NCBI RefSeq assembly: GCF_900109145.1
Contig: NZ_FNYY01000009.1
Coordinates: 1 to 64,000 of the forward strand
Length of the DNA: 64,000 bases
Reading direction: 5' to 3'
DNA from: Marinovum algicola
GTDB taxonomy: Bacteria; Pseudomonadota; Alphaproteobacteria; Rhodobacterales; Rhodobacteraceae
Under the pieces are notes generated by a model. The model saw only the letters and a list, made by a program, of their open reading frames with translations. It did no database searches and was not told where the DNA came from. Below, piece after piece: positions 1-64,000 of the stretch. The number at the start of each line of letters is the position of its first letter. The stretch's first letter is position 1. The position numbers were made by a program, and so were the translations under genes.

Positions 1-1125
1 GAGCGAGACCGCGCGCGAGATGATCGGGCGTTCGTGCAGCGCCAGCCCCAGCCCGTGACCGAATTGCAGGCCGAAGGCCGACAGCTCGTCGGGAAAGCCG
101 AATTCATGCGCCTTGGGCCAGAGCCGAGCCACCTGATCGGTCGTCACCCCCGGCTTGATCGCTTCGATCGAGGCGTCGATCCATTCGCGCGCCTTGACAT
201 AAGCATCCTGCTGCGCGGGCGTCGACGTGCCGATATTGAAGGTCCGGTAATAGCAGGTGCGATAGCCCTGATAGGATTGCAGGATATCGAAAAACGCCTG
301 ATCGCCGGGGCGGAACAGCCGGTCGGTGAAATTATGCGGATGCGGGTTGCAACGCTCGCCGGAAATGGCGTTGATCGCCTCGACATCGTCCGATCCCATC
401 TCGTAGAGCAGCTTGTTCGACATCGCGACGATGTCATTCTCGCGGATGCCCGGTTTCAGCTCTTCGTAGATCATGTGATAGACGCCATCGACCATGCTGG
501 CTGCCTGGGTCAGAAGCTGGATCTCGTCCCAGTTCTTGATCTCGCGGGCGCCGAGCATGATCTGCTGGCCGTCGACCACGTTGAGCCCGGCCTCCTTGAG
601 CGCGTGAAACATCGCCGTTTCGGCATAATCCAACCCCACCGGCATATCCTTCATGCCGGCGTCCTCGATCAGCCCGGCAATCTCTTCGGCGTATTTCTTC
701 ATCAACCCGAAGCTGGGCGGGATCGTGCCCCGCATGCCGACGACACCGGCGCGGCAATGATCGGGGATCAGCCAGTCCGAGAACTTCTTGTGGTGTACTG
801 CGGCGGAGCCGAAATCCCAGACGTAAGGCGCGTCGTCGCCGGTCAGCAGGCAGAAACGGCACATCTTGTCGCGTTCCCATTCGCCGATCTTGGTGGCCGA
901 GACATAGCGGATGTTGTTGACGTCAAACAGCAGAAGCGAGCCGGCATCGCTGGCCTGGAGCGCCTGACGGGTGCGGCTCAGCCGGTAGCGGCGCAGGCGG
1001 TCGTGGTCGATCCGGCGTTCGAAATCCACCGAGGAAAACCCCAGGGCAGGCAGGCGGCCTTGCCATTGCCAGTTGGGGTCAAGGTCCTGCGGGGTGAGGA
1101 CATTGGGGGTCAGGGCGCGGTTCAT
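1..1125 (-). CDS. M24 peptidase/creatinase-like protein, C-terminus outside the window
   Basis: The M24 (pita-bread fold) family includes Xaa-Pro peptidases, creatinase and the DMSP lyase DddP. The visible 375 residues hold the N-terminal domain (NIRYVSATKIGEWE) and most of the catalytic domain, including the histidine motif FGHGLGLALHER near the cut. The start at 1125 follows ACTCCTTGG on the upstream side. Where active metallopeptidases have two aspartates (D...GYxxDxxRTF), this protein reads FFDILQSYQGYRTCYYRTF: the first Asp is kept and the second is Cys. Creatinase, which needs no metal, also lacks these ligands. It is the third gene of a leftward unit after the fusion regulator and an SDR, so it may hydrolyse a small C-N or C-S substrate imported by the ABC system. 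Family certain, substrate unknown. Confidence 0.8.
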   Translation of the reverse strand, partial: MNRALTPNVLTPQDLDPNWQWQGRLPALGFSSVDFERRIDHDRLRRYRLSRTRQALQASDAGSLLLFDVNNIRYVSATKIGEWERDKMCRFCLLTGDDAPYVWDFGSAAVHHKKFSDWLIPDHCRAGVVGMRGTIPPSFGLMKKYAEEIAGLIEDAGMKDMPVGLDYAETAMFHALKEAGLNVVDGQQIMLGAREIKNWDEIQLLTQAASMVDGVYHMIYEELKPGIRENDIVAMSNKLLYEMGSDDVEAINAISGERCNPHPHNFTDRLFRPGDQAFFDILQSYQGYRTCYYRTFNIGTSTPAQQDAYVKAREWIDASIEAIKPGVTTDQVARLWPKAHEFGFPDELSAFGLQFGHGLGLALHERPIISRAVSL

Positions 1126-1187
1126 GGCAATACTCCTTGGGGCGCGTGGCGGCACGCACCGGATGGTCGGTCTGTGGCGGAAAGGGC

Positions 1188-1205
1188 GGCGGCGCTGGCG
1201 CCGCT
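1188..1205 (-). terminator. Hairpin between the SDR and M24 genes
   Basis: Inverted repeat GCGGCGC/GCGCCGC (1189-1195 and 1198-1204) with a tiny loop; on the minus strand it is followed by a short T-rich stretch. It lies in the 87-base gap of the leftward operon and may act as an attenuator or mRNA stabiliser. Seen by eye only. Confidence 0.3.
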
Positions 1206-1212
1206 CAGGGCG

Positions 1213-2022
1213 TCACTGGATGCACCAGCCGCCGTCGATGTGGATCATCTGGCCGGTCATGTAGTCGCTGTCGTCGCTGGCCAGAAAGGACGCGGTGCCG
1301 GTGATGTCCTCGGGATAGGACACCCGCTTGATCTGAAGCGCGTCGCGCACGATGTCGTCATAGGCCTGGCCCTCGCGCTCCTTGAAGCCGATGTCCACGA
1401 GGTCCTTGTCGAGCTGTTCCCAGAGCGGCGTCACCACCACGCCGGGCGCATAGCCGTTGACGGTGATCTTGTGCTCCGCGAGCCCCAGCGCGCCGCAATG
1501 GGTCAGCGCCAGACAGCCGTATTTTGAGGTGCAATAGACCGTCACATCGACCAGCGGCTTGCGCGAGGCGATGGAGCCGACGTTGATGATCTTGTAGGGG
1601 TGATCCTCCATCGGGCCCTGGGCGATCATCTGGCGGGCGGTTTCCTGCATGCCAAGCCACATTGCCTTGGTGTTGACGTTCATGATCATGTCCCAGTTGT
1701 CTTCGTCGATATCCATGAAGAACCGGGGCTTGTTGAGACCAGCATTGAAGAGCCCGACGTTGATCGACCCGAAGGCCTCGACCGTGGCGGCGACGGCGGC
1801 GGCATTGTCGGCGCGCCGGGTGACATCGGCGCTGACGGCGATCGCCCGGCCGTTTCCGGCGGCGTTGATCTGATCGGCCATCTCCTGCGCCGCATCACCG
1901 TCGAGATCGGCGATGCAGACATTGGCGCCCTGGGCGGCGAAGGCCTCGGCATTGGCCGCGCCCATGCCACGGGCGGCGCCGGTGATCAGGATGTTCTTGC
2001 CTTTCAGGCGGTCGGGGTCCAT
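1213..2022 (-). CDS. SDR family NAD(P)-dependent dehydrogenase
   Basis: Classical short-chain dehydrogenase of 269 residues. The nucleotide-binding motif TGAARGMG is near residue 15, followed by the NAG motif (FNAGLNKP). The catalytic Ser lies in VGSIASRK and the YxxxK signature in VYCTSKYG. The C-terminal GQMIHIDGGW is typical of sorbitol or meso-butanediol dehydrogenase-like SDRs, which oxidise a secondary alcohol of a polyol or sugar. It lies 18 bases downstream of the fusion regulator and upstream of the M24 gene. It is clearly paralogous to the SDR at 5135-5932: both share NAGxNKP, EDNW and GMQE(T/A)A segments. Substrate not deducible. Confidence 0.9.
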   Translation of the reverse strand: MDPDRLKGKNILITGAARGMGAANAEAFAAQGANVCIADLDGDAAQEMADQINAAGNGRAIAVSADVTRRADNAAAVAATVEAFGSINVGLFNAGLNKPRFFMDIDEDNWDMIMNVNTKAMWLGMQETARQMIAQGPMEDHPYKIINVGSIASRKPLVDVTVYCTSKYGCLALTHCGALGLAEHKITVNGYAPGVVVTPLWEQLDKDLVDIGFKEREGQAYDDIVRDALQIKRVSYPEDITGTASFLASDDSDYMTGQMIHIDGGWCIQ

Positions 2023-2040
2023 GGCTCTCTCCTCCTCAGA

Positions 2041-3870
2041 TCAGGTTGGTCCGGTTGTGTGGATCAGCGCCTCGGCCCGCTCCTGGGCGCGGCGCAGCGC
2101 ATCGCGCGGCGCGGTCAGCCCGCGCAGCATGTCGTGGAATTCCTCGCCGCAGATCTGGATGATGCCGGTGATCTCGGGCACCGGCGGGCGCGGCCAGAAT
2201 TGCAACTCGTCGCGCCAGGACATGGCGTCCACCGCCTCGAAGATCGGCGAGGCGCGGCGCACTTCGGCATCGGAAGCCACGGAATAGCGCGGGTTGGTGC
2301 GGCTGCCGTTCTGGACAAAGAGCTTCTGCGCCTCGGGGCTGGTAAAGACGCGCAGCGCCTCGGCCGCGGCCGGCACCCGCTCGGGGGCCAGATTGGCCGG
2401 GATGCCCATCACATAGCCGCCCACCGGCGCCACGTTGGTGGCGCCCGGCCCGTGCGGATGCGGCAGATAGCCGGTCTGGCCATAGGCCGGCGACGAGGGA
2501 TCAAGCTCGAAATAGGGGGCGAGCAGGGTGTAGCCATAGGCCATGGCGATCTTGCCGGCCGCAAAGGGCCGCACCCGTTCGTACCAGGACATCGACAGAA
2601 TGTCGGGCGGCGAATAGCGCAGCAGCTCCATCAGGAAGTCCGCCGCCAGCAGCCCCTTGTCGGTGTCGATGGTGACGCGATAGCCGCGGTCGGCCAGCCC
2701 GTCGGTGTCAAAGCCGCCGGCAGCTTCCGGCAGATCGAGCACGGGCTGGCCGAAATCCGCCAGGGTCATCAGGAAGGTATGGCCAAGCGCGGTGCCCCGG
2801 GCCGCGTTCCAGGCGATGCCATAGCGGCCTTTCTGCGGGTCGTGCATCCGCCGCGCGGCCTCGAGCAGCTGGTCGGTCGTGCCCGGCGGTTCCAGCCCGG
2901 CCTCGGCAAAGAGGTCGCGGCGATAGAACAGCAGCTCGGGCGTGGTCTGGGCGGGCACACCATAAGGCCGGCCACCCCAATGGGCCGCCTTCCAGCCGGC
3001 GGTGTGAAAATCGGCCGGATCGACGGCCGCGACATCGATCACGTCATCCAGCGGCATCAGAACCGACTTGTCGGCAAATTCGCCAACCCAGGGCAGATCG
3101 AGCGCGATGATGTCATAGCGGCTCGCCTTGCGTTCGGCATTGCGCAACGCTTCCTCGCGCAGCCGGTCGATCGAAAAGGCGCGCTGGTGAATCTGCGTGC
3201 CGATCACCTGTTCGAACTGGCGTTTGAGGTTTTCCATCACCATGAAGGTCGGGTCGCCATGCACGAGCACCCGAATGCCGCCCGCCACCTTCAACGGCTC
3301 GGGCAGTACCTGGATCGGCGGAATCGAACGGGCGGTCATGTAAGAGCCGCCAAAGTAATAGTCGCGGTCCTCGGCGGCCTTTGCCCCGGAGCCGAAATAG
3401 GTCTCGGTCAGCCGGCGCACCCGGCCCGAGATCCGGGTCCATTGGTCCATCATCTTGTCGCTGGGATGCATCGAGAAGCTCTTGCCCGACTTGGTGCGCG
3501 GCCGCTGGTCAATCAGCCCGGCATCGATCATCTCCTTCAGCCGCCGGCTGGCAGTGGCATAAGGCACATTGGCGGCGGCGATCAGCGAGGTGGGCGTGAC
3601 GATCTTGGCCTCCAGGTGCCCCTTGATCACATGCAGCGCCATGCGGAACACCGGGTTCGGGGCGTTGAGCTCGATGGTGTGGTCGAGCTCGTCGCTGCAA
3701 TCCTCCAGATAGGACAGAATCTGAAGCATCTCGCCGGAGGCAAGCTGGGTCTGCATGCGGGTGTCCGTATGTGTGCCCATTGCATTCATCTCGGGAGACC
3801 AGCCCTTTCGTGTCGCCTGGGGCCTTCCGGCCGCGGTTTCGCTCAATTTGGATGATCTGGATTTGCCCAT
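2041..3870 (-). CDS. Transcriptional regulator: winged helix fused to an extracellular solute-binding protein family 1 domain
   Basis: A 609-residue protein with no signal peptide. Roughly residues 60-130 form a winged helix-turn-helix (LIAAANVPYATASRRLKEM, then the wing GLIDQRPRTKSGKSF). Residues from about 170 on resemble MalE/UgpB-type ABC binding proteins (FMVMENLKRQFEQ, ALDLPWVGEFAD, RPYGVPAQTTPELLFYRRDL, GGYVMGIPA). The expected reading is a cytoplasmic sensor that binds the imported ligand with a binding-protein fold. I chose the start at 3870 because GGGAGG lies seven bases upstream; the frame is open further upstream but without such a site. It faces the binding-protein/ABC operon across an intergenic region rich in CAATTTGGA repeats, which are its likely operators. 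The domain assignment is confident; ligand and mode are inferred. Confidence 0.8.
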   Translation of the reverse strand: MGKSRSSKLSETAAGRPQATRKGWSPEMNAMGTHTDTRMQTQLASGEMLQILSYLEDCSDELDHTIELNAPNPVFRMALHVIKGHLEAKIVTPTSLIAAANVPYATASRRLKEMIDAGLIDQRPRTKSGKSFSMHPSDKMMDQWTRISGRVRRLTETYFGSGAKAAEDRDYYFGGSYMTARSIPPIQVLPEPLKVAGGIRVLVHGDPTFMVMENLKRQFEQVIGTQIHQRAFSIDRLREEALRNAERKASRYDIIALDLPWVGEFADKSVLMPLDDVIDVAAVDPADFHTAGWKAAHWGGRPYGVPAQTTPELLFYRRDLFAEAGLEPPGTTDQLLEAARRMHDPQKGRYGIAWNAARGTALGHTFLMTLADFGQPVLDLPEAAGGFDTDGLADRGYRVTIDTDKGLLAADFLMELLRYSPPDILSMSWYERVRPFAAGKIAMAYGYTLLAPYFELDPSSPAYGQTGYLPHPHGPGATNVAPVGGYVMGIPANLAPERVPAAAEALRVFTSPEAQKLFVQNGSRTNPRYSVASDAEVRRASPIFEAVDAMSWRDELQFWPRPPVPEITGIIQICGEEFHDMLRGLTAPRDALRRAQERAEALIHTTGPT

Positions 3871-3891
3871 GCCATCACCTCCCGCAGATTG

Positions 3892-3958
3892 TTCAAATTG
3901 ATCGTTGCAGCGTATCGCGAAATTATCCAATTTGGATACACAGGCGCTCATTTTGGAC
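3892..3958. promoter_or_regulatory. Candidate operator array between divergent operons
   Basis: A perfect 15-base palindrome, TATCCAATTTGGATA (3924-3938), lies between two related imperfect copies: TTCAAATTGATC (3892-3903, inverted) and TCATTTTGGAC (3948-3958). A fourth match, TCAATTTGGAT, is at 3843-3853 inside the regulator's first codons. Centres are about 33 and 22 bases apart, close to whole helical turns. Likely binding sites for the fusion regulator encoded to the left. Confidence 0.5.
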
Positions 3959-4096
3959 ATTTTCGCTAAGTTCCCGAACCGGGAGACGGCGCACTCTGTC
4001 GTCAGTCGTCCGGCGCACCGGATGATGATTCCCCGAGGAGGAGGGGGATTGGCCTTGTCACAGGCCGTGAACGAGACAACCCGGGAGGAGACCCAA

Positions 4097-5056
4097 ATGA
4101 CACTTCGCAGAGTTCTTGCCGCGTCCGCCGCCACTGCCGCGCTTGCCGGTGCCGCGTTCGCGGGCGGCCATGGCGGCTACAAGATCGGCATCACCCAGAA
4201 CAACGTCGGCGTCGACAGCTACCAGACCACCTACGAAAAATCGTTCATTGCCGCGGCCGAGGCCAACCCCGACGTCGAAGCCGTGGTGCTCGACGCCGGC
4301 GGCGACGTCGCGCGCCAGATCGCCCAGATGGAAGACCTGATCCAGCAGGAGGTCGATGCCATCATCATCTGGCCGACCAATGGCGAGGCGGTGATCCCCG
4401 CCGTCCGCAAGGCGCACAAGGCCGGCATCCCGGTGATCGTGACCAATTCCAACATCGCAGAGGAAGGTTTCGATTTCGTGGCCTCCTTCTCGGGCCCCGA
4501 CAATATCACCCAGGGCTCGCGCTCGGCCGAGATCATGTGCGACAAATTCAAGGAGATGGGCATCGAAGACGAGGCCCGCGTGGTGCAGATCTCGGGCCAG
4601 CCCGGCTATACCACCGCCATCGAGCGCCAGAAGGGTTTTGACGACCGCCTGCCCGAGGTCTGCCCGAACGTGACACTGGTCGAGACCCAGCCGGGCGACT
4701 GGAACCGCGAGAAATCGCAGAAGGTGATGGAAGCCTTCCTGGTCAAATACGATGACATCGACGGCGTCTATTCCGGCGACGACAACATGGGCGTCGGCGC
4801 CCTGAATGCCGCCAAGGCTGCCGGCCGCGACGGCATCATCTTTGTCGGCGCCACCAATTTCTCGGTCGGCTACGAGGCGATGGAGCGTGGCGAATACTGG
4901 GGGTCGATCTACCAGTCGCCGGTGGACGACGCCGAAGCCGCGCTGAAGACCGCGGTCGATGTGCTCGAGGGCAAGGAGGTGCCTTTCCTGAACTACTTCG
5001 ACACGCCGAAGATCACCCAGGACAACATGGGCGACTACACCAAACCGGTGTTCTGA
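4097..5056 (+). CDS. Sugar ABC transporter periplasmic binding protein (RbsB-like)
   Basis: A 319-residue type I periplasmic binding protein. The signal peptide (MTLRRVLAASAATAALAGAAFA) is followed by the mature start GGHGGYKIGIT. RbsB-family segments include DAGGDVARQIAQMEDLIQQ, VDAIIIWPTN, GIPVIVTNSNI and GVYSGDDNMGVGALNAA. ATG at 4097 has GGGAGGAG six bases upstream, so the longer open frame from 3905 is not used. First gene of a rightward operon with an SDR, two permeases and an ATPase. It delivers a sugar or polyol to the membrane complex. The ligand cannot be read from sequence. Confidence 0.92.
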   Translation: MTLRRVLAASAATAALAGAAFAGGHGGYKIGITQNNVGVDSYQTTYEKSFIAAAEANPDVEAVVLDAGGDVARQIAQMEDLIQQEVDAIIIWPTNGEAVIPAVRKAHKAGIPVIVTNSNIAEEGFDFVASFSGPDNITQGSRSAEIMCDKFKEMGIEDEARVVQISGQPGYTTAIERQKGFDDRLPEVCPNVTLVETQPGDWNREKSQKVMEAFLVKYDDIDGVYSGDDNMGVGALNAAKAAGRDGIIFVGATNFSVGYEAMERGEYWGSIYQSPVDDAEAALKTAVDVLEGKEVPFLNYFDTPKITQDNMGDYTKPVF

Positions 5057-5074
5057 GGCCTTCAGGGTCTGCCT

Positions 5075-5103
5075 CGGGCGCGGCCTTGGCCCGCGCCCGT
5101 TTT
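5075..5103 (+). terminator. Attenuating hairpin after the binding-protein gene
   Basis: A nine-base-pair perfect stem CGGGCGCGG/CCGCGCCCG (5075-5083, 5091-5099) with a seven-base loop, followed by TTTT. It lies 20 bases past the binding-protein stop and before the next gene of the same operon. It probably limits read-through so that the binding protein is made in excess. Confidence 0.55.
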
Positions 5104-5134
5104 CACCGAAGGTTGTCACCCCAGGGAGGCGAGC

Positions 5135-5932
5135 ATGGGCCGAGTGTCGAACCGTTCCTGCATCGTGACCGGCGCCGCGCGCGGTATCGGCCGGGCCATC
5201 GGCGAAGCGCTGCTCGACGAGGGCGCAGACGTCTGCTTTGCCGATATCAACGGTGATCTGGTGCAACTGGTCGCCGACCGGAACGCGCCGCGCGCCGCCG
5301 AGACCGGCGGCAAGGTGACCTGGGCCGCCGTTGATGTCGCCGACCGCGCCCAGGTGCGCGCCATGATCGACAAGGCGGTGGCCGTCTTCGGAAAGCTCGA
5401 CGTCAAGTTCAACAATGCCGGCGTCAACAAGCCGATGAACTTTCTCGAAGTAACCGAGGACAACTGGAATTTCATCATGCGCGTCAACGGGCTGGGCTGC
5501 ATGATCGGCATGCAGGAGGCGGCCAAGCAATTCATTCGCCAAGGCACGCCGGGCAAGATCATCAACACCGCCTCGATCGCCAGCCGCCAGGGGTTTGACA
5601 ATGTCGCGCCCTATTGCGCCAGCAAATGGGGGGTTGTTTCGCTGACCCAATCCGGGGCGCGCGATCTGGCGAAACATGATATCACCGTCACGGGCTTTGC
5701 GCCGGGCGTCGTGGCCACCGAAATGTGGGAAGAGGTCGACCGCGACCTGCTGGCCATCGGTGCGGCGCAGAAACCGGGCCAGGCGATGGAGGAGTTTTCC
5801 GCCGAGATCCTCCGGGGCCGCGTCGCCAGGCCGGAGGACATCACCGGCACGACAACCTTTCTGGCCTCGCGCGACAGCGACTACATGACCGGCCAGATCG
5901 TGATGATCGACGGCGGCATGACTTTGGTCTGA
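5135..5932 (+). CDS. SDR family NAD(P)-dependent dehydrogenase
   Basis: A 265-residue classical SDR with TGAARGIG near the N-terminus, FNNAGVNKP, catalytic Ser in TASIASRQ, the YCASK signature and the C-terminal GQIVMIDGG. ATG at 5135 follows a clear GGGAGG. It lies inside a sugar-type ABC transport operon between the binding protein and the permeases, so it probably oxidises the imported polyol or sugar. It is a paralogue of the SDR at 1213-2022 in the divergent unit, so the locus may encode two consecutive or stereo-complementary oxidations. Confidence 0.9.
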   Translation: MGRVSNRSCIVTGAARGIGRAIGEALLDEGADVCFADINGDLVQLVADRNAPRAAETGGKVTWAAVDVADRAQVRAMIDKAVAVFGKLDVKFNNAGVNKPMNFLEVTEDNWNFIMRVNGLGCMIGMQEAAKQFIRQGTPGKIINTASIASRQGFDNVAPYCASKWGVVSLTQSGARDLAKHDITVTGFAPGVVATEMWEEVDRDLLAIGAAQKPGQAMEEFSAEILRGRVARPEDITGTTTFLASRDSDYMTGQIVMIDGGMTLV

Positions 5933-5937
5933 GCGGG

Positions 5938-5997
5938 GCGCTCCGCAGGCAGGGGCGCCACCGTTCGGCTGGTTGACAGGAACGGCGCCGGGAGCGC
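5938..5997 (+). other. Long two-part stem-loop before the permease genes
   Basis: The outer arms GCGCTCC (5938-5944) and GGAGCGC (5991-5997) pair perfectly. Inside them GGCGCC (5954-5959) pairs with GGCGCC (5984-5989) and CGTT (5962-5965) with AACG (5981-5984). This fills the gap between the SDR and the first permease and leaves the GGGGAGG ribosome site free. Likely an mRNA processing or stabilising element; no T-tract follows. Confidence 0.35.
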
Positions 5998-6015
5998 GCC
6001 GCAGGGGAGGACCGC

Positions 6016-6990
6016 ATGACAAGCGTCACCAAGACACAGATCGGGGGCTTTCTGGCCCGCCAGGGCATCCTGGTAGCCTTTGCGCTCTTTATCATCGGGT
6101 TCACGCTGGCCAATCAGCGCTTTCTGGACCCTGACAATATCCTGGGCGTGGTCCGGTCCTCGGCCATTCTCGGCGTCATGGCGCTGGGGGTGACCTTCGT
6201 GGTCATCAGCGGCAATCTCGACCTGTCGGTCGGTTCGATGATGTCGTTCTCGACCATCGTGGTGCTCGACCTGCACGACAAGCTCGGCCCGACGCTGGCA
6301 ATCCCGGCGATGTTCGCCATGACCCTCTGCCTCGGCGCCTTCATCGGCTTTCTGGTGGGTTATCTCAAGCTCAACTCGCTGATAGTCACCCTCGGCATGC
6401 TCTCGGCGATCCACGGGCTGACGCTGACCTATTCCGGCGGCCAGAACATGGACATCGCCGACAAGGCGGGAACCTGGTTTTCGGTCTTCGGCCAGGGCGA
6501 GGCCCTGGGCATCCCGGTGCCGATCCTGATCTTTCTGCTGCTGGCCGCCGTGCTGGGAACAATCCTGGCCCGGACGCCCTTCGGCCGCAAGGTCTATGCG
6601 GTGGGCGGCAATGGCACCGCGGCCACCTTTTCCGGCATCCGACGGGCGCGCGTGGTCTTCGCCTGCTACCTGATGTCGGCCTTCTGCGTGGCCACCGCCG
6701 GGCTGATCCAGGCCAGCCGTTCGCTGGGCTCGCAGAACACCGTCGGCCAGGGGCTGGAGCTGGAGGTTCTGGCGGCGGTGATCCTTGGCGGCGCATCGCT
6801 TCTGGGCGGGTCGGGCACGATCTTCAAGACCGTGATCGGCGTGCTGATCCTGGGCTTCATCCAGAACGGCCTGCTGCTGGTCGGCCTGCAATTCTATGTC
6901 CAGTATGTGGTGACCTGGGTGATCATCATCCTCGCCGTCTGGCTCGATGTCGCGGCCAAACGCGGCAAGCTCTTGTCGCCGATCGCCTGA
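6016..6990 (+). CDS. Sugar ABC transporter permease (RbsC-like)
   Basis: A 324-residue inner-membrane subunit of the BPD_transp_2 (RbsC/AraH) family with many hydrophobic segments. Family signatures are visible: TFVVISGNLDLSVGSMM near the N-terminus, the GRKVYAVGGNGTAATFSGI loop that contacts the ATPase, and the glycine-rich AAVILGGASLLGGSG. Together with the next permease it would form a heterodimeric channel fed by the binding protein at 4097 and driven by the ATPase at 8001. GGGGAGGACCGC precedes the ATG. Confidence 0.93.
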   Translation: MTSVTKTQIGGFLARQGILVAFALFIIGFTLANQRFLDPDNILGVVRSSAILGVMALGVTFVVISGNLDLSVGSMMSFSTIVVLDLHDKLGPTLAIPAMFAMTLCLGAFIGFLVGYLKLNSLIVTLGMLSAIHGLTLTYSGGQNMDIADKAGTWFSVFGQGEALGIPVPILIFLLLAAVLGTILARTPFGRKVYAVGGNGTAATFSGIRRARVVFACYLMSAFCVATAGLIQASRSLGSQNTVGQGLELEVLAAVILGGASLLGGSGTIFKTVIGVLILGFIQNGLLLVGLQFYVQYVVTWVIIILAVWLDVAAKRGKLLSPIA

Positions 6991-6996
6991 AGGAGG

Positions 6997-8004
6997 ATGA
7001 CCATGCAACCCGGAACGCTTTCGACCTTTCTCAAGCGCGGCGCCATCTGGGGCTTTATCGTGCTCGAGCTGATCTTCTTTTCGGTGGCGGGCGAGTTCCT
7101 GTCGCTGAGCGAAAAGGCCTTCATGGATTTCGACAACATGCTGCTGCTGTTCAAGCAGTCGGCGCCGATCGGCATCATCGCCATGGGCATGACGGTGATC
7201 ATGATCAACGGCAATATCGATCTCTCGGTCGGCGCCACCTATGCGATCTGCGCCATCGTGCTTCTGGATGCGATGAGCTGGCCGGTCTTTGCCGGTCTCG
7301 GCGATGCGGTGATCCCCGTGGCCTGGCTGCTGGCACTGCTGACCGGGGTTGCCCTGGGCGCGCTGAACGGGCTGATCGTCTGGAAAACCGGGGTCGATGC
7401 CTTCATCGTCACCCTCGGCTCGATGCTCGGCTATCGCGGGCTGGTCTTCATGTACAACGGCGAACAGCCGACCTCGCATCTCAACTGGACATTGGTGGAT
7501 TTCGCCGAGGCGCAGTTTCTCTGGCTGCACACGGCCACCTGGTTTCTGCTGATCGTGACGGCGGTGATCTGGTTCCTGATGAACCGCACTGTGCACGGCC
7601 GCAACGCCTATGCCATCGGTGACAACCGCGAAGCGGCGGTCAATGCCGGTATCCGGGTCGGTCCGCACATGATGATCAACTTCATGATCATCGGTTTTCT
7701 GGCGGCGCTCTCGGCGGTGGTGTTCTATTCCGAAAGCGGCTCGGTCAATCCCAATGACGGCGAGCTCTACGAGCTCTGGGTGATCACGGCCGTGGTGCTG
7801 GGCGGCACCAAGCTGGCCGGCGGCGCGGGTTCGATCGTATCGACCTTTGGCGGCGTGCTGGCAATCCAGCTGCTGCGCAAGGGGCTGGCCCATATCGGTG
7901 CCGATACATCGACGGTGAACCTCGTCATCGGCCTGATCCTGATCGCGGTGCTGTTTCTCGACAGGCAGCTGAACGTCAAGGGCAAAGAGGAGCTGAAGAT
8001 ATGA
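6997..8004 (+). CDS. Sugar ABC transporter permease, second subunit
   Basis: A 335-residue RbsC-family membrane protein that starts six bases after the first permease stops. It has the same signatures: TVIMINGNIDLSVGA, the coupling loop GRNAYAIGDNREAAVNAGI, and AVVLGGTKLAGGAGS. It diverges from its partner, in keeping with a two-permease channel. Its stop overlaps the ATPase start by four bases (ATGA), a sign of translational coupling. Role: transmembrane half of the importer. Confidence 0.93.
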   Translation: MTMQPGTLSTFLKRGAIWGFIVLELIFFSVAGEFLSLSEKAFMDFDNMLLLFKQSAPIGIIAMGMTVIMINGNIDLSVGATYAICAIVLLDAMSWPVFAGLGDAVIPVAWLLALLTGVALGALNGLIVWKTGVDAFIVTLGSMLGYRGLVFMYNGEQPTSHLNWTLVDFAEAQFLWLHTATWFLLIVTAVIWFLMNRTVHGRNAYAIGDNREAAVNAGIRVGPHMMINFMIIGFLAALSAVVFYSESGSVNPNDGELYELWVITAVVLGGTKLAGGAGSIVSTFGGVLAIQLLRKGLAHIGADTSTVNLVIGLILIAVLFLDRQLNVKGKEELKI

Positions 8005-9515
8005 CCGATGACACCCCTGCCCTGCGGCTCGAAGGCATCGTCAAGACCTTTCCCGGGGTGCGTGCGCTCGACGGTGTGTCGTTCTCCGTCATGCCGGGCG
8101 AAGTGCATGCGCTGATGGGCGAAAACGGCGCCGGCAAATCCACCCTGATGAAAGTGCTGGGCGGCATTCACCAGCCCGACGCCGGCAAGATCATCGTTGG
8201 CGAGCGACCGGTCGTCATGTCCGGCCCGCTCGAGGCCAAGGCCAAGGGCATCGTCTTCATCCACCAGGAGTTGAGCCTCGCCGAAGAGCTGACGGTGGCC
8301 GAGAACATCTATCTGGGCGAATTGCCGCGCAAGCGCTTCGGGCTGGTCGACTGGGACCGGCTATATGCCCGCACCGATGCGATCCTGAAAAAGCTCAAGG
8401 TGAGCTTCGACGCCCGGACCCGGGTTGGTGACCTGTCGATCGCCAACCAGCAGATGGTCGAGATTGCCCGCGCCCTGACGGTCGAGGCCAAGGCGGTGAT
8501 CTTCGACGAGCCCACCGCCTCGCTCACCGATGCGGAAAAGGTGGTATTGTTCGACGTGATCGCCGATCTGCAATCCGCCGGTGTCGGCATCATCTATATC
8601 TCGCACCGGATGGAGGAAATCTTCAAGATCACCGACCGGATCAGCGTGCTGCGCGACGGCCAGTATCGCGGCACGCTCGACACCGCCGAGACCACCGAGG
8701 AAGAGGTCACCCAGCTGATGATCGGCCGCAGTCTCGACCTCAGCCGCAATGTCAGCCATCACACGCTTGGCGACGTGGCGCTTGAGGTGCGCGGGCTTTC
8801 CTGCGGGCCGCTGTTTCAGGAAATCGATTTCGAGGTGCGCAGCGGCGAGGTGGTGGGGTTCTACGGGCTGGTCGGCGCGGGACGCACCGAGATTGCCGAG
8901 ACCCTGTTCGGCCTGCGCGACCCCTCTGCCGGCAGCATTCTGCTCGATGGGGCAGAGGTGCGCATCAACTCCCCGGCCGACGCCATCGCCCTCGGCATTT
9001 CGCTTGTGCCCGAGGATCGCAAGGGCCAGGGGCTGGTGCTGGGCATGAATTGCCGTGACAACATGACCCTGCCGCAGGTCGACGATCTCACGGCCGGGCC
9101 CTTCGTCGCCGAAGGCTCCGAGGTGGCGATTTTCGACCAGTACCGCGACAAGCTCGACATTCGCACGCCGGGCTGGAAACAGCTCGTCGGCAATCTCTCT
9201 GGCGGCAACCAGCAGAAGATCGTGATCGGCAAATGGCTGTCGATGCATCCGCGTGTCCTGATCGTGGATGAGCCGACGCGGGGCATTGATGTCGGATCGA
9301 AATCCGAAATCCACAATCTGATCCGCGATCTGGCCGCACAGGGTTATGCTGTGATCGTGATCTCTTCGGAAATGCCCGAGGTGCTGCATGTCAGCGACCG
9401 GATCGTCGCGATGTATTCCGGCCGGATCATGCGGACCTTTACCTCTGACGAGGTCACCGAAGACAATCTGATCCAGGCGATCTCCGGGATCCGCAGCACC
9501 GGGCGGGTGGCCTGA
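8001..9515 (+). CDS. Sugar ABC transporter ATP-binding protein (RbsA-like)
   Basis: A 504-residue tandem ATPase. The N-terminal cassette has Walker [11 protein letters not shown]-loop FIHQELSLAEELTV, and Walker B VIFDEPTASL. The C-terminal cassette is typically degenerate (GLVGAGRTE) but has the signature LSGGNQQK and [13 protein letters not shown]. This length and duplication mark the RbsA/AraG/XylG class. It couples ATP hydrolysis to transport through the two permeases just upstream. It starts within the last codon of the second permease. Last gene of the tight part of the operon; about 100 bases separate it from the DapA-family gene. Confidence 0.94.
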   Translation: MTDDTPALRLEGIVKTFPGVRALDGVSFSVMPGEVHALMGENGAGKSTLMKVLGGIHQPDAGKIIVGERPVVMSGPLEAKAKGIVFIHQELSLAEELTVAENIYLGELPRKRFGLVDWDRLYARTDAILKKLKVSFDARTRVGDLSIANQQMVEIARALTVEAKAVIFDEPTASLTDAEKVVLFDVIADLQSAGVGIIYISHRMEEIFKITDRISVLRDGQYRGTLDTAETTEEEVTQLMIGRSLDLSRNVSHHTLGDVALEVRGLSCGPLFQEIDFEVRSGEVVGFYGLVGAGRTEIAETLFGLRDPSAGSILLDGAEVRINSPADAIALGISLVPEDRKGQGLVLGMNCRDNMTLPQVDDLTAGPFVAEGSEVAIFDQYRDKLDIRTPGWKQLVGNLSGGNQQKIVIGKWLSMHPRVLIVDEPTRGIDVGSKSEIHNLIRDLAAQGYAVIVISSEMPEVLHVSDRIVAMYSGRIMRTFTSDEVTEDNLIQAISGIRSTGRVA

Positions 9516-9618
9516 CGCCGGCCTGCCCGGGCCGTTCTGCTTTGCGGTCGCGGGATGCGCGATTGACTATCCTGCGGTTGTCACGGCTAGTGGCAGCCAG
9601 ACCGGAGGGAGGATCATC

Positions 9619-10467
9619 GTGGAAAGATTCGGGATTTACACCGCACTGCTGACACCGTTCACCGAGCGTGGCGACATCGATACCGACCTCCTTGTCCGGC
9701 ACGCCGAAGCCCTGTTGGCCGAGGGTGCGGACGGCGTGGCGCTTTATGGCACGACCGGCGAAGGCGCCTCGATCGGCCGGCAGGCGCGCCTGCGCGGCAT
9801 CGACGCACTGACCAATTCCGCCGTGCCGCGCGCGCGCATCGTGCTGGGCATATGTGCCCCGTCGGTCGAAGATGCAGCAACGCAGGTCGAGGAAGGGCTG
9901 GCGCAGGGGATCGAGAATTTCCTGCTGCTGCCGCCGTTCTACTTCAAAGGCAACGGTGATGACGGGCTTTACGACTGGCACGCCGAATTGTTCGCCCGCT
10001 GCGACAGCCGCGCGAGGTACATCCTCTATCATATCCCCCAGGTCACGGGCGTCCCGCTTTCGGTCGCCCTGGTCGGCCGGCTGGTCGCCGATTTCCCCGC
10101 GCGCATCCGTGCGATCAAGGACAGCTCCGGCGACTGGGGCAACGCCGAGGCCCTGCTCGGCCTCAACACGATTCCGGTGCTGATCGGCGACGAACGCCTG
10201 CTGCACCGTGCGGCGGCCCTGGGCGGCGGCGGGGCGATTTCGGGCGTCGCCAACCTCTGCCCCAGGCGGCTGAAACAGCTTTTCGACAGCGCCACGGAAG
10301 ACCGCGCCCTGTCAGAAGAGGTCACCCGGATTGTCTCGGTGCCGGTGATCCCGGCGCTCAAGGCGATGCTGGCAGAGAAATCCGCCGAACCCGCCTGGGA
10401 GCGTCTGCGCGCGCCTTTGACGCCACTCAACAACAGTCAGCGCGCCGTGGTGATCCCGGCGGGCTGA
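9619..10467 (+). CDS. Dihydrodipicolinate synthase (DapA) family lyase/aldolase
   Basis: A 282-residue class I aldolase-fold protein with a GTG start after GGAGG. It shows YGTTGEGAS (pyruvate-carboxylate loop), the tyrosine segment YILYHIPQVTG and the Schiff-base lysine in IRAIKDSSGDW. The family includes DapA, NanA and several 2-keto-3-deoxy-sugar-acid aldolases or dehydratases. Given the catabolic surroundings, cleavage or dehydration of a keto-deoxy acid is more likely than lysine biosynthesis. It stands alone between the ABC operon and a convergent AroE-family gene that ends three bases away. It may belong functionally to either side. Confidence 0.85.
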   Translation: MERFGIYTALLTPFTERGDIDTDLLVRHAEALLAEGADGVALYGTTGEGASIGRQARLRGIDALTNSAVPRARIVLGICAPSVEDAATQVEEGLAQGIENFLLLPPFYFKGNGDDGLYDWHAELFARCDSRARYILYHIPQVTGVPLSVALVGRLVADFPARIRAIKDSSGDWGNAEALLGLNTIPVLIGDERLLHRAAALGGGGAISGVANLCPRRLKQLFDSATEDRALSEEVTRIVSVPVIPALKAMLAEKSAEPAWERLRAPLTPLNNSQRAVVIPAG

Positions 10468-10470
10468 CGC

Positions 10471-11310
10471 TCAATATTCGATCCGCGCCAGCCGCCGCAA
10501 CTCTTCCGGCGTCGTCGACGGCAGGCAAAAGAATTCGAGGTAGGCAGGGATCTGCTCGAACAGCATGTCGGTGCCGACCTGGGTCTCGCAGCCCCTGGCA
10601 CGAGCGGCGGCCAGCAGCGGCGTTTCCTGCACCTTCATCACCACCTCGCCCACCAGGGTCGTCGGGTCGATCCGCTCCGGGTTCAGCGGCAGCGGATCGC
10701 CCGGCCGCATGCCCAGCGGCGTCGCGTTGACCACGATGTCAAAGCCCGCGGGATCCTTCGATCCGGTCAGGATCTCGCACGCGGGATAATGCTGCCGCAG
10801 CCGCGCCCCGAGCCCCTCGGCGGCCCCGGCACTGACGTCATGCAGGCCGATGCGCGCCGCCCCTGCCGCCGCAAGCGAGGCGGCAATCGCAGAGCCCACG
10901 CCGCCGGCTCCGACCACCAGCGCCGACGCGCCTGCGACCCGTCGGCCCTTGCGCAGCACGCCGCGAACAAAACCTTCGCCGTCGAACATGTCGCCGACAA
11001 GTCGGCCTTCGTCATCGCGCCGCACCGCGTTGCAGGCCCCGCAGATCCGCACCGCAACGCTCGCCTGATCAAGCAGGCCTACGGTGGCAACCTTGTGCGG
11101 CATGGTGACCAGCGCACCGCCGATGTTGCGCAGCCGGAACACCAGCCGCAGGAAGTCGGGAAAATCGCCCACATCGCAACCCATCGGCACGACCGCCGCA
11201 TTGATGCCGCGATGGGCGAACCACGGGTTGTAGATCATCGGCGCCTTGAAGCTCTCGGTCGGCACGCCGAGATGCGCGATGAGGCGGGTCTGTCCGTTGA
11301 TATCGACCAT
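10471..11310 (-). CDS. Shikimate dehydrogenase family protein with altered substrate motif
   Basis: A 279-residue AroE-fold protein: N-terminal substrate domain, catalytic Lys in TMPHKVA, Asp in GDMFDGEGF, then a Rossmann domain (VVGAGGVGSAIAA) and the NATPLGM motif. The usual SxSP motif that binds the shikimate carboxylate reads SFKAP, so both serines seem lost. Compare the AroE at 18645-19484, which keeps RSKSP. It may therefore act on quinate or another cyclic hydroxy acid. Divergent from the GntR gene across 131 bases and convergent with the DapA-like gene. Family sure, substrate open. Confidence 0.85.
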   Translation of the reverse strand: MVDINGQTRLIAHLGVPTESFKAPMIYNPWFAHRGINAAVVPMGCDVGDFPDFLRLVFRLRNIGGALVTMPHKVATVGLLDQASVAVRICGACNAVRRDDEGRLVGDMFDGEGFVRGVLRKGRRVAGASALVVGAGGVGSAIAASLAAAGAARIGLHDVSAGAAEGLGARLRQHYPACEILTGSKDPAGFDIVVNATPLGMRPGDPLPLNPERIDPTTLVGEVVMKVQETPLLAAARARGCETQVGTDMLFEQIPAYLEFFCLPSTTPEELRRLARIEY

Positions 11311-11424
11311 TCCACCGCTCCCGATAGCCAGATCACGGGCCGGCCCGCGAACGGGCCAACAAATCGATCTTCATATGACATTAGACATTTCGTCGGATAT
11401 TTTTTCTAGCGATGACGGTGCGGC

Positions 11425-11434
11425 TTGTCTACAA
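11425..11434. promoter_or_regulatory. Possible GntR/FCD operator
   Basis: The near-palindrome TTGTCTACAA lies just ahead of the chosen GntR start and resembles the TTGTATACAA type of FCD-family operator. Its position would suit autoregulation and control of the divergent AroE-like gene. A single short match, so weak. Confidence 0.3.
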
Positions 11435-11441
11435 TTCCCTC

Positions 11442-12125
11442 ATGAAACATCCATCCGACGACCAGACGATCTCTACCACGGTCTTTGACGCGCTGCGTCG
11501 GGACATCGTGTTCTGCAATCTCAAGCCCGGCGAAAAGCTGAAGCTGGAGGCGCTGAAAGCCCGTTACAACGCAAGCGTTTCGACCCTGCGCGAAGTGCTC
11601 AACCGCCTAGTGTCGGAACGGCTGATCGAAACCAGCGGCCAGCGCGGATTTTTTGTCGCCGGGGTCTCGCGGCAGGAGCTGCGGGAAATCGCCGATCTGC
11701 GGATCCTGCTGGAATCTCATGCGATGGACCTGTCATTTGCCGCCGGCGATACCGAATGGGAAGGCCAGGTCGTGGCCGCGCATCACAAGCTTCACCGCAT
11801 GGAAGAACGCATGCTGGCCAACGATCTCTCGGCTCGCGAAGAGTGGAAGCGCTACGATTGGGAGTTCCATCAGGCGCTGATCAGCGCCTGCGGCTCGGCC
11901 TCGTTGATGGCGGTGCATGGCAATGTCTTTGATCGCTACCTGCGCTACCAGATGCTGGCTCTGACCTTCCGAGGCGCGATTGCCGTCGAGCAACATCAAC
12001 AGCTTATGCAGGCGGCCCTCGACCGCGACGGGGCGCGTGCGAAGGAGGTTCTGCGGCGCCACATCGACGGCGGAGTCGAAGACAGCCTGGCAGCCAATCC
12101 GCCGGTCTGGGCGCCCGATCCATAA
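11442..12125 (+). CDS. GntR family transcriptional regulator (FCD subfamily)
   Basis: A 227-residue regulator. The N-terminal winged helix (VFDALRRDIVF, LKPGEKLKLEALKARY, SVSTLREVLNRLVSERLI) is followed by a helical FCD effector domain with metal/ligand-type residues (DLRILLESHAMDL, DWEFHQALISACGS, QHQQLMQAALDRD). No ribosome site decides the start; ATG at 11412 is possible, but 11442 gives the usual short lead before the HTH. FCD regulators generally sense carboxylic acids. The gene sits between an AroE-family gene and a TRAP operon, so it probably controls uptake and oxidation of a cyclic hydroxy acid. Confidence 0.85.
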   Translation: MKHPSDDQTISTTVFDALRRDIVFCNLKPGEKLKLEALKARYNASVSTLREVLNRLVSERLIETSGQRGFFVAGVSRQELREIADLRILLESHAMDLSFAAGDTEWEGQVVAAHHKLHRMEERMLANDLSAREEWKRYDWEFHQALISACGSASLMAVHGNVFDRYLRYQMLALTFRGAIAVEQHQQLMQAALDRDGARAKEVLRRHIDGGVEDSLAANPPVWAPDP

Positions 12126-12128
12126 CAC

Positions 12129-12150
12129 CATACAAAATGAAAATCGTATG
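12129..12150. promoter_or_regulatory. Inverted repeat upstream of the TRAP operon
   Basis: CATAC (12129-12133) and GTATG (12146-12150) form a short inverted repeat with a 12-base AT-rich spacer, just after the GntR stop and about 120 bases before the TRAP binding-protein gene. A possible operator, low weight. Confidence 0.25.
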
Positions 12151-12271
12151 AGATTTCTTTATTCAACGGAAATTTTTGACTTCATGCGTTGATTCGAATC
12201 GAAGAATGTGCGACCTGACACTATGACCGCATAAAAAAGCGGCATCTCGTGTCACCACTGGGAGGAATCTG

Positions 12272-13279
12272 ATGACCACGAAATTTGCCCGCCGTTCGGT
12301 GATGGCGGCCGCCCTGGCCACCGCGACCGCATTGGCCTTTACCCCCGCCGCCGCACAGGACAAGATCAAGCTGCGCCTGTCCGCCGTGTCGTCCGATACC
12401 GATCAGCGCGCTGTCGCGCTGCTGGAAAAATTCGGCCCGATGGTCAGCGAGATCGCCGATTTCGAGCCGCATTGGAACGCCACGCTTTTTGCCCAGGGCA
12501 CCGAACTGGAAGCCATTGCCGTGGGCGATCTGGAAATGTCGATCACCTCGGCACAGGAACTGGCGACGTTCTTCCCCGAATTCTCGATCTTTACCGCCGG
12601 CTATGTGCATCAGGACGCGGCGCATCAGGTGGCGGTGTTCAACGATCCGCTGATGGATGACTTCAAACAGAAGGCCGAGGACGAGCTGGGCGTCAAGCTT
12701 CTGACCGTGATGTATCTCGGCCGCCGCCAGGTGAACCTGCGCCAGACCAAGGATGAGCTGACCGTCATGACCCCGGAGGATCTGGCCGGTGTGAACCTGC
12801 GGATGCCGGGCACCGACGCCTGGCAGTTCCTCGGCCGCGCGCTTGGCGCGAACCCGACGCCGATGGCCTTTACCGAGGTATATACCGCGCTCTCCACCGG
12901 CTCGGTCGATGGCCAGGACAATCCGCTGCCCACGGTGGTGGATGCCAAATTCTACGAGGTGACCAACCAGATCGTCCTGACCTCGCACCTGGTCGACCTG
13001 AATTATCTGGCGCTCTCCAAGGCGACCTGGGACAGCATGACGCCGGAACAGCAGGAGGTGGTGCAGGCCGCTGCCGATGCCACCGCCGAATTCGCGCGCG
13101 AGAACCAGCTTCAGAAGGAAGCCGAGCTGGGCTCTTTCCTCGAAGAGCAGGGCCTCGCCGTTTATGAGCCCGATGTCGCGGCCTTCCGCGAGCGGGTGCA
13201 GACTATGTATCTCGACAGCGAATATGCCGAGACCTGGCCCGAGGGTCTGCTCGAGAAGATCAACGCCCTGGGCAATTGA
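12272..13279 (+). CDS. TRAP transporter solute-binding protein (DctP family)
   Basis: A 335-residue periplasmic protein. The signal peptide has an RR pair and ends FTPAAAQ. DctP features are VNLRMPGTDAW, whose arginine binds the substrate carboxylate, AFTEVYTALSTGSVDGQDNPLP, and the NQIVLTSH segment. GGGAGG precedes ATG at 12272. It is followed by the small and large membrane subunits, giving a complete secondary TRAP importer driven by a sodium or proton gradient. The neighbourhood (AroE-like enzyme, AroQ, QuiC) suggests quinate, shikimate or dehydroshikimate as cargo; this is inference. Confidence 0.93.
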   Translation: MTTKFARRSVMAAALATATALAFTPAAAQDKIKLRLSAVSSDTDQRAVALLEKFGPMVSEIADFEPHWNATLFAQGTELEAIAVGDLEMSITSAQELATFFPEFSIFTAGYVHQDAAHQVAVFNDPLMDDFKQKAEDELGVKLLTVMYLGRRQVNLRQTKDELTVMTPEDLAGVNLRMPGTDAWQFLGRALGANPTPMAFTEVYTALSTGSVDGQDNPLPTVVDAKFYEVTNQIVLTSHLVDLNYLALSKATWDSMTPEQQEVVQAAADATAEFARENQLQKEAELGSFLEEQGLAVYEPDVAAFRERVQTMYLDSEYAETWPEGLLEKINALGN

Positions 13280-13305
13280 TCTAGCGCGCCTCGGGGGAAA
13301 CCGCG

Positions 13306-13902
13306 ATGAAGAGGTTGATCAACGGGGCGTCCCGCCTGACAGAATTCATGGCGGCCATGATGATGGCCGCCATGTTCGCCACCTTCATCATCCAGATTTT
13401 CATCCGCTATTCGGCGCGTGTTCCCGGGGTCGCCGAAGCGGTGCCCTTTCTCAGCCCCGAAAACTTTGGCTGGACGCTGGAATTCTGCCTGCTCATGTGG
13501 ATCTGGCTGGTGTTCTGGGGCAATGCCTTCATCGTGCGCGAGCGCGACCACGTGACGTTTGATATCCTCTATCAGGGCGTCAATCCGGCGCTGCGCAAAT
13601 GGTTCGTGATCGTCGCGGCGCTGGCCATCATCATCGGGCTTCTGGCCTCGATCGGCCCGACCTGGGACCGTTTCTACATCCTGCGGCTGAAACGCACCGC
13701 CACGCTCGAGACGCTGTTCGGCGCGGATGTGCGTATGCTGCATATCTACATGATCTATATCGCCTTTCTCCTGATCGTGCCGGTTCGTTATGCGATCCGC
13801 GGCTGGAAGGCCTGGCGCCTAGGTGCGGAAGAGGACCTGCACCACTACGAGGCGCTGGCCCGCGAAAAAGGCAAAGACATCCACAAGGCCGACGATACAT
13901 GA
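13306..13902 (+). CDS. TRAP transporter small permease (DctQ family)
   Basis: A 198-residue inner-membrane protein with about four hydrophobic helices (start AAMMMAAMFATFIIQIFIR; later CLLMWIWLVFWGNAFIV, IVAALAIIIGLLASI, IYMIYIAFLLIVPV). ERDHVTFDILY is typical of DctQ. The hydrophilic C-terminal tail is a little longer than usual. It starts 26 bases after the binding-protein gene and overlaps the DctM start by four bases. It supports DctM assembly in the TRAP complex. Confidence 0.92.
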   Translation: MKRLINGASRLTEFMAAMMMAAMFATFIIQIFIRYSARVPGVAEAVPFLSPENFGWTLEFCLLMWIWLVFWGNAFIVRERDHVTFDILYQGVNPALRKWFVIVAALAIIIGLLASIGPTWDRFYILRLKRTATLETLFGADVRMLHIYMIYIAFLLIVPVRYAIRGWKAWRLGAEEDLHHYEALAREKGKDIHKADDT

Positions 13903-15194
13903 GCCTCGAATTCACGCTCTGCCTGATCTCGCTCTTCCTGTTTGCGGGCATCGGCATGCCGGTCGCCTATGCGATCCTGCTGGCCTCGCTGGTCTATCTC
14001 TTTCTCGGTGGCCAGAGCATCGGCATCGCCGGCAAGACACTGATGGACGGGGTTTATCAGAGTTTTATCCTGCTTGCCGTGCCGCTTTTCATCGTCGCCG
14101 CGAACATCATGAACGCCGGCACCATCAGCGACCGGCTGCTGCGCTTCTGCGTCGGGCTCGTGGGCCGGTTCAAGGGCGGGATGGGCCATGTCAACGTGGT
14201 GGCGTCGCTGATCTTTTCCGGCATGTCCGGCTCTGCGGTGGCGGATGCAGCAGGGATCGGCAAGGTGATCATCGACATGATGGTCAAGTCGGGGCATTAC
14301 ACCCGCGGCTATGCCGCCGCGATCACTGCCGCCTCTGCGGTGATCGGCCCGATCATCCCGCCGTCGATCCCGATGGTGCTCTATGCGCTGGTTTCGAACG
14401 AATCCATCGGCTACCTGTTTCTCGGCGGCATCGTGCCGGGCCTGTTCCTCGGCAGCGTTCTGATGGGGATGAACTGGTTCATTGCCCACCGCCGCGACTT
14501 CGGCACCGAAGATCCGGTGCCAGTGAGGGATTTGCCGGCGCTGACCGTGAATGCCTTTCCGGCGCTGCTGATGCCGGCGATCCTGCTGTACGGCATTTAT
14601 GGCGGCGTCACCACGCCGACAGAGGCCGCCGCCGTCGCCGCCTTTTACGCGCTGATCCTGGCCGCCGTCTTCTATCGCGCGCTGTCGCTCGGGGCGTTCT
14701 ACCATATCCTTGTCGAAAGCGCCCGCTCCTCGGCCGCCGTCGGCCTGGTGATCGGTGGCGCGCTGATCCTGAACTTCATCGTCGCCTCCGAGAACATCCC
14801 CTCGATGATGGCCGCGGCGATGGTCGATCTGAACATTTCGCCACTGGCCTTCCTGCTGGGGGTCAACCTGCTGATTCTGCTGCTGGGCTGCGTGCTGGAT
14901 GCGACGACTATCATCCTGGTCATCCTGCCGCTGTTCATTCCGACCTGCCGCGAACTGGGCATCGACCTGGTGCATTTCGGCGTGGTCGCGGTGGTCAACT
15001 GCATGGTCGGGCTGATCACCCCGCCTTATGGCATCCTGTTGTTCGTCATCAACGCGGTCACCCGCATCCCCCTGGCCGAGATCATCCGCGAGGTGCTGCC
15101 TTTCCTTGCGGTTCTGGTGATGGCGCTGCTGGTGCTGATCCTGGTGCCCGACCTGGTGCTGTTCCTGCCGCGGATGCTTGGCTATCAGGGCTAG
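13899..15194 (+). CDS. TRAP transporter large permease (DctM family)
   Basis: A 431-residue, strongly hydrophobic protein with the DctM signatures GIGMPVAYAIL, VPLFIVAANIMNAG, SGMSGSAVADAAGIG and GPIIPPSIPMVLYAL, and LDATTIILVILPLFIP near the C-terminus. It is the channel-forming subunit of the TRAP transporter. The start at 13899 is the ATGA overlap with DctQ; the frame is open further upstream but that would run inside DctQ. About 50 bases separate it from aroQ, so transport and dehydroquinase are probably one transcript. Confidence 0.93.
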   Translation: MSLEFTLCLISLFLFAGIGMPVAYAILLASLVYLFLGGQSIGIAGKTLMDGVYQSFILLAVPLFIVAANIMNAGTISDRLLRFCVGLVGRFKGGMGHVNVVASLIFSGMSGSAVADAAGIGKVIIDMMVKSGHYTRGYAAAITAASAVIGPIIPPSIPMVLYALVSNESIGYLFLGGIVPGLFLGSVLMGMNWFIAHRRDFGTEDPVPVRDLPALTVNAFPALLMPAILLYGIYGGVTTPTEAAAVAAFYALILAAVFYRALSLGAFYHILVESARSSAAVGLVIGGALILNFIVASENIPSMMAAAMVDLNISPLAFLLGVNLLILLLGCVLDATTIILVILPLFIPTCRELGIDLVHFGVVAVVNCMVGLITPPYGILLFVINAVTRIPLAEIIREVLPFLAVLVMALLVLILVPDLVLFLPRMLGYQG

Positions 15195-15248
15195 GCGGCC
15201 CCAGCCGGCCCGCATGTTCTTCCCGTTCCGACACGAAAGACCCACGCG

Positions 15249-15689
15249 ATGAAAACCATCTACCTGCTCAACGGCCCCAACCTGAACCTTCTGGGCAAGC
15301 GCCAGCCGGAGATCTACGGCCACGAGACGCTCGATGACGTGGCGCGCATGTGCCAGGAGGCCTGCGCCGAGGGCTTCGAGATCAAGGCGCTGCAATCCAA
15401 CCACGAAGGCCAGATCGTCGACTGGATTCACCAGGCCCGCGAGGCGGCCTGCGGCATCGTCATCAACCCCGGCGCCTACAGCCACACCTCGATTGCCATC
15501 CTCGACGCGCTCAATGCCTTCGAGGCGCCGGTGATGGAGGTGCACATCAGCCAGATCCACAAGCGCGAGACCTTTCGCCATCATTCCTATGTCTCGCATC
15601 GCGCCGACGCGGTGATCGCCGGGCTGGGGCTCGACGGCTATGTCGCCGGCGTGCGGCGGATCTGCTCCCTGGCCGGAGCCGCCGGATAA
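15249..15689 (+). CDS. aroQ: 3-dehydroquinate dehydratase, type II
   Basis: A 146-residue type II dehydroquinase of the usual length. Motifs are [18 protein letters not shown] (with the catalytic Tyr), [35 protein letters not shown] and the catalytic-site FRHHSYVS. It interconverts 3-dehydroquinate and 3-dehydroshikimate; type II enzymes serve both biosynthesis and quinate catabolism. Here it sits directly behind the TRAP genes and near a QuiC-type dehydratase, which favours the catabolic role (often called QuiB). Its stop overlaps the next start by one base. Confidence 0.93.
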
Positions 15690-16729
15690 TGACCGAGGGC
15701 CCGAAGCTCGCCGTCGTCGGCGCCGGTCTGATCGGCATCCGCCACATCGAGGCGATCGACAAGACGGCCGCGGCGACCCTGGCCTGCATCGTCGATCCCG
15801 CCGAAGCCGGCCAGGCCGCGGCCCGGGCGCACGGCGTGCCCGGTTACCTCACGCTTGAGGAAATGATCGCCGCCGGCGGCATCGACGGGGTGATCCTCGC
15901 CACGCCGAACAGGCTGCATGAGGCGGGCGCGCTCGCCTGTATCGACGCCGGTCTGCCGGTGCTGGTGGAAAAGCCCATCGCCACCGACCTGCCCGGCGCG
16001 CGCCGCATCGTGGCGGCCGCAGAGGCCGCAGGCGTCGCCGCCGCCGTTGGCCACCACCGGCGGCACAACCCGCTGATCGCCCGGGCAAAGGCGCTGATCG
16101 ACGAAGGCCGTCTGGGCCAGATCGCCAGCGTGCAGGGCACCACCTGGTTCATGAAGCCCGATAGCTATTTCACCACCGACTGGCGGCGCCGGAAAGGCGC
16201 CGGGCCGGTCTACCTCAACCTGATCCACGACATCGATCTGCTGCTGCACCTGGTGGGGCCTGTGGTCAGCGTGCAGGCGATGGAATCCAACGCCGTGCGC
16301 GGCAACGAGGTCGAAGAGACCGCGGTGATCCTGCTGCGCTTTGCCTCGGGCGCGCTGGGTACGGTCAATGTCTGCGACACCGCCGTCGCGCCCTGGAGCT
16401 GGGAGCTGACGGCGCGGGAAAACCCGGCCTACCCCGCCACGTCCGAGGATTGTTACTGGCTGGGCGGCACCGAGGGCTCGCTGTCGCTTCCCAACCTCGC
16501 GCTGTGGCGCAACCCGGCGACGCGATCCTGGTGGGAGCCGCTTTCGGCCACCCGCTTCCCTTTCGACCTCACCGATCCGCTGATCCTTCAGATCGAACAA
16601 TTCGCCGCCGTCGTCCGGGGCGAGGCCGCGCCGCTTGTCTCGGCGCGCGACGGGCTGGCAGCGCTCGAGGTGATCGAGGCGGTCAAGAACTCGGCCGCAA
16701 GCGGACTGCCGGTCGCGCTGACCGGCTGA
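15689..16729 (+). CDS. Gfo/Idh/MocA family oxidoreductase
   Basis: A 346-residue NAD(P)-dependent oxidoreductase. The N-terminal Rossmann motif is VVGAGLIGIRHIEAI, followed by VILATPNRLH, the family lysine motif VLVEKPIATD, and the C-terminal domain with NLIHDIDLLLHLVG and its likely catalytic His/Asp. It starts one base inside the aroQ stop, so it belongs to the TRAP-aroQ operon. Family members oxidise a secondary hydroxyl on inositols, sugars or their acids, so a cyclic polyol acid is a fair guess. It converges with quiC. Confidence 0.87.
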   Translation: MTEGPKLAVVGAGLIGIRHIEAIDKTAAATLACIVDPAEAGQAAARAHGVPGYLTLEEMIAAGGIDGVILATPNRLHEAGALACIDAGLPVLVEKPIATDLPGARRIVAAAEAAGVAAAVGHHRRHNPLIARAKALIDEGRLGQIASVQGTTWFMKPDSYFTTDWRRRKGAGPVYLNLIHDIDLLLHLVGPVVSVQAMESNAVRGNEVEETAVILLRFASGALGTVNVCDTAVAPWSWELTARENPAYPATSEDCYWLGGTEGSLSLPNLALWRNPATRSWWEPLSATRFPFDLTDPLILQIEQFAAVVRGEAAPLVSARDGLAALEVIEAVKNSAASGLPVALTG

Positions 16730-16761
16730 GACCGGAACGGCGGGTCGGCTCGGGGCACCGC

Positions 16762-18648
16762 CTATCGGCTGGGCACGCCCTTGCCGCGCATCAGGCGCTT
16801 TTGCGCCGCGATCCGAAACGGCGCATTCGGGGCGCCGTATCCGCCATAACCCGCGCGCCGTTCCACGATCTCAAAGAACATTCCGCCGGCATAGGGCCGG
16901 GAATAGAGCTGAAAAAACGCGCCGCCGGCGTCCTCGTCATAGAGAATATTCGCCGCCGCGAGCCGGTCGAGCATCCCCGGTGGCAGGTCGAACCGCGCCG
17001 CGAGATCGGCATAATAGTTCTCCGACATCGGCAGCGGCTCAAAGCCGCGTCGGGCCAGCTCTTCGGCGGTGGAAAAGATATCGTCGGTCGAGAACGCGAC
17101 ATGCTGCACCGAGGCGCCGAAACTGTCCGCCAGGAAATTGCCCGCCATGGTGCGGTGGGTTTCCGCGCCGTTGAGCGTGATGCGGAACCGGCCGTCGCGG
17201 GTTTCCAGCGCCTGGCTGCGAACCAGCCCGTCGGGATCGACGACATCGACCATGGGCGATTTGTCCATCTCGAACAGCGTGGTGTAAAACAGCGACCAGC
17301 TGAGCATTTCGTCATAGCTCATGGTCTGGGCCAGGTGGTCGATCCGGGTGAGGCCGGCGCCCGTGGCTTGCGCACCCGACGAGGTGAATTCGACCGACCA
17401 GACGTCGCTCAGCCCGCTGGCCTCGTCGATGAAATGCAACACGCTGCCCGAAAGGCCTCGGATCGCCGGAATCTGCAACTCGCCCGGGCCGACCGGCTGT
17501 TCGAAGGGTTTGGCCCCGAGCTGCCTTGCCCGCGCCACCGCATCCGCGGCATCCGGGACCGAGAGGCCGATGTCGCAGACGCTGGTGCCGTGCATGTTGT
17601 AGGCGCTGCTGGCATAGCCAGTGGTTTCGCGGTTCACCACGATACGGATCTCGCCCTGGGTCCAGAGCGAGAGCTTCTTGGCGATATGGCGCCCCGACTG
17701 GTGGAAACCCAAGGTTTCCAGCATCGCCTCGAGCCTGTCGGCCTCGGCGCCGCGGGTCGCGAACTCGACAAAGGACACCCCGTCGACAGAGGACCGGGCC
17801 GGCATTTCGGCGGAGGTGAAAGCCAGCGCGGGCTCGGCCCGGCGCACGTCATCCATCAGCGCGATCAGCGAGCGATGGCCGTCCTTGGCAATGGTTTTCG
17901 GCGGGCCGGAGCGGAACTGGTCATTGAAGATTTCGAGGCTGATCGGGCCGGCATAGCCGGTCGCCATCACAGCGCGCATGAAGTCGGTGACCGCCAGATC
18001 GCCTTCGCCCGGCATGTTGCGGAAATGGCGTGACCAGTAAAGCAGGTCCATCTCGATTTGCGGGGCGTCGGCCAGTTGCACAAAGAAGATGCGGTCGCCG
18101 GGGATGCGGCGGATGGTGTCGGGGTCGATCTGGCGGGCCAGTGAATGAAAGCTGTCGAGGATGATGCCGACGTTTTCATGATCGGCCCGGCGGACGATTT
18201 CCCAGGCGTCGCGGTGGTCGTTGACGTGCCGGCCCCAGGCCAACGCCTCATAACCCACACGCAACCCGCGCCGGGCGGCGCGTTCGCCCAGTTCGTGGAA
18301 ATCCGCCGCCGCCCGGTCGATGCCACCCAGCGCCTGCGGATGGCAGGAGGAACAGACCAGCACCAGTTCGGTGCCCAGCTCCTGCATCAGGTCGAACTTG
18401 CGTTCGGCGCGGTCAAAAGCCTTGGCGCGCAGCGGCTCCGGCAGACCTTCGAAATCGCGGAACGGCTGAAACAGGGTGATTTCCAGCCCCATCGAACGGA
18501 TCATGTCGCCCACCTCGCGCGGGCTGCCGTCATGGGCAATGAAATCCTGCTCGAAGATCTCGATCCCGTCAAAGCCGGCTTCGGCAATCGCCTCGAGTTT
18601 TTCCGGCAGGTTGCCCGAGATCGAGACGGTGGCGATGGAGGTTTTCAT
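16762..18648 (-). CDS. quiC: 3-dehydroshikimate dehydratase (QuiC type), TIM barrel fused to an HPPD-like VOC domain
   Basis: A 628-residue fusion. The N-terminal half is a xylose-isomerase-like TIM barrel with metal ligands visible in GYEALAWG, IILDSFHS, FFVQLADA and SLEIFND. The C-terminal half resembles 4-hydroxyphenylpyruvate dioxygenase, with His in RIDHLAQ and VQHVAFS and Glu in FFEIVERR. This architecture and length match bacterial QuiC dehydratases, which turn 3-dehydroshikimate into protocatechuate. It starts within the AroE stop (ATGA) and ends the leftward tctB-tctA-aroE-quiC unit, completing shikimate to protocatechuate. No protocatechuate ring-cleavage genes are in the window. 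Confidence 0.87.
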   Translation of the reverse strand: MKTSIATVSISGNLPEKLEAIAEAGFDGIEIFEQDFIAHDGSPREVGDMIRSMGLEITLFQPFRDFEGLPEPLRAKAFDRAERKFDLMQELGTELVLVCSSCHPQALGGIDRAAADFHELGERAARRGLRVGYEALAWGRHVNDHRDAWEIVRRADHENVGIILDSFHSLARQIDPDTIRRIPGDRIFFVQLADAPQIEMDLLYWSRHFRNMPGEGDLAVTDFMRAVMATGYAGPISLEIFNDQFRSGPPKTIAKDGHRSLIALMDDVRRAEPALAFTSAEMPARSSVDGVSFVEFATRGAEADRLEAMLETLGFHQSGRHIAKKLSLWTQGEIRIVVNRETTGYASSAYNMHGTSVCDIGLSVPDAADAVARARQLGAKPFEQPVGPGELQIPAIRGLSGSVLHFIDEASGLSDVWSVEFTSSGAQATGAGLTRIDHLAQTMSYDEMLSWSLFYTTLFEMDKSPMVDVVDPDGLVRSQALETRDGRFRITLNGAETHRTMAGNFLADSFGASVQHVAFSTDDIFSTAEELARRGFEPLPMSENYYADLAARFDLPPGMLDRLAAANILYDEDAGGAFFQLYSRPYAGGMFFEIVERRAGYGGYGAPNAPFRIAAQKRLMRGKGVPSR

Positions 18649-19484
18649 GCCTTGTCCCCCTGAATGGCATCACGCAGGGCGGCGTGATCGAGATCGGCGC
18701 CGGTAAAGATGCCCCAGGCATCGACGCCCTGTCCGAAAAACAGCTCGTAGCCCGAGATCACCGCCAGCCCCGCAGCCTCGGCGTCTTGCAGGAACTGCGT
18801 ATCGGCCGGCGTGTAGACCGCGTCGAAGGCCCAAGTGGCGCCGGCCATTGCCTCGACCGGCAGCGGCGTGCCGCCGATGCCCACCATGCCCAACGGCGTG
18901 CAATTGATGATCCCGTCCGCCCCTTCGGCGGCGGCGATGGCCCCGGTGACGGTTTCGATCCGGCTGTCGGAGCCGAGGGCGCGCAAGGCCGTGGCCAGCC
19001 CTTCGGCCTTGGCCGGGTCGAGATCGACGCAGCGGATCGATCGTGCGTTCAGCGCGATCAGCCCGAAGGCCACCGCCTTGCCCACCCCGCCGGTGCCGAT
19101 CAGGCAGACGGTGCCGGGCGCGGCATCGCCGCGCACCGATCTGTAGGCCGCCTTGAAACCGGAGTAATCGGTGTTGAAGCCTTTCGGCCCGTCTGCGTCA
19201 AAGACCACGGTGTTCACCGCGCCGATGCCACGGACCAGCGGATCGGAGACCGCGACCTTGGCGGAGACGATTTCCTTGTAGGGATAGGTGACGTTGATGC
19301 CGCGATAGCCGCCGCCCTGCGCCCGGTCAAAGACCTCGTCAAAGCTCTGGCCGAGGTCTTTCGGGATCAGCCGGTCATAGGTGACGTCAAACCCCGCCAG
19401 TTTGCCCGCGGTTCGGTGCAGGCGCGGCGATTTGGAGCGGGCGATATTGTCGCCGATCAGGCCGAGCTTGATGCTGCGGGTCAT
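18645..19484 (-). CDS. aroE: Shikimate dehydrogenase
   Basis: A 279-residue AroE with canonical substrate motif RSKSPRLH, catalytic Lys in NVTYPYKE, Asp in GFNTDYSGF, Rossmann motif LIGTGGVGKAVAF and INCTPLGM. It interconverts shikimate and 3-dehydroshikimate with NAD(P). Its neighbours tctA and quiC both overlap it by four bases, so here it works in shikimate catabolism more than in aromatic amino acid synthesis. The start at 19484 is set by the ATGA overlap with tctA; the longer open frame would lie within tctA. Confidence 0.92.
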   Translation of the reverse strand: MTRSIKLGLIGDNIARSKSPRLHRTAGKLAGFDVTYDRLIPKDLGQSFDEVFDRAQGGGYRGINVTYPYKEIVSAKVAVSDPLVRGIGAVNTVVFDADGPKGFNTDYSGFKAAYRSVRGDAAPGTVCLIGTGGVGKAVAFGLIALNARSIRCVDLDPAKAEGLATALRALGSDSRIETVTGAIAAAEGADGIINCTPLGMVGIGGTPLPVEAMAGATWAFDAVYTPADTQFLQDAEAAGLAVISGYELFFGQGVDAWGIFTGADLDHAALRDAIQGDKA

Positions 19485-20995
19485 TGCTGTTCTCCCTTGC
19501 GGCCAAAGACGCGGGCCTTGCCCTCGGACCAGAGCGGGGTCTGGCTGACGAAAATCAGGATCACCGCGGCAAAGAGCACCAACGACAGCGGGCTTGTCAC
19601 GATACCATGAAAGAAGCGGCCAAGGTCTTCGCGCTCCGAGATGATCGCGCGACGCCAGTTGTCGTCGAGCAGGCGCGACAGGATCACGCCGAGGATCACC
19701 GGCCCCAGCGGATAGCCGTAATGCCGCATGAAGTAGCCGAATACGCCGAAGCCGAGCATCCAGTAGACATCGGAAATCGAGTTGTTCACCGCATAGGCGC
19801 CGACGATGCTGAGCAGCATGATCAGGGGAATCAGCACCGCGCGCGGCATCTCCACGATCCTGGTGAAAAGCTTGATCCCGGTCAGGCCAAAGAGAAGCAT
19901 GAAGCAATTGGCCGTCACCAGCGCGCCGACGATGAACCAGAACATGTCGGGCTGGTCGATCATCAGCATCGGCCCGGGGTTCAGCCCGTGGATGAACAGC
20001 GCGCCGATCATGATCGCGGTCACCGCGTCGCCGGGAATGCCCAGTGTCATCATCGGGATGAAGGCGCCGCCGACGGCGGCGTTGTTGGCGGTTTCGGGCG
20101 CGACAAGCCCTTCCATCGCGCCATCGCCGAATTCGCGCTCGGGCGACTTGGTGACGCGCTTGGCGTGGTCATAGGCCATCAGCGCCGCAATGTCGCCGCC
20201 GGTGCCGGGCAGGGCGCCGATGACCACCCCAATCGAGGAGGTCTGGAGCGACAGCGGCAGGTGTTTCTTGACCGTCGAGAGCGAGGGCACGATGCGCGAG
20301 ATCTTCTGGCGCACCGCGTCCTTGTCGACATGGTGCAGCTGGGCCAGCGCTTCGGAGACGCCGAACATGCCGATCATCACCGCGATGAAGGAGATGCCGC
20401 CTTCGAGGATCTGGAAGTCGAAGGTGAAGCGTTCGGCAAAGGTCAGCGGGTCGCGGCCGACGGCGCCGATGGCAATGCCCAGGGCGCCGGCAAAGATGCC
20501 CTTGACCAGGGAACCCTGGCTCAGCGAACCGACCAGCAGGATACCCAGGATCGCCAGCAGCATGTAATCGCGCGGCTGGAAGGTCAGCGCGAAGTCCGAT
20601 ATCAGCGGCGCGAACAGCGCCAGCACGCCGATGCCGATGAAGCCGCCGATGAAGGACATGACGGTGGTCACGCCGATGGCCTCGCCGGCCTCGCCCCTGA
20701 GCGCCATGGGATAGCCGTCAAGCGCCGTGGCGATGGCCGAGGGTGCGCCGGGAATGTTGAGCAGGATCGCGGTGCGCGAGCCGCCATAGACGCCGCCCAT
20801 GTAGATGCCGATCATCAACGAGATCGCCGGATAGACATCCCAGGAGAAGGTAAAGGAGATCAGGATCGACACCGCCATGGTGACCGAAAGCCCCGGAATG
20901 GCGCCGACATAAACCCCGGCAAAGGTGCCGAGCCCCACCAGCAGCAAAAGCTGCGGCTGGCTGAAGACGGTGAGAAAGTCCATCACAGCGCTCAT
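19481..20995 (-). CDS. tctA: Tripartite tricarboxylate transporter large permease (TctA)
   Basis: A 504-residue, highly hydrophobic TctA protein with the family motifs GALPGTGGDIAALMAYDHAKR, EGLVAPETANNAAVGGAFIPMMTLGIPG and YVGAIPGLSVTMAVSIL. It forms the channel of a secondary transporter that uses a periplasmic TctC protein. It overlaps tctB by four bases upstream and aroE by four downstream. Coupling to aroE and quiC suggests that shikimate or dehydroshikimate is the substrate; that part is inference. Confidence 0.94.
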   Translation of the reverse strand: MSAVMDFLTVFSQPQLLLLVGLGTFAGVYVGAIPGLSVTMAVSILISFTFSWDVYPAISLMIGIYMGGVYGGSRTAILLNIPGAPSAIATALDGYPMALRGEAGEAIGVTTVMSFIGGFIGIGVLALFAPLISDFALTFQPRDYMLLAILGILLVGSLSQGSLVKGIFAGALGIAIGAVGRDPLTFAERFTFDFQILEGGISFIAVMIGMFGVSEALAQLHHVDKDAVRQKISRIVPSLSTVKKHLPLSLQTSSIGVVIGALPGTGGDIAALMAYDHAKRVTKSPEREFGDGAMEGLVAPETANNAAVGGAFIPMMTLGIPGDAVTAIMIGALFIHGLNPGPMLMIDQPDMFWFIVGALVTANCFMLLFGLTGIKLFTRIVEMPRAVLIPLIMLLSIVGAYAVNNSISDVYWMLGFGVFGYFMRHYGYPLGPVILGVILSRLLDDNWRRAIISEREDLGRFFHGIVTSPLSLVLFAAVILIFVSQTPLWSEGKARVFGRKGEQQ

Positions 20996-21561
20996 TGCGC
21001 CCCCTCCGCCCGGAACAGATCGCGGAAAAACTGGATGAACTCGGCTTCGGGCAGGATGCCGGCGGGCATCAGCACCGAAAAGACGATGCGGAAGATCAGC
21101 CAGATCACGATCAGGCTGCCAAGCGAAACGGTCAGCGTCCAGACCCAGCCGCGCCGGGCGAGGAATTTGATCGCCAGGATCAGGAACAGCGCCGAGGTCG
21201 GCAGGAAGCCCAGCGGTTTCAGCAAAATGCCGTAGATTGCAAGCGCCAGCGAAAACAGCACCACGGCCGGCGGAAGGATGTCGCGCGCCAGCGTCTCGCT
21301 GCGATCAAGCGGCAGTTTCGCGGTTTTCAGCAGCACCAGCAGCGAAGCCAGAACCATCACCACCGTCGTGGCCATCGGCACCGAACCGGGGGCCGAGAGC
21401 GCTTCGAAGCCTGAAATGCCATACGCGCTCCAGAACAGGCCGAGGCTGACCGCCAGCATCAGCCCCGCAAAGACCAGTTCTCCGGGCCGCCGCTGATCCG
21501 AAGCGCCGCCGGGCGTGGCGTCGGAGGTGCCGTCGTGATGTTCGGGGTCGATATGTTGCAT
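20992..21561 (-). CDS. tctB: Tripartite tricarboxylate transporter small permease (TctB)
   Basis: A 189-residue membrane protein with about four helices (LVFAGLMLAVSLGLFWSA, VPMATTVVMVLASLLVL, LPPAVVLFSLALAIYGIL, TLTVSLGSLIVIWLIFRIVF) and the TctB-typical LPPAVVLF and GFLPTSALFLI segments. The N-terminus is a hydrophilic His/Asp-rich stretch. ATG at 21561 follows GGGAGG, which decides against the longer open frame. It is the second membrane subunit beside TctA. Confidence 0.9.
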   Translation of the reverse strand: MQHIDPEHHDGTSDATPGGASDQRRPGELVFAGLMLAVSLGLFWSAYGISGFEALSAPGSVPMATTVVMVLASLLVLLKTAKLPLDRSETLARDILPPAVVLFSLALAIYGILLKPLGFLPTSALFLILAIKFLARRGWVWTLTVSLGSLIVIWLIFRIVFSVLMPAGILPEAEFIQFFRDLFRAEGAQ

Positions 21562-21594
21562 GGCGTCCTCCCTGGAAGGCCTGCTGAAATGAAT

Positions 21595-21626
21595 GGCGCC
21601 GCGCATCGAATGGAACGCGCGGCGCC
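21595..21626 (-). terminator. Intercistronic hairpin between tctC and tctB
   Basis: A perfect ten-base-pair stem GGCGCCGCGC/GCGCGGCGCC (21595-21604, 21617-21626) with a 12-base loop, placed in the 100-base gap after the binding-protein gene. No T-tract is seen, so it is more likely an mRNA stabiliser or partial attenuator that gives excess TctC. Confidence 0.5.
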
Positions 21627-21661
21627 GGTTACGCGGGACGAACGGGCCGCCGGTCAGGCAA

Positions 21662-22663
21662 TCACTCGCCAGGACGGGCGATGCCGAACTCCTCGGGCGA
21701 GGCTTTGGTAAGGCCCGCGTCTTGCAGGAGCCAGGCGGTGCCTTGCTGCCATTTCGACAGGAATTCCTCGGCCTCGTCTCCGGCAATGCCCATCAGGGTA
21801 AAGCCGCGGTTCTCCATCAGCGCCACGAAATCCGGGTGCTCGACGCCGGCGGCGAAGGCGTCGGACAGCTTGGCCACCACATCGTCCGGCGTGCCCTTGG
21901 GGGCAAAGACCCCAAAGAACGGGCCCCAGGGCAGATAGGTGCTGTAGCCGTCGTTGAACTCCGTCACGGCGGGCACGCCGGGCAGCTTGTCGTTGGCGGC
22001 GACGTCGAACACCGCCAGCGGCTTCATGTTGCCGGCGCGGATGCCTTCGATGGCGGCCCCAAGGACGGCCGGCATCACGTCGATTGCCCCGCCCTGAAGC
22101 GCGGTCAGCGCCGGGCCGTCGCCGTCATAGGGCACGGCAATCACATCCAGTTCCCCCTCGACGGTGTTGATCATCGCGGTAATCACCGAGGGAAGGCCGC
22201 CGGGGCCGGTGGCACCAAAGCGGACCTCGCCAGGGTTGGCTTTGATGTGTTCCATCATGCCGGCGTAATCGTCAAACGGCGCATCCTTGTTGGCCACCAG
22301 AATGGGCGTGCCACGGGCCAGGATGTTGATCGGAATGAACTCGCCGTAATCCTTGTCACCCAGGCCCATGATCTTGTAGAGCATCGGATTTTCCGCGCCC
22401 ATCAGCAGGGTGTAGCCGTCGGCCGAAGCCCCCGCGACATGGTTCAGCGCGATCGCGCCCACCGCGCCGGTCATGTTCTGCATGACGACACTGCCGCCCA
22501 GAACCTCTTCGGCATGCGGCGTGACAGAGCGCATCACCGTGTCGGTCGAACCACCGGCCCCCCATTGGATGATGCCCTGGATTTCCTTTTCCGGGTATTC
22601 CGCGACGGCTGCGGTCGCCGACAGCGCGAGCGCGCCGAGCGCGCCCCAAATGGCTCGTTTCAT
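21662..22663 (-). CDS. tctC: Tripartite tricarboxylate transporter substrate-binding protein (TctC)
   Basis: A 333-residue Bug/TctC periplasmic protein. The signal peptide ends SATAAVA, followed by EYPEKEIQGIIQWGAGGSTDTVMR. Typical segments are VVMQNMTGAVGAIALNHVAGASADGYTLL, VRFGATGPGGLPS and the carboxylate-binding region. GGGAGG lies seven bases before ATG. First gene of the leftward transport and degradation operon. Its promoter region shares an 11-base element with that of the flavoprotein at 23828. Confidence 0.93.
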   Translation of the reverse strand: MKRAIWGALGALALSATAAVAEYPEKEIQGIIQWGAGGSTDTVMRSVTPHAEEVLGGSVVMQNMTGAVGAIALNHVAGASADGYTLLMGAENPMLYKIMGLGDKDYGEFIPINILARGTPILVANKDAPFDDYAGMMEHIKANPGEVRFGATGPGGLPSVITAMINTVEGELDVIAVPYDGDGPALTALQGGAIDVMPAVLGAAIEGIRAGNMKPLAVFDVAANDKLPGVPAVTEFNDGYSTYLPWGPFFGVFAPKGTPDDVVAKLSDAFAAGVEHPDFVALMENRGFTLMGIAGDEAEEFLSKWQQGTAWLLQDAGLTKASPEEFGIARPGE

Positions 22664-22745
22664 CTGTATCCTCCCAAATCTTCAAACAGTCGGGCCAGGC
22701 AACTTCCCAGCCCGGGACAGGCGGACTATCACAGATGGCGCGGCG

Positions 22746-22756
22746 TAACGTCAAAT
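22746..22756 (-). promoter_or_regulatory. Shared promoter element ATTTGACGTTA ahead of tctC
   Basis: Read on the minus strand this is ATTTGACGTTA, about 85 bases before the tctC start. The same 11 bases lie in the same orientation before the flavoprotein gene (23768-23778). It contains a -35-like TTGACG; TGATAG lies 17 bases on. Probably a promoter box or a LysR-dependent site. Confidence 0.4.
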
Positions 22757-22785
22757 ACTCAAATCTAGAAATGATTAACCTAATG

Positions 22786-23712
22786 TTATTCTGACCGGCG
22801 AAACTCGGGCCCTTGTGCCACCGCCCGCCCCAGTTCGCGACGAAAGTGACTTATTGCGTTTTCGGCAAAGCCCGACAGCACCCGGCCCTTCTTGCGCACC
22901 ACAAAGGATTTGACGGTGACCTCCTCGCGCAGCGGACGGCGCACCAGACCGGGCATATAGACCTCGGCCACGGAAAATTCGTCGATCACCGCCACGCCCA
23001 ACCCGTGCCGGACCAAGCTCACCACCGTCTGGGCAAACCGGCCGCGCATCGCATGGTTCACCGGCAGCCCAGCATCCCTGAATGGCTGGGCGAGCAACGC
23101 GCCATAAGGATCGGCGGGATCGACGCCGATCAAGGGCTGGTCGGTCAAGTCGCGCACGGAAATCTCGGCCCTGTCCGCAAGGGCATGCCCCTCGGGCAGG
23201 ATCACCACCAACCGCCCCTCGGCGATCTGTTCGTTTTCGATCGAAGCGTTCTCCACTGCCGACGACATCACAACGAATTCGCCGCGCTCCAGCAGCAGAT
23301 AGTCCACGGTCTCCTCGATCTTGAGAATGTTCAGATCGATGAACAGATCCGCATATCGCCGGCGCACCCGTTTCAGCACGCGGGCGGCAATGAACTGGGC
23401 AATCGACGGCGCCGCACCAAAGGCCAGCCGCACGTCCTCGCCTTTTTGCAGGGCACCGACCGCCGATTGCAGGTTGGCGACGCCCTTGTAGACCTCGCGC
23501 ACCTGATCGAAGACCGCGCTGGCCTCGACCGAAGGCACAAAAAGCCCGGCCTTGCGCTCGAACAGCCGGATACCAAGCGAGTCTTCGGTATGTTTGACCA
23601 GGCGACTGATGCCGGGGGCCGAGACATTGAGCATCTGGGCCGCGCCGCTGATCGTGCCGGTCATCATCACCGCGCGGATCACCTCGATCTGTCGCAGAGT
23701 CATTTCGGGCAT
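22786..23712 (-). CDS. LysR family transcriptional regulator
   Basis: A 308-residue LysR protein. The N-terminal winged helix (LRQIEVIRAVMMTGTISGAAQMLNVSAPGISRLVKHTEDSLGIRLFER) is followed by the two-lobed effector domain (VRLAFGAAPSIAQF, LVRHGLGVAVIDEF). AGGAGG lies four bases before ATG at 23712. It stands upstream of tctC on the same strand and divergent from the flavoprotein gene, so it is the natural candidate to control both. The ligand is probably the imported acid or its dehydration product. Confidence 0.92.
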   Translation of the reverse strand: MPEMTLRQIEVIRAVMMTGTISGAAQMLNVSAPGISRLVKHTEDSLGIRLFERKAGLFVPSVEASAVFDQVREVYKGVANLQSAVGALQKGEDVRLAFGAAPSIAQFIAARVLKRVRRRYADLFIDLNILKIEETVDYLLLERGEFVVMSSAVENASIENEQIAEGRLVVILPEGHALADRAEISVRDLTDQPLIGVDPADPYGALLAQPFRDAGLPVNHAMRGRFAQTVVSLVRHGLGVAVIDEFSVAEVYMPGLVRRPLREEVTVKSFVVRKKGRVLSGFAENAISHFRRELGRAVAQGPEFRRSE

Positions 23713-23767
23713 CGTTCCTCCTTTCGCCCCGAGATTAACATGGAGTTACGTGGAGACAAGAACAAGC

Positions 23768-23778
23768 ATTTGACGTTA
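23768..23778 (+). promoter_or_regulatory. Shared promoter element ATTTGACGTTA ahead of the flavoprotein gene
   Basis: An 11-base match, in the same orientation relative to its downstream gene, to the element before tctC (22746-22756). It lies 50 bases before the chosen ATG of the flavoprotein. No clear -10 box follows at 17 bases, so it may be a regulator site more than a -35 box. Confidence 0.35.
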
Positions 23779-23827
23779 AGGCGTGCGCTCCGCAGGCTGT
23801 GGTCCGGATCAACCGATAGGACGGGCC

Positions 23828-25531
23828 ATGACCGACAAACAGCACATCTGGACCGAAGACTGCGACCTGCTGGTGGCGGGGTCTGGCGCAGCCGGGCTGG
23901 CGGCGGCGGTAACCGCGGCGCATCACGGGCTGAAGGTGGTGCTGGCGGAAAAAGACGCGGTTCTTGGCGGCACCACCGCATGGTCGGGCGGCTGGATCTG
24001 GGCACCCGGCAACCCGGTGGCGCGGCGTCAGGGCATCGCCGAAGACCCCGAGGCGCCGCGCCGCTACCTGCGGGCGGTGCTGGGCGAGACGTTCAACGCC
24101 GAGCTTGCCGGGGCCTTCTTGCAGGCCGCGCCGGAGATGGTGGGGTTTTTCGAGGCCGAGACCGCGCTGCGTTTCGACTGCGGTGCGGCCATTCCCGACA
24201 CCTACTGCCATCTGCCCGGCGCCGGGCTTGGCGGACGGTCTGTCATCGCCCAAGCCTTCGACGCCCGCGCGCTCGGACCGGACATCGCGCTGCTGCGGCC
24301 GCCGCTGCGTGAAACCAGTTTCCTCGGCATGACCATCCAGGCCGGGGCCGACCTGCGGGCCTTCCTGACTGCAACCCGTTCGCTGAGATCGGCCCTGCAC
24401 GTCGCCCGGCGGCTGGGCCGCCACGCCTGGGATCTGGCACGCCATCGCCGCGGCATGGACCTGCGCAACGGCAATGCGTTGGTGGCGCGGCTCCTGCTTT
24501 CGGCGCGCGAAATCGGCGTCGACCTGCGCCCCGGGCAGGCGCTGGCCGAGGTGATCTCGGATGCCTCCGGGGTGCACGGCGCCGTCCTGACCGTCGGCGA
24601 CACCGAAATCCGCATCCGCACCCGCCGCGGGATCGTACTTGCCTGCGGCGGCTATCCGCATGACCTCGCGCGGCGCAGGGCAAGCTATCCCTGCCACCGT
24701 CACCACACGCCGCTGGCGGTGCCCGCCGCCACCGGCGACGGCCTCCGGCTGGGCGAAGCCGCCGGCGGCCGGCAGGATATGACGCTGGCCGCGCCAGCCG
24801 CCTATTGTCCGGTCTCCCGGGTCAATTGGCCCGACGGCCGCAGCGGCGTCTTTCCGCATATCATCGACCGCGGCAAACCGGGGGTGATCGGCGTGCTGGC
24901 CGACGGCCGGCGGTTTTGCAACGAGGGCCTCGGCTACCACGATTACGTCACCGCGATGCAGGCCGCGACCGCGCCCGGCGATGAACAGATGTCCTGGCTG
25001 ATCTGCGACCGGCGGTTCCTGCGGCGTTACGGGCTGGGCATCGTCCGCCCGGCGCCGGTGCCGATCCGGCCCTGGCTGCGCGCGGGCTATCTCAAGACCG
25101 GCGGCACGCTGGCCGAACTGGCGCAGGCCTGCGGCATCGACGGCGCGGGATTGGCGGAAACCGTGGCGCGATACAACACCGGCGCCCGTCGCGGCGAAGA
25201 CCCGGCGTTCCAACGCGGCAGCTCGGCCTACATGCGGCTGCAAGGTGATCCGGCGGTCACGCCCAACCCCTGCGTCGCCCCGATCGAGACCCCGCCGTTC
25301 TACGCCGTCAAGGTCGTACCCGGCAGCTTCGGCACCTTTGCGGGGTTGAAGACCGATGGCCAGGCGCGGGTCTTGGGCGCCGGCACGGGCCCGATCCCCG
25401 GCCTCTATGCGGCAGGCACCGACATGGCCAGCGTCATGGGCGGGCATTACCCGGCGGGCGGCATCAACCTCGGCCCGGCGCTCACTTTCGGCTTTGTCGC
25501 CGGCCGCCATGCGGCAGGGGCGGCGCCATGA
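23828..25531 (+). CDS. FAD-dependent oxidoreductase (fumarate reductase/ketosteroid dehydrogenase-like flavoprotein)
   Basis: A 567-residue FAD_binding_2 protein. The N-terminal dinucleotide motif is LLVAGSGAAGLAAAVTAA, then LGGTTAWSGGWIW. The C-terminal FAD end is GLYAAGTDMASVMGGHYPAGGINLGPALTFGFVAG. Between them are the capping domain and FCNEGLGYHDY. No signal peptide. The family reduces or desaturates C-C bonds next to a carbonyl. Beside a quinate/shikimate cluster it could dehydrogenate a cyclohexane or cyclohexene carboxylate, but the substrate is not shown. ATG at 23828 is preferred; the frame is open 45 bases further up. It overlaps the next gene by four bases. Confidence 0.85.
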   Translation: MTDKQHIWTEDCDLLVAGSGAAGLAAAVTAAHHGLKVVLAEKDAVLGGTTAWSGGWIWAPGNPVARRQGIAEDPEAPRRYLRAVLGETFNAELAGAFLQAAPEMVGFFEAETALRFDCGAAIPDTYCHLPGAGLGGRSVIAQAFDARALGPDIALLRPPLRETSFLGMTIQAGADLRAFLTATRSLRSALHVARRLGRHAWDLARHRRGMDLRNGNALVARLLLSAREIGVDLRPGQALAEVISDASGVHGAVLTVGDTEIRIRTRRGIVLACGGYPHDLARRRASYPCHRHHTPLAVPAATGDGLRLGEAAGGRQDMTLAAPAAYCPVSRVNWPDGRSGVFPHIIDRGKPGVIGVLADGRRFCNEGLGYHDYVTAMQAATAPGDEQMSWLICDRRFLRRYGLGIVRPAPVPIRPWLRAGYLKTGGTLAELAQACGIDGAGLAETVARYNTGARRGEDPAFQRGSSAYMRLQGDPAVTPNPCVAPIETPPFYAVKVVPGSFGTFAGLKTDGQARVLGAGTGPIPGLYAAGTDMASVMGGHYPAGGINLGPALTFGFVAGRHAAGAAP

Positions 25532-26343
25532 GCCGGCTGCTCTCGCTCGCGCATCTGACCGCCATCGAGCTGGCGCCGCCGGAGCTGATCCGTGCCGCTG
25601 CCGAGGCCGGGTTCGATGCCGTCGGCCTGCGACTGATCGCGGTGACCGACACCAGCCCCGGCTACCCACTGATGGCGGATCCGGCAATGCGGCGCGCCAC
25701 CTGCGCCGCGCTGCGCGAAACCGGGCTGCGGGTGCATGACATCGAATTCGTCAAGCTCACGCCCGAGACCGACCCCGCCGGGCTGCAATCCTTCCTCGAC
25801 GCGGGGGCGGAGCTTGGCGCTTCCGAGGTCATCACCGCCCCCTATGATCCCGATCTGTCCCGGCTGGCCGACCGGCTCGGCGCGCTCTCCGAGCTTGCGG
25901 CGGCACGCGGTCTTGGCGTCTCGCTGGAGTTCTTTCCCTGGACGGTGGTGCCCGATCTCGGGGCCGCCCTGCGGCTGGTCGAGGGCGCGGCGCCCGATGT
26001 CGGCATCCTCGTCGACAGTCTGCATTTCGACCGCTCGCAAAGTCGCCTGGCCGATCTGCGACACATCCCGTCGCGGCGCCTGCGCTTTGCCCATCTCTGC
26101 GACGCGCTTGTCGCGCCGCCCTATTCCACGCAACAGCTCTTGCACGCCGGCCGGGCCGAGCGCCTGCTGCCGGGCGAAGGGGATATCGACCTCGCGGGCT
26201 TCCTCTCCGCCCTGCCCCAAGACCTGCCGCTCGCGCTGGAGGTGCCGATGACGCGCCGCACCGCCGAGCTGGGGCCCGAGGCGGTCATCCGCCACGTCTT
26301 CGCGGCGACGTCCGGGTTTCTCGCGGCGCAAGACAGCACCTGA
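25528..26343 (+). CDS. Sugar phosphate isomerase/epimerase family TIM-barrel protein
   Basis: A 271-residue xylose-isomerase-like TIM barrel (AP endonuclease 2 family). Putative metal ligands are visible in VSLEFFPWT, ILVDSLHFDRS, FAHLCDA and ALEVPM. Related single-domain proteins include 3-dehydroshikimate dehydratase AsbF and many isomerases. The gene is translationally coupled (ATGA) to the flavoprotein, so the two act in sequence. It may process an alicyclic intermediate, but plain sequence does not tell isomerase from dehydratase. It ends two bases from the convergent scpB-like gene, at the boundary of the catabolic island. Confidence 0.82.
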   Translation: MSRLLSLAHLTAIELAPPELIRAAAEAGFDAVGLRLIAVTDTSPGYPLMADPAMRRATCAALRETGLRVHDIEFVKLTPETDPAGLQSFLDAGAELGASEVITAPYDPDLSRLADRLGALSELAAARGLGVSLEFFPWTVVPDLGAALRLVEGAAPDVGILVDSLHFDRSQSRLADLRHIPSRRLRFAHLCDALVAPPYSTQQLLHAGRAERLLPGEGDIDLAGFLSALPQDLPLALEVPMTRRTAELGPEAVIRHVFAATSGFLAAQDST

Positions 26344-26345
26344 TC

Positions 26346-26942
26346 CTAGCCGGCGGCCGCGATTCCGGCATCCACCAATTGCTCCCAATCCGGCAGGTCG
26401 GTCAGCGCCTCCATGTCGAAAGCCGCGAGAAAGCGGTCGGTGGTGACAAAGGTATAGGGCGCGCCGCGCCGGGGGCTTCTGGGGCCCGTCCCGATCAGGC
26501 CGAGGGCATGCAGCCTGCCGATCAGGTCGCGGCCGATCTCCTTGCCGAAGATCTCCTTGAGCCCGTCGCGGGTGATTGGCTGGTGGTAGGCGATGGCCGC
26601 CAGTACCGCGAGATCGAAGTCCCGCAGGTCGAGTTCCTGCCCGCCGACATCCGCCGCCGCGCGGACCGCCGGCGCATAGGCCGGCCGCGTCCGCAGCAGC
26701 CATCCGCCGGCGGATTTGCTGATTTCGAAAGACCGGCCTTCGAGCTCGACCGCAAGATCCTCGATCAGAAGGTCCACCGAGGCCCCCTGCCCCACGACCC
26801 GCGCCAGATCATCCGCCGGCACCGGCGCGGCGCTGGCAAAGAGCACCGCCTCGATCCGGCGCATCCATTCGCGCCACCGCAGCTCGGGCGGCAGGCTCTC
26901 CAGCTCACGGTCGAAATCCGGCTCGGTCTCGCTTCGGGCCAT
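26346..26942 (-). CDS. SMC-Scp complex subunit ScpB-like protein
   Basis: A 198-residue ScpB-family protein with two winged-helix units: IEAVLFASAAPVPADDLARVVG, then GGWLLRTRPAYAPAVRAA and the strongly conserved LAAIAYHQPITRDGLKEIFG, ending in TTDRFLAAFDME. ScpB is the kleisin-associated subunit of bacterial condensin. No ScpA or SMC gene is nearby, so this copy on a repABC replicon is either an accessory version that uses host SMC/ScpA or part of a dedicated plasmid module. It lies three bases downstream of the DUF1403 gene and so is in its operon. Confidence 0.85.
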   Translation of the reverse strand: MARSETEPDFDRELESLPPELRWREWMRRIEAVLFASAAPVPADDLARVVGQGASVDLLIEDLAVELEGRSFEISKSAGGWLLRTRPAYAPAVRAAADVGGQELDLRDFDLAVLAAIAYHQPITRDGLKEIFGKEIGRDLIGRLHALGLIGTGPRSPRRGAPYTFVTTDRFLAAFDMEALTDLPDWEQLVDAGIAAAG

Positions 26943-26944
26943 GG

Positions 26945-27796
26945 TCAGACCCCGTAGAGCCGAAAGGTGTCGCGCCCGGTCAGCTCGCGCGCCGCACCAA
27001 GCGCGACCAGCCGGTCGCAGAACCGGCGGGCGGCCCGGCCTGATCGGAGCGAGGTGAGCGCCGTCGGCGCCACCGCATCCCGCGTCAGAAACAGGCGAAC
27101 GGCCTCTTCCGCCCCTCTGGCCCGGAGCTTTGGCGCCACCGCGTGCAATCGGGCGGCGCGCTGGCCAAGCTCTGCGGCTTCGCGCGCCGCCTCGCGCGTG
27201 GCCTCGGCCACGGCCCGGTGACAGGCCAACCGCAACTCCTCACCGGTCTTGCGCAGATCGCGCCGCTTGAGGCCGAGCGACAGAAGCGGCATGAGATGCG
27301 ACCAGCCGAGCGCCCGCGCCAGCACCGCATCGGCAATCAGAAGTGCGGTGGCCTCGGCCCCCGGACTGTCCTCGAGAACCGCTTGCAGGGCAGAGGCCGC
27401 GCGCCGGATCGGCGCCCCCTGCCCGGCATCCAGCCAGGCCGCGATCCGAGGCGGTTCGGTTTTGGGCAGCGCCCGGGGCAACGCCCTGGCCGAAAGCGGG
27501 CGTTCCACGGCCCGGCGCCAGGACAGATAGACCTCACCTGCGGGGCCGGGCTGATGGCCCGGCGGCAGGAACACTACCACGTCGCGCAACTCGCTCGCCC
27601 GTTCGGGCCGCCCGGCATGGGCGACGCAATTCTCGGCCGCCCGCAGGGCCAGCCGCGCGCGCAACAGTGCCAGGGGCAAGGCTCCCTGTGCCAGGACAAG
27701 ATGCAAATGGGCCAGCGCCGCCCCCGACAGAAACGCCAGATCCTCAGAGGTTTCGGCCCGCCCGGCGCCAAGCCAGGGCGGCATGCGGAGCGCCAT
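26945..27796 (-). CDS. DUF1403 family protein
   Basis: A 283-residue, Arg/Ala/Leu-rich, mainly helical protein that I recognise as DUF1403, a family without known function. The opening MALRMPPWLG and the segments FLSGAALAHLHLVL, RAAENCVAHAGRPERA and LGWSHLMPLLSLGLKRRDLRKTGEELRLACHRA are visible. No signal or membrane segments. A second start 39 bases upstream (27835) is possible; I chose 27796 because of AGAGAG six bases ahead. It is followed at once by the scpB-like gene and is divergent from a tyrosine recombinase. In my recollection these three families often travel together on alphaproteobacterial plasmids. Confidence 0.72.
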   Translation of the reverse strand: MALRMPPWLGAGRAETSEDLAFLSGAALAHLHLVLAQGALPLALLRARLALRAAENCVAHAGRPERASELRDVVVFLPPGHQPGPAGEVYLSWRRAVERPLSARALPRALPKTEPPRIAAWLDAGQGAPIRRAASALQAVLEDSPGAEATALLIADAVLARALGWSHLMPLLSLGLKRRDLRKTGEELRLACHRAVAEATREAAREAAELGQRAARLHAVAPKLRARGAEEAVRLFLTRDAVAPTALTSLRSGRAARRFCDRLVALGAARELTGRDTFRLYGV

Positions 27797-27952
27797 GTCA
27801 CTCTCTTTGCTGAAGGTCGCGGCGGCATAGGTCATCCGGCAAGGCTAGCCCATCTCGGCGCTTGTCGCCATATTCGACTGTCAAAACCGCCCTTGCCTTC
27901 TTCACGTCCAATAACCTTGCCTTCTCGGCTGGCCGGTCATAGGCTTCGGCGC

Positions 27953-28978
27953 ATGTCGAACCGCCTCATCAGCCCCCCTGCCCCGGAGAACAGTTTCGAT
28001 CCGGCGCACGCCCCATCCGGGGCGGGCCCGCGCGGCGCGGCCTCTGACAATACCTTGAAAGCCTATGCCCGGGATTGGGCGCATTTCTCGCGTTGGTGCC
28101 GGATGACGGGCACCGATCCGCTGCCGCCTTCGCCCGAGCAGGTCGGGGATTATCTGACGGCAATGGCGGCGCCCGCAGACGACCGGCAATCCCCTGCGGC
28201 CCGCTGCCCCCTTTCGGTGTCCACCATCGAGCGCCGGCTTGCCGGACTGGTCTGGAACTACGCGCGGCGTGGCTTCGCACTCGACCGCCAAGACCCGGAG
28301 ATCGCCACCGTGCTGGCCGGGATCAGACGCCGCCACGCCCGCCCCCCGGCGCAGAAAGAGGCCATCCGGCCCGCGGATATCTTGGCCATGGTGGGCACAT
28401 TGGGCTTCGACCTGCGCGGGCTGCGGGATCGCGCGATCCTGTTGCTGGGCTTTGCCGGCGGATTGCGTCGAAGCGAAATCGTCAGCCTCGACCGCCGCAA
28501 GGACGACACCGCCGACGGCGGCGGCTGGATCGAGATCATGGAGGCCGGCGCGCTCCTTACCCTCAAGGCCAGGACCGGCTGGCGCGAACTCGAGGTGGGG
28601 CGCGGTTCGTCCGAGCGGAGTTGCCCGGTGAAGGCGCTGGAGGACTGGCTGCACTTTGCCAGGATCGACACCGGGCCGGTCTTTGTCCGTACCTCCCGCG
28701 ACGGCAAGCGGGCACTGAAGGCACGGCTGACCGACAAGCATGTGGCGCGACTTGTCAAACGCACCGTTCTGGACGCCGGGCTGCGACAGGACTTGCCAGA
28801 GCAAGAACGACTTGCCCTGTTCTCCGGTCACAGCCTGCGCACCGGGCTTGCCAACGCGGCCGAGATCGACGCGCAGGCTGTTCAGAAACAGCAGGGCCAT
28901 GCCTCGGCCGAGAGGTCCGGTTCTCGACGCCAGGCCGACAGGTTTCAAGTGAACCTGACCCGAGCGGCGGGGCTCTGA
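27953..28978 (+). CDS. Tyrosine recombinase/integrase, apparent catalytic Tyr missing
   Basis: A 341-residue phage-integrase-family protein. The N-terminal SAM-like core-binding domain (NTLKAYARDWAHFSRWC) is followed by the catalytic domain: Arg in GGLRRSEIVSLD (about residue 172), Lys in TLKARTGWRE (about 205), HxxR in GHSLRTG (293-296) and the second His in QGHASAE (316). The nucleophilic Tyr, expected about nine residues later, is absent: residues 320-330 read ERSGSRRQADR and no Tyr occurs to the end. The protein is either inactive, a DNA-binding remnant, or affected by a local mutation or sequencing error. Divergent from the DUF1403/scpB pair; possibly a replicon dimer-resolution gene. 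Confidence 0.85.
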   Translation: MSNRLISPPAPENSFDPAHAPSGAGPRGAASDNTLKAYARDWAHFSRWCRMTGTDPLPPSPEQVGDYLTAMAAPADDRQSPAARCPLSVSTIERRLAGLVWNYARRGFALDRQDPEIATVLAGIRRRHARPPAQKEAIRPADILAMVGTLGFDLRGLRDRAILLLGFAGGLRRSEIVSLDRRKDDTADGGGWIEIMEAGALLTLKARTGWRELEVGRGSSERSCPVKALEDWLHFARIDTGPVFVRTSRDGKRALKARLTDKHVARLVKRTVLDAGLRQDLPEQERLALFSGHSLRTGLANAAEIDAQAVQKQQGHASAERSGSRRQADRFQVNLTRAAGL

Positions 28979-28984
28979 GCGGCA

Positions 28985-29012
28985 TGAGCCGAGGCCTTCG
29001 CCTTGCGGCTCA
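28985..29012. terminator. Bidirectional terminator between the recombinase and MFS genes
   Basis: Arms TGAGCCG+AGGC (28985-28995) and GCCT+CGGCTCA (29000-29003, 29006-29012) pair around a CTTC loop with a two-base bulge. It lies at the end of two convergent genes and overlaps the MFS stop codon. Confidence 0.45.
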
Positions 29013-30296
29013 GGGCCGGGCATCGCCCGAGAAGCGCGCAATCCGGGTGAGCAGATAGATCTGCCACAGCGCCGCCAGAATCGCCGCCCCGAAGACCGCC
29101 TGAATCGAGATCAGCGCGACAAAGCCGGCGCCGAGCAGCGGCAAAAGCGCTGCCGGCGCGGCCAAAGCATTGAAATAGGCGGAATAGGCCGGCCGCCGGT
29201 CATCGGGCGATATCTCCATGAGATAGCCCAGATAGCCGATGGTCACGCCGTTCATCATCGCCCCGATCAAAACGAAGAGCAGGGCAAAACCGATCAGCCC
29301 GGCCCCGGCCCAGATCAGCCATATCGCAATGAACGGCGGCACCATACGGACAATCGCGACCATGCGCAGCATCGCCAGCTTTCCGGCGCCATCACCGAGC
29401 CAGCCCCAGAGCGGGTTCGACAGCAGCGCCCCGGCGGTTTGCGCCCCCAGCAGGATGCCGACATCGGCCGCGCCGATGCCGTTGCCGGCGGCAGCGACGA
29501 CATAAAACGGCAGCGCCATCAACGTCGCGCCACCGAGCCATTGCGAATAGAGGAACAGCCGAAAGCGGGTGTCGGCTTGCAGCACCTGCCAACCGCCGCG
29601 CAAAAAGGCGGTGATACCCGTCGGCGTGGCTGTGCCCGCCTTGCGCGCCGGCACCGGCGGTTCCCCCGCCGCCACAAAGAACGTCGAGGACAGGATCATC
29701 AACAGCGCCGCCAACGCAAAGATCACGGCATGGGCCAGAAGCAGCGGCAAGGCGTCGATCGTCAGCCCGACAAAGCCCGCCACGGCAAAGGCGATCAACC
29801 CGCCGCCAAAGAAGCGCCAAGCCAGCATCCGGCTGCGGGCCTCGGAGCGGATCGAGCGACCGACGATGTCGTTATACGGCACCGCGACCACCCCGCTGAC
29901 AAAGGCATAGACCGTCCAGAGCGCGAGGAAGCCGACAGCCAGCGGCACCGGCGGCCAGTCGAATTGCGGCCAATCCGACCCCCACCAGAGCAGAATCGCG
30001 ATGAACGCCAGACAAGTCGCGCGCCCGTAGGCACCAAAAACGTAAAAGGGCATCCGCCGTTCGGCCCGCTCTGCCAGGTAGCCGACGAGCAGTTGCGGCA
30101 GCAACCAGCCAAGCCGCAGTATCGCGCTGGCAAAACCCACCGCAAAGGCGCTGCCGGTCAGATGAAAGACCAGGCTCGCCACGACGGTCGCGGAATCGAC
30201 CGCCGCCGCCCCACCCTGAAACGCCGCACCTGCGCCGGCAATGCGCCAGAACCGCCGGCTCTCATCGGGCAGTGTCGTCGGCTCAGACCCGGACAT
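29010..30296 (-). CDS. MFS transporter
   Basis: A 428-residue major facilitator with about twelve hydrophobic segments. Recognisable parts are AVGFASAILRLGWLLPQLLVGYLAERAERRMPFYV (helix 2 and the charged 2-3 loop) and, in the second half, TAGALLSNPLWGWLGDGAGKLAMLR. Its start lies inside the end of the flippase-like gene (14-base overlap), so it is translationally coupled and under the same mer-type promoter. By context it may export a toxic compound or a modified lipid. I see no conserved cysteine pair in it that would mark mercury handling. Confidence 0.85.
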   Translation of the reverse strand: MSGSEPTTLPDESRRFWRIAGAGAAFQGGAAAVDSATVVASLVFHLTGSAFAVGFASAILRLGWLLPQLLVGYLAERAERRMPFYVFGAYGRATCLAFIAILLWWGSDWPQFDWPPVPLAVGFLALWTVYAFVSGVVAVPYNDIVGRSIRSEARSRMLAWRFFGGGLIAFAVAGFVGLTIDALPLLLAHAVIFALAALLMILSSTFFVAAGEPPVPARKAGTATPTGITAFLRGGWQVLQADTRFRLFLYSQWLGGATLMALPFYVVAAAGNGIGAADVGILLGAQTAGALLSNPLWGWLGDGAGKLAMLRMVAIVRMVPPFIAIWLIWAGAGLIGFALLFVLIGAMMNGVTIGYLGYLMEISPDDRRPAYSAYFNALAAPAALLPLLGAGFVALISIQAVFGAAILAALWQIYLLTRIARFSGDARP

Positions 30297-31311
30297 TGGC
30301 CCGTTCCGCCTCGATCCGGGCTTGCCGGATGTCGATCCCCGATTGCCACAACACGACCAGCCCGATGCCGACGACCAGGATGATCGACACCATCCAGTTG
30401 AACAGGATCATCAACAGCGCCTGTTCTTCGGGAACGCCCAACAGCTGAAACGCAAGCGCCGTGCCGATGACAAAGCCCCCCGGCACCCGGACGAACCGCG
30501 ACAGCACCAGCGAAAAGCCGCCAAACACCATCAGGAAGAGGTAATCGAGCGGTGCCAGAACCACGCCAATGGCCAGCCCGGCCCAGAGAAAATGCGTGGC
30601 CGAGACAAATTTTGCCGCCACCGCGCCGAGCAGCACGTTCAGCCTGTGCTGCCGGCTGCGCGGCCAGACGACACCGCTGCACAGCGATCCGCGCAAGGCG
30701 GTGCCGTTGGCCCGGAACCAAAGGGCCACCCAGTCGAAGATGCGGCAAATCAGCGGCCCTTCCCGCGCAAATAGGGCGCGAAAGCGGAACATCGCCCAAA
30801 GCAGACCGCTGAAGAGCGCGAAATTCAGTGCCCCGGCGACCGCCAGGCCCAGCTCCAGATTGCCGGCGATCTGAGGCACCTCGCCCGCCATCGCCACGAC
30901 CCCGGCAAAGAGCGCAAAGACCACGCCATCGATAAATCGCGCGATGATGGTGGTGGTTAGCACGGTGCCCATCTTCAAGGTTTCCATCCGCGCGACCAGC
31001 CAGGACCGCACCAGCGGGCTGATGCCAAGCGGCACCAACACATTGGCGCCGTATCCCGCCAGCAGCGCCCCGGTCAGCCGCAGCGTGCGCACCGGTTTCA
31101 CATCATGCAGAATCTGACGCCATTTCCAGCCGTTCAGCACCTGCTCGAGCAGCACAGTCGCCGCCAGCACCACGATCCACCCGAGGTTGGCCGAGCCGAG
31201 CCCGGCCAAAAACCGGCCGAAATCGAGATCGCGGTACAGCCAGAAAACAATGGCAAGCGCGACCACACCGCCGGCAACGGGCAGCCCCCAGCGCGACAAG
31301 ATCCGTTTCAT
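30283..31311 (-). CDS. Flippase-like/lysylphosphatidylglycerol synthase transmembrane family protein
   Basis: A 342-residue membrane protein of the LPG_synthase_TM (UPF0104) family. It has about eight helices and family segments GYGANVLVPLGISPLVRSWLVAR, TTTIIARFIDGVVFALFAGVVA and FSLVLSRFVRVPGGFVIG. It lacks the soluble aminoacyl-transfer domain of MprF, so it is a stand-alone flippase-like protein. The start at 31311 overlaps the stop of a 25-codon leader ORF (ATGA). It is the first long gene after a promoter with a mercury-type MerR operator. Role in metal or envelope stress is inferred. Confidence 0.78.
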   Translation of the reverse strand: MKRILSRWGLPVAGGVVALAIVFWLYRDLDFGRFLAGLGSANLGWIVVLAATVLLEQVLNGWKWRQILHDVKPVRTLRLTGALLAGYGANVLVPLGISPLVRSWLVARMETLKMGTVLTTTIIARFIDGVVFALFAGVVAMAGEVPQIAGNLELGLAVAGALNFALFSGLLWAMFRFRALFAREGPLICRIFDWVALWFRANGTALRGSLCSGVVWPRSRQHRLNVLLGAVAAKFVSATHFLWAGLAIGVVLAPLDYLFLMVFGGFSLVLSRFVRVPGGFVIGTALAFQLLGVPEEQALLMILFNWMVSIILVVGIGLVVLWQSGIDIRQARIEAERANVRV

Positions 31312-31385
31312 GCCAGTGCTCCGCCAATCTCGTGCACCGTGCCGGATGCCCCTGCCCCGTGCCGGACATGCTGTTCTGTGGCCAT
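31308..31385 (-). CDS. 25-residue leader ORF coupled to the flippase-like gene
   Basis: Reading MATEQHVRHGAGASGTVHEIGGALA. AAGGGAG lies about seven bases before its ATG (a second in-frame ATG is six bases upstream), and its stop overlaps the flippase ATG as ATGA. The flippase start itself has no good ribosome site, so translation of this ORF would deliver ribosomes to it. Three histidines, no cysteine. It is the first ORF after the mer-type promoter. Could be only a leader for coupling, or a small peptide. Confidence 0.5.
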   Translation of the reverse strand: MATEQHVRHGAGASGTVHEIGGALA

Positions 31386-31419
31386 TGCCATCTCCCTTGC
31401 GCAATTTCCCTGACACGCC

Positions 31420-31451
31420 ATCCTACAGACCGTATCATGGTACGGAGTCAA
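31420..31451 (-). promoter_or_regulatory. MerR-type promoter/operator
   Basis: On the minus strand TTGACT (31451-31446) and TAGGAT (31425-31420) are 20 bases apart, an over-long spacer typical of MerR-activated promoters. The spacer holds the dyad CCGTACCATGATACGG (31445-31430), which matches the mercury operator pattern CCGTAC...GTACGG. It points toward the leader ORF, flippase and MFS genes; merR reads away from it. Confidence 0.75.
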
Positions 31452-31475
31452 CCACACAAGTGACAGGAGCGCCTG

Positions 31476-31886
31476 ATGAAACCCTTCACGATTGGTAATG
31501 CGGCAAAGGCAACGGGTGTCGGTGTCGAAACCATCCGCTTCTACGAGCGCCGCGGTCTTATCGCCCAGCCAAAGCGGCCCGAAGGCGGCGGCGCCCGCGA
31601 CTATGATGCCGACACCGTTGCGCGATTGCATTTCATTTGCAAGGCCAAGGAGATGGGGTTTTCCCTGGCCGAAACAGCGGAGCTCCTGGCGTTGAGAGAT
31701 GATGGCGAGGCCGGTTGCGCCACGGTGCGCGCCCGCGCCATCGCCAAACGCCGGGAGATCGAGATCAAGCTTCTCAGGCTGAAGGAGATGTGCAGCCTGC
31801 TTGATGACCTCATTGCCGGCTGCCCGGGGTCCGGGGAGCTGTCGGATTGCACCATTCTGGGGGCCATCGAAACCCACGACCGATGA
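31476..31886 (+). CDS. merR: MerR family regulator, Hg(II)-type
   Basis: A 136-residue MerR protein. The N-terminal winged helix (FTIGNAAKATGVGVETIRFYERRGL) is followed by the long dimerisation helix and a metal-binding loop. Cysteines 81, 116 and 125 have the same spacing (35 and 9) as the mercury ligands Cys82, Cys117 and Cys126 of Tn501 MerR. ACAGGAG precedes ATG. It faces an operator of mercury type but no merT, merP or merA; instead it faces a leader ORF, a flippase-like gene and an MFS gene. Hg(II) sensing is well supported by residues; the physiological target is open. Confidence 0.87.
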   Translation: MKPFTIGNAAKATGVGVETIRFYERRGLIAQPKRPEGGGARDYDADTVARLHFICKAKEMGFSLAETAELLALRDDGEAGCATVRARAIAKRREIEIKLLRLKEMCSLLDDLIAGCPGSGELSDCTILGAIETHDR

Positions 31887-31898
31887 GGCCGGCCCAGG

Positions 31899-32816
31899 TC
31901 AGGTCCACGGTCCTTTCGGACCCCGGGCCCGGGACTTGGGGATGCTGCTGGCCGACAGCGGGGTTGTCCGCGGCGCTGGCCGCGATTGGCTCGCCAAGGC
32001 CCGCAGGGCTGCGATGCGGTTCTCGGTCGCCGGATGGGTTGCGAACAGGTTGTCATGTTTGTGTGCGTGCAGCGGGTTGATGATGAACATATGCGCCGTC
32101 GCGGGATTGCGCTCGGCGGCGTGATTGTCGATCCGGGCAGCGCCCATGGCGATTTTTTCCAGGGCCGAGGCCAACCAGAGTGGCTGGCCGCAGATCTCGG
32201 CGCCCATCTTGTCGGCGGCGTATTCCCGTGTCCGGCTGATTGCCATCTGCACCAGCGCAGCCGCCAGCGGTGCGAGCATCATCATCAGCAACGTACCGAT
32301 CAGCCCAAGGCGTTCACGCGACCCGCCGAAGAACAGCGCAAAATTGGCCAGCACCGAGATCGCGCCGGCAAAGGTCGCGGTAACGGTCATGATCGCGGTG
32401 TCATAGTTGCGGATGTGGGCCAGCTCATGTGCGACCACCCCGGCCAGCTCCTCTCTTGTCAGGCTGCGCAGCAGGCCCGAGGTCACGGCCACCGCCGCAT
32501 TTTCGGGGTTGCGCCCGGTGGCAAAAGCATTGGGTTGCGGCGTGTCGATCAGATAGACCTTGGGCTCGGGCATCCCGGCGTTTCGGGCCAAATCCGCAAC
32601 CATAGCGTGCAGCCCCATCCGATCTCCCGGTGTCACCGGCTGGGCATTGTGCATCCGCAGCACCATGCTGTCGGAGTTCCACCATGTGAAGGCATTCATC
32701 GCCGCGGCCACCACCAGGGCGATCACCGCGCCGCCTGCCCCGCCGATCAGATAGCCGACGCCCATGAACAACGCGGTCATTGCCGCCATCAGCATTGCCG
32801 TTTTTACGTAGCCCAT
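31899..32816 (-). CDS. htpX: M48 family zinc metalloprotease HtpX
   Basis: A 305-residue HtpX with N-terminal helices ([44 protein letters not shown]), the zinc motif [13 protein letters not shown], two further helices, the third ligand region [12 protein letters not shown] and a short extra C-terminal tail rich in Ser/Arg/Pro. HtpX degrades misfolded inner-membrane proteins. GGAGACAACA precedes ATG at 32816; the frame extends upstream without a ribosome site. It converges with merR. It may deal with membrane damage linked to the neighbouring flippase/MFS pair. Confidence 0.92.
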
Positions 32817-33216
32817 TGTTGTCTCCGATCCTTGAATGCGCCTTGATGCAGGAAATATGGCGCGGATTTCGGGGCCTGCAAGTCGCCGCGTTGTGTGTGT
32901 CATAGGCCCGTTCCGGGCAATGGGTTGGCGCGAGGTTGGTGATCCCGTTGGCGGCCTTCTACTTCCTTAAAATCGCCCGAGAGAGACAGCCATTTGGCGG
33001 GCTGTACCGCGGCGAATGCGAGCAATTTCAGGAACGCCATGCCCGTGATTTTTCCGGTCGGGTTCCTTGGTCCAGATTGATCCGTTGCGAGGGTCTGCAA
33101 TCAACGTAGTGCAGCAGCGTGCGGCGCGGTTTGGTAAATTTTTGGGCCGGTCTTTAACGAGGGTCATCGTGACAATCTCTTCGGCACAGGGCAGGGCCTC
33201 GCCAGCTGATCGGCGT
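32817..33216. other. Gene-free stretch between htpX and repC
   Basis: About 400 bases upstream of htpX and downstream of repC. I find no convincing gene, only short open frames without ribosome sites, and no clear terminator for repC. It should contain the htpX promoter. The AT-richer patch around 33130-33165 (GGTAAATTTTTGGG) is unremarkable. Confidence 0.5.
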
Positions 33217-34386
33217 TCATCCTGCCCAAGAAAGTTGGCCATGGCCAACTTTCCCCTGCCGGGCATCCCGGACGGCTCTGGTCAAATAGGCGTCGGGGTT
33301 GGCAATGTCGCAGAGACGCCTGGCCATCCGGTCCTGCAAGGTCAGCGTCTGTCTCAACCCCAAGGACGTTAGTGCCGCGGTCAAAGTGTTGTGCTGAACC
33401 CCCAGCATCTTGCCGAATTCATAGAGAACCCGCTGCGCTCCACGCTCCGAGGTGGGCGGATCGGGGTAGAACGCGGCCAGAGCCCGAAGCTGTGGCCATA
33501 GCTCGGCTTGCGAAGGTTCGGAGTATTTTTTTGTATTGGAGTTTGTTGGCTCTTTGTGTCGGACGTTTTGACCGTCATTGGCGGACGTCGGAACCGGTGT
33601 TGCCTGTGTCCCGTCACCATGCGGCAGGGCGTTGCCCGTGGCCTCGACCTCGGTTTCCTGTTGCATCGGCGCGCTGACCTCTGGGGGCATCAACAGCCGT
33701 GTCAGCTCCTGGATGATCGACCTGGCCTGCACGATGGTGGCACTGGCGCGTCGCATCAGGGTGCGGGTGCCTTCGACAAAGGCCCGCGCCTCTTCTGCCA
33801 GATCGAGTTCAAGGCATTGGCGTCTCAGCGTCTGGATACGGGCCTTGAGGCCGCGCAGCTCAAGCGCCTCTTCGCGGCGTTTTTCGGCAAGATGCAAAAG
33901 TTCCTCGGATCGGACCAGCAGCGGAGAGAGGTCGATGCCGTAGGCCGCAACAACTTTGCCCGCACGGTAGATCGGAAATCTCTTCCGGTTTGCACTGTCC
34001 CTGCGGACAATCAATCCGACGGCCTCCAGCCGCTCCAGATGCCGGCGCAGCTGCCTGTCGGTGATGCCCTTGGCACGAAAGCACAGTGTCTCATTGCTCG
34101 CGAAGACCGTGAGCAGGGTGGTGGGTGAGATCGCCATGTCCCGCCCGGTTTCGGAATTCTTGCAGGCCAGACAGCTCAAAAGAGCGTCCAGAACGACGAT
34201 CGACGCCGCGCGCAGGCCCAGATCCCGACCGACCGTGTTGACCGCGGCCATGAGCGCGCGTCGGGTAATCGGCCGAAAGTCGGGTTGCGTAGATATTGCG
34301 CCGATCCCCTCGAAGCCATGAGGGGTGGACAAGGCACAGGTTTCCTGTGCCACGGCATCAGGTGCCGCGACATACTGGTGATTCAT
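33217..34386 (-). CDS. repC: Plasmid replication initiator RepC
   Basis: A 389-residue RepC of repABC replicons. The N-terminal winged-helix part shows PDFRPITRRALMAAVNTVGRDLGL, LACKNSETGRDMAISPTTLL and CFRAKGITDRQLRRHLERLEAVGLIVRRDSANRKRFP. A variable Asn/Thr-rich linker (residues ~270-285) leads to a C-terminal domain with SERGAQRVLYEFGKMLGV. RepC binds and opens the origin, which in this family lies inside repC. The linker is encoded by an AT-rich patch at about 33523-33560, a plausible origin. parS-like palindromes lie at its 3' end and upstream. Translation is expected to be limited by the antisense RNA in the repB-repC gap; no ribosome site is obvious. Confidence 0.92.
   Translation of the reverse strand: MNHQYVAAPDAVAQETCALSTPHGFEGIGAISTQPDFRPITRRALMAAVNTVGRDLGLRAASIVVLDALLSCLACKNSETGRDMAISPTTLLTVFASNETLCFRAKGITDRQLRRHLERLEAVGLIVRRDSANRKRFPIYRAGKVVAAYGIDLSPLLVRSEELLHLAEKRREEALELRGLKARIQTLRRQCLELDLAEEARAFVEGTRTLMRRASATIVQARSIIQELTRLLMPPEVSAPMQQETEVEATGNALPHGDGTQATPVPTSANDGQNVRHKEPTNSNTKKYSEPSQAELWPQLRALAAFYPDPPTSERGAQRVLYEFGKMLGVQHNTLTAALTSLGLRQTLTLQDRMARRLCDIANPDAYLTRAVRDARQGKVGHGQLSWAG
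33230..33253. other. parS-like palindrome within the 3' end of repC
   Basis: A perfect 24-base palindrome with core GTTGGCCATGGCCAAC (33234-33249) flanked by GAAA and TTTC. The same 16-base core recurs at 34567-34582. Sixteen-base palindromes starting GTT and ending AAC are the RepB-binding partition sites of repABC plasmids. It also encodes RepC residues just before the stop. Confidence 0.75.
33523..33560. other. AT-rich patch in repC, candidate origin of replication
   Basis: The stretch around TATTTTTTTGTATTGGAG is markedly AT-rich in an otherwise GC-rich gene and encodes the low-complexity linker NSNTKKYSEP. In repABC replicons the origin is within the repC coding region, at an AT-rich segment. 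Assigned by analogy. Confidence 0.4.
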
Positions 34387-34429
34387 GCAATTTCAGACGG
34401 CAAAAGGCGACCGGTCACCGAAAACGGTG

Positions 34430-34459
34430 TTGCAGGGATTCGTTTTTGGGGGTACCAAT
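34430..34459 (+). promoter_or_regulatory. Putative promoter of the antisense RNA
   Basis: TTGCAG (34430-34435) and TACCAA(T) (34453-34459) are 17 bases apart on the plus strand, opposite to repABC. Transcription would start near 34465 and end at the hairpin that follows. The -10 box is poor, but the spacing and position suit the repABC counter-transcribed RNA. Confidence 0.4.
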
Positions 34460-34464
34460 AAAGT

Positions 34465-34519
34465 GCTAGTAAATCGGGACCCTCTGGAGTGCGTCACTGC
34501 CTTCGGGGGGTTTCTTTTT
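34465..34519 (+). ncRNA. Counter-transcribed antisense RNA controlling repC (ctRNA)
   Basis: repABC plasmids encode a small antisense RNA of about 50-60 bases in the repB-repC gap that reduces RepC expression and sets copy number and incompatibility. Here, on the plus strand, an 11-base-pair stem (34479-34489 with 34501-34511, including G-T pairs) is followed by TTTCTTTTT, a typical intrinsic terminator. A TTGCAG/TACCAA promoter lies upstream. The RNA would be about 55 bases and complementary to the repC leader. Exact start inferred. Confidence 0.65.
34479..34519 (+). terminator. Intrinsic terminator of the antisense RNA
   Basis: Stem ACCCTCTGGAG/CTTCGGGGGGT with an 11-base loop, then TTCTTTTT. 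All eleven positions pair if G-T is allowed. On the repC mRNA the complementary sequence can form the matching stem just upstream of the repC start. Confidence 0.65.
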
Positions 34520-34566
34520 GCGCTGCTGTCTGCCTCCTTACTGCTCGGTTTCGTTTCTGCCTATCT

Positions 34567-34582
34567 GTTGGCCATGGCCAAC
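34567..34582. other. parS-like palindrome between repB and repC
   Basis: GTTGGCCATGGCCAAC, a perfect 16-base palindrome identical to the core at 33234-33249. It lies 26 bases past the repB stop and before the antisense RNA locus. Probable RepB binding site. The two copies bracket repC. Confidence 0.75.
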
Positions 34583-34608
34583 ATTAATGAAATCAACGTG
34601 TTACGTGA

Positions 34609-35574
34609 TTATGATTGGTCTTCACGTTGCTTCCATTCTCGGTAAAGCCTTTCCAGGTTGCCTTCGACAAACCCGATAAAGCCCTGATCATCCGTCGCCG
34701 TCACCTCGACAACGATCCGTTTGCCCTTTGCCTTGAACGCCAGCGAGGTTCCATCCAGACGCTCCAGCGGGGCAGGGGAGCTGGCCGGTTTTTGCGGCGC
34801 GGCTTCGCGCTGCGCCCTGGCTTCGATGTCCTGCATGGCCTCGATCGCGGCGGCCAGCCTTTCCGCAGGCGTCCCCGATCCGGGGACCAGGGGCAGGACG
34901 GCGTCACATGAGCCGGCGCCAATGCTTTTGACCAGGCGCCTCAATTCCAGCCAGGGGCGCCGGCCGGCCTCGTGCGCGGCACCGATCTTGTAGATGATGG
35001 TGTCGGGCACGTCCCGCGCCACGCCGATCAGTTTGCTCAGCGTCCCCTTGTCGACAGCGAGCACCTCGCCGATGTCGCTGCGGCTGAAGCCCTGTTCTTC
35101 CAGCTTGGTGGCAAAGATCGCCTGTTCGATGAAGCTGCGTTCCAGCCGGGCCGAGTTTTCCAGGGCCTGCGAGACAAGCGCCTCGCGCTGGTCCATTTCC
35201 TTGATGTAGGCTTTGACCTTGATCCCAAGCGCGCGACAGGCGGCAATGCGCCGCCGCCCGTAGACCACCTCATAACGTGGTCCGGCCCCGCGGCGATAAC
35301 GCAGCAGGGCAGGGAGTTGTTGGCCGGAGGTGCGGATCGACGCAATCAGATCCTCGAGCCCGTCAGCCACGTCGAACCGGTCGGCGATCTCGGAATCCGC
35401 AATTTCAGCAACATCCACCTCTTGCGCCGATTGCGCCGAGACCTGCGACAGGACATCCGACATGCTCTTGATCGAACGCGGGGCTGTCGTTTCCTGTTGC
35501 GGCGCGGGCGTGGCCGGAGCCGCTGGCTTCGACCCCATCTGGGCCAGGCTCTTGGCCAGAAGATCACGTTTCAT
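34609..35574 (-). CDS. repB: Plasmid partition protein RepB (ParB family)
   Basis: A 321-residue ParB-family protein with the nuclease-like N-terminal domain (LEDLIASIRTSGQQLPALLRYR, then RYEVVYGRRRIAACRALG) and a central HTH (QGFSRSDIGEVLAVDKGTLSKLIGVA). It binds parS and works with RepA to segregate the replicon. Its start overlaps the repA end by 11 bases. The parS-like palindromes at 34567 and 33234 are its likely targets. Length and domain order are normal for RepB of alphaproteobacterial plasmids. Confidence 0.94.
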   Translation of the reverse strand: MKRDLLAKSLAQMGSKPAAPATPAPQQETTAPRSIKSMSDVLSQVSAQSAQEVDVAEIADSEIADRFDVADGLEDLIASIRTSGQQLPALLRYRRGAGPRYEVVYGRRRIAACRALGIKVKAYIKEMDQREALVSQALENSARLERSFIEQAIFATKLEEQGFSRSDIGEVLAVDKGTLSKLIGVARDVPDTIIYKIGAAHEAGRRPWLELRRLVKSIGAGSCDAVLPLVPGSGTPAERLAAAIEAMQDIEARAQREAAPQKPASSPAPLERLDGTSLAFKAKGKRIVVEVTATDDQGFIGFVEGNLERLYREWKQREDQS

Positions 35575-36766
35575 GGATGCCTCCCCGACCCCAGGCCGAT
35601 TGGATCATGTCCTCGATGTCGTTCGAGAAGCCGATGGCGGATTCAAGCGCGCGGTCATACGTCTTGCGGTTCTTCGACCCCACGAGATCGACCTCGAAGA
35701 TCGTTTTCTGCGACAGCCCGGCTTCGCTCACCGCGGAGGATTTGACAAAGGGTGTCTTGACGACGCTTTCGCCCAGCAGTTCCCTGATCCATTCGGCCAG
35801 ATCCTGCTGCGTGCTGATGGCGGTGTCGAACCGGGTCAACAGATAGGCGAAATTGTCATAGGCGCCGATGCCGCCATTGGTATAGAGCACTTCGAGGATG
35901 CCCGAGGCCATGGTCAGGAACTGGCTGGCCGAGGCCAGGTCGACGCGCTCGGGAATGACGGTCATCAAAAGCGATGTCGATGCGCAGGCGGCCGCCATGG
36001 TCAGATATCCGAGTTGCGGCGGACAGTCGATCAGCACGATATCGTAATTGTCCTCAACCTGGCGCAGGGAATCGCGGATGCGGTTGAAGAAAACCGGCTG
36101 TTCGCCACGGCTCAGGGCCGTCGGCGTCTCGGTTTCGAATTCCGAGAGCATGATCCCGCCGGGGACAAGATCGAGATTCGGAAAATAAGTGCCTTTCAAG
36201 ACGTCGGTGATCGGTTGCCGCGAGGTGTCGCCGTCGTTGTAACGGATCGCATCGTACAGCGTGCCGCCGTGACGGAAATCGATCTCGGGCTGGTATCCGA
36301 AAAAGGTGGTGAGAGAGGCCTGCGGATCGGCATCCACCAGGCACACGCGGTATCCGCGCAGGGCAAGTCTCATCCCCAGGGTGACTGTTGTCGTCGTCTT
36401 GCTCGAGCCGCCCTTGAAGTTGACGGTCGACCAGATTTGCAGCTTGTCCCCCGGGCGCCGACCGGGAAGGAACTGATAGGGGTCCTTCGCGCTCTGAGCC
36501 AGAATGTTGCGGATTTCCAAGATGTTGTCGGCTGTATAGAGGCGCTTGTTGCCGGGGCCTTGCTCTACCTCGGGGATGCGTCCGTCAAAATGCGCCTTGC
36601 GGAGATATCCGTCACTCACGCGCAGCAATTCGCCCACCTCGGCGGTGGTGAAGCTGCGAAGCGTCTTCTCTTCCTTGGGAGCCAGGAAAAGCTTGGACAT
36701 GTGTTCAAGGGCTTCGGAAAGCCTGTTAGCATCCGCCTTGAGCTTGTCATGCAACACAGGGTGCAT
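35564..36766 (-). CDS. repA: Plasmid partition ATPase RepA (ParA family)
   Basis: A 400-residue ParA-type ATPase with an N-terminal HTH (LRSFTTAEVGELLRVSDGYLRKAHFDGRIP) that allows autorepression, deviant Walker A NFKGGSSKTTTTV, Walker A' DADPQASLTTFFG and Walker B IVLIDCPPQLGYLT. First gene of the repABC operon. The frame is open to 37024, but the start at 36766 gives the normal RepA length and the conserved beginning; no strong ribosome site is seen at either. RepA and RepB move the replicon and repress the operon. Confidence 0.93.
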   Translation of the reverse strand: MHPVLHDKLKADANRLSEALEHMSKLFLAPKEEKTLRSFTTAEVGELLRVSDGYLRKAHFDGRIPEVEQGPGNKRLYTADNILEIRNILAQSAKDPYQFLPGRRPGDKLQIWSTVNFKGGSSKTTTTVTLGMRLALRGYRVCLVDADPQASLTTFFGYQPEIDFRHGGTLYDAIRYNDGDTSRQPITDVLKGTYFPNLDLVPGGIMLSEFETETPTALSRGEQPVFFNRIRDSLRQVEDNYDIVLIDCPPQLGYLTMAAACASTSLLMTVIPERVDLASASQFLTMASGILEVLYTNGGIGAYDNFAYLLTRFDTAISTQQDLAEWIRELLGESVVKTPFVKSSAVSEAGLSQKTIFEVDLVGSKNRKTYDRALESAIGFSNDIEDMIQSAWGRGGIHET

Positions 36767-37473
36767 CGTGGTCTGCCCGTCTTGTTCCGCCTGTTTCGCG
36801 TTACTCCCTCTTGCCTGTCGAGGTTGGATTCGAGGAACGCGGCCGGCAATTTTTCTTTTGTTTCGCGTTACAGGTATGCAGGGTAGCCTTCTGAAACTCA
36901 AGAAAAATGTTCGCGCATGCCTTGTATCTCGAAGGGTTTCATTCCCCGGATGCAATGAAAATTTTGGCGACGGACCAAATGGCGCAAGTGTAAGACATTG
37001 AATTTTATGCCTAAAGTTATGCACAGGTTGTCCACATCCGCGGCTTTGCGGCTCTCGGGGCCTCAGAATGCTACGTTCTGCCTTTGTCTGTTGTAACGCT
37101 CACTGCAAAATTTCGGCGGGCTCTGCGTCCTCTGAATAGGGCGCAACGATTCTCGCACGACGCCACATAACAGTCTGCACATCGAGGGACGAACCGGATA
37201 TTGGCGTTACTGGATCGCCGCAGGCTGGGAAAAGCACAGTGTTGGCAGGCATCCGAAGAAATTATCGGACATATTGAGCGATAGCCCAGAGGGGCGGTTT
37301 TTGGTGACTAGGGATACTATAAGCGCCGCGCGGTGTTCCCGGTTTCCGATGCCGGTCGGGATGGTGGTCTGACGGCCGCGCGGAAAAGGCTTGAATATCA
37401 CACCGGGCCCGCGCGAGTCTCGCGCAAGCCCGGCGCGCATGCTTTCGGGCGGGCAACCCAAGGAACCTGGCCC
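36767..37473. other. Leader and promoter region between repA and a LysR gene
   Basis: About 700 bases without a convincing gene. It holds the divergent promoters of repABC and of the LysR gene. On the minus strand TTGAGT (36901-36896) and CATACC (36878-36873) are 17 bases apart, a possible repA promoter. Two DnaA-box-like nonamers lie at 37017-37036. The rest shows no clear structure; an upstream in-frame extension of repA to 37024 looks non-conserved and is likely untranslated leader. Confidence 0.45.
37017..37036. other. Tandem DnaA-box-like nonamers upstream of repA
   Basis: TTATGCACA (37017-37025) and TTGTCCACA (37028-37036) each differ by one base from the DnaA box TTATCCACA and are in the same orientation, two bases apart. 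They lie about 250 bases upstream of repA. Possible DnaA contact for replication or transcription; chance cannot be excluded. Confidence 0.35.
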
Positions 37474-38400
37474 GTGACACTCTATCTTCGCTCGCTGCGA
37501 CCGGTGCAATTGCGTCTGATCTCGGCAATCGCCAGGCATGGCAAGCTGCGGCTGGCGGCGGATACCTGCAACATGACGACGCCGGCGGCCTCGCGCATGT
37601 TGGCCGAGATCGAAAGCCAGCTTGGCACCGAATTGTTCACCCGCACGCCCAAGGGCATGTTGCCGACACCCGCAGGCCGGGTGCTGGTCAATCATGCCCG
37701 CAAACTGGTGCATGACATTGACCAGATGGCGCAGGACTTCGCGGCTCATCTTGGAGGCACCGGTGGCTCGGTGCGGGTCGGAGCAGTCACCGGGGGCGCC
37801 CTTGCGGCGGCGATCCCGGCGATCCTGGACCTGAAATCGGAGGCGCCGTTGGTGGATGTTGCGCTGGATGTATCCTCATCTTCACGCTTGATGTGGGGGC
37901 TGGAGCGCGGCGAATTCGATTTCACCCTGAGCCGCGTCGGGCCGCATGATTATTCCCGCGACTTCGAGATCCATCCGGCCGGCGATGAAGCCGTGCTGTT
38001 GATGGTGCGCCGCGGGCATCCCATGGCCGAGGCCGGCGAGGTGACGCTGGCCGAGTTGCGCGACCAGGCCTGGACGATGCAGGATCGCGGCGCGCCCATC
38101 CGACACGCCTTGGAAATCGCCTTTCACGAAGAGGGGACGGACCTGCCGGCAAACCTGATCAAGACCGCTTCGGTGGTGGCGATCATGGCCTTGCTGCGCG
38201 ACTCCGACGTCATTGCCGTGGTCACTCATGAAGTGGCCGATCTTCTGCTGTCGCCGCCCTTTTGCGCCGACCTGGCCCTGCTTCGGACGGTGCGGCAGAT
38301 CCGGATCGAGCCCTATCACATCCTCTGCCCGCGCGATCGATTGATGTCGCCGGCGGCCCAGCGTCTGCTGGCGCTGGTCCAGGCCCGTCTGGGCCGCTAG
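37474..38400 (+). CDS. LysR family regulator of the arabinoside locus
   Basis: A 308-residue LysR protein with GTG start after AAGGA. The HTH is LRPVQLRLISAIARHGKLRLAADTCNMTTPAASRMLAEIESQLG, followed by an effector domain (VRVGAVTGGALAAAIPAIL). It is closely related to the second LysR of this locus (44258-45172), sharing HGKLxLAAD and PAASRMLxEIE. Both resemble the GbpR/GguR group that controls ChvE-type sugar uptake in rhizobia; that placement is from memory of the family. It lies about 100 bases upstream of the arabinofuranosidase on the same strand. Confidence 0.88.
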   Translation: MTLYLRSLRPVQLRLISAIARHGKLRLAADTCNMTTPAASRMLAEIESQLGTELFTRTPKGMLPTPAGRVLVNHARKLVHDIDQMAQDFAAHLGGTGGSVRVGAVTGGALAAAIPAILDLKSEAPLVDVALDVSSSSRLMWGLERGEFDFTLSRVGPHDYSRDFEIHPAGDEAVLLMVRRGHPMAEAGEVTLAELRDQAWTMQDRGAPIRHALEIAFHEEGTDLPANLIKTASVVAIMALLRDSDVIAVVTHEVADLLLSPPFCADLALLRTVRQIRIEPYHILCPRDRLMSPAAQRLLALVQARLGR

Positions 38401-38504
38401 TGTGTTACCAATACTGTCAACGCGATAGTCCGAGATGTAAATTGTTGGGCAATCCGTCCTCGGCATAGGCTCCCCTCAACACAAGGTTTGCATCCGGAGG
38501 GGAC

Positions 38505-40022
38505 ATGAAGAGCCGCGCAACAATTCACCGGGATTTTGCCATCGCGCAGATCGACGATCGCCTCTATTCGGCTTTTATCGAGCACATGGGCCGGGCCATC
38601 TATACCGGCATCTATGAACCGGATCACCCGACCGCCAACGCCGACGGTTTCCGCCAGGACGTGCTCGAACTGGTGCGGGGGCTGAAGATCCCGGCAATCC
38701 GCTATCCGGGTGGCAATTTCGTTTCCGCCTACAAATGGGAAGACGGGATCGGCCCGCAAGCGGATCGCCCGGTGCGGCTCGATCTCGCCTGGCGCTCGAA
38801 AGAGACCAACCAGGTGGGCATCAACGAGTTTGCGAAATGGGCACGCGACGCCGAGATCGAGATGATGCTGGCGGTCAATCTCGGCACCCGCGGCATCGAG
38901 GAGGCGCGCAATTTCGTCGAATATTGCAACCATCCCTCGGGCACCTATTGGAGCGACCTGCGCCGCAGCCATGGGGTCGACCAACCCTATGGCGTGAACA
39001 TGTGGTGCCTGGGCAACGAGATGGACGGCCCCTGGCAGATCGGCCACATGGAGGCCAAGGAATACGGCCGCCTGGCCGACGAGACATCCAAGGCGGTCAA
39101 GGCTTTCGGCAAGGGAATCGAGACCGTGGTCTGCGGCTCGTCGAACGACCAGATGCCGACCTATCCCGACTGGGAGCGGCAGGTGCTGGAGGAATGCTAC
39201 GAGAACGTCGATTACATCTCGCTGCACAAGTATTTCGGCAACAACAGCCGCGACAGCCTGAACTACTTTGCCAAGATCGAGGAGACCGGGCGGTATATCC
39301 AGTCGATCGGCGGCGTCATCGATTACGTCAAGGCCAAGAAACGGGCCAAGAATGACATCTACATCTGCTTCGATGAATGGAATGTCTGGTATCACAACCG
39401 CGCGCAGGATTCGAAGAATTGGCAGTCCTGGGACTGGCCCGAGGCGCCCGCGCTGCTGGAAGAGGATTACAACCTCGAAGATGCGATCTTTGTCGGCGGT
39501 CTGCTCAACGAGTTCATCCGCCGCTCGGATCGGGTCAAGATCGCCTGTATCGCGCAGCTTGTGAATGTCATCGCGCCGATCCGCACAGAGACCGGTGGCC
39601 CGGCCTGGGCGACGACGATCTATTACCCCTATCAATTCGCCAGTCTCCATGGCCGGGGAACGGCGCTGAACGTCGCGGTGGACGGCCCGCGATATGATGC
39701 CAGGGTGGCGCAGGACGTGAACTACCTGGATGTTGCGGCGGTTCTGGCGCCCGACGGCAGGTCGATCACCATCTTTGCCATAAACCGTAGCCCGGACGCG
39801 ACCATGGACCTCGACCTTGCGCTGCACGGTTTCGATGGCCTCGGCCTGATCGATCACCAGGTGATGGGCGGCAACAGCGCCGATGCGCGGATTGCCAATA
39901 CCGCGGCACAGCCCGACCGGATCACGCCACGCAAGGGCGAAAAGCTGGCGGTTGCAGATGGCAGGGTGACCGGCGAGCTGCCCGCGTTCTCTTATAGCGT
40001 GATCCGATTGTCGGTCGGCTGA
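38505..40022 (+). CDS. Alpha-N-arabinofuranosidase, GH51
   Basis: A 505-residue GH51 enzyme that removes terminal arabinofuranose from arabino-oligosaccharides. Start-of-fold segment [14 protein letters not shown] and the family motif [19 protein letters not shown] are present. The acid/base Glu is in [12 protein letters not shown] and the nucleophile Glu in [10 protein letters not shown]. There is no signal peptide, so it acts in the cytoplasm on imported oligosaccharides. GGAGGGGAC precedes ATG. It heads the operon with the UgpC-type ATPase, binding protein and two permeases that start 40 bases later. Confidence 0.93.
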
Positions 40023-40062
40023 CGGCAGAATGCGTGAGGAACCGGAAAAGGGGGGAGCGGCA

Positions 40063-41148
40063 ATGCAGGACACCGGAGTTCATCTGAGAGACGTCACGAA
40101 GAGCTTTGGCGCGGTGGATGTGATCCGGGGGGTCGACATGGACATTCCGCGCGGTCAGTTCGCGGTGTTCGTCGGCCCCTCGGGCTGCGGAAAATCTACC
40201 CTGCTGCGGATGATTGCCGGCCTCGAGGACACCAGCGACGGCCAGATCGCCATCGGCGCGCGCGATGTGACGCACGAAGACCCGGCAGATCGCGGCGTGG
40301 CCATGGTGTTCCAGTCTTACGCGCTTTACCCGCATCTCTCGGTGTTCGAGAACATGGCGTTCAGCCTGCGCCTGGCAAAACGACCCAGGGTGGAGGTCGA
40401 CGAAAAGGTGCGCCGGGCGGCCGGCATCCTGAAACTGTCGGACCACCTGGACAAGAAGCCGGCGCAATTGTCCGGAGGTCAGCGACAGCGGGTGGCCATC
40501 GGCCGCGCCATCGTGCGGGCGCCGGATGTGTTCCTGTTCGACGAGCCGCTGTCGAACCTCGATGCCGAGCTGCGGGTGCAGATGCGCCTCGAATTGGCGC
40601 GGCTGCACAAGCAGCTCGGCGCGACGATGATCTATGTCACCCATGATCAGGTCGAGGCGATGACCCTGGCCGACACGATCTTTGTGCTGCAAGGCGGGCA
40701 CGTGCAACAACATGGCGCGCCGCTTGATCTCTATGACGACCCGTCGAACCGCTTCGTGGCGGGCTTTATCGGATCGCCGTCGATGAACTTTTTCGAGGCA
40801 ACGGTCGCCGGCCATACCAAGGACGGCATTACCGCCCAGCTGGCCGGCCAGCCCGACCAGAGCTTTGACATTCCGCTGCGCCATCGCCCGGAGCAAGGCA
40901 CCGTCCTCGTGCTGGGCATGCGGCCCGAGCATCTGATGGTGACGGCAGCGGGCGGCATGCGTGTCACCGTGGACGTCGCCGAAGAGCTGGGCGGCGTGTC
41001 CTATCAGCATGGCACGCTGGAGGGCGGCGAAGCCGTGATTTTCCAGCAGACCGGCGCGCGCCACGGCATGCACGGCACGGTCCAGACCGTCACGCCCGAG
41101 CTGGCACGGATCTTTGTATTCGACAAGAGTGGTGACCGGGTTCGGTAG
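40063..41148 (+). CDS. Carbohydrate ABC transporter ATP-binding protein (UgpC/MsmX type)
   Basis: A 361-residue ATPase with Walker [11 protein letters not shown]-loop [22 protein letters not shown], signature [14 protein letters not shown], Walker [14 protein letters not shown]-loop VTHDQVEAM, and a C-terminal TOBE domain (GMRPEHLMV). This is the CUT1 class that energises import of oligosaccharides and glycerol-phosphate. ATG at 40063 follows GGGGGGAG; the frame is open 33 bases upstream. Encoded between the arabinofuranosidase and its binding protein. Confidence 0.93.
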
Positions 41149-41177
41149 GGTCACGAGAACAGCAGGAGGAGACTGAA

Positions 41178-42455
41178 ATGATTAGAAAAATTGGGAAACT
41201 GACCGCGGCAACCGCCTTGGCCTTGGGGCTTTCGGGCCCGGCTTGGGCGCAGGTCGAGGTCGAGTGGTGGGATTTCCTCGGCGGCGGCGACGGTGTGCGC
41301 ATGAAGGCGCTGATCGGCCAGTTCAACGAGGAACACCCCGACATTCAGATCAACGGCACCACGCTGGAATGGGGGCTGCCGTTTTATACCAAGGTGCGCA
41401 CCTCGGTGGCGGTCGGGCAGGGGCCCGACATCATGACCTATCACCTGTCGCGCCTGCCTCTGGCGCTCGAGGAGGGCGTGCTGTCGCCGATCTCCGAGGC
41501 CGATCTCGAGACCGCCGGGATTTCGACCGGCGATTTCTTCCCGGCCTCCATCGCCGCCGCCTCGAGCGAGGACGGCGCGCTGATGGCCGTGCCTTTCGAC
41601 ATCCATGCCATCGTCACCTATTACAACCGCACCGCGCTGGAAGGCACCGAATGGCTGGACGCTGACGGCAACCTGACCGGGCTGAACTCGATCGACGACA
41701 TGACCGCGCTGCTGACCTGGGCCAAGGACAACGGCTTTTCCGATCCGCTGAGCTTTCAGACCGAGGGCGGCGGCGGCACTTGGCGCGTCTTCTACACCCT
41801 GCTGCGCCAGCAGAACGGCGAGATGCTCACCGATGGCGAAGTGCTGGCCGGTGACAATCTCGACAAGGCGGCCAATGCGATCAAGATCATGGCCGATTGG
41901 CGCGCTGCCGGGCTGATCCCGGAGCAGGCCGCCTACGAGGCGTCCGTGGCGCTGTTTTCAGGCGGCAAATCGGTGCTGCACATCAACGGCGTCTGGGAAG
42001 TGCCGACCTTCAAGGACCAGACTGAGGCCGACACTCTGGGCTTTGATTGGTTCGCCAACGAGGTGCCGCAGCTGATGGACCAGCCCGCGACCTGGGCGGA
42101 CAGCCACGCCTTTGCCATCCCCAATGATCCCGATATGGACGCCGAAACCCGCGACGCGGTTCTGACCGTGATCGGCTGGATGGAAAAGCACTCCCTGGAC
42201 TGGGCGGGCGCCGGTCACATCCCGGCGTACAAGCCGACGGTGGACAGCGACGCATATGGCGCGTTGCAACCGAATGCGACCTATGCCTCTCTGGCCGGCA
42301 ACGCGGCCTTTGATCCGCGCTCCAAGATCGCCGGCGTCGCCTCGCCGATCTATGACGCGGTGGACAACCTGATCGCCCCTGCGGTGCATGGGTTCCTCAG
42401 CGCCGATGATGCCGCGGCCGAGATGAAAGCCCAGCTCCAAGCGCTGCTGAACTGA
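41178..42455 (+). CDS. ABC transporter extracellular solute-binding protein family 1
   Basis: A 425-residue CUT1-type binding protein. The signal peptide ends GLSGPAWAQ, followed by VEVEWWDFLGGGDGVRMKALIGQFN, typical of MalE/UgpB relatives. Internal motifs are VPFDIHAIVTYYNRTAL and FSGGKSVLHINGVWEVPTF. AGGAGGAG precedes ATG. It probably captures arabino-oligosaccharides in the periplasm for the permeases downstream. It belongs to the same family as the sensor domain of the fusion regulator at 2041-3870, but that protein lacks a signal peptide. Confidence 0.92.
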   Translation: MIRKIGKLTAATALALGLSGPAWAQVEVEWWDFLGGGDGVRMKALIGQFNEEHPDIQINGTTLEWGLPFYTKVRTSVAVGQGPDIMTYHLSRLPLALEEGVLSPISEADLETAGISTGDFFPASIAAASSEDGALMAVPFDIHAIVTYYNRTALEGTEWLDADGNLTGLNSIDDMTALLTWAKDNGFSDPLSFQTEGGGGTWRVFYTLLRQQNGEMLTDGEVLAGDNLDKAANAIKIMADWRAAGLIPEQAAYEASVALFSGGKSVLHINGVWEVPTFKDQTEADTLGFDWFANEVPQLMDQPATWADSHAFAIPNDPDMDAETRDAVLTVIGWMEKHSLDWAGAGHIPAYKPTVDSDAYGALQPNATYASLAGNAAFDPRSKIAGVASPIYDAVDNLIAPAVHGFLSADDAAAEMKAQLQALLN

Positions 42456-42463
42456 AGACGATG

Positions 42464-42492
42464 GCCGGGGACGTGACATACATGTTCCCGGC
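42464..42492 (+). terminator. Hairpin after the binding-protein gene
   Basis: Arms GCCGGGGAC (42464-42472) and GTTCCCGGC (42484-42492) pair with one G-T, with an 11-base loop, immediately past the binding-protein stop and before the permease ribosome site. No T-tract. A likely attenuator or stabiliser. Confidence 0.4.
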
Positions 42493-42520
42493 GTCACATG
42501 CCGAAGGCAGGGAGGCCGTC

Positions 42521-43405
42521 ATGTCGAAAGCAAACCGCCGCCGTCGCGAATTGCGGGCCGCAGGCCTGTTGATCGCGCCCTTCCTGCTGGTCTTCACGGT
42601 TTTCTTTCTCTACCCGACCTACAAGGTCATCGCGCTCAGCTTTACCGATGCGCCACTGATCGGCGAGGGCACCTGGATCGGGCTGGCGAACTACGTCAAG
42701 CTGTTCAACGACCGGCTGTTCTACACCTCGCTCTGGAACAACTTCTACTTCGTGCTGCTGACCGTCGTGCCGACCACGGTGATCGCGCTTCTGATCGCGC
42801 TGGCGGTGAGCAAGCTGAAGGGCCGGATGCAGGCGCTGGTGCTGACGCTGTTTTTCCTGCCCTATGTGCTGCCGGTCTCGGTCGTCACCATGATCTGGAC
42901 CTGGATGCTGGATTTCCAGTTCGGCATCCTGCAACCGCTGATCGCGGCGGTGACGGGCAAACCGGTGCCGGTGTTCAAGAACCCCTATTGGGTGATGCCG
43001 ATGATCGCCGTCGTCACCATCTGGTGGACCAATGGCTTCAACGTGCTGTTGCTCATCGCCGGGCTGCGCAACATTCCCCAGGATCTCTACGAGGCCGCGG
43101 CCCTGGATGGGGCCACGTCATGGCAGCGCTTCTGGCGGATCACCTGGCCGCTGCTCTGGCCGATCACCGCGCTGGTGCTGACGCTGCAACTGATCCTTCA
43201 ACTCAAGCTTTTCGATCAGGTCTACCTGCTGTCGAATGGCGGCCCCTTCAACCAGTCGTATGTGGTGCTGATGCAGATGTACCGCGAGGCCTTTCAGCTC
43301 AACAACGGCGGCTATGCCTCGGCCATCGCCATGGTGCTCTTCGGGATCATCGTCATCGTCTCGGTCCTGCAATTCCAGCTGCTGCGTATCGGAGCCCGTA
43401 AATGA
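42521..43405 (+). CDS. Carbohydrate ABC transporter permease (MalF-like)
   Basis: A 294-residue inner-membrane protein with about six helices (LLIAPFLLVFTVFFLYPTYKVIALSF at the N-terminus) and the coupling motif EAAALDGATSWQRFWRITWPLLWP. ATG at 42521 has GGGAGG five bases upstream, so I prefer it to the ATG at 42461. It pairs with the next permease, whose start overlaps its stop by four bases. Confidence 0.92.
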   Translation: MSKANRRRRELRAAGLLIAPFLLVFTVFFLYPTYKVIALSFTDAPLIGEGTWIGLANYVKLFNDRLFYTSLWNNFYFVLLTVVPTTVIALLIALAVSKLKGRMQALVLTLFFLPYVLPVSVVTMIWTWMLDFQFGILQPLIAAVTGKPVPVFKNPYWVMPMIAVVTIWWTNGFNVLLLIAGLRNIPQDLYEAAALDGATSWQRFWRITWPLLWPITALVLTLQLILQLKLFDQVYLLSNGGPFNQSYVVLMQMYREAFQLNNGGYASAIAMVLFGIIVIVSVLQFQLLRIGARK

Positions 43406-44226
43406 CCGCCAAACGCGCCCGCAACCTCGCCTTTTCCGCCATCGTGCTGATCGCCGCCGCGATCTGGATCTTTCCGCTCTACTGGGCGCTGACCACCTCG
43501 CTGCGCAGCGAGAACCGGATCATCTCGGACGCCGGCGTGCTGATCGACGAGCTGAATTTCTCGGCCTATATCGATGTGCTGTCGACCTCGAAGCTGCCGC
43601 TCTGGTATCTCAATTCGGTGGGCACCTCGGTGATCATCACCGTCATCGTCCTGCTGACCGGCATGATGTGCGCCTATGCGCTGTCGCAGCTCAGGTTCCC
43701 GGGGCGCCAGACGCTCTATCTTCTGGTGGTGGCGAGCTTCATGGTGCCGGTGCCGGCGCTTTACGTGGCGCAGTTCGTGCTGATGAACGATCTCGACATG
43801 GTCAATACCTGGTGGGGGATCATCCTGCCGCAATTGATCGTGCCGGTGGTGGTGATCGTCTACAAGCAGTTTTTCGACGCCATTCCGCGCGAAATGCGCG
43901 AGGCGGTGCTGCTGGACGGCGGCGGCGAGTTCGTGCTGCTGTTCAAGCTGTACCTGCCGCTGAACTGGGGTATCACCGCGGCGCTGGCGATCATCACCTT
44001 CATCTCGGCCTGGAACAATTTTTTCTGGCCGTTCCTGGTGGTCACCAGCGAGGACATGATGACCATCCCGGTCGGCATTACCCAGGTCACCGATGCCTTT
44101 GGCGTGGCCTATGCCCGGATGATGGCGCTGGCGCTTCTGGCCGCCGCGCCGGTGATCATCGGCTACCTGATCTTCCAGCGGCGCGTCACCGAAGCGGTGA
44201 TGATCTCGGCCGGGGTGAAAGGCTAG
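43402..44226 (+). CDS. Carbohydrate ABC transporter permease (MalG-like)
   Basis: A 274-residue membrane protein of the MalG group. The N-terminal helix is AFSAIVLIAAAIWIFPLYWALTTSL and the EAA-loop is IPREMREAVLLDGGGEFVLLFKLYLPL; the C-terminal segment contains ISAWNNFFWPFLVV. Completes the CUT1 importer with the MalF-like protein and the ATPase at 40063. It converges with the LysR gene that ends 31 bases later. Confidence 0.92.
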   Translation: MTAKRARNLAFSAIVLIAAAIWIFPLYWALTTSLRSENRIISDAGVLIDELNFSAYIDVLSTSKLPLWYLNSVGTSVIITVIVLLTGMMCAYALSQLRFPGRQTLYLLVVASFMVPVPALYVAQFVLMNDLDMVNTWWGIILPQLIVPVVVIVYKQFFDAIPREMREAVLLDGGGEFVLLFKLYLPLNWGITAALAIITFISAWNNFFWPFLVVTSEDMMTIPVGITQVTDAFGVAYARMMALALLAAAPVIIGYLIFQRRVTEAVMISAGVKG

Positions 44227-44257
44227 GGGGTTTCGCGGGCGCTATGCCCCGCCGCGC

Positions 44258-45172
44258 TCAGAGCCGCCGCAGCACCTCGTTCAGCAGGCGCTGCGCGACC
44301 GGCGACAAGGCGCGGTGGCGGACATGCAGCACCAGGTAGTTCGACACCACGATGTTTTCGTCGGTTTCGACAATCGCCAATCCGGGGGCGATGCGGGCCA
44401 GGAGCTGCCCGACCTCCCGGGTCTGAGGCGAGACCGCCCGGGAATCCGAGACGATGTTCAGGGCGATGAGCAAGGAAGAGCTGTTTGTCACCTGCGCCGG
44501 CGTCGGTAGACGGTTTTCCAGAAACGCGGTTTCCAGTGCGGTACGGATCGGAGACCCCGGTTCCTGAATGACAAACTCGTAGGGCAGGGTCTCTGACAGC
44601 GCCACCCGTCGGCCTGCAAGCGGATGATCGGCGCTTGCCACCAGGCAGACGGTTTCGGTGCGGCCGGGATAGGCCTGAAAGGCCCGCAGGTCGCTGTCTG
44701 ATCCGACCCGCGCCAAAACGAAATCGAACCGGCCTTCCTCGAGCCCGCGGATCAATGTCACCGAGGGCGCCACCTCGATGGTGGGCTGGATGTCCGGCAT
44801 CTCGGCGCGCACGGCCATCAGCGCGGGCACCAGGGCGCCCACCGCCGGCCCGGTGACCGCGCCGACGCGCACCGCGCCGGCGGTGCCGCCCTGAAGCTGC
44901 GCGATCTCGGTGGTCAGCGTGTCCACCTCGGCGAGGATGACCCGGGCGTGGCGCACGAAGGCCGCGCCGATCGGCGTCGGCGCCATCCCGCGCGGCAGAC
45001 GTTCGAACAGCGGCCCGCCGGCATCGGTTTCGATCTCGGACAACATGCGCGAGGCGGCGGGTTGCGACATGCCCACCGCATCCGCCGCAAGCTGCAACTT
45101 GCCATGATCGCGGATGGCGCAGATCAGCTTGAGATGGGACGGTTTCATCCGTTGGGTCAGGGCGGAGGTCAT
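44258..45172 (-). CDS. LysR family regulator, GbpR/GguR-like
   Basis: A 304-residue LysR protein (HTH MKPSHLKLICAIRDHGKLQLAADAVGMSQPAASRMLSEIE; effector domain VRVGAVTGPAVGALVPALMA). Divergent from the chvE-like gene, with an inverted repeat in between, so it likely controls sugar uptake and arabinose oxidation. Paralogous to the LysR at 37474. No ribosome site is obvious for 45172; a start at 45148 (MKPSHL) is also possible. Confidence 0.88.
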   Translation of the reverse strand: MTSALTQRMKPSHLKLICAIRDHGKLQLAADAVGMSQPAASRMLSEIETDAGGPLFERLPRGMAPTPIGAAFVRHARVILAEVDTLTTEIAQLQGGTAGAVRVGAVTGPAVGALVPALMAVRAEMPDIQPTIEVAPSVTLIRGLEEGRFDFVLARVGSDSDLRAFQAYPGRTETVCLVASADHPLAGRRVALSETLPYEFVIQEPGSPIRTALETAFLENRLPTPAQVTNSSSLLIALNIVSDSRAVSPQTREVGQLLARIAPGLAIVETDENIVVSNYLVLHVRHRALSPVAQRLLNEVLRRL

Positions 45173-45182
45173 GCGACTTAGG

Positions 45183-45232
45183 CATATCATATATGTTATG
45201 TCGGTCGTCAATGTTCGAATTAGTATGATATG
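45183..45232. promoter_or_regulatory. Inverted repeat in the LysR/chvE intergenic region
   Basis: CATATCAT (45183-45190) and ATGATATG (45225-45232) are exact reverse complements with centres 42 bases apart, about four helical turns. The region is AT-rich against the GC-rich background. Consistent with paired binding sites for the divergent LysR protein. Confidence 0.4.
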
Positions 45233-45300
45233 TTTTGCCCGGTTACTTTGGCCCCCAAGGCGCTTCCGATGCAACGAGCGGCGCCTCAGAGGAGGACAAA

Positions 45301-46356
45301 ATGACATTCAAATCCATTCTCGCCAGCACCGCGCTGGCGACCATTCTTGCCACCAGTGCCTATGCCGATGGTCTTGTCGGGATTGCCATGCCCACAAAAT
45401 CATCCGCCCGCTGGATCTCGGACGGCGAGTCGATGGTGCAGCAGTTCGAAGCCGCGGGTTACGAGACCATCCTGCAATACGCCGAAGATGACATTCCCAA
45501 CCAGCTGGCGCAGATTGAGAACATGATCACCAACGGCGTCGATGCGCTGGTGATCGCGGCGATTGACGGCACCACCCTGTCGAACGCGCTGGAGAACGCG
45601 AGTTTCGCCGGCATCGAGGTAATCGCCTATGACCGTCTGATCCGCGACAGCGGCAATGTCAGCTATTACGCCACCTTCGACAACTTCAAGGTCGGCGTGC
45701 AGCAGGCCGAGACGCTCGTCGCCGGGCTCAAGGAACGCTATCCCGATGTCGCGCCCTGGAATGTCGAGCTGTTCGGCGGCTCGCCCGACGACAACAACGC
45801 CTATTTCTTCTACGATGGCGCGATGTCGGTGCTGCAACCGCTGATCGACAGCGGCAAGGTCAACGTCGTCTCGGGCCAGATGGGCATGGACACTGTGGGC
45901 ACCCTGCGTTGGGACGGCGCGGTGGCGCAGGCGCGGATGGATAATCTGCTTTCGGCGCATTACACCGACAAGCAGGTGCATGGCGTGCTGTCGCCTTACG
46001 ATGGGCTGTCCATCGGCATCCTGTCTTCGCTCAAAGGTGTGGGCTATGGCACCGGCGACACGCCGATGCCGATCGTCACCGGTCAGGACGCCGAGGTGCC
46101 TTCGGTCAAGTCGATCCTGGCGGGCGAACAGTATTCTACGATCTTCAAGGATACCCGCGAACTCGCCCGCGTCACCGTTGGCATGGTCGAGGCCTTACTG
46201 GAAGGCGGCGAGCCCGAGATCAACGACACCGAGACCTATGACAACGGCGTCAAGGTCGTTCCGTCCTATCTGCTCGAGCCGCTGAAGGTCACCGAGGAGA
46301 ACTGGCAGGAACGGCTGATCGACACCGGCTATTACACCCTGGATCAGATCAAGTAA
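45301..46356 (+). CDS. chvE: Multiple-sugar periplasmic binding protein (ChvE-like)
   Basis: A 351-residue type I periplasmic binding protein. The signal peptide ends ATSAYA, followed by [23 protein letters not shown] as in ChvE. Other segments are [53 protein letters not shown] and [23 protein letters not shown]. ChvE proteins bind arabinose, galactose, glucose and related aldoses. AGGAGG precedes ATG. It leads the chvE-gguA-gguB-arabinose-oxidation operon. Confidence 0.93.
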
Positions 46357-46456
46357 GCGCTCCGGCGCATTTCTCTCCCTGTCGTTGATCTGACGGGCCG
46401 GTCTGCATCGTCGGGCCGGTCCGCCTGAAATTCCCCGAACCCGTGAGGCACCCGCC

Positions 46457-47977
46457 ATGCAGGACATGCTGCTGGACATGCGCTCCATCACCAAGACCTT
46501 TCCGGGCGTCAAGGCGCTCGACAATGTCTCGTTGCAGGTCAAGACCGGCGAGATTCACGCCATCTGCGGCGAGAACGGCGCCGGCAAGTCGACGCTGATG
46601 AAAGTGCTCTCCGGCGTCTACCCGGCGGGCAGCTACGACGGCGAAATCCATTATGACGGCGCCCTGACCGAGATGCGCGACATCGCCGACAGCGAGGCGC
46701 GCGGCATCATCATCATCCACCAGGAACTGGCGCTGGTGCCGCTGCTGTCGATTGCCGAGAACCTGTTTCTCGGCAATGAAAACGCCCGCGGCGGTGTCAT
46801 CGACTGGCGCGACACCAACCGCAGGACCGAGGTGCTGTTGCGCAAGGTGGGCCTGCGCGATGCCCCGACGACGCAGGTCGAAAAGCTGGGCGTCGGCAAG
46901 CAGCAACTGGTCGAGATCGCCAAGGCGCTGGCCAAGGACGTGCGGCTGCTGATCCTCGACGAGCCGACCTCGGCCCTGTCGGAGAGCGACAGCCAGAAGC
47001 TGCTCGACCTGATGCTCGAGCTCAAGGCGCAGGGCATGACGCAGATCATCATCAGCCACAAGCTGAACGAGGTGCGCCGCGTGGCCGACAGCGTCACGGT
47101 GATCCGCGACGGCCAGTCGGTCAGCAGTTTCGACACCAGCGACGGCATCACCGAAGACCGCATCGTGCGCGACATGGTGGGCCGGTCGATGGAAAACCGC
47201 TATCCCGAGCGGACCCCGGAGATCGGCGAACGCATCATGCGCGTTGCCGACTGGTCGGTCTATCACCCCGAGCATGACGACCGGCAGGTGATCAAGGACG
47301 TCGGCTTTGACGTCCGCGCCGGCGAGGTGGTCGGCATCGCCGGCCTGATGGGGGCCGGCCGGACCGAGCTTGCCATGTCGATCTTCGGCCGGAGCTGGGG
47401 GCAGAACATCTCGGGCACGGTCGAGATGCACGGCCAGCCGGCGGATGTCTCGGACGTCAGCCGCGCCATTGCCGCCGGGCTGGCCTATGTGCCGGAGGAT
47501 CGCAAGAGCCTCGGGCTGATCCTCGACGACAGCATCACCCGCAACATCACCATCTCCAACCTGCCGGACGTGGCGCGCGGGCCGGTGCTGAACGAACATG
47601 CCGAAAAGCGCGTGGCCGAAAAATATCGCGGTGATCTGGGGATCCGCACGCCAGGTGTGTTCCAGAAGGTGGTGAACCTCTCGGGCGGCAACCAGCAAAA
47701 GGTCGTGCTGTCCAAATGGCTCTTTGCCGGCCCCGAAGTGCTGATCCTGGACGAGCCGACCCGCGGCATCGACGTCGGGGCGAAATACGAAATTTACGGT
47801 CTGATCAACGATCTCGCCGCCGCCGGCAAGGGCGTGGTGATGATCTCGTCGGAGATGCCGGAACTGCTGGGCATGTGCGACCGGATCTACGTGATGAACG
47901 AAGGCGCCTTCGTGGGCGAAATGCCCGCAAGCGACGCCAGTCAGGAGCGCATCATGTCGCTCATCGTGAACAACTAG
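46457..47977 (+). CDS. gguA: Multiple-monosaccharide ABC transporter ATP-binding protein (GguA/MmsA)
   Basis: A 506-residue tandem ATPase. The first half has [30 protein letters not shown] and [11 protein letters not shown]. The second half has [31 protein letters not shown] and [16 protein letters not shown]. The [10 protein letters not shown] insert is characteristic of the GguA branch. It powers import of the sugar bound by ChvE through GguB. Confidence 0.94.
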
Positions 47978-47987
47978 GGGGCTTGCC

Positions 47988-49217
47988 ATGTCGATGGCCG
48001 AAGACACCAACCAAAAGGCCGGCGGCTCGGGCCGACTTGCCGAATACCTCACCGCGCATCTGCGCGAATACGGGCTGCTGTTTGCTCTGATCGCGATCAT
48101 GGCGTTTTTTCAGGTGGTCACCAGCGGCACCTTGCTGCGCCCGATCAACCTGACCAACCTGCTGTTGCAGAACAGCTATATCGTCATCATGGCGCTGGGG
48201 ATGCTGATCGTCATCGTCGCCGGGCACATCGACCTGTCGGTCGGTTCGGTGATGGGATTTGTCGGGGCGCTGGCGGCGGTGATGGTGGTCAACTGGGAGG
48301 TGCCCATCGCCGTGACCATGGCGACATGCGTCGTGGTCGGGGCGCTGATCGGCGGCGCGCAGGGCTATTGGGTGGCCTATTGGAAAATTCCCAGCTTCAT
48401 CGTGACGCTTGCCGGGATGCTGGTGTTCCGCGGCTTGTCGCTGTGGCTTCTGGAAGGCCAGTCGGTCGGCCCCTTCCCGCGCGAATTCCAGGTGATCGCC
48501 ACCGGTTTCGTGCCGGATGTCCTGCCCGGCGGCGAGGCGCTGAAAGGCGTCCTCGGCACCCGCAATTTCAATGTGCTTGCCTGCGCCATCGGCATCATCG
48601 CCGCAAGCTGGGTGGTCTGGTCCGGGCTGCGCAAGCGCGCCCACAACAAAGCCTACGGCATCGAGGACGAACCGCGCGCCTTCTTTGTGGTGCGCACCGC
48701 GATCATCGCGCTGGCGCTGGTCTTCATCCTCTACAAGCTGGCGACCTTTCGGGGCCTGCCCAATGTGCTGCTGACCATGGGCGTTCTGACCGTTGTCTAT
48801 GCCTTCATCACCGAACGCACGGTGCTGGGCCGCCGCATCTATGCGCTTGGCGGCAACGAGAAGGCGGCCAAGCTCTCGGGCATCAAGACCGAACGGCTGA
48901 CCTTCCTGGCCTTCGTCAACATGGGCATCCTGGCGGCCATCGCGGGACTGGTCTTTGCCGCCCGCCTGAACACCGCGACCCCCAAGGCCGGGTTCGCGCT
49001 GGAACTCGACGTGATCGCGGCGGTCTTTATCGGCGGGGCGTCGATGTCGGGCGGCGTTGGCCGGATCGTCGGCGCCGTGGTCGGCGCCTTCCTGATGGGG
49101 GTTCTCAACAACGGCATGTCGATCATGGGCATCGGCATCGATTACCAGCAGATGATCAAGGGGCTGGTGCTGCTCGCGGCCGTGATCTTCGACGTCTACA
49201 ACAAGAAGAAGGGCTGA
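47988..49217 (+). CDS. gguB: Multiple-monosaccharide ABC transporter permease (GguB/MmsB)
   Basis: A 409-residue RbsC-family permease, longer than RbsC because of an extra central region (KRAHNKAYGIEDEPRAFFVVRTAI) that is typical of GguB. Signatures are MLIVIVAGHIDLSVGSVMG, GRRIYALGGNEKAAKLSGI and AAVFIGGASMSGGVG. A single permease gene suggests a homodimeric channel. It starts ten bases after gguA and stops three bases before the dehydratase gene. Confidence 0.94.
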   Translation: MSMAEDTNQKAGGSGRLAEYLTAHLREYGLLFALIAIMAFFQVVTSGTLLRPINLTNLLLQNSYIVIMALGMLIVIVAGHIDLSVGSVMGFVGALAAVMVVNWEVPIAVTMATCVVVGALIGGAQGYWVAYWKIPSFIVTLAGMLVFRGLSLWLLEGQSVGPFPREFQVIATGFVPDVLPGGEALKGVLGTRNFNVLACAIGIIAASWVVWSGLRKRAHNKAYGIEDEPRAFFVVRTAIIALALVFILYKLATFRGLPNVLLTMGVLTVVYAFITERTVLGRRIYALGGNEKAAKLSGIKTERLTFLAFVNMGILAAIAGLVFAARLNTATPKAGFALELDVIAAVFIGGASMSGGVGRIVGAVVGAFLMGVLNNGMSIMGIGIDYQQMIKGLVLLAAVIFDVYNKKKG

Positions 49218-49220
49218 GGC

Positions 49221-50963
49221 ATGGCTTTCAAACCCGCCAAATGGCCGCGCAAGCTGCGCTCTGCCGAATGGTACGAGGGCAGCACGAAGGACGTGATCTA
49301 TCATCGCGGCTGGATGAAGAATCAGGGCTATCCCGACGATCTCTTTGACGGCCGCCCGGTGATCGGCATCCTCAACACCTGGTCCGACATGACGCCGTGC
49401 AACGGTCACCTGCGCGAACTGGCGGAAAAGGTGAAGGCCGGCATCTGGGAGGCCGGCGGGTTTCCGATGGAGGTGCCGGTATTCTCGGCCTCGGAAAACA
49501 CCTTCCGCCCCACCGCGATGATGTTCCGCAACCTCGCCGCCCTCAGCATCGAGGAACAGATCCGCGGCCAGCCGATGGACGGCTGCGTGCTGATGGTGGG
49601 TTGCGACAAGACCACGCCGTCGCTTCTGATGGCGGCCGCGTCCTGTGACCTGCCGTCCATCGTGGTGACAGGCGGGCCGATGCTGAACGGCTGGTTCCAA
49701 GGCGAAAGGGTCGGCGCGGGCACGCACCTCTGGCGGTTTTCCGAGGCGGTGAAGGCCGGCGAGATGACGCAGGAGGACTTCCTCGAAGCGGAATCCGCCG
49801 TCACCCGCTCCTCCGGCACCTGCAACACCATGGGCACGGCGTCGAGCATGGCCAGCATGGCCGAAGCGCTTGGCATGGCGCTGTCGGGCAATGCGGCGAT
49901 CCCTGCGGTGGACAGCCGCCGTCGGGTCATGGCGCAGCTTTCCGGGCGCCGCATCGTGCAGATGGTCAAGGACGATCTGAAACCCTCGGACATCCTGACC
50001 CGCGAGGCATTCGAAAATGCCATCCGTTGCAATGGGGCGGTGGGTGGTTCGACCAACACGGTCGTTCACATGTTGGCCATCGCGGGCCGGGTGGGCGTGG
50101 ATCTCACGCTGGACGACTGGGACCGGTGCGGGCGTGACATTGCCACGATCCTGAACCTGCAACCCTCGGGCAAATACCTGATGGAGGAATTCTTCTATGC
50201 CGGCGGTCTGCCTGTGGTGCTGAAACGGCTGGCCGAGGGCGGCAAGCTGCACAAGACGGCGCTGACCGTTTCGGGCCGAACGGTCTGGGACGAGGTCAAG
50301 GACGCAAAGAACTGGAACGAGGACGTGATCCTGCCGCTCGACAAGGCCTTGACGCAAAAGGGCGGGATCGCGGTGCTGAAGGGCAATCTTGCGCCGAAGG
50401 GGGCGATCCTCAAACCCTCGGCCGCCTCGCCGCATCTGATGCAGCACCGCGGCCGCGCCGTCGTCTTCGAGGACATCGACGATTACAAGGCCAGGATCAA
50501 CGATGACGCGCTCGACATCGACGAGACCTGCATCATGGTGCTCAAGAACTGCGGGCCCAAGGGCTATCCCGGTATGGCCGAGGTCGGCAACATGGGACTG
50601 CCGCCCAAGGTGCTGAAGAAAGGCGTCAAGGACATGATCCGCATTTCCGATGCGCGCATGTCCGGCACCGCCTATGGCACGGTGATCCTGCACACCTCGC
50701 CCGAGGCGGCGGCGGGCGGGCCGCTGGCGGTTGTCCGCAGCGGCGACATGATCGAGGTCGATGTCGAAAACCGGCGCCTGCACCTCGACATCACCGAGGC
50801 GGAATTGCAGGCGCGGCTGGCCGATTGGACGCCGGCGCATGAACGCGCCGAAAGCGGCTATGCCTGGCTGCACCAGGCGCATGTGGAAGGCGCGGATACC
50901 GGCGCCGACCTGGATTTCCTCAAGGGCTGCCGCGGGGCGCCCGTGGGCAAGGATTCTCACTGA
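49221..50963 (+). CDS. L-arabonate dehydratase (IlvD/Edd family)
   Basis: A 580-residue dehydratase. Iron-sulfur cysteines are visible in MTPCNGHLREL, VGCDKTTPSLLM and SSGTCNTMGTASSMA; other motifs are AVGGSTNTVVHMLAI and RISDARMSGTAYGTV. The length and motif style fit sugar-acid dehydratases that carry a [2Fe-2S] cluster. It converts L-arabonate to 2-keto-3-deoxy-L-arabonate. The arabinose assignment rests on its operon partners; closely related enzymes act on other aldonates. Confidence 0.85.
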   Translation: MAFKPAKWPRKLRSAEWYEGSTKDVIYHRGWMKNQGYPDDLFDGRPVIGILNTWSDMTPCNGHLRELAEKVKAGIWEAGGFPMEVPVFSASENTFRPTAMMFRNLAALSIEEQIRGQPMDGCVLMVGCDKTTPSLLMAAASCDLPSIVVTGGPMLNGWFQGERVGAGTHLWRFSEAVKAGEMTQEDFLEAESAVTRSSGTCNTMGTASSMASMAEALGMALSGNAAIPAVDSRRRVMAQLSGRRIVQMVKDDLKPSDILTREAFENAIRCNGAVGGSTNTVVHMLAIAGRVGVDLTLDDWDRCGRDIATILNLQPSGKYLMEEFFYAGGLPVVLKRLAEGGKLHKTALTVSGRTVWDEVKDAKNWNEDVILPLDKALTQKGGIAVLKGNLAPKGAILKPSAASPHLMQHRGRAVVFEDIDDYKARINDDALDIDETCIMVLKNCGPKGYPGMAEVGNMGLPPKVLKKGVKDMIRISDARMSGTAYGTVILHTSPEAAAGGPLAVVRSGDMIEVDVENRRLHLDITEAELQARLADWTPAHERAESGYAWLHQAHVEGADTGADLDFLKGCRGAPVGKDSH

Positions 50964-51904
50964 TGAAAATAGCCCTCGTTGGCATAGGAAAGATCGCGGT
51001 GGACGAGCATGTGCCCGCGATATCGGACAGCCCCGACTGGGAACTCGCCGCCACCGTCAGCCGGGAGGGCGCGGTTGACGGCGTGGAGGCCTTTACCGAC
51101 CTCGGCGCCATGCTCGAGGCGCGGCCCGACATTCGCGTCGTCTCGCTCTGCCTGCCCCCGGTGCCGCGGTTTGCCTATGCGATGCAGGCCATTGCGGCCG
51201 GGCGCCATGTCATGCTGGAAAAGCCGCCCGGGGCCACGCTGGCCGAGTGCCATGCGCTCGAGCGGGCGGCGCGGGCAGCGGGGCTGACGCTCTACACCAC
51301 CTGGCATTCGCGCGCGGCCGAGATGGTCGGGGCGGCGAAAGCCTGGCTGGAGGACAAGACGCTGACGTCGCTGACCGTGACCTGGAAAGAGGACGTGCGG
51401 CGCTGGCATCCGGGGCAGAGCTGGCTCTGGGAGCCGGGCGGTCTCGGTGTCTTTGACCCGGGCATCAACGCGCTGTCGATCGTGACCGAGATTCTGGCCG
51501 AAGACCTGCATGTCACCCAGGCGGTGCTGGAGGTGCCCGAGAACTGCCAGACGCCAATTGCGGCCCGGGTCGCGTTTTGCCATCCCGGCGGCGCCAGGGC
51601 CGAGGCCGTTTTCGACTGGCGCCAGCAAGGCGATCAGATTTGGGAGATCGTGGCGGTGACCGAAAGCGGCAGCCTCCGGCTGGCCGATGGCGGTGCAAGG
51701 CTCGAGATCGACGGCACGGTCAAGGGCGCGGCTGCGGCGCTCGCCGGGGAATACCCGCGGCTCTACAAGCGTATGGCCGACCTGGTGCGTCAGGGGCAAT
51801 GCGATGTCGATCTGCGTCCGATGACCCTGGTGGCCGATATCTTCACGCTTGGCCGGCGCGAACGTGTGGCGCCCTTTGTCGAGAGTGCGACCGATGCCGC
51901 TTGA
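50963..51904 (+). CDS. L-arabinose/D-galactose 1-dehydrogenase (Gfo/Idh/MocA family)
   Basis: A 313-residue NAD(P)-dependent dehydrogenase with N-terminal ALVGIGKIAVDEHVPAI, then VVSLCLPPVPRFAYAMQAI and the Lys motif HVMLEKPPGATL, and the substrate-domain segment GGLGVFDPGINALSI. It matches the Azospirillum-type L-arabinose 1-dehydrogenase/galactose 1-dehydrogenase group, which gives the aldono-lactone. Its start overlaps the dehydratase stop by one base; the mutarotase overlaps it by 11. Confidence 0.85.
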   Translation: MKIALVGIGKIAVDEHVPAISDSPDWELAATVSREGAVDGVEAFTDLGAMLEARPDIRVVSLCLPPVPRFAYAMQAIAAGRHVMLEKPPGATLAECHALERAARAAGLTLYTTWHSRAAEMVGAAKAWLEDKTLTSLTVTWKEDVRRWHPGQSWLWEPGGLGVFDPGINALSIVTEILAEDLHVTQAVLEVPENCQTPIAARVAFCHPGGARAEAVFDWRQQGDQIWEIVAVTESGSLRLADGGARLEIDGTVKGAAAALAGEYPRLYKRMADLVRQGQCDVDLRPMTLVADIFTLGRRERVAPFVESATDAA

Positions 51905-52862
51905 CCCGCCGACCGAGGAAAGCCTGACCATTGCGCGCGGGCCGTCGCGGGCGCGGATCCTGACCTACGGCGCCACGCTGGCCGACTTTCGCCTCGATGG
52001 CTTTGCCCATTCGCTGGTGCTGGGCAGTGAGGACGCCGCCGCCTATCGCGGCCCGATGCGCTATTTCGGGGCCATTGTCGGACCGATTGCCAATCGCATC
52101 GCAGGCGGCCGGGCGCCGCTCGATGGCCGGATCGTCACACTCGCGACCAACGAGGGCGACACCGCGCTGCACGGCGGTCCGCAGGGACTGTCGCAGCGCA
52201 GCTGGAGCATCGAGAGCCGGGACCGGCATCGGGTGGTCCTTGGCATCGCGTCCGACCCGGGTGATGGCGGTCCGCCTGGGCCGCTGACGATCCGGGTGGC
52301 CTATGAGATCGAGGAGGACGGCGCGCTGCGGCTCGAGGTCACAGGTCAGAGCCCGGCGCAAACTTTCTGCAACCCGGCCTTTCACGGCTATTGGTGTCTC
52401 GGCAGCGAGGGGCTGGCCGGGCATCGGCTGTGTGTTGCCGCCGATCATTATCTGCCGACCGACCGGGCGCTGATCCCCACCGGCGAGATCGCACCGGTCG
52501 CCGGCACGGCCTATGACCTGCGAAGCCCGACGCCATTGCCGGCCGCTGTCGATCTTGACACCAACTTCTGCCTGAATGGCGCCGGCTTTCGCAAGGTCGC
52601 GTGGCTGGAAACCGACCGGCTGACGATGACGGTGGAGACCGATGCGCCGGGACTTCAGATCTATGATGCCGCCGGTCTCGACACGCGCCCGGCGCGGGGC
52701 CATCACGGAAAGCCCTATGGTGCCTTTGCCGGTCTGGCGATGGAGCCCCAGCTCTGGCCCGATGCGCCGAACCACCCAGACTTTCCCTCGATCGAATTGA
52801 GCACCGACAGGGTGTTCCGCCAATCCTCCCGTTTCAGATTCATCCGCAAGGAGATCCCATGA
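51894..52862 (+). CDS. galM: Aldose 1-epimerase (mutarotase)
   Basis: A 322-residue GalM-fold protein. The conserved fold opening ILTYGATLADFRLDG, FGAIVGPIANRIAGG, catalytic His in NPAFHGYWCLG and catalytic Glu in AMEPQLWPDAPNHP are present. It interconverts anomers, giving the dehydrogenase the form it oxidises. The start at 51894 overlaps the preceding gene by 11 bases; its stop overlaps the next ATG by four. Confidence 0.9.
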   Translation: MPLDPPTEESLTIARGPSRARILTYGATLADFRLDGFAHSLVLGSEDAAAYRGPMRYFGAIVGPIANRIAGGRAPLDGRIVTLATNEGDTALHGGPQGLSQRSWSIESRDRHRVVLGIASDPGDGGPPGPLTIRVAYEIEEDGALRLEVTGQSPAQTFCNPAFHGYWCLGSEGLAGHRLCVAADHYLPTDRALIPTGEIAPVAGTAYDLRSPTPLPAAVDLDTNFCLNGAGFRKVAWLETDRLTMTVETDAPGLQIYDAAGLDTRPARGHHGKPYGAFAGLAMEPQLWPDAPNHPDFPSIELSTDRVFRQSSRFRFIRKEIP

Positions 52863-53776
52863 TCCAACCATTGACCGGAATCCTCCCCGTGGCGCCGACG
52901 CCGTTTCACGCCGACGGGGCCATCGACACGGAGGGCATGACACGGGTGCTGGACTGCATGATCGACCAGGGGGTCGACGCGATCTGCATCCTGGCCAATT
53001 ACTCGGAACAATTCGTTCTGTCGGATGAAGAGCGTGCCACCCTGACCCGGGTCTCGCTCGAGCATGTGTCGGGCCGGGTGCCGGTGATCGTCACCACCAG
53101 CCATTTCAGCACTCAGGTGGTGGTCGATCGCGCCCGCGAGGCCGAAGCCTTGGGCGCCGCGATGCTGATGATGATGCCGCCTTATCACGGTGTGGGTCTG
53201 GTGCCGGGCGAGGCGGCGATCTTCGAGCATTTCGCCGCCGCGTCGGATGCGGTCTCGATTCCGATCATGGTGCAGGATGCGCCACTATCGGGCGCGACCT
53301 TGCCGGTGCCACTGCTGGTGCGGATGGCGAAAGAGATCGAGAATGTCAGCTATTTCAAGATGGAAACACCGTTTGCCGCCGACAAGCTGGCGGCGTTGAT
53401 CGAGGCGGGGGGCGAGCATATCGTTGGCCCGTTTGACGGCGAAGAGGCGGTGACCCTGCTGGCCGACCTGGATGCCGGCTGCACCGGCACCATGACCTCG
53501 GCGCTGCAACCCGAACTGATCCGGCCCATCGTCACCGAGTATCGCGCCGGCAATGTCGATGCCGCGCTGGCGCAATGGCGCGTCTGCCTGCCGCTGATCA
53601 ACCATGAAAACCGCCAATGCGGGCTGCGAGCGGCCAAGACCGTGATGCAGGCGGGGGGCGTGATCGGTTCGGATCACGTGCGCCATCCGCTCAAACCGAT
53701 GACGGACCGGACGCGCGCCCGGCTGCTGCAACTGGCGGCCGAAAGCGACGTGATCGCGCTGCGCTGGGGAAAGTGA
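52859..53776 (+). CDS. 2-keto-3-deoxy-L-arabonate dehydratase (DapA family)
   Basis: A 305-residue class I aldolase-fold enzyme. The substrate loop is ILANYSEQFVLSD, where DapA has GTTGE, and the Schiff-base Lys is in SYFKMETPFAADKL. These match the Azospirillum-type dehydratase that turns 2-keto-3-deoxy-arabonate into 2-oxoglutarate semialdehyde. AAGGAGAT precedes ATG. The surrounding genes supply the steps before and after it. Confidence 0.86.
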   Translation: MIQPLTGILPVAPTPFHADGAIDTEGMTRVLDCMIDQGVDAICILANYSEQFVLSDEERATLTRVSLEHVSGRVPVIVTTSHFSTQVVVDRAREAEALGAAMLMMMPPYHGVGLVPGEAAIFEHFAAASDAVSIPIMVQDAPLSGATLPVPLLVRMAKEIENVSYFKMETPFAADKLAALIEAGGEHIVGPFDGEEAVTLLADLDAGCTGTMTSALQPELIRPIVTEYRAGNVDAALAQWRVCLPLINHENRQCGLRAAKTVMQAGGVIGSDHVRHPLKPMTDRTRARLLQLAAESDVIALRWGK

Positions 53777-53786
53777 GGACAACAAG

Positions 53787-55307
53787 ATGGCCTATGAACA
53801 CAAAGGCAAGCATCTGATCGCAGGCGATTGGATCGGGTCCGACGACAGTTTTGACTCGCAGCCGGTGACCGGGCCGGCGCTCAGTTTTGCGGCGGGTGGC
53901 GCAGAGGAAGTGGACCGCGCCGCGCGGGCCGCGGAACGCGCGTTTTCGACCTACGGCAACACCTCCCGCGCCGCGCGGGCGGATTTTCTCGAGGCCATCG
54001 CCGAAGAGATCGAGGGACGCGGCGCCGAGATCACCCGGCTTGGCTGCGCCGAGACTGGCCTGCCTGCCGCCCGGCTGGAGGGTGAGCGCGGACGCACCAC
54101 CGGCCAGCTCAGACTGTTTGCGGCGCATATCCGCGAGGGCCGCCATCTTGACCGGCGTCATGATCCGGCGCTGCCCGAGCGGCAGCCCTTGCCGCGGCCA
54201 GATCTGCGAATGGTTCAGCGGCCCCTCGGGCCGGTGGCGGTCTTTGGCGCCTCGAATTTCCCGCTCGCCTTTTCGACTGCGGGCGGGGACACCGCATCGG
54301 CCCTCGCCGCCGGATGTCCGGTTGTGGTCAAGGGCCATCCGGCGCATCCGGCCACCGGCGAGATTGTCGCGGAGGCCATTGCCGCGGCCGTCGCGCGCAG
54401 CGGCATGCCGCCGGGCACCTTTTCCTTTGTTCAGGGAACCAGCCATGCCCTTGGCGGCGCCCTGGTCCAACACCCCCTGATCCGCGCGGTCGGCTTCACC
54501 GGATCGCTGGCGGGCGGCCGGGCGCTCTTCGATCTCTGCGCTGCCCGCCCCGAACCGATCCCGTTCTTTGGCGAGCTGGGCTCGGTAAACCCGGTCTTTC
54601 TCCTGCCGGCGGCGCTTGCGTCTCGGGCGACCGAGCTTGGCGCGGCCTGGGCCGCATCGCTGACCATGGGGGTGGGCCAGTTCTGCACCAAGCCGGGCAT
54701 CGTGGTCGCCGCCGAGGGGCCGGGGCTCGAGGCCTTCACCCAGGCGGCGGCCCGCGCGGCCTCCGATGTGGCCGCTTCGGCGATGCTGACCGAGGGGATC
54801 GCAAGCGCCTTCGGGCGCGGCGCGGCGCAGGTCAGATCGCGGCCCGGCGTGACGGAGATCCTCAATGCTCCCGCCGAGGGGCGACAGGCCGGGCCGGCGC
54901 TGTTCCAGGTCAGCGCCCGGGACTGGCTTGCACAAAGTGCGCTGGCCGAAGAGGTCTTTGGACCGCTGGGCCTTGTCGTGACCGCTTCCGGGCCGGAGCA
55001 GATGCTCGAGGTTGCCAGAAGCCTGAAAGGCCAGCTAACCGCAACGCTTCAGCTCGACGAGGCCGACACCGACCTGGCGCGGGAATTCGTTCCGGTGCTG
55101 GAACACAAGGCCGGGCGCGTGCTTGTGAACGGCTTTCCGACCGGGGTCGAGGTGGCCGATGCGATGGTACATGGCGGGCCCTATCCCGCATCTACCAATT
55201 TTGGCGCTACCTCGGTCGGCACCCTGGCGATCCGCCGGTTCCTGCGGCCGGTATGTTACCAGAACATGCCCGAGCGCCTGTTGCCGGCAGACCTGCGCGA
55301 CGACTGA
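53787..55307 (+). CDS. 2-oxoglutarate semialdehyde dehydrogenase (aldehyde dehydrogenase family)
   Basis: A 506-residue aldehyde dehydrogenase with Asn in FGASNFPLAFSTAGGD, the cofactor-binding GFTGSLAGGRALFDL, Glu in FFGELGSVNPVF and catalytic Cys in GVGQFCTKPGIVV. The GxGQFCTKPG form is typical of ketoglutarate-semialdehyde dehydrogenases. It oxidises 2-oxoglutarate semialdehyde to 2-oxoglutarate, the last step of the non-phosphorylative pentose route. Last gene of the arabinose operon. Confidence 0.9.
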   Translation: MAYEHKGKHLIAGDWIGSDDSFDSQPVTGPALSFAAGGAEEVDRAARAAERAFSTYGNTSRAARADFLEAIAEEIEGRGAEITRLGCAETGLPAARLEGERGRTTGQLRLFAAHIREGRHLDRRHDPALPERQPLPRPDLRMVQRPLGPVAVFGASNFPLAFSTAGGDTASALAAGCPVVVKGHPAHPATGEIVAEAIAAAVARSGMPPGTFSFVQGTSHALGGALVQHPLIRAVGFTGSLAGGRALFDLCAARPEPIPFFGELGSVNPVFLLPAALASRATELGAAWAASLTMGVGQFCTKPGIVVAAEGPGLEAFTQAAARAASDVAASAMLTEGIASAFGRGAAQVRSRPGVTEILNAPAEGRQAGPALFQVSARDWLAQSALAEEVFGPLGLVVTASGPEQMLEVARSLKGQLTATLQLDEADTDLAREFVPVLEHKAGRVLVNGFPTGVEVADAMVHGGPYPASTNFGATSVGTLAIRRFLRPVCYQNMPERLLPADLRDD

Positions 55308-55321
55308 CCGGCCTGCCGGTC
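55306..55321. terminator. Hairpin between the convergent arabinose and kynB ends
   Basis: GACCGGC (55306-55312) and GCCGGTC (55315-55321) form a perfect seven-pair inverted repeat overlapping the aldehyde dehydrogenase stop. The only break in a 25-base convergent gap, so a plausible bidirectional terminator without T-tract. Confidence 0.35.
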
Positions 55322-55330
55322 CTGGCCCGG

Positions 55331-56149
55331 CTAAAGGTCGGTCAAGGCGCGGCAGAGCGGGTGTGAAGGGTCGCGCAGCCCGTCGATGACGTCGAAATGG
55401 TGGCGATCGGCTTCGGCGATCAGGGGCACCGGAGCGTCAGCCGTGCTCCAGGCCTCGGACAGCAGCGCCGACTGGCGCAGGAACTCGGGGCGCTCCGCCG
55501 CCCCGACCCAAGCCGTCACCTCGACGTTGGGCACCAATCGGCACAGCGCCGGGCTTTCGGCGGCGGCCTCCTCGGGGGTGAGTTTGAGCGAATCGTTCAT
55601 CGGGTTGAGTTGCAGCGGACGCAGGTCATGCACGCCGCTGATCGAAACCACCCGGTCGACTCGAGCCAGCACCTCGGGGGGCAGGGGGCTGTCGTCGCAG
55701 ACCATGCGGGTCACGAGATGCCCGCCGGCGGAATGCCCGGTCAGACGGATCGGTCCGGGCACCCGCGCGGCCATCGCGGCGATGGCCCGCCCGATCTGGC
55801 CGGTGATCTCGCTGATGCGCGCTTCGGGGGCCAGGGTATAGCCGGGCAGGGCGACGGCCCAGCCCTGCGCCAGCGCGCTTGCCGCGAGATGGGACCAGTA
55901 GGATTTGTCGAAGGCCAGCCAGAAGCCGCCATGCACGATAACCACCAGACCATGGGCGGCCTGTTGCGGCAGGAAGATGTCATACGTTTCGCGCGGATGA
56001 TCGCCGTAGGGCAGGTCCAACTCGCCTGCCACGTCCTCGCGAAATCGTGCCGCCGCGGCGGCCCATCTGTCGGGATAGTCATCGCCTTCGGGAATATGCG
56101 CGGCATTGGCAAAGGCGTCGCCCCAGTCGATCCCCGTCAAATCGCTCAT
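55331..56149 (-). CDS. Kynurenine formamidase-like alpha/beta hydrolase
   Basis: A 272-residue alpha/beta hydrolase with oxyanion motif VVIVHGGFWLAF, nucleophile elbow GHSAGGHLV and catalytic His in ADRHHFDVIDGL. These match the AFMID-type arylformamidases that hydrolyse N-formylkynurenine to kynurenine and formate; it is not the metal-dependent KynB. ATG at 56149 follows AGGA; the frame is open further up. Divergent from kynA with a strong palindrome in between, which supports the assignment. Confidence 0.82.
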   Translation of the reverse strand: MSDLTGIDWGDAFANAAHIPEGDDYPDRWAAAAARFREDVAGELDLPYGDHPRETYDIFLPQQAAHGLVVIVHGGFWLAFDKSYWSHLAASALAQGWAVALPGYTLAPEARISEITGQIGRAIAAMAARVPGPIRLTGHSAGGHLVTRMVCDDSPLPPEVLARVDRVVSISGVHDLRPLQLNPMNDSLKLTPEEAAAESPALCRLVPNVEVTAWVGAAERPEFLRQSALLSEAWSTADAPVPLIAEADRHHFDVIDGLRDPSHPLCRALTDL

Positions 56150-56183
56150 CGTCAAATCCTCTCCCTTCGTCTGCCGATCTTTA

Positions 56184-56210
56184 TTCAAGCATAAAAGGTT
56201 TATGCTTGAA
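56184..56210. promoter_or_regulatory. 27-base palindromic operator in the divergent kyn promoter region
   Basis: Twelve-base arms TTCAAGCATAAA (56184-56195) and TTTATGCTTGAA (56199-56210) are perfect reverse complements around AGG. It lies between the formamidase and tryptophan dioxygenase genes, an AT-rich island. The half-site TTCAAGC recurs in the palindrome at 60351-60366. Confidence 0.7.
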
Positions 56211-56329
56211 ATAACTTTCTGATCCGGCCACACTGCCCCGCGCCCGCCCGCCGCCGCCTGCGGCACGTCCCGGGTGCCGTGCAGCATGCGACGCCGGGTG
56301 CGCGGATACCATAGCCTGAAGGGCATGTG

Positions 56330-57169
56330 ATGACAGATAACAGCTACGATCCGGGCGCCGAGGGCACCAAGATGTCCTTTTCGGACGCGATGTCATATAG
56401 CGATTACCTGAGGATAGATGAGCTGCTGTCGCTGCAACAACCGCTGTCCCCGGCGCATGACGAGATGCTGTTCATCATCCAGCACCAGACCAGCGAGCTG
56501 TGGATGAAGCTGGCGATCCGCGAACTCTCGAGCGCGCGCGAGGCGCTTCTTTCCGGCCAGCTTCCGGCGATGTTCAAGATGCTCGCCCGGGTCACGCGGA
56601 TTTTCGAGCAGCTCAATTCCGCCTGGGACGTGCTGCGCACCATGACGCCGGCCGATTACACCCGGTTCCGGGATTCGCTGGGCGCATCCTCGGGGTTTCA
56701 ATCCTATCAATACCGGATGATCGAATTCATTCTAGGCAACCGGAATGCAAACATGCTGGCGCCGCATGAGCATGTGCCGCAGGTCCGCCAGATGCTCTCG
56801 GACGAGCTCGCGCGCCCCAGCCTGTATGACGAGGTGGTGCGCCTGTTGTTCCAGACGCTGGATGGCGGCACCGACGGGATGCCCGCGCCGCAACTGCGTC
56901 AGCCGCACGCGGCCATGCCCGAAATCCAGGAGCGCTGGAAGCGGGTCTATCAGGATGTCGAGACCTATTGGACGTTATATGAGCTGGCCGAAAAGCTGGT
57001 CGATCTCGAAGATTACCTCCGCCGCTGGCGGTTCAATCACGTCACTACGGTGGAACGTGTCATCGGCTTCAAACGTGGCACCGGCGGCTCTTCGGGCGTG
57101 CAATACCTGAGGCGGATGCTGAGCGTCGAGCTGTTTCCCGAACTGTGGCACCTGCGCGGAGAATTGTGA
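56330..57169 (+). CDS. kynA: Tryptophan 2,3-dioxygenase
   Basis: A 279-residue haem dioxygenase with SYSDYLRIDELLSLQ, the His-bearing FIIQHQTSELWMKLAIREL, SGFQSYQYRMIEFILGN, and the C-terminal haem-ligand region WRFNHVTTVERVIGFKRGTGGSSG. It opens the indole ring of tryptophan to N-formylkynurenine. GAAGGG lies six bases before ATG at 56330. Its stop overlaps the kynureninase ATG by one base. Confidence 0.95.
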   Translation: MTDNSYDPGAEGTKMSFSDAMSYSDYLRIDELLSLQQPLSPAHDEMLFIIQHQTSELWMKLAIRELSSAREALLSGQLPAMFKMLARVTRIFEQLNSAWDVLRTMTPADYTRFRDSLGASSGFQSYQYRMIEFILGNRNANMLAPHEHVPQVRQMLSDELARPSLYDEVVRLLFQTLDGGTDGMPAPQLRQPHAAMPEIQERWKRVYQDVETYWTLYELAEKLVDLEDYLRRWRFNHVTTVERVIGFKRGTGGSSGVQYLRRMLSVELFPELWHLRGEL

Positions 57170-58359
57170 TGACCGACCTGCCGAAAAAAGAGCTGTTTTC
57201 CCTGCCCGAGGGGGTGATCTACCTCGATGGCAATTCGCTCGGCCCGTTGCCGCGCAAGGCGCGCGCCCGCGCTGCGCAGGTGATCGACGCCGAATGGGGG
57301 CAAGAGTTGATCAAGGCCTGGAACACCGCCGACTGGATCGGGCTGCCCAAGCAGGTGGGCGACCGGATCGGCGGGCTGGTCGGCGCGCCCGAGGGGACGA
57401 TCGCCACCGGCGACACGCTGTCGATCAAGGTGTATCAGGCGCTGGCGGCCGCGTTGAAGATGCGCCTGGACCGCAAAGTCATCCTGTCGGACAGCGGCAA
57501 CTTTCCCTCCGATCTCTATATGGCGGAGGGGCTGATCGAGACCATCGACAAAGGGCTGGAGCTGCGCACGCCGGCGCCCGAGGCGGTGCTGGAGGCGATC
57601 ACCGACGAGGTTGCCGTGGTGATGCTGACCCAAGTCGATTACCGCACCGGCAGGATGCATGACATGCAGGCGCTCACCCGGGCGGCCCATGCCGCCGGGG
57701 CGGTGATGATCTGGGATCTGGCGCATAGTGCCGGTGCGGTGCCGGTGGATCTGATGGCGTCCGAGGCCGAATTTGCCGTCGGCTGTACCTACAAATATCT
57801 CAACGGCGGCCCCGGCGCGCCGGCCTTCATCTACGTGCGGCCCGACCTGATCGAGACGGTCGAACCGGCGCTGTCCGGCTGGATGGGCCATGATGCGCCC
57901 TTTGCCATGGAGCGGCACTATCGCCCGGCCATGACAACCGAAAGGCTGCGCATCGGCACGCCGCCCATCGTGCAGCTTTCGATCCTTGAAGAGGCGATGA
58001 ACATCTGGGAGGGCGTCGACATGGCCGAGATCCGGGCCGCGTCGATCGAATTGTCCGAACTCTTCATCCGCGAGATCGAAGCCCGCTGCCCCGATCTGAC
58101 CCTGGCCTCGCCCCGCGATCCGCAACAGCGCGGTTCGCAGGTGTCCTTTGCCTTTGACAACAGCTATCCGGCGATGCAGGCGCTGATCGCGCACGACGTC
58201 ATCGGCGATTTCCGTGCGCCCGACATAATGCGTTTCGGCTTCACGCCGCTCTATCTCGATGCCGATGACATTCGGGTTGCCGCCGGGCGGATCGAGCGGG
58301 TGTTCCGCGACGGGTTGTGGCGGGATCCGGCCTATCAGACCCGGTCGCGGGTGACCTGA
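57169..58359 (+). CDS. kynU: Kynureninase
   Basis: A 396-residue PLP enzyme. Segments are VIYLDGNSLGPLP at the N-terminus, DSGNFPSDLYMAEG, VIWDLAHSAGAVPVDL (the Asp that binds the PLP nitrogen) and the PLP lysine in GCTYKYLNGGPGAPAF, with GWMGHDAPF. It cleaves kynurenine to anthranilate and alanine. No kynurenine 3-monooxygenase is present, so anthranilate is the expected product, and the next cluster fits its degradation. Translationally coupled to kynA. Confidence 0.95.
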   Translation: MTDLPKKELFSLPEGVIYLDGNSLGPLPRKARARAAQVIDAEWGQELIKAWNTADWIGLPKQVGDRIGGLVGAPEGTIATGDTLSIKVYQALAAALKMRLDRKVILSDSGNFPSDLYMAEGLIETIDKGLELRTPAPEAVLEAITDEVAVVMLTQVDYRTGRMHDMQALTRAAHAAGAVMIWDLAHSAGAVPVDLMASEAEFAVGCTYKYLNGGPGAPAFIYVRPDLIETVEPALSGWMGHDAPFAMERHYRPAMTTERLRIGTPPIVQLSILEEAMNIWEGVDMAEIRAASIELSELFIREIEARCPDLTLASPRDPQQRGSQVSFAFDNSYPAMQALIAHDVIGDFRAPDIMRFGFTPLYLDADDIRVAAGRIERVFRDGLWRDPAYQTRSRVT

Positions 58360-58372
58360 CGGGCCGGTCAGG
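58355..58372. terminator. Small dyad between the convergent kynU and FadB-like ends
   Basis: CCTGAC (58355-58360) and GTCAGG (58367-58372) pair around a GC-rich centre and overlap both stop codons. A short possible bidirectional terminator. Confidence 0.3.
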
Positions 58373-60299
58373 GCTGTCCGGCCAGGAACATCGGCCCGCC
58401 GCGATGGCGCGGGAAGCCGTAGCCGTTCACCATCACCACGTCGATATCCTCGGCCCGGCGCGCGGTGCCATCGGCAAGCACTGCGCGCGCTTCGGCCTGC
58501 ATTGCATCCAGCAGGCGGCGCATGATGTCGGCCGGGCGGTCAGCCGTGCGGCCCTGCCGCGCGCGCTCGGCCGCGATCATCCCGCGCACGGTCTCTGACG
58601 GCACCGGCCTGCCTTCGACGTAATCGTACCAGCCTGCGCCGGCCTTGCGGCCCAGGCGGCCGGCCTCGCAGATGCGGTCGGCGATCGCGACGTAGCGCTC
58701 GTTCGGATCGCGCGTGGCGGCGCGGCGTTTGCGCATCGCCCAGCCGATATCCAGCCCGGCCATGTCCTGCATTTCGAAGATGCCGATCGGAAAGCCGAAA
58801 TCGCGCATGGCGGCATCCACTTCTTCGGGCCAGGCGCCGTCCTCGACGATGTACTCCGCCTCGCGGCGATAGGCCGACATGATGCGGTTGCCGATGAAGC
58901 CTTCGCAGACCCCGGCGAACACGCCGATCTTGCCCAGCCGCTTGGCAAAGGCCGCCGCACTGGCAGCCACCGTGTCGGCGACCGCATCGGGCAGGACGAT
59001 TTCGAGCAGTTTCATCACATGCGCGGGCGAAAAGAAGTGCAGCCCGATCACCCGGGAGGGATCATCGAGTGTCGCGGCCAGTTCATCGATATCGAGATAC
59101 GATGTGTTGGTGGCCAGGATCGCGTCGGGCCGGGTGGCGGCCTCAAGCTCGGCAAACACCGCTTTCTTGACCGCCATCTCCTCGAACACCGCCTCGATCA
59201 CCAGATCGGCCTGCGCCAGCGCAGCATATTCCGTGCCCGCCGCAAAACGGTCGAGCGTGACCGCGACGGCGGCGGCATCCTGACCTTCGCGCCGCGCGCT
59301 TTCCTCCACCATCTCGCGCACCCGCCTGGCGCCGGCCTCGGCGGTGGCTGCGTCGCGTTCGACCATCCGCACCTGAAACCCGCGCCGCAAACAGGCGGTG
59401 GCGATGCCGGCGCCCATCGTGCCGCCGCCGACAACGCCGACCTCGGCGATCTCGCGGGCCGTGCCCTTGGCGCGCGGGTCCGACAGGCTGCGCCGTTCGG
59501 CGAAGAACACATGGCGCAGCGCCGCACATTGCGGGCTGGACTTGAGCCGCAGGAACCGCGCGCGCTCGGCTTGCAGCGCGTCCTCCGGCGGCGCGGTCAG
59601 GGCCTGCGTCACGGCCTCGACCGCCTCGGCCACCGAAACCTGACCGCGTGCCTTGGCGACAAGCCTGGCGCCGATCCCGGCGAGCGCCCCGGCGTCAAAG
59701 GGCCGTACCGGCCGGCTCAGCGTCGGCACCGTCCCGGTGGCTTTGCGGGCGCGCGTCAGGGCGGCTTGCAGCAGGTCGTCGCCGGCAATCGCGTCGATCA
59801 GACCGGCGCTCAAGGCGTCCTGTGCGGTAATCGGCTTGCCCCCGGCAATCATCCGCAGCGCCAGATCGCCCGGCACCAGACGCGGCAGGCGTACCGTGCC
59901 CCCGGCCCCCGGGATCAGCCCGAGTGTCACTTCGGGCAGACCCAGCCGGGTGCCCGGGGCGGCGATGCGGATGTGACAGCCCATCGCCACCTCCAGCCCG
60001 CCGCCCAGCACCGTGCCATGCAGCGCCGCGATCCAGGGTTTGTCAGAGGCTTCCACGGCCGCAATGACATCCGGCAGATGCGGCGCTTGGGGCGGGGCGT
60101 CAAACTCTGTCGCATCCGCCCCCGCGATAAAGGTCCGCCCGGCACAGCGCAGCACGACGGCGGCGACCGCCGGGTCGCGCTCCAGCGTTTCGATCCGGCT
60201 CAGAAGCGCCGCGCGCACCGCCTGCGAGGTGACGTTGACCGGCGGATTGTCGATGGTGACGATGGCCAGATTGCCGTCGTGGGTCAGCTCTACCGTCAT
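58368..60299 (-). CDS. Enoyl-CoA hydratase/3-hydroxyacyl-CoA dehydrogenase fusion (FadB-like)
   Basis: A 643-residue two-function enzyme. The N-terminal crotonase domain (about 1-180) has AGRTFIAGADATEF, LHGTVLGGGLEVAMGCHIRIA and GLPEVTLGLIPGAGGT. The dehydrogenase part starts at about 285 with VGVVGGGTMGAGIATACLRRG, followed by IEAVFEEMAVKK, GLHFFSPAHVMKLLEIV and two C-terminal 3HCDH domains (EGFIGNRIMSAYRREAE). ATG at 60299 follows AAAGG. It adds water to and oxidises enoyl-CoA intermediates, which is needed after ring reduction of 2-aminobenzoyl-CoA. Divergent from the ACMR-like gene across an operator region. Confidence 0.92.
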   Translation of the reverse strand: MTVELTHDGNLAIVTIDNPPVNVTSQAVRAALLSRIETLERDPAVAAVVLRCAGRTFIAGADATEFDAPPQAPHLPDVIAAVEASDKPWIAALHGTVLGGGLEVAMGCHIRIAAPGTRLGLPEVTLGLIPGAGGTVRLPRLVPGDLALRMIAGGKPITAQDALSAGLIDAIAGDDLLQAALTRARKATGTVPTLSRPVRPFDAGALAGIGARLVAKARGQVSVAEAVEAVTQALTAPPEDALQAERARFLRLKSSPQCAALRHVFFAERRSLSDPRAKGTAREIAEVGVVGGGTMGAGIATACLRRGFQVRMVERDAATAEAGARRVREMVEESARREGQDAAAVAVTLDRFAAGTEYAALAQADLVIEAVFEEMAVKKAVFAELEAATRPDAILATNTSYLDIDELAATLDDPSRVIGLHFFSPAHVMKLLEIVLPDAVADTVAASAAAFAKRLGKIGVFAGVCEGFIGNRIMSAYRREAEYIVEDGAWPEEVDAAMRDFGFPIGIFEMQDMAGLDIGWAMRKRRAATRDPNERYVAIADRICEAGRLGRKAGAGWYDYVEGRPVPSETVRGMIAAERARQGRTADRPADIMRRLLDAMQAEARAVLADGTARRAEDIDVVMVNGYGFPRHRGGPMFLAGQP

Positions 60300-60338
60300 G
60301 GATCGGCCTTTCGAACGGGTCGGGCGCATTGATATTAG

Positions 60339-60366
60339 TTTAGGCCTAAAATTTCAAGCTTGAAAT
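60339..60366. promoter_or_regulatory. Two adjacent palindromes, likely MarR operator
   Basis: TTTAGGCCTAAA (60339-60350) and ATTTCAAGCTTGAAAT (60351-60366) are both perfect palindromes and abut each other, 40-50 bases from the FadB-like and ACMR-like starts. Palindromes of this size are typical MarR sites, and a marR gene lies in the same operon. The TTCAAGC half-site also occurs in the kyn palindrome. Confidence 0.65.
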
Positions 60367-60417
60367 AAAATTCGGTCAGGTTAAGCTTGCAGGCGAGCAA
60401 ACCAGGGAACTTGGATC

Positions 60418-62712
60418 ATGCGCATTGCCTGCCTGGGCGGAGGGCCGGCCGGCCTGTACTTCGCCATTTCGATGAAATTGCGTGATCCCTCGCACGAGAT
60501 CACGGTGATCGAGCGCAACAAGGCAGATGATACCTTTGGCTGGGGCGTGGTGCTGTCGGACGAGACCTTGCAGAACCTCGCCGCCAACGATCCGGTTTCG
60601 GCCGCCGCCATTCAACAGCATTTCGCCTACTGGGATGACATTGCGCTGCATTTCAAGGGCGAGCGGATCGTCTCGTCCGGTCACGGCTTCTGCGGTATCG
60701 GGCGCCGGCAATTGCTGCTTCTTTTGCAGGAGCGCGCCGGCGCCTTGGGGGTGGCGCTGCGTTTCGAGACAGAGGCCGCCTGTGCCGAGGATTACCGGAG
60801 CAAGTATGACATCGTGGTGGGCTGCGACGGGCTGAATTCGCGGACACGCGCGCTCTATTCCGACACCTTCAAACCCGATGTCGAGGAGCGCCAGTGCCAT
60901 TTCGTCTGGCTGGGCACCCGCCAGACCTTCAAAGACGCCTTCACCTTCATCTTTGAAGAGACGGAGCACGGCTGGGTCTGGGCGCATGCCTATCAGTTTG
61001 ACGATGACACCGCGACCTTCATCGTCGAATGCGCGCCCGAGACCTTCGAGGCCTGGGGCTTCGCCCGGATGAGCCAACAGGAGTCGATTGCGGTTTGCGA
61101 AAGGATCTTTGCCCGCCATCTCGGCGGCCACAGCCTGATGACCAACGCCACCCACATTCGCGGCTCGGCCTGGATCCGCTTTCCCCGGGTGCTGTGCGAA
61201 ACCTGGCATCACGAGAATGTCGTGCTGATGGGCGACGCGGCGGCGACGGCGCATTTCTCGATCGGATCGGGGACCAAGCTGGCGCTTGAAAGCGCCATCG
61301 CGTTGGCGACCTTGCTGGACAGCGAACCGACCATCGACGCTGCCTTCGAGAAATACACCGATGCCCGCAGGCTCGAGGTGCTGCGGCTGCAATCGGCGGC
61401 GCGCAACTCGCTGGAATGGTTCGAAGAGGTCGAACGGTATTTCAATCTCGATCCGGTTCAGCTCAATTATTCCATGCTGACCCGGTCGCAGCGGATCAGC
61501 CACGAAAACCTGCGCGCGCGCGACAAGGCCTGGCTGGAAAGTGCCGAGCGCTGGTTTCTGGCCCGTGCCGGGGTGGCGCAGGACACGCCGCTGCGCAGCC
61601 CGATGTTCGCGCCTTACGCCTTGCGCGGCATGCGGCTCAAGAACCGCGTCGTCGTGTCGCCGATGGCGCAGTACATGGCGAAAGACGGCTGTCCCACCGA
61701 CTGGCACCTGACCCATTACGGCGAACGTGCCAAGGGCGGCGCCGGGCTGGTCTATACCGAAATGACTTGCGTCAGCCCCGAGGGACGGATCACCCCCGGC
61801 TGCCCCGGTCTCTATACCGCCGAGCACGCGGCAGCCTGGCGGCGGCTGACCCGCTTTGTCCACGAATATACCGACGCCCGGATTTGCTGCCAGATCGGAC
61901 ATTCTGGGCGCAAGGGCTCGACCCAACTCGGCTGGGAAGAGATGGACGCGCCGTTGAAATCCGGCAACTGGGAGACGGTCAGCGCCTCGCCCATCCCCTG
62001 GTCCGATGCCAACCCCGTCCCGCGTGAGATCACCCGGGCCGAAATGGACGAGATCCGGGGGCAATTCGTCGCCGCCGCCGAAATGGCCGACGGTGCCGGC
62101 TTTGACATGATCGAGCTGCATGCCGCGCATGGCTATCTTTTGTCCTCCTTCATTTCGCCGGTCTCCAATCGGCGCACCGACACCTACGGCGGCCCGCTGG
62201 ACAACCGCCTGCGCTATCCGCTGGAAGTCTTTGCCGCGATGCGCGCGGTCTGGCCCGAGACCAAGCCGATGTCGGTCCGCATTTCCGCCAATGACTGGCT
62301 GGGCGACGAGGGTGTGACGCCGGACGAGGCCGTCGCCGTCGCGCGTGCCTTCCGCGCGGCCGGGGCCGATCTGATCGATGTTTCGGCGGGCCAGACCAGC
62401 AACCGGGCCCGCCCGGTCTATGGCCGCATGTTCCAGACCCCGTTCAGCGACCGCATCCGCAACGAAGCCGGCATCCCGACCATGGCGGTGGGCAATATCT
62501 ACGAGGCCGATCACGCCAATTCGATCCTGATGGCGGGTCGGGCCGATCTGGTGGCGGTGGGCCGGCCACATCTGGCCGATCCCTACTGGACGCTGCATCA
62601 GGCTGCCCTGATCGGCGACCGCGCCGCGCCGGACTGGCCCTTGCCCTATCATGCCGGGCGCGACCAGTTGTGGCGGCTGGCCGACCGCGATGCCGAACAG
62701 GTGCGGGCATGA
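60418..62712 (+). CDS. 2-aminobenzoyl-CoA monooxygenase/reductase or salicylyl-CoA 5-hydroxylase type fusion flavoprotein
   Basis: A 764-residue fusion. Residues ~1-390 form a flavin monooxygenase ([59 protein letters not shown]). Residues ~395-764 form an old-yellow-enzyme domain ([58 protein letters not shown]). This rare pairing is known from 2-aminobenzoyl-CoA monooxygenase/reductase (ACMR) of Azoarcus, which hydroxylates and then reduces the ring; the same architecture is also annotated as salicylyl-CoA 5-hydroxylase. The adjacent kynureninase favours the anthranilate role. It overlaps the next SDR by four bases. Confidence 0.88.
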
Positions 62713-63428
62713 GACGGGTTCTGGTCACCGGCGGCGGCACTGGCATCGGCCTCGCGATCGCCCGGGCCTTCGCGGCGGCCGGCGAGGGCGTCACCATTTC
62801 CGGCCGGCGCGAGGCGCCGCTGCGCGCTGCGGCTGCGGCCGGCGGGTTCGACTGGATCACCGCCGATGTCACCTGCGAGGACGACATGCCCCGGTTGTTC
62901 GCCCGGCCCTTTGATGTGGTCGTGGCCAATGCCGGCAGCGGCCAGCCCGCCAAGATCGCCGACCTGACGCTGGCACAATGGAACGCGACGCTGGCCGTCA
63001 ACCTTACGGGCACCTTCCTGACCTTCCGGGCGGCATTGGCCGGGATGCCTGTCGGCGGACGGTTGATCGCCCTCGCCTCCACCGCCTCCTTGCAGGGCGG
63101 CGCGGCGATCCCGGCCTATGCGGCGGCCAAGCACGGGGTGCTGGGGCTGGTGCGGTCGGTGGCGCAGGACGTGGCGCGGCGCGGCATTACCTGCAACGCC
63201 ATCTGCCCGGGTTTCGTCGATACCGACATGGCGCAGGCCGCCACCGAGGGGCTGATGAAACGCTTCGACATTCCCCGCGACGAGGCCGTCGCGCGGCTGG
63301 TCGGCGGCAACCCGATGCGGCGGTTGATTGATCCCGAGGAGGTGGCGGCGACGGCGCTTTTTCTGGCCTCGGAGGGGGCCGCCGCGATCAACGGCCACGC
63401 GCTCAGCATTTCCGGAGGCGAGATATGA
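62709..63428 (+). CDS. SDR family oxidoreductase
   Basis: A 239-residue SDR with [31 protein letters not shown], catalytic Ser in [18 protein letters not shown] and [11 protein letters not shown]. The start is the ATGA overlap with the ACMR-like gene, and its stop overlaps marR in the same way. In the hybrid anthranilate pathway it probably oxidises or reduces a hydroxyl or keto group of an alicyclic CoA ester. Exact step not known. Confidence 0.88.
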
Positions 63429-63892
63429 CGCTTGACGAGAAGATTTCGACCGACACGCTGTCGAAAACCCGGCTGCGCCTCTGGCTGCGGCTCCTCAAGC
63501 TGACCGGCAGCATCGAGGCCGAGTTGCGCCGCCGGCTGCGTGATCAGCATGGCACGACGCTGCCCAGGTTCGACGTGATGGCAGCGCTGGCGCGCCATCC
63601 CGAGGGGCTGAAGATGAGCGAGCTCTCGACATTCCTGCGGGTGTCGAACGGCAATGTCACCGGCGTTGTCGACCGGCTGACCGAAGATGGGCTGGCCTGC
63701 CGCGTGGCCTTTCCCGGCGACCGCCGGGCTCAGGTGGCGCGGCTGACCGAAGCGGGCAAGGCGGAATTCGCCGCGCTGGCGGTCGATCACGAAAGCTGGA
63801 TCAACGACATGCTGGACGGGTTCGACGAGGACGAGGCGCAACATCTCCTGGCCCTGCTCAGCGCATCGACGGAGGGAGGACCCAGACCATGA
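63425..63892 (+). CDS. MarR family transcriptional regulator
   Basis: A 155-residue MarR protein. The winged helix runs through GTTLPRFDVMAALARHPEGLKMSELSTFLRVSNGNVTGVVDRLTEDGL with wing residues FPGDRRAQVARLTEAG. In CoA-ester aromatic pathways MarR proteins usually repress until an aryl-CoA binds; by context 2-aminobenzoyl-CoA is the guess. The adjacent palindromes at 60339-60366 are likely targets. Coupled by four-base overlaps to both neighbours. Confidence 0.92.
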   Translation: MTLDEKISTDTLSKTRLRLWLRLLKLTGSIEAELRRRLRDQHGTTLPRFDVMAALARHPEGLKMSELSTFLRVSNGNVTGVVDRLTEDGLACRVAFPGDRRAQVARLTEAGKAEFAALAVDHESWINDMLDGFDEDEAQHLLALLSASTEGGPRP

Positions 63893-64000
63893 CAGGCACC
63901 CAGGCCGAACATTTCCGCTGCACGGTGGCGGGTGGCATTGCCCGCATCGCGCACGACCGGCCCGAGCGGAAGAACCCGTTCACCTTCGACAGTTACGCCG
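63889..64000 (+). CDS. Enoyl-CoA hydratase family protein, N-terminus only
   Basis: The first 37 codons read MTGTQAEHFRCTVAGGIARI and continue AHDRPERKNPFTFDSYA, the typical crotonase beginning in which RPERKNPF replaces the common RPEKxNA. The window ends here. It starts within the marR stop and so continues the same operon. In the hybrid anthranilate pathway a hydratase or ring hydrolase is expected after the monooxygenase/reductase. Confidence 0.75.
   Translation, partial: MTGTQAEHFRCTVAGGIARIAHDRPERKNPFTFDSYA

What the first reader, a model, noticed from the sequence alone, without database searches (positions are those of the whole stretch)
29010..31886. Mercury-type MerR controlling a flippase-like protein and an MFS transporter
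The three Hg-binding cysteines have exact Tn501 spacing and the operator is of mercury type with a 20-base spacer, yet no merT/P/A/C gene is present. The controlled genes are a lipid flippase-like membrane protein and an MFS carrier. This could be an undescribed mercury (or thiophilic metal) defence acting through the envelope.
Basis: partly seen in the sequence, partly recalled or inferred. Interest (0 to 1): 0.7.

Follow-up and report, generated by a model that had tools for sequence, protein, structure and literature searches.

The report
Mercury-type switch for membrane transporter pair
A marine bacterial plasmid carries a mercury-sensor-like gene switch wired to a lipid-flippase-like protein and a transporter instead of the usual mercury genes, and the same wiring recurs in other marine bacteria inside mercury and copper resistance islands and also in genomes with no mercury reductase, so it looks like an undescribed accessory arm of metal defence whose trigger and cargo are untested.

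Summary
The MerR (31476-31886 +) has Cys81/116/125, exactly the Tn501 spacing. Facing it is a mercury-type operator (7-4-7 palindrome, 20-bp spacer, 31420-31451) for a flippase-like gene (PF03706, MprF-like fold) and an MFS gene. It is the only such site in the window, against none in 40 randomised windows. The wiring is conserved: a MerR of this class lies near the flippase in 24 of 50 partly redundant loci, the operator in 22. In a tree the class groups with Tn501 MerR (96/95), apart from the host's mer-operon MerRs; links to ZntR or CueR are disfavoured, not excluded. A second perfect operator in the host precedes a DUF7482-DUF326 operon. The host has two complete mer operons elsewhere, each with its own MerR and a different operator. 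In other genomes the module follows mer genes, sits in copper islands, or (all 7 Ruegeria-type genomes checked) exists without merA. Best reading: an accessory regulon for Hg(II) or another soft metal, acting at the inner membrane. Metal and cargo are inferred, not shown. Regulator and operator types are known; this target set was not found in the literature searched.

The parts
31476..31886 (+). MerR-family regulator, 136 aa, with C81/C116/C125 at Tn501 spacing
   Evidence: Pfam MerR_1 and MerR-DNA-bind; best NCBIfam match mercury MerR TIGR02051, 111.9 bits, below the cut-off 150.85; groups with Tn501 MerR
31420..31451 (-). MerR-type promoter of the flippase-MFS operon: -35 TTGACT (31451-31446), 20-bp spacer, -10 TAGGAT (31425-31420)
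   Evidence: direct sequence; scans with controls; conserved in relatives
31429..31446 (-). operator palindrome TCCGTAC-CATG-ATACGGT
   Evidence: 2 mismatches to the published Hg-MerR consensus
31410..31438 (+). probable merR promoter CTGACA-17-TATCAT, overlapping the operator
   Evidence: promoter scan; inferred function
30283..31311 (-). flippase-like membrane protein, PF03706, MprF-like fold
   Evidence: AlphaFold model pLDDT 78.8; MprF matches Z 15.3-18.4, next fold 5.4
29010..30296 (-). MFS transporter, overlapping the flippase gene by 14 bp
   Evidence: AlphaFold model pLDDT 88.9; beside the flippase in 38 of 50 loci

Best explanation
This is the plasmid-borne part of a MerR regulon that is an accessory arm of alphaproteobacterial soft-metal (most likely mercury) resistance. 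Without metal, the MerR dimer sits on the palindrome between two overlapping divergent promoters, represses its own gene and holds the flippase promoter (20-bp spacer) inactive. When a thiophilic ion, most likely Hg(II), is bound by Cys81 of one subunit and Cys116 and Cys125 of the other, MerR untwists the spacer and RNA polymerase transcribes the flippase-MFS operon. In trans it would also switch on a DUF7482-DUF326 operon at the only other perfect operator in the genome. The products are not a mer reduction pathway: an MprF-like flippase and an MFS carrier, joined in relatives by a gamma-glutamylcyclotransferase-like protein, a DUF7482 protein and a Cys-rich DUF326 protein. They most likely protect the inner membrane and periplasm by moving a lipid or a thiol(-metal) conjugate, while the other proteins bind metal. 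Shown from sequence: genes, operator, conservation of the wiring, the second site, separation from the mer operons. Inferred: operator occupancy, the metal, induction, cargo and protective effect.
For: Three-Cys site at Tn501 spacing, invariant in the class. Operator matches the Hg-MerR consensus, unique in the window, none in controls. The operator, MerR, flippase and MFS recur together in many genera. The MerR class groups with Tn501 MerR, 96/95, with ZntR, CadR and CueR in the tree. The flippase module is joined to merTPFA/merA clusters in L020/L067, L024, L026, L028, L030 and L050; the MerR class without the flippase also follows merA in L118, L119, L122, L125. Second perfect operator in the host before DUF7482-DUF326, genes that sit between MerR and flippase in L022 and L026. 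Host mer operons use another operator and another MerR clade. Flippase model matches MprF specifically.
Against: No metal response can be tested here. The residue after C125 is T/S/A, not Pro127. Groupings with ZntR or CueR are not rejected (p 0.06 and 0.09). Many copies lie beside copper genes, and 20 of 50 flippase loci have no MerR, operator or mer gene, so the pair has a wider role. Flippase and MFS have no conserved Cys pair. The MFS fold gives no substrate.
Confidence: 0.55

Rival explanations
1. The same regulon, but the natural inducer is not mercury: the MerR senses another soft ion (Cu(I)/Ag(I)/Au(I), or Cd/Pb/Zn) and the flippase-MFS pair belongs to copper or multi-metal tolerance.
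For: Copies in Ruegeria, Leisingera and Roseovarius lie beside copper ATPases, CusA-type efflux or copper oxidases. 7 of 7 Ruegeria-type genomes with the operator lack merA. The class has C-S/T-I after C125 as ZntR does. AU test does not reject ZntR or CueR as closest kin. DUF326 proteins are known as copper storage proteins (own knowledge).
Against: A third ligand Cys (C81), lacking in the CueR sequence; ZntR's second Cys and His of the loop (C114, H119) are not conserved; the operator is of mercury type; the tree favours Tn501 MerR (96/95); CadR rejected (p 0.0095).
Confidence: 0.3
2. The flippase-MFS pair does a general envelope-maintenance job (for example lipid or thiol-peptide traffic) and was merely brought under a metal-responsive MerR; it repairs collateral membrane damage and does not handle metal.
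For: Deeper relatives keep flippase-MFS-GGCT with no MerR, operator or metal genes seen nearby (L029, L032, L041, L046, L047, L049, L053, L054). MprF-like fold; no conserved Cys pair.
Against: In metal islands the pair keeps its own dedicated MerR class and operator over genera. This reading overlaps with the best explanation; the two differ only in whether a metal complex is a cargo.
Confidence: 0.35
3. This MerR really serves the canonical mer operons elsewhere in the genome, and the local genes are bystanders.
For: Two complete mer operons exist in the genome.
Against: Those operons have their own adjacent MerRs of a different clade and a different operator. The only two exact matches to this MerR's operator in the genome are not at a mer operon. 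The local operator is conserved with the local genes.
Confidence: 0.03

Closest known systems
Tn501/Tn21 MerR and the divergent merR-merT promoter/operator
   Same: Three Cys ligands at the same spacing; CCGTAC-N4-GTACGG-type palindrome inside an over-long promoter spacer; divergent overlapping promoters; joined in the tree at 96/95.
   Different: Targets are a flippase-like and an MFS gene, not merTPA; 20-bp instead of 19-bp spacer; T/S/A instead of Pro after the last Cys; no His after C116; below the NCBIfam MerR cut-off.
'Mixed type' mer operators (7-4-7 palindrome in a 20-bp spacer) of Permina et al. 2006 (PMC1526738)
   Same: Same palindrome type and same 20-bp spacer.
   Different: Those precede mer genes in gammaproteobacteria; this one precedes flippase and MFS genes.
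Alphaproteobacterial mer operons with merK-like oxidoreductase (as in the host, contig C14)
   Same: Neighbours of the module in several genomes; may act in the same response.
   Different: Own MerR clade, own operator (CTGTAG-N3-CTACAG, 19-bp spacer), mercury reduction and import genes.
MprF flippase domain (PF03706)
   Same: Fold: six MprF entries at Z 15-18, next fold 5.4.
   Different: No lysyl-PG synthase domain; 10-13% identity; substrate unknown.
ZntR, CadR/PbrR and CueR metal sensors
   Same: Same regulator superfamily and promoter logic.
   Different: Different operators and, from own knowledge, targets that are typically P-type ATPases or copper oxidases; the tree separates them (CadR rejected; ZntR and CueR not formally).

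Membership tests
Mercury-type MerR (Tn501-like) | Three Cys ligands at positions equal to Tn501 C82, C117, C126 | tested here: met
   C81/C116/C125, invariant in 15 relatives
Mercury-type MerR (Tn501-like) | Palindrome TCCGTAC-4-GTACGGA in a long promoter spacer | tested here: met
   2 mismatches; spacer 20 bp, the rarer 'mixed' form
Mercury-type MerR (Tn501-like) | Groups with Tn501 MerR in a tree | tested here: inconclusive
   96/95 support, but long branches and AU test does not reject ZntR (0.06) or CueR (0.09) as alternatives
Mercury-type MerR (Tn501-like) | Pro after the last Cys (Pro127 in Tn501) | tested here: not met
   T in the window, S/T/A in the class; importance from PMC5027573
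Mercury-type MerR (Tn501-like) | Score over the NCBIfam TIGR02051 cut-off | tested here: not met
   111.9 of 150.85; four alphaproteobacterial mer-operon MerRs also fail (121-130 bits), so the test discriminates poorly here
Mercury-type MerR (Tn501-like) | Hg(II)-dependent activation | not testable with these tools
   needs a reporter assay
mer operon | merA and merT/P/C/F under the MerR | tested here: not met
   no MerT or MerC and no over-cut-off MerA in the window; hence not filed as a mer operon
PF03706 / MprF-type flippase | Pfam PF03706 over its gathering score | tested here: met
   74.3 bits against 33.4
PF03706 / MprF-type flippase | MprF flippase-domain fold | tested here: met
   Z 15.3-18.4, rmsd 3.5-4.4, 250-268 aligned for six MprF entries
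PF03706 / MprF-type flippase | Lipid flipping activity and substrate | not testable with these tools
   no synthase domain or lipid-synthase neighbour identified
ZntR-type zinc sensor | Second loop Cys (C114) and His119 for the two-zinc site | tested here: not met
   not conserved in the class; role of these residues from own knowledge
CueR-type Cu(I) sensor | No Cys on the dimer helix (two-Cys Cu(I) site) | tested here: not met
   C81 present and invariant; the CueR row lacks it

The most novel reading that the evidence does not exclude
A merA-independent mercury (or broad soft-metal) defence in which a mercury-type MerR alters the inner membrane through an MprF-like flippase and an MFS carrier, with DUF7482, a Cys-rich DUF326 protein and a gamma-glutamylcyclotransferase as partners; it would work alone in Ruegeria and as a second layer beside mer operons elsewhere.
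Probability: 0.25. Interest if true: 0.75.

Novelty: new variant of a known kind. Interest (0 to 1): 0.52.

Why it matters
If true, bacterial mercury/soft-metal resistance has an accessory arm that does not reduce, cleave or import mercury, run by a distinct MerR class with its own operator. It would give testable functions to DUF7482 and to a group of PF03706 and MFS proteins, and offer an explanation for mercury-type regulators in genomes that lack merA. The literature searches made here found no paper that links a flippase or this MFS to mer genes.

Tried and rejected
1) That the MerR serves the host's canonical mer operons: different operators, own MerRs. 2) That the operator is a chance palindrome: 0 in controls, conserved across genera. 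3) That flippase or MFS are MerT/MerC-like Hg carriers: no conserved Cys pair. 4) Substrate from fold: the MFS gave only generic matches (OxlT, SV2A, SotB, MCT1, ferroportin), no assignment; the sequence profile of the flippase found nothing significant in the PDB. 5) NCBIfam equivalogs: none passes its cut-off; calibration showed that the cut-off also misses alphaproteobacterial mer-operon MerRs. 6) A GGCT partner in the host: none found with one relative as query. 7) Papers on new mer genes: PMC8261052 and PMC11227200 mention no flippase or MFS.

Full report
WHAT WAS CHECKED. Pfam gives MerR_1/MerR-DNA-bind, LPG_synthase_TM (PF03706, 74.3 bits against a cut-off of 33.4) and MFS_1. Flippase and MFS overlap by 14 bp. 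The MerR cysteines C81, C116 and C125 have the 35- and 9-residue steps of Tn501 C82/C117/C126 (ligands from PMC5027573). The - strand reads TTGACT-CCGTACCATGATACGGTCTG-TAGGAT (31451-31420). Inside it, TCCGTAC-CATG-ATACGGT has two mismatches to the proteobacterial Hg-MerR consensus TCCGTAC-4-GTACGGA of Permina et al. 2006 (PMC1526738). That paper gives a 19-bp spacer as normal and reports 'mixed' sites with 20 bp in a few mer loci. The site is unique in the window and absent from 40 Markov-resampled windows. A sigma-70-like merR promoter (31410-31438) overlaps it, the classical divergent layout.

THE HOST GENOME. The window lies at C50:1-64000 of a 196-kb contig with repC- and parB-like genes; a near-identical stretch is plasmid pMaD4 of Marinovum algicola DG 898, with the same neighbours (flippase 99.4% identical). 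The genome has two merA genes over the curated cut-off, at C14 and C54, each with merT, a merP-like gene and its own MerR; C14 also has a merK-like oxidoreductase gene next to merA. Those operons use TTGATC-CTGTAG-N3-CTACAG with a 19-bp spacer. A genome search for CCGTAYCNNGRTACGG finds two perfect places: the window site and C43:489, where TTGACA-CCGTACCTCGGTACGGCGGT-TAGAGT precedes a DUF7482 protein and a DUF326-like Cys-rich protein, with no MerR found beside them. This looks like a second target in trans. In Palleronia rufa (L026) MerR, DUF7482, DUF326 and flippase form one cluster, so the host arrangement resembles a split version.

CONSERVATION OF THE WIRING. 43 loci came from one scan of named genomes with the flippase; 7 more were added from plasmids and genome searches. 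They are not independent: several are Ruegeria, and L020 and L067 are near-identical. Of these 50, 24 have a MerR of this class near the flippase, 22 the operator, 38 the MFS, 20 a gamma-glutamylcyclotransferase-like gene, 7 mer genes, and 20 none of MerR, operator or mer genes. The operator pattern occurs in 10 of 391 genomes of the order, with 0 matches to the reversed control. In Indioceanicola profundi the order is MerR, merT, merP-like, merF, merA, oxidoreductase, MerR, DUF7482, flippase, MFS, GGCT. In L028, L030 and L050 the flippase follows mer-type genes directly. Searching the class with the MerR alignment gave twelve genomes at 165 bits or more, then a gap to 143. Besides the flippase module these MerRs sit behind merA next to P-type ATPases (L118, L119, L122, L125), in some as proteins of over 200 residues with an HMA-like tail. 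Copies in Ruegeria, Leisingera and Roseovarius lie among copper genes. None of 7 Ruegeria-type genomes with the operator has a merA match at E 1e-120, whereas the host, G121 and G257 do.

WHICH METAL. For mercury: three-Cys site, operator type, 96/95 support with Tn501 MerR also when ZntR is included, recurrent mer neighbourhood. Against a firm call: the residue after C125 is T/S/A where Tn501 has Pro127, which matters for Hg activation; ZntR also has C-S-I there. The AU test rejects CadR (p 0.0095) but not ZntR (0.06) or CueR (0.09). The NCBIfam mercury model is the best match but below cut-off, as it is for four alphaproteobacterial mer-operon MerRs used as yardsticks. My estimate is mercury about 55-60%, other soft metals about 30%.

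WHAT THE PRODUCTS DO. The flippase model (pLDDT 79) matches MprF and nothing else well (Z 15-18 for six MprF entries, then 5.4). There is no fused synthase domain. The MFS model (pLDDT 89) matches many MFS structures alike. Neither has a conserved Cys pair, so they are unlikely to hand on Hg through thiols as MerT/MerC do. The GGCT-like partner and the merK-like neighbour hint at thiol metabolism, but this is inference. The likeliest role is inner-membrane or periplasmic protection through movement of a lipid or a thiol conjugate.

VERDICT. A real, conserved, mercury-type MerR regulon with unusual targets. The regulator and promoter are known types; I found no description of this target set in the papers searched.

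Noticed in passing
host contig C43:483-1581 (L070, L087): A perfect copy of the operator and promoter precedes a DUF7482 protein and a DUF326-like Cys-rich protein with no MerR found nearby; a short IS200-like transposase ORF lies upstream.
   Followed up: partly
31311-31391 (-): A 27-codon ORF (MAMATEQHVRHGAGASGTVHEIGGALA) between the operator and the flippase ends in an ATGA overlap with the flippase start; among the loci held it was seen only in this plasmid and pMaD4 (one substitution). Leader or chance, unknown.
   Followed up: partly
L118 7056-7730; also L083, L119 and L022: MerR proteins of this class with an extra C-terminal stretch that in L022 and L119 reads like an HMA (MerP-like) metal-binding domain; several sit behind merA and before a P-type ATPase.
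   Followed up: partly
L029, L032, L041, L046, L047, L049, L053, L054: Flippase-MFS-GGCT operon without MerR, operator or mer genes in sight: an apparently older module of unknown role.
   Followed up: no
L036-L040, L057, L069 (about 5414-6525): Ruegeria loci without merA carry a second MerR, a MerT-like protein and a GDCCVxC protein next to the flippase module.
   Followed up: no
L020 (NZZV01000006.1): A locus from a MAG labelled Acidimicrobiaceae is near-identical to the Indioceanicola plasmid; probably a binning error in the public record.
   Followed up: no
31899-32903 (-) and 27953-28978 (+): An HtpX-like protease gene lies between merR and repC, and a XerD-like recombinase gene beyond the MFS gene; both also in pMaD4. 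HtpX was not found near the module in other loci.
   Followed up: no
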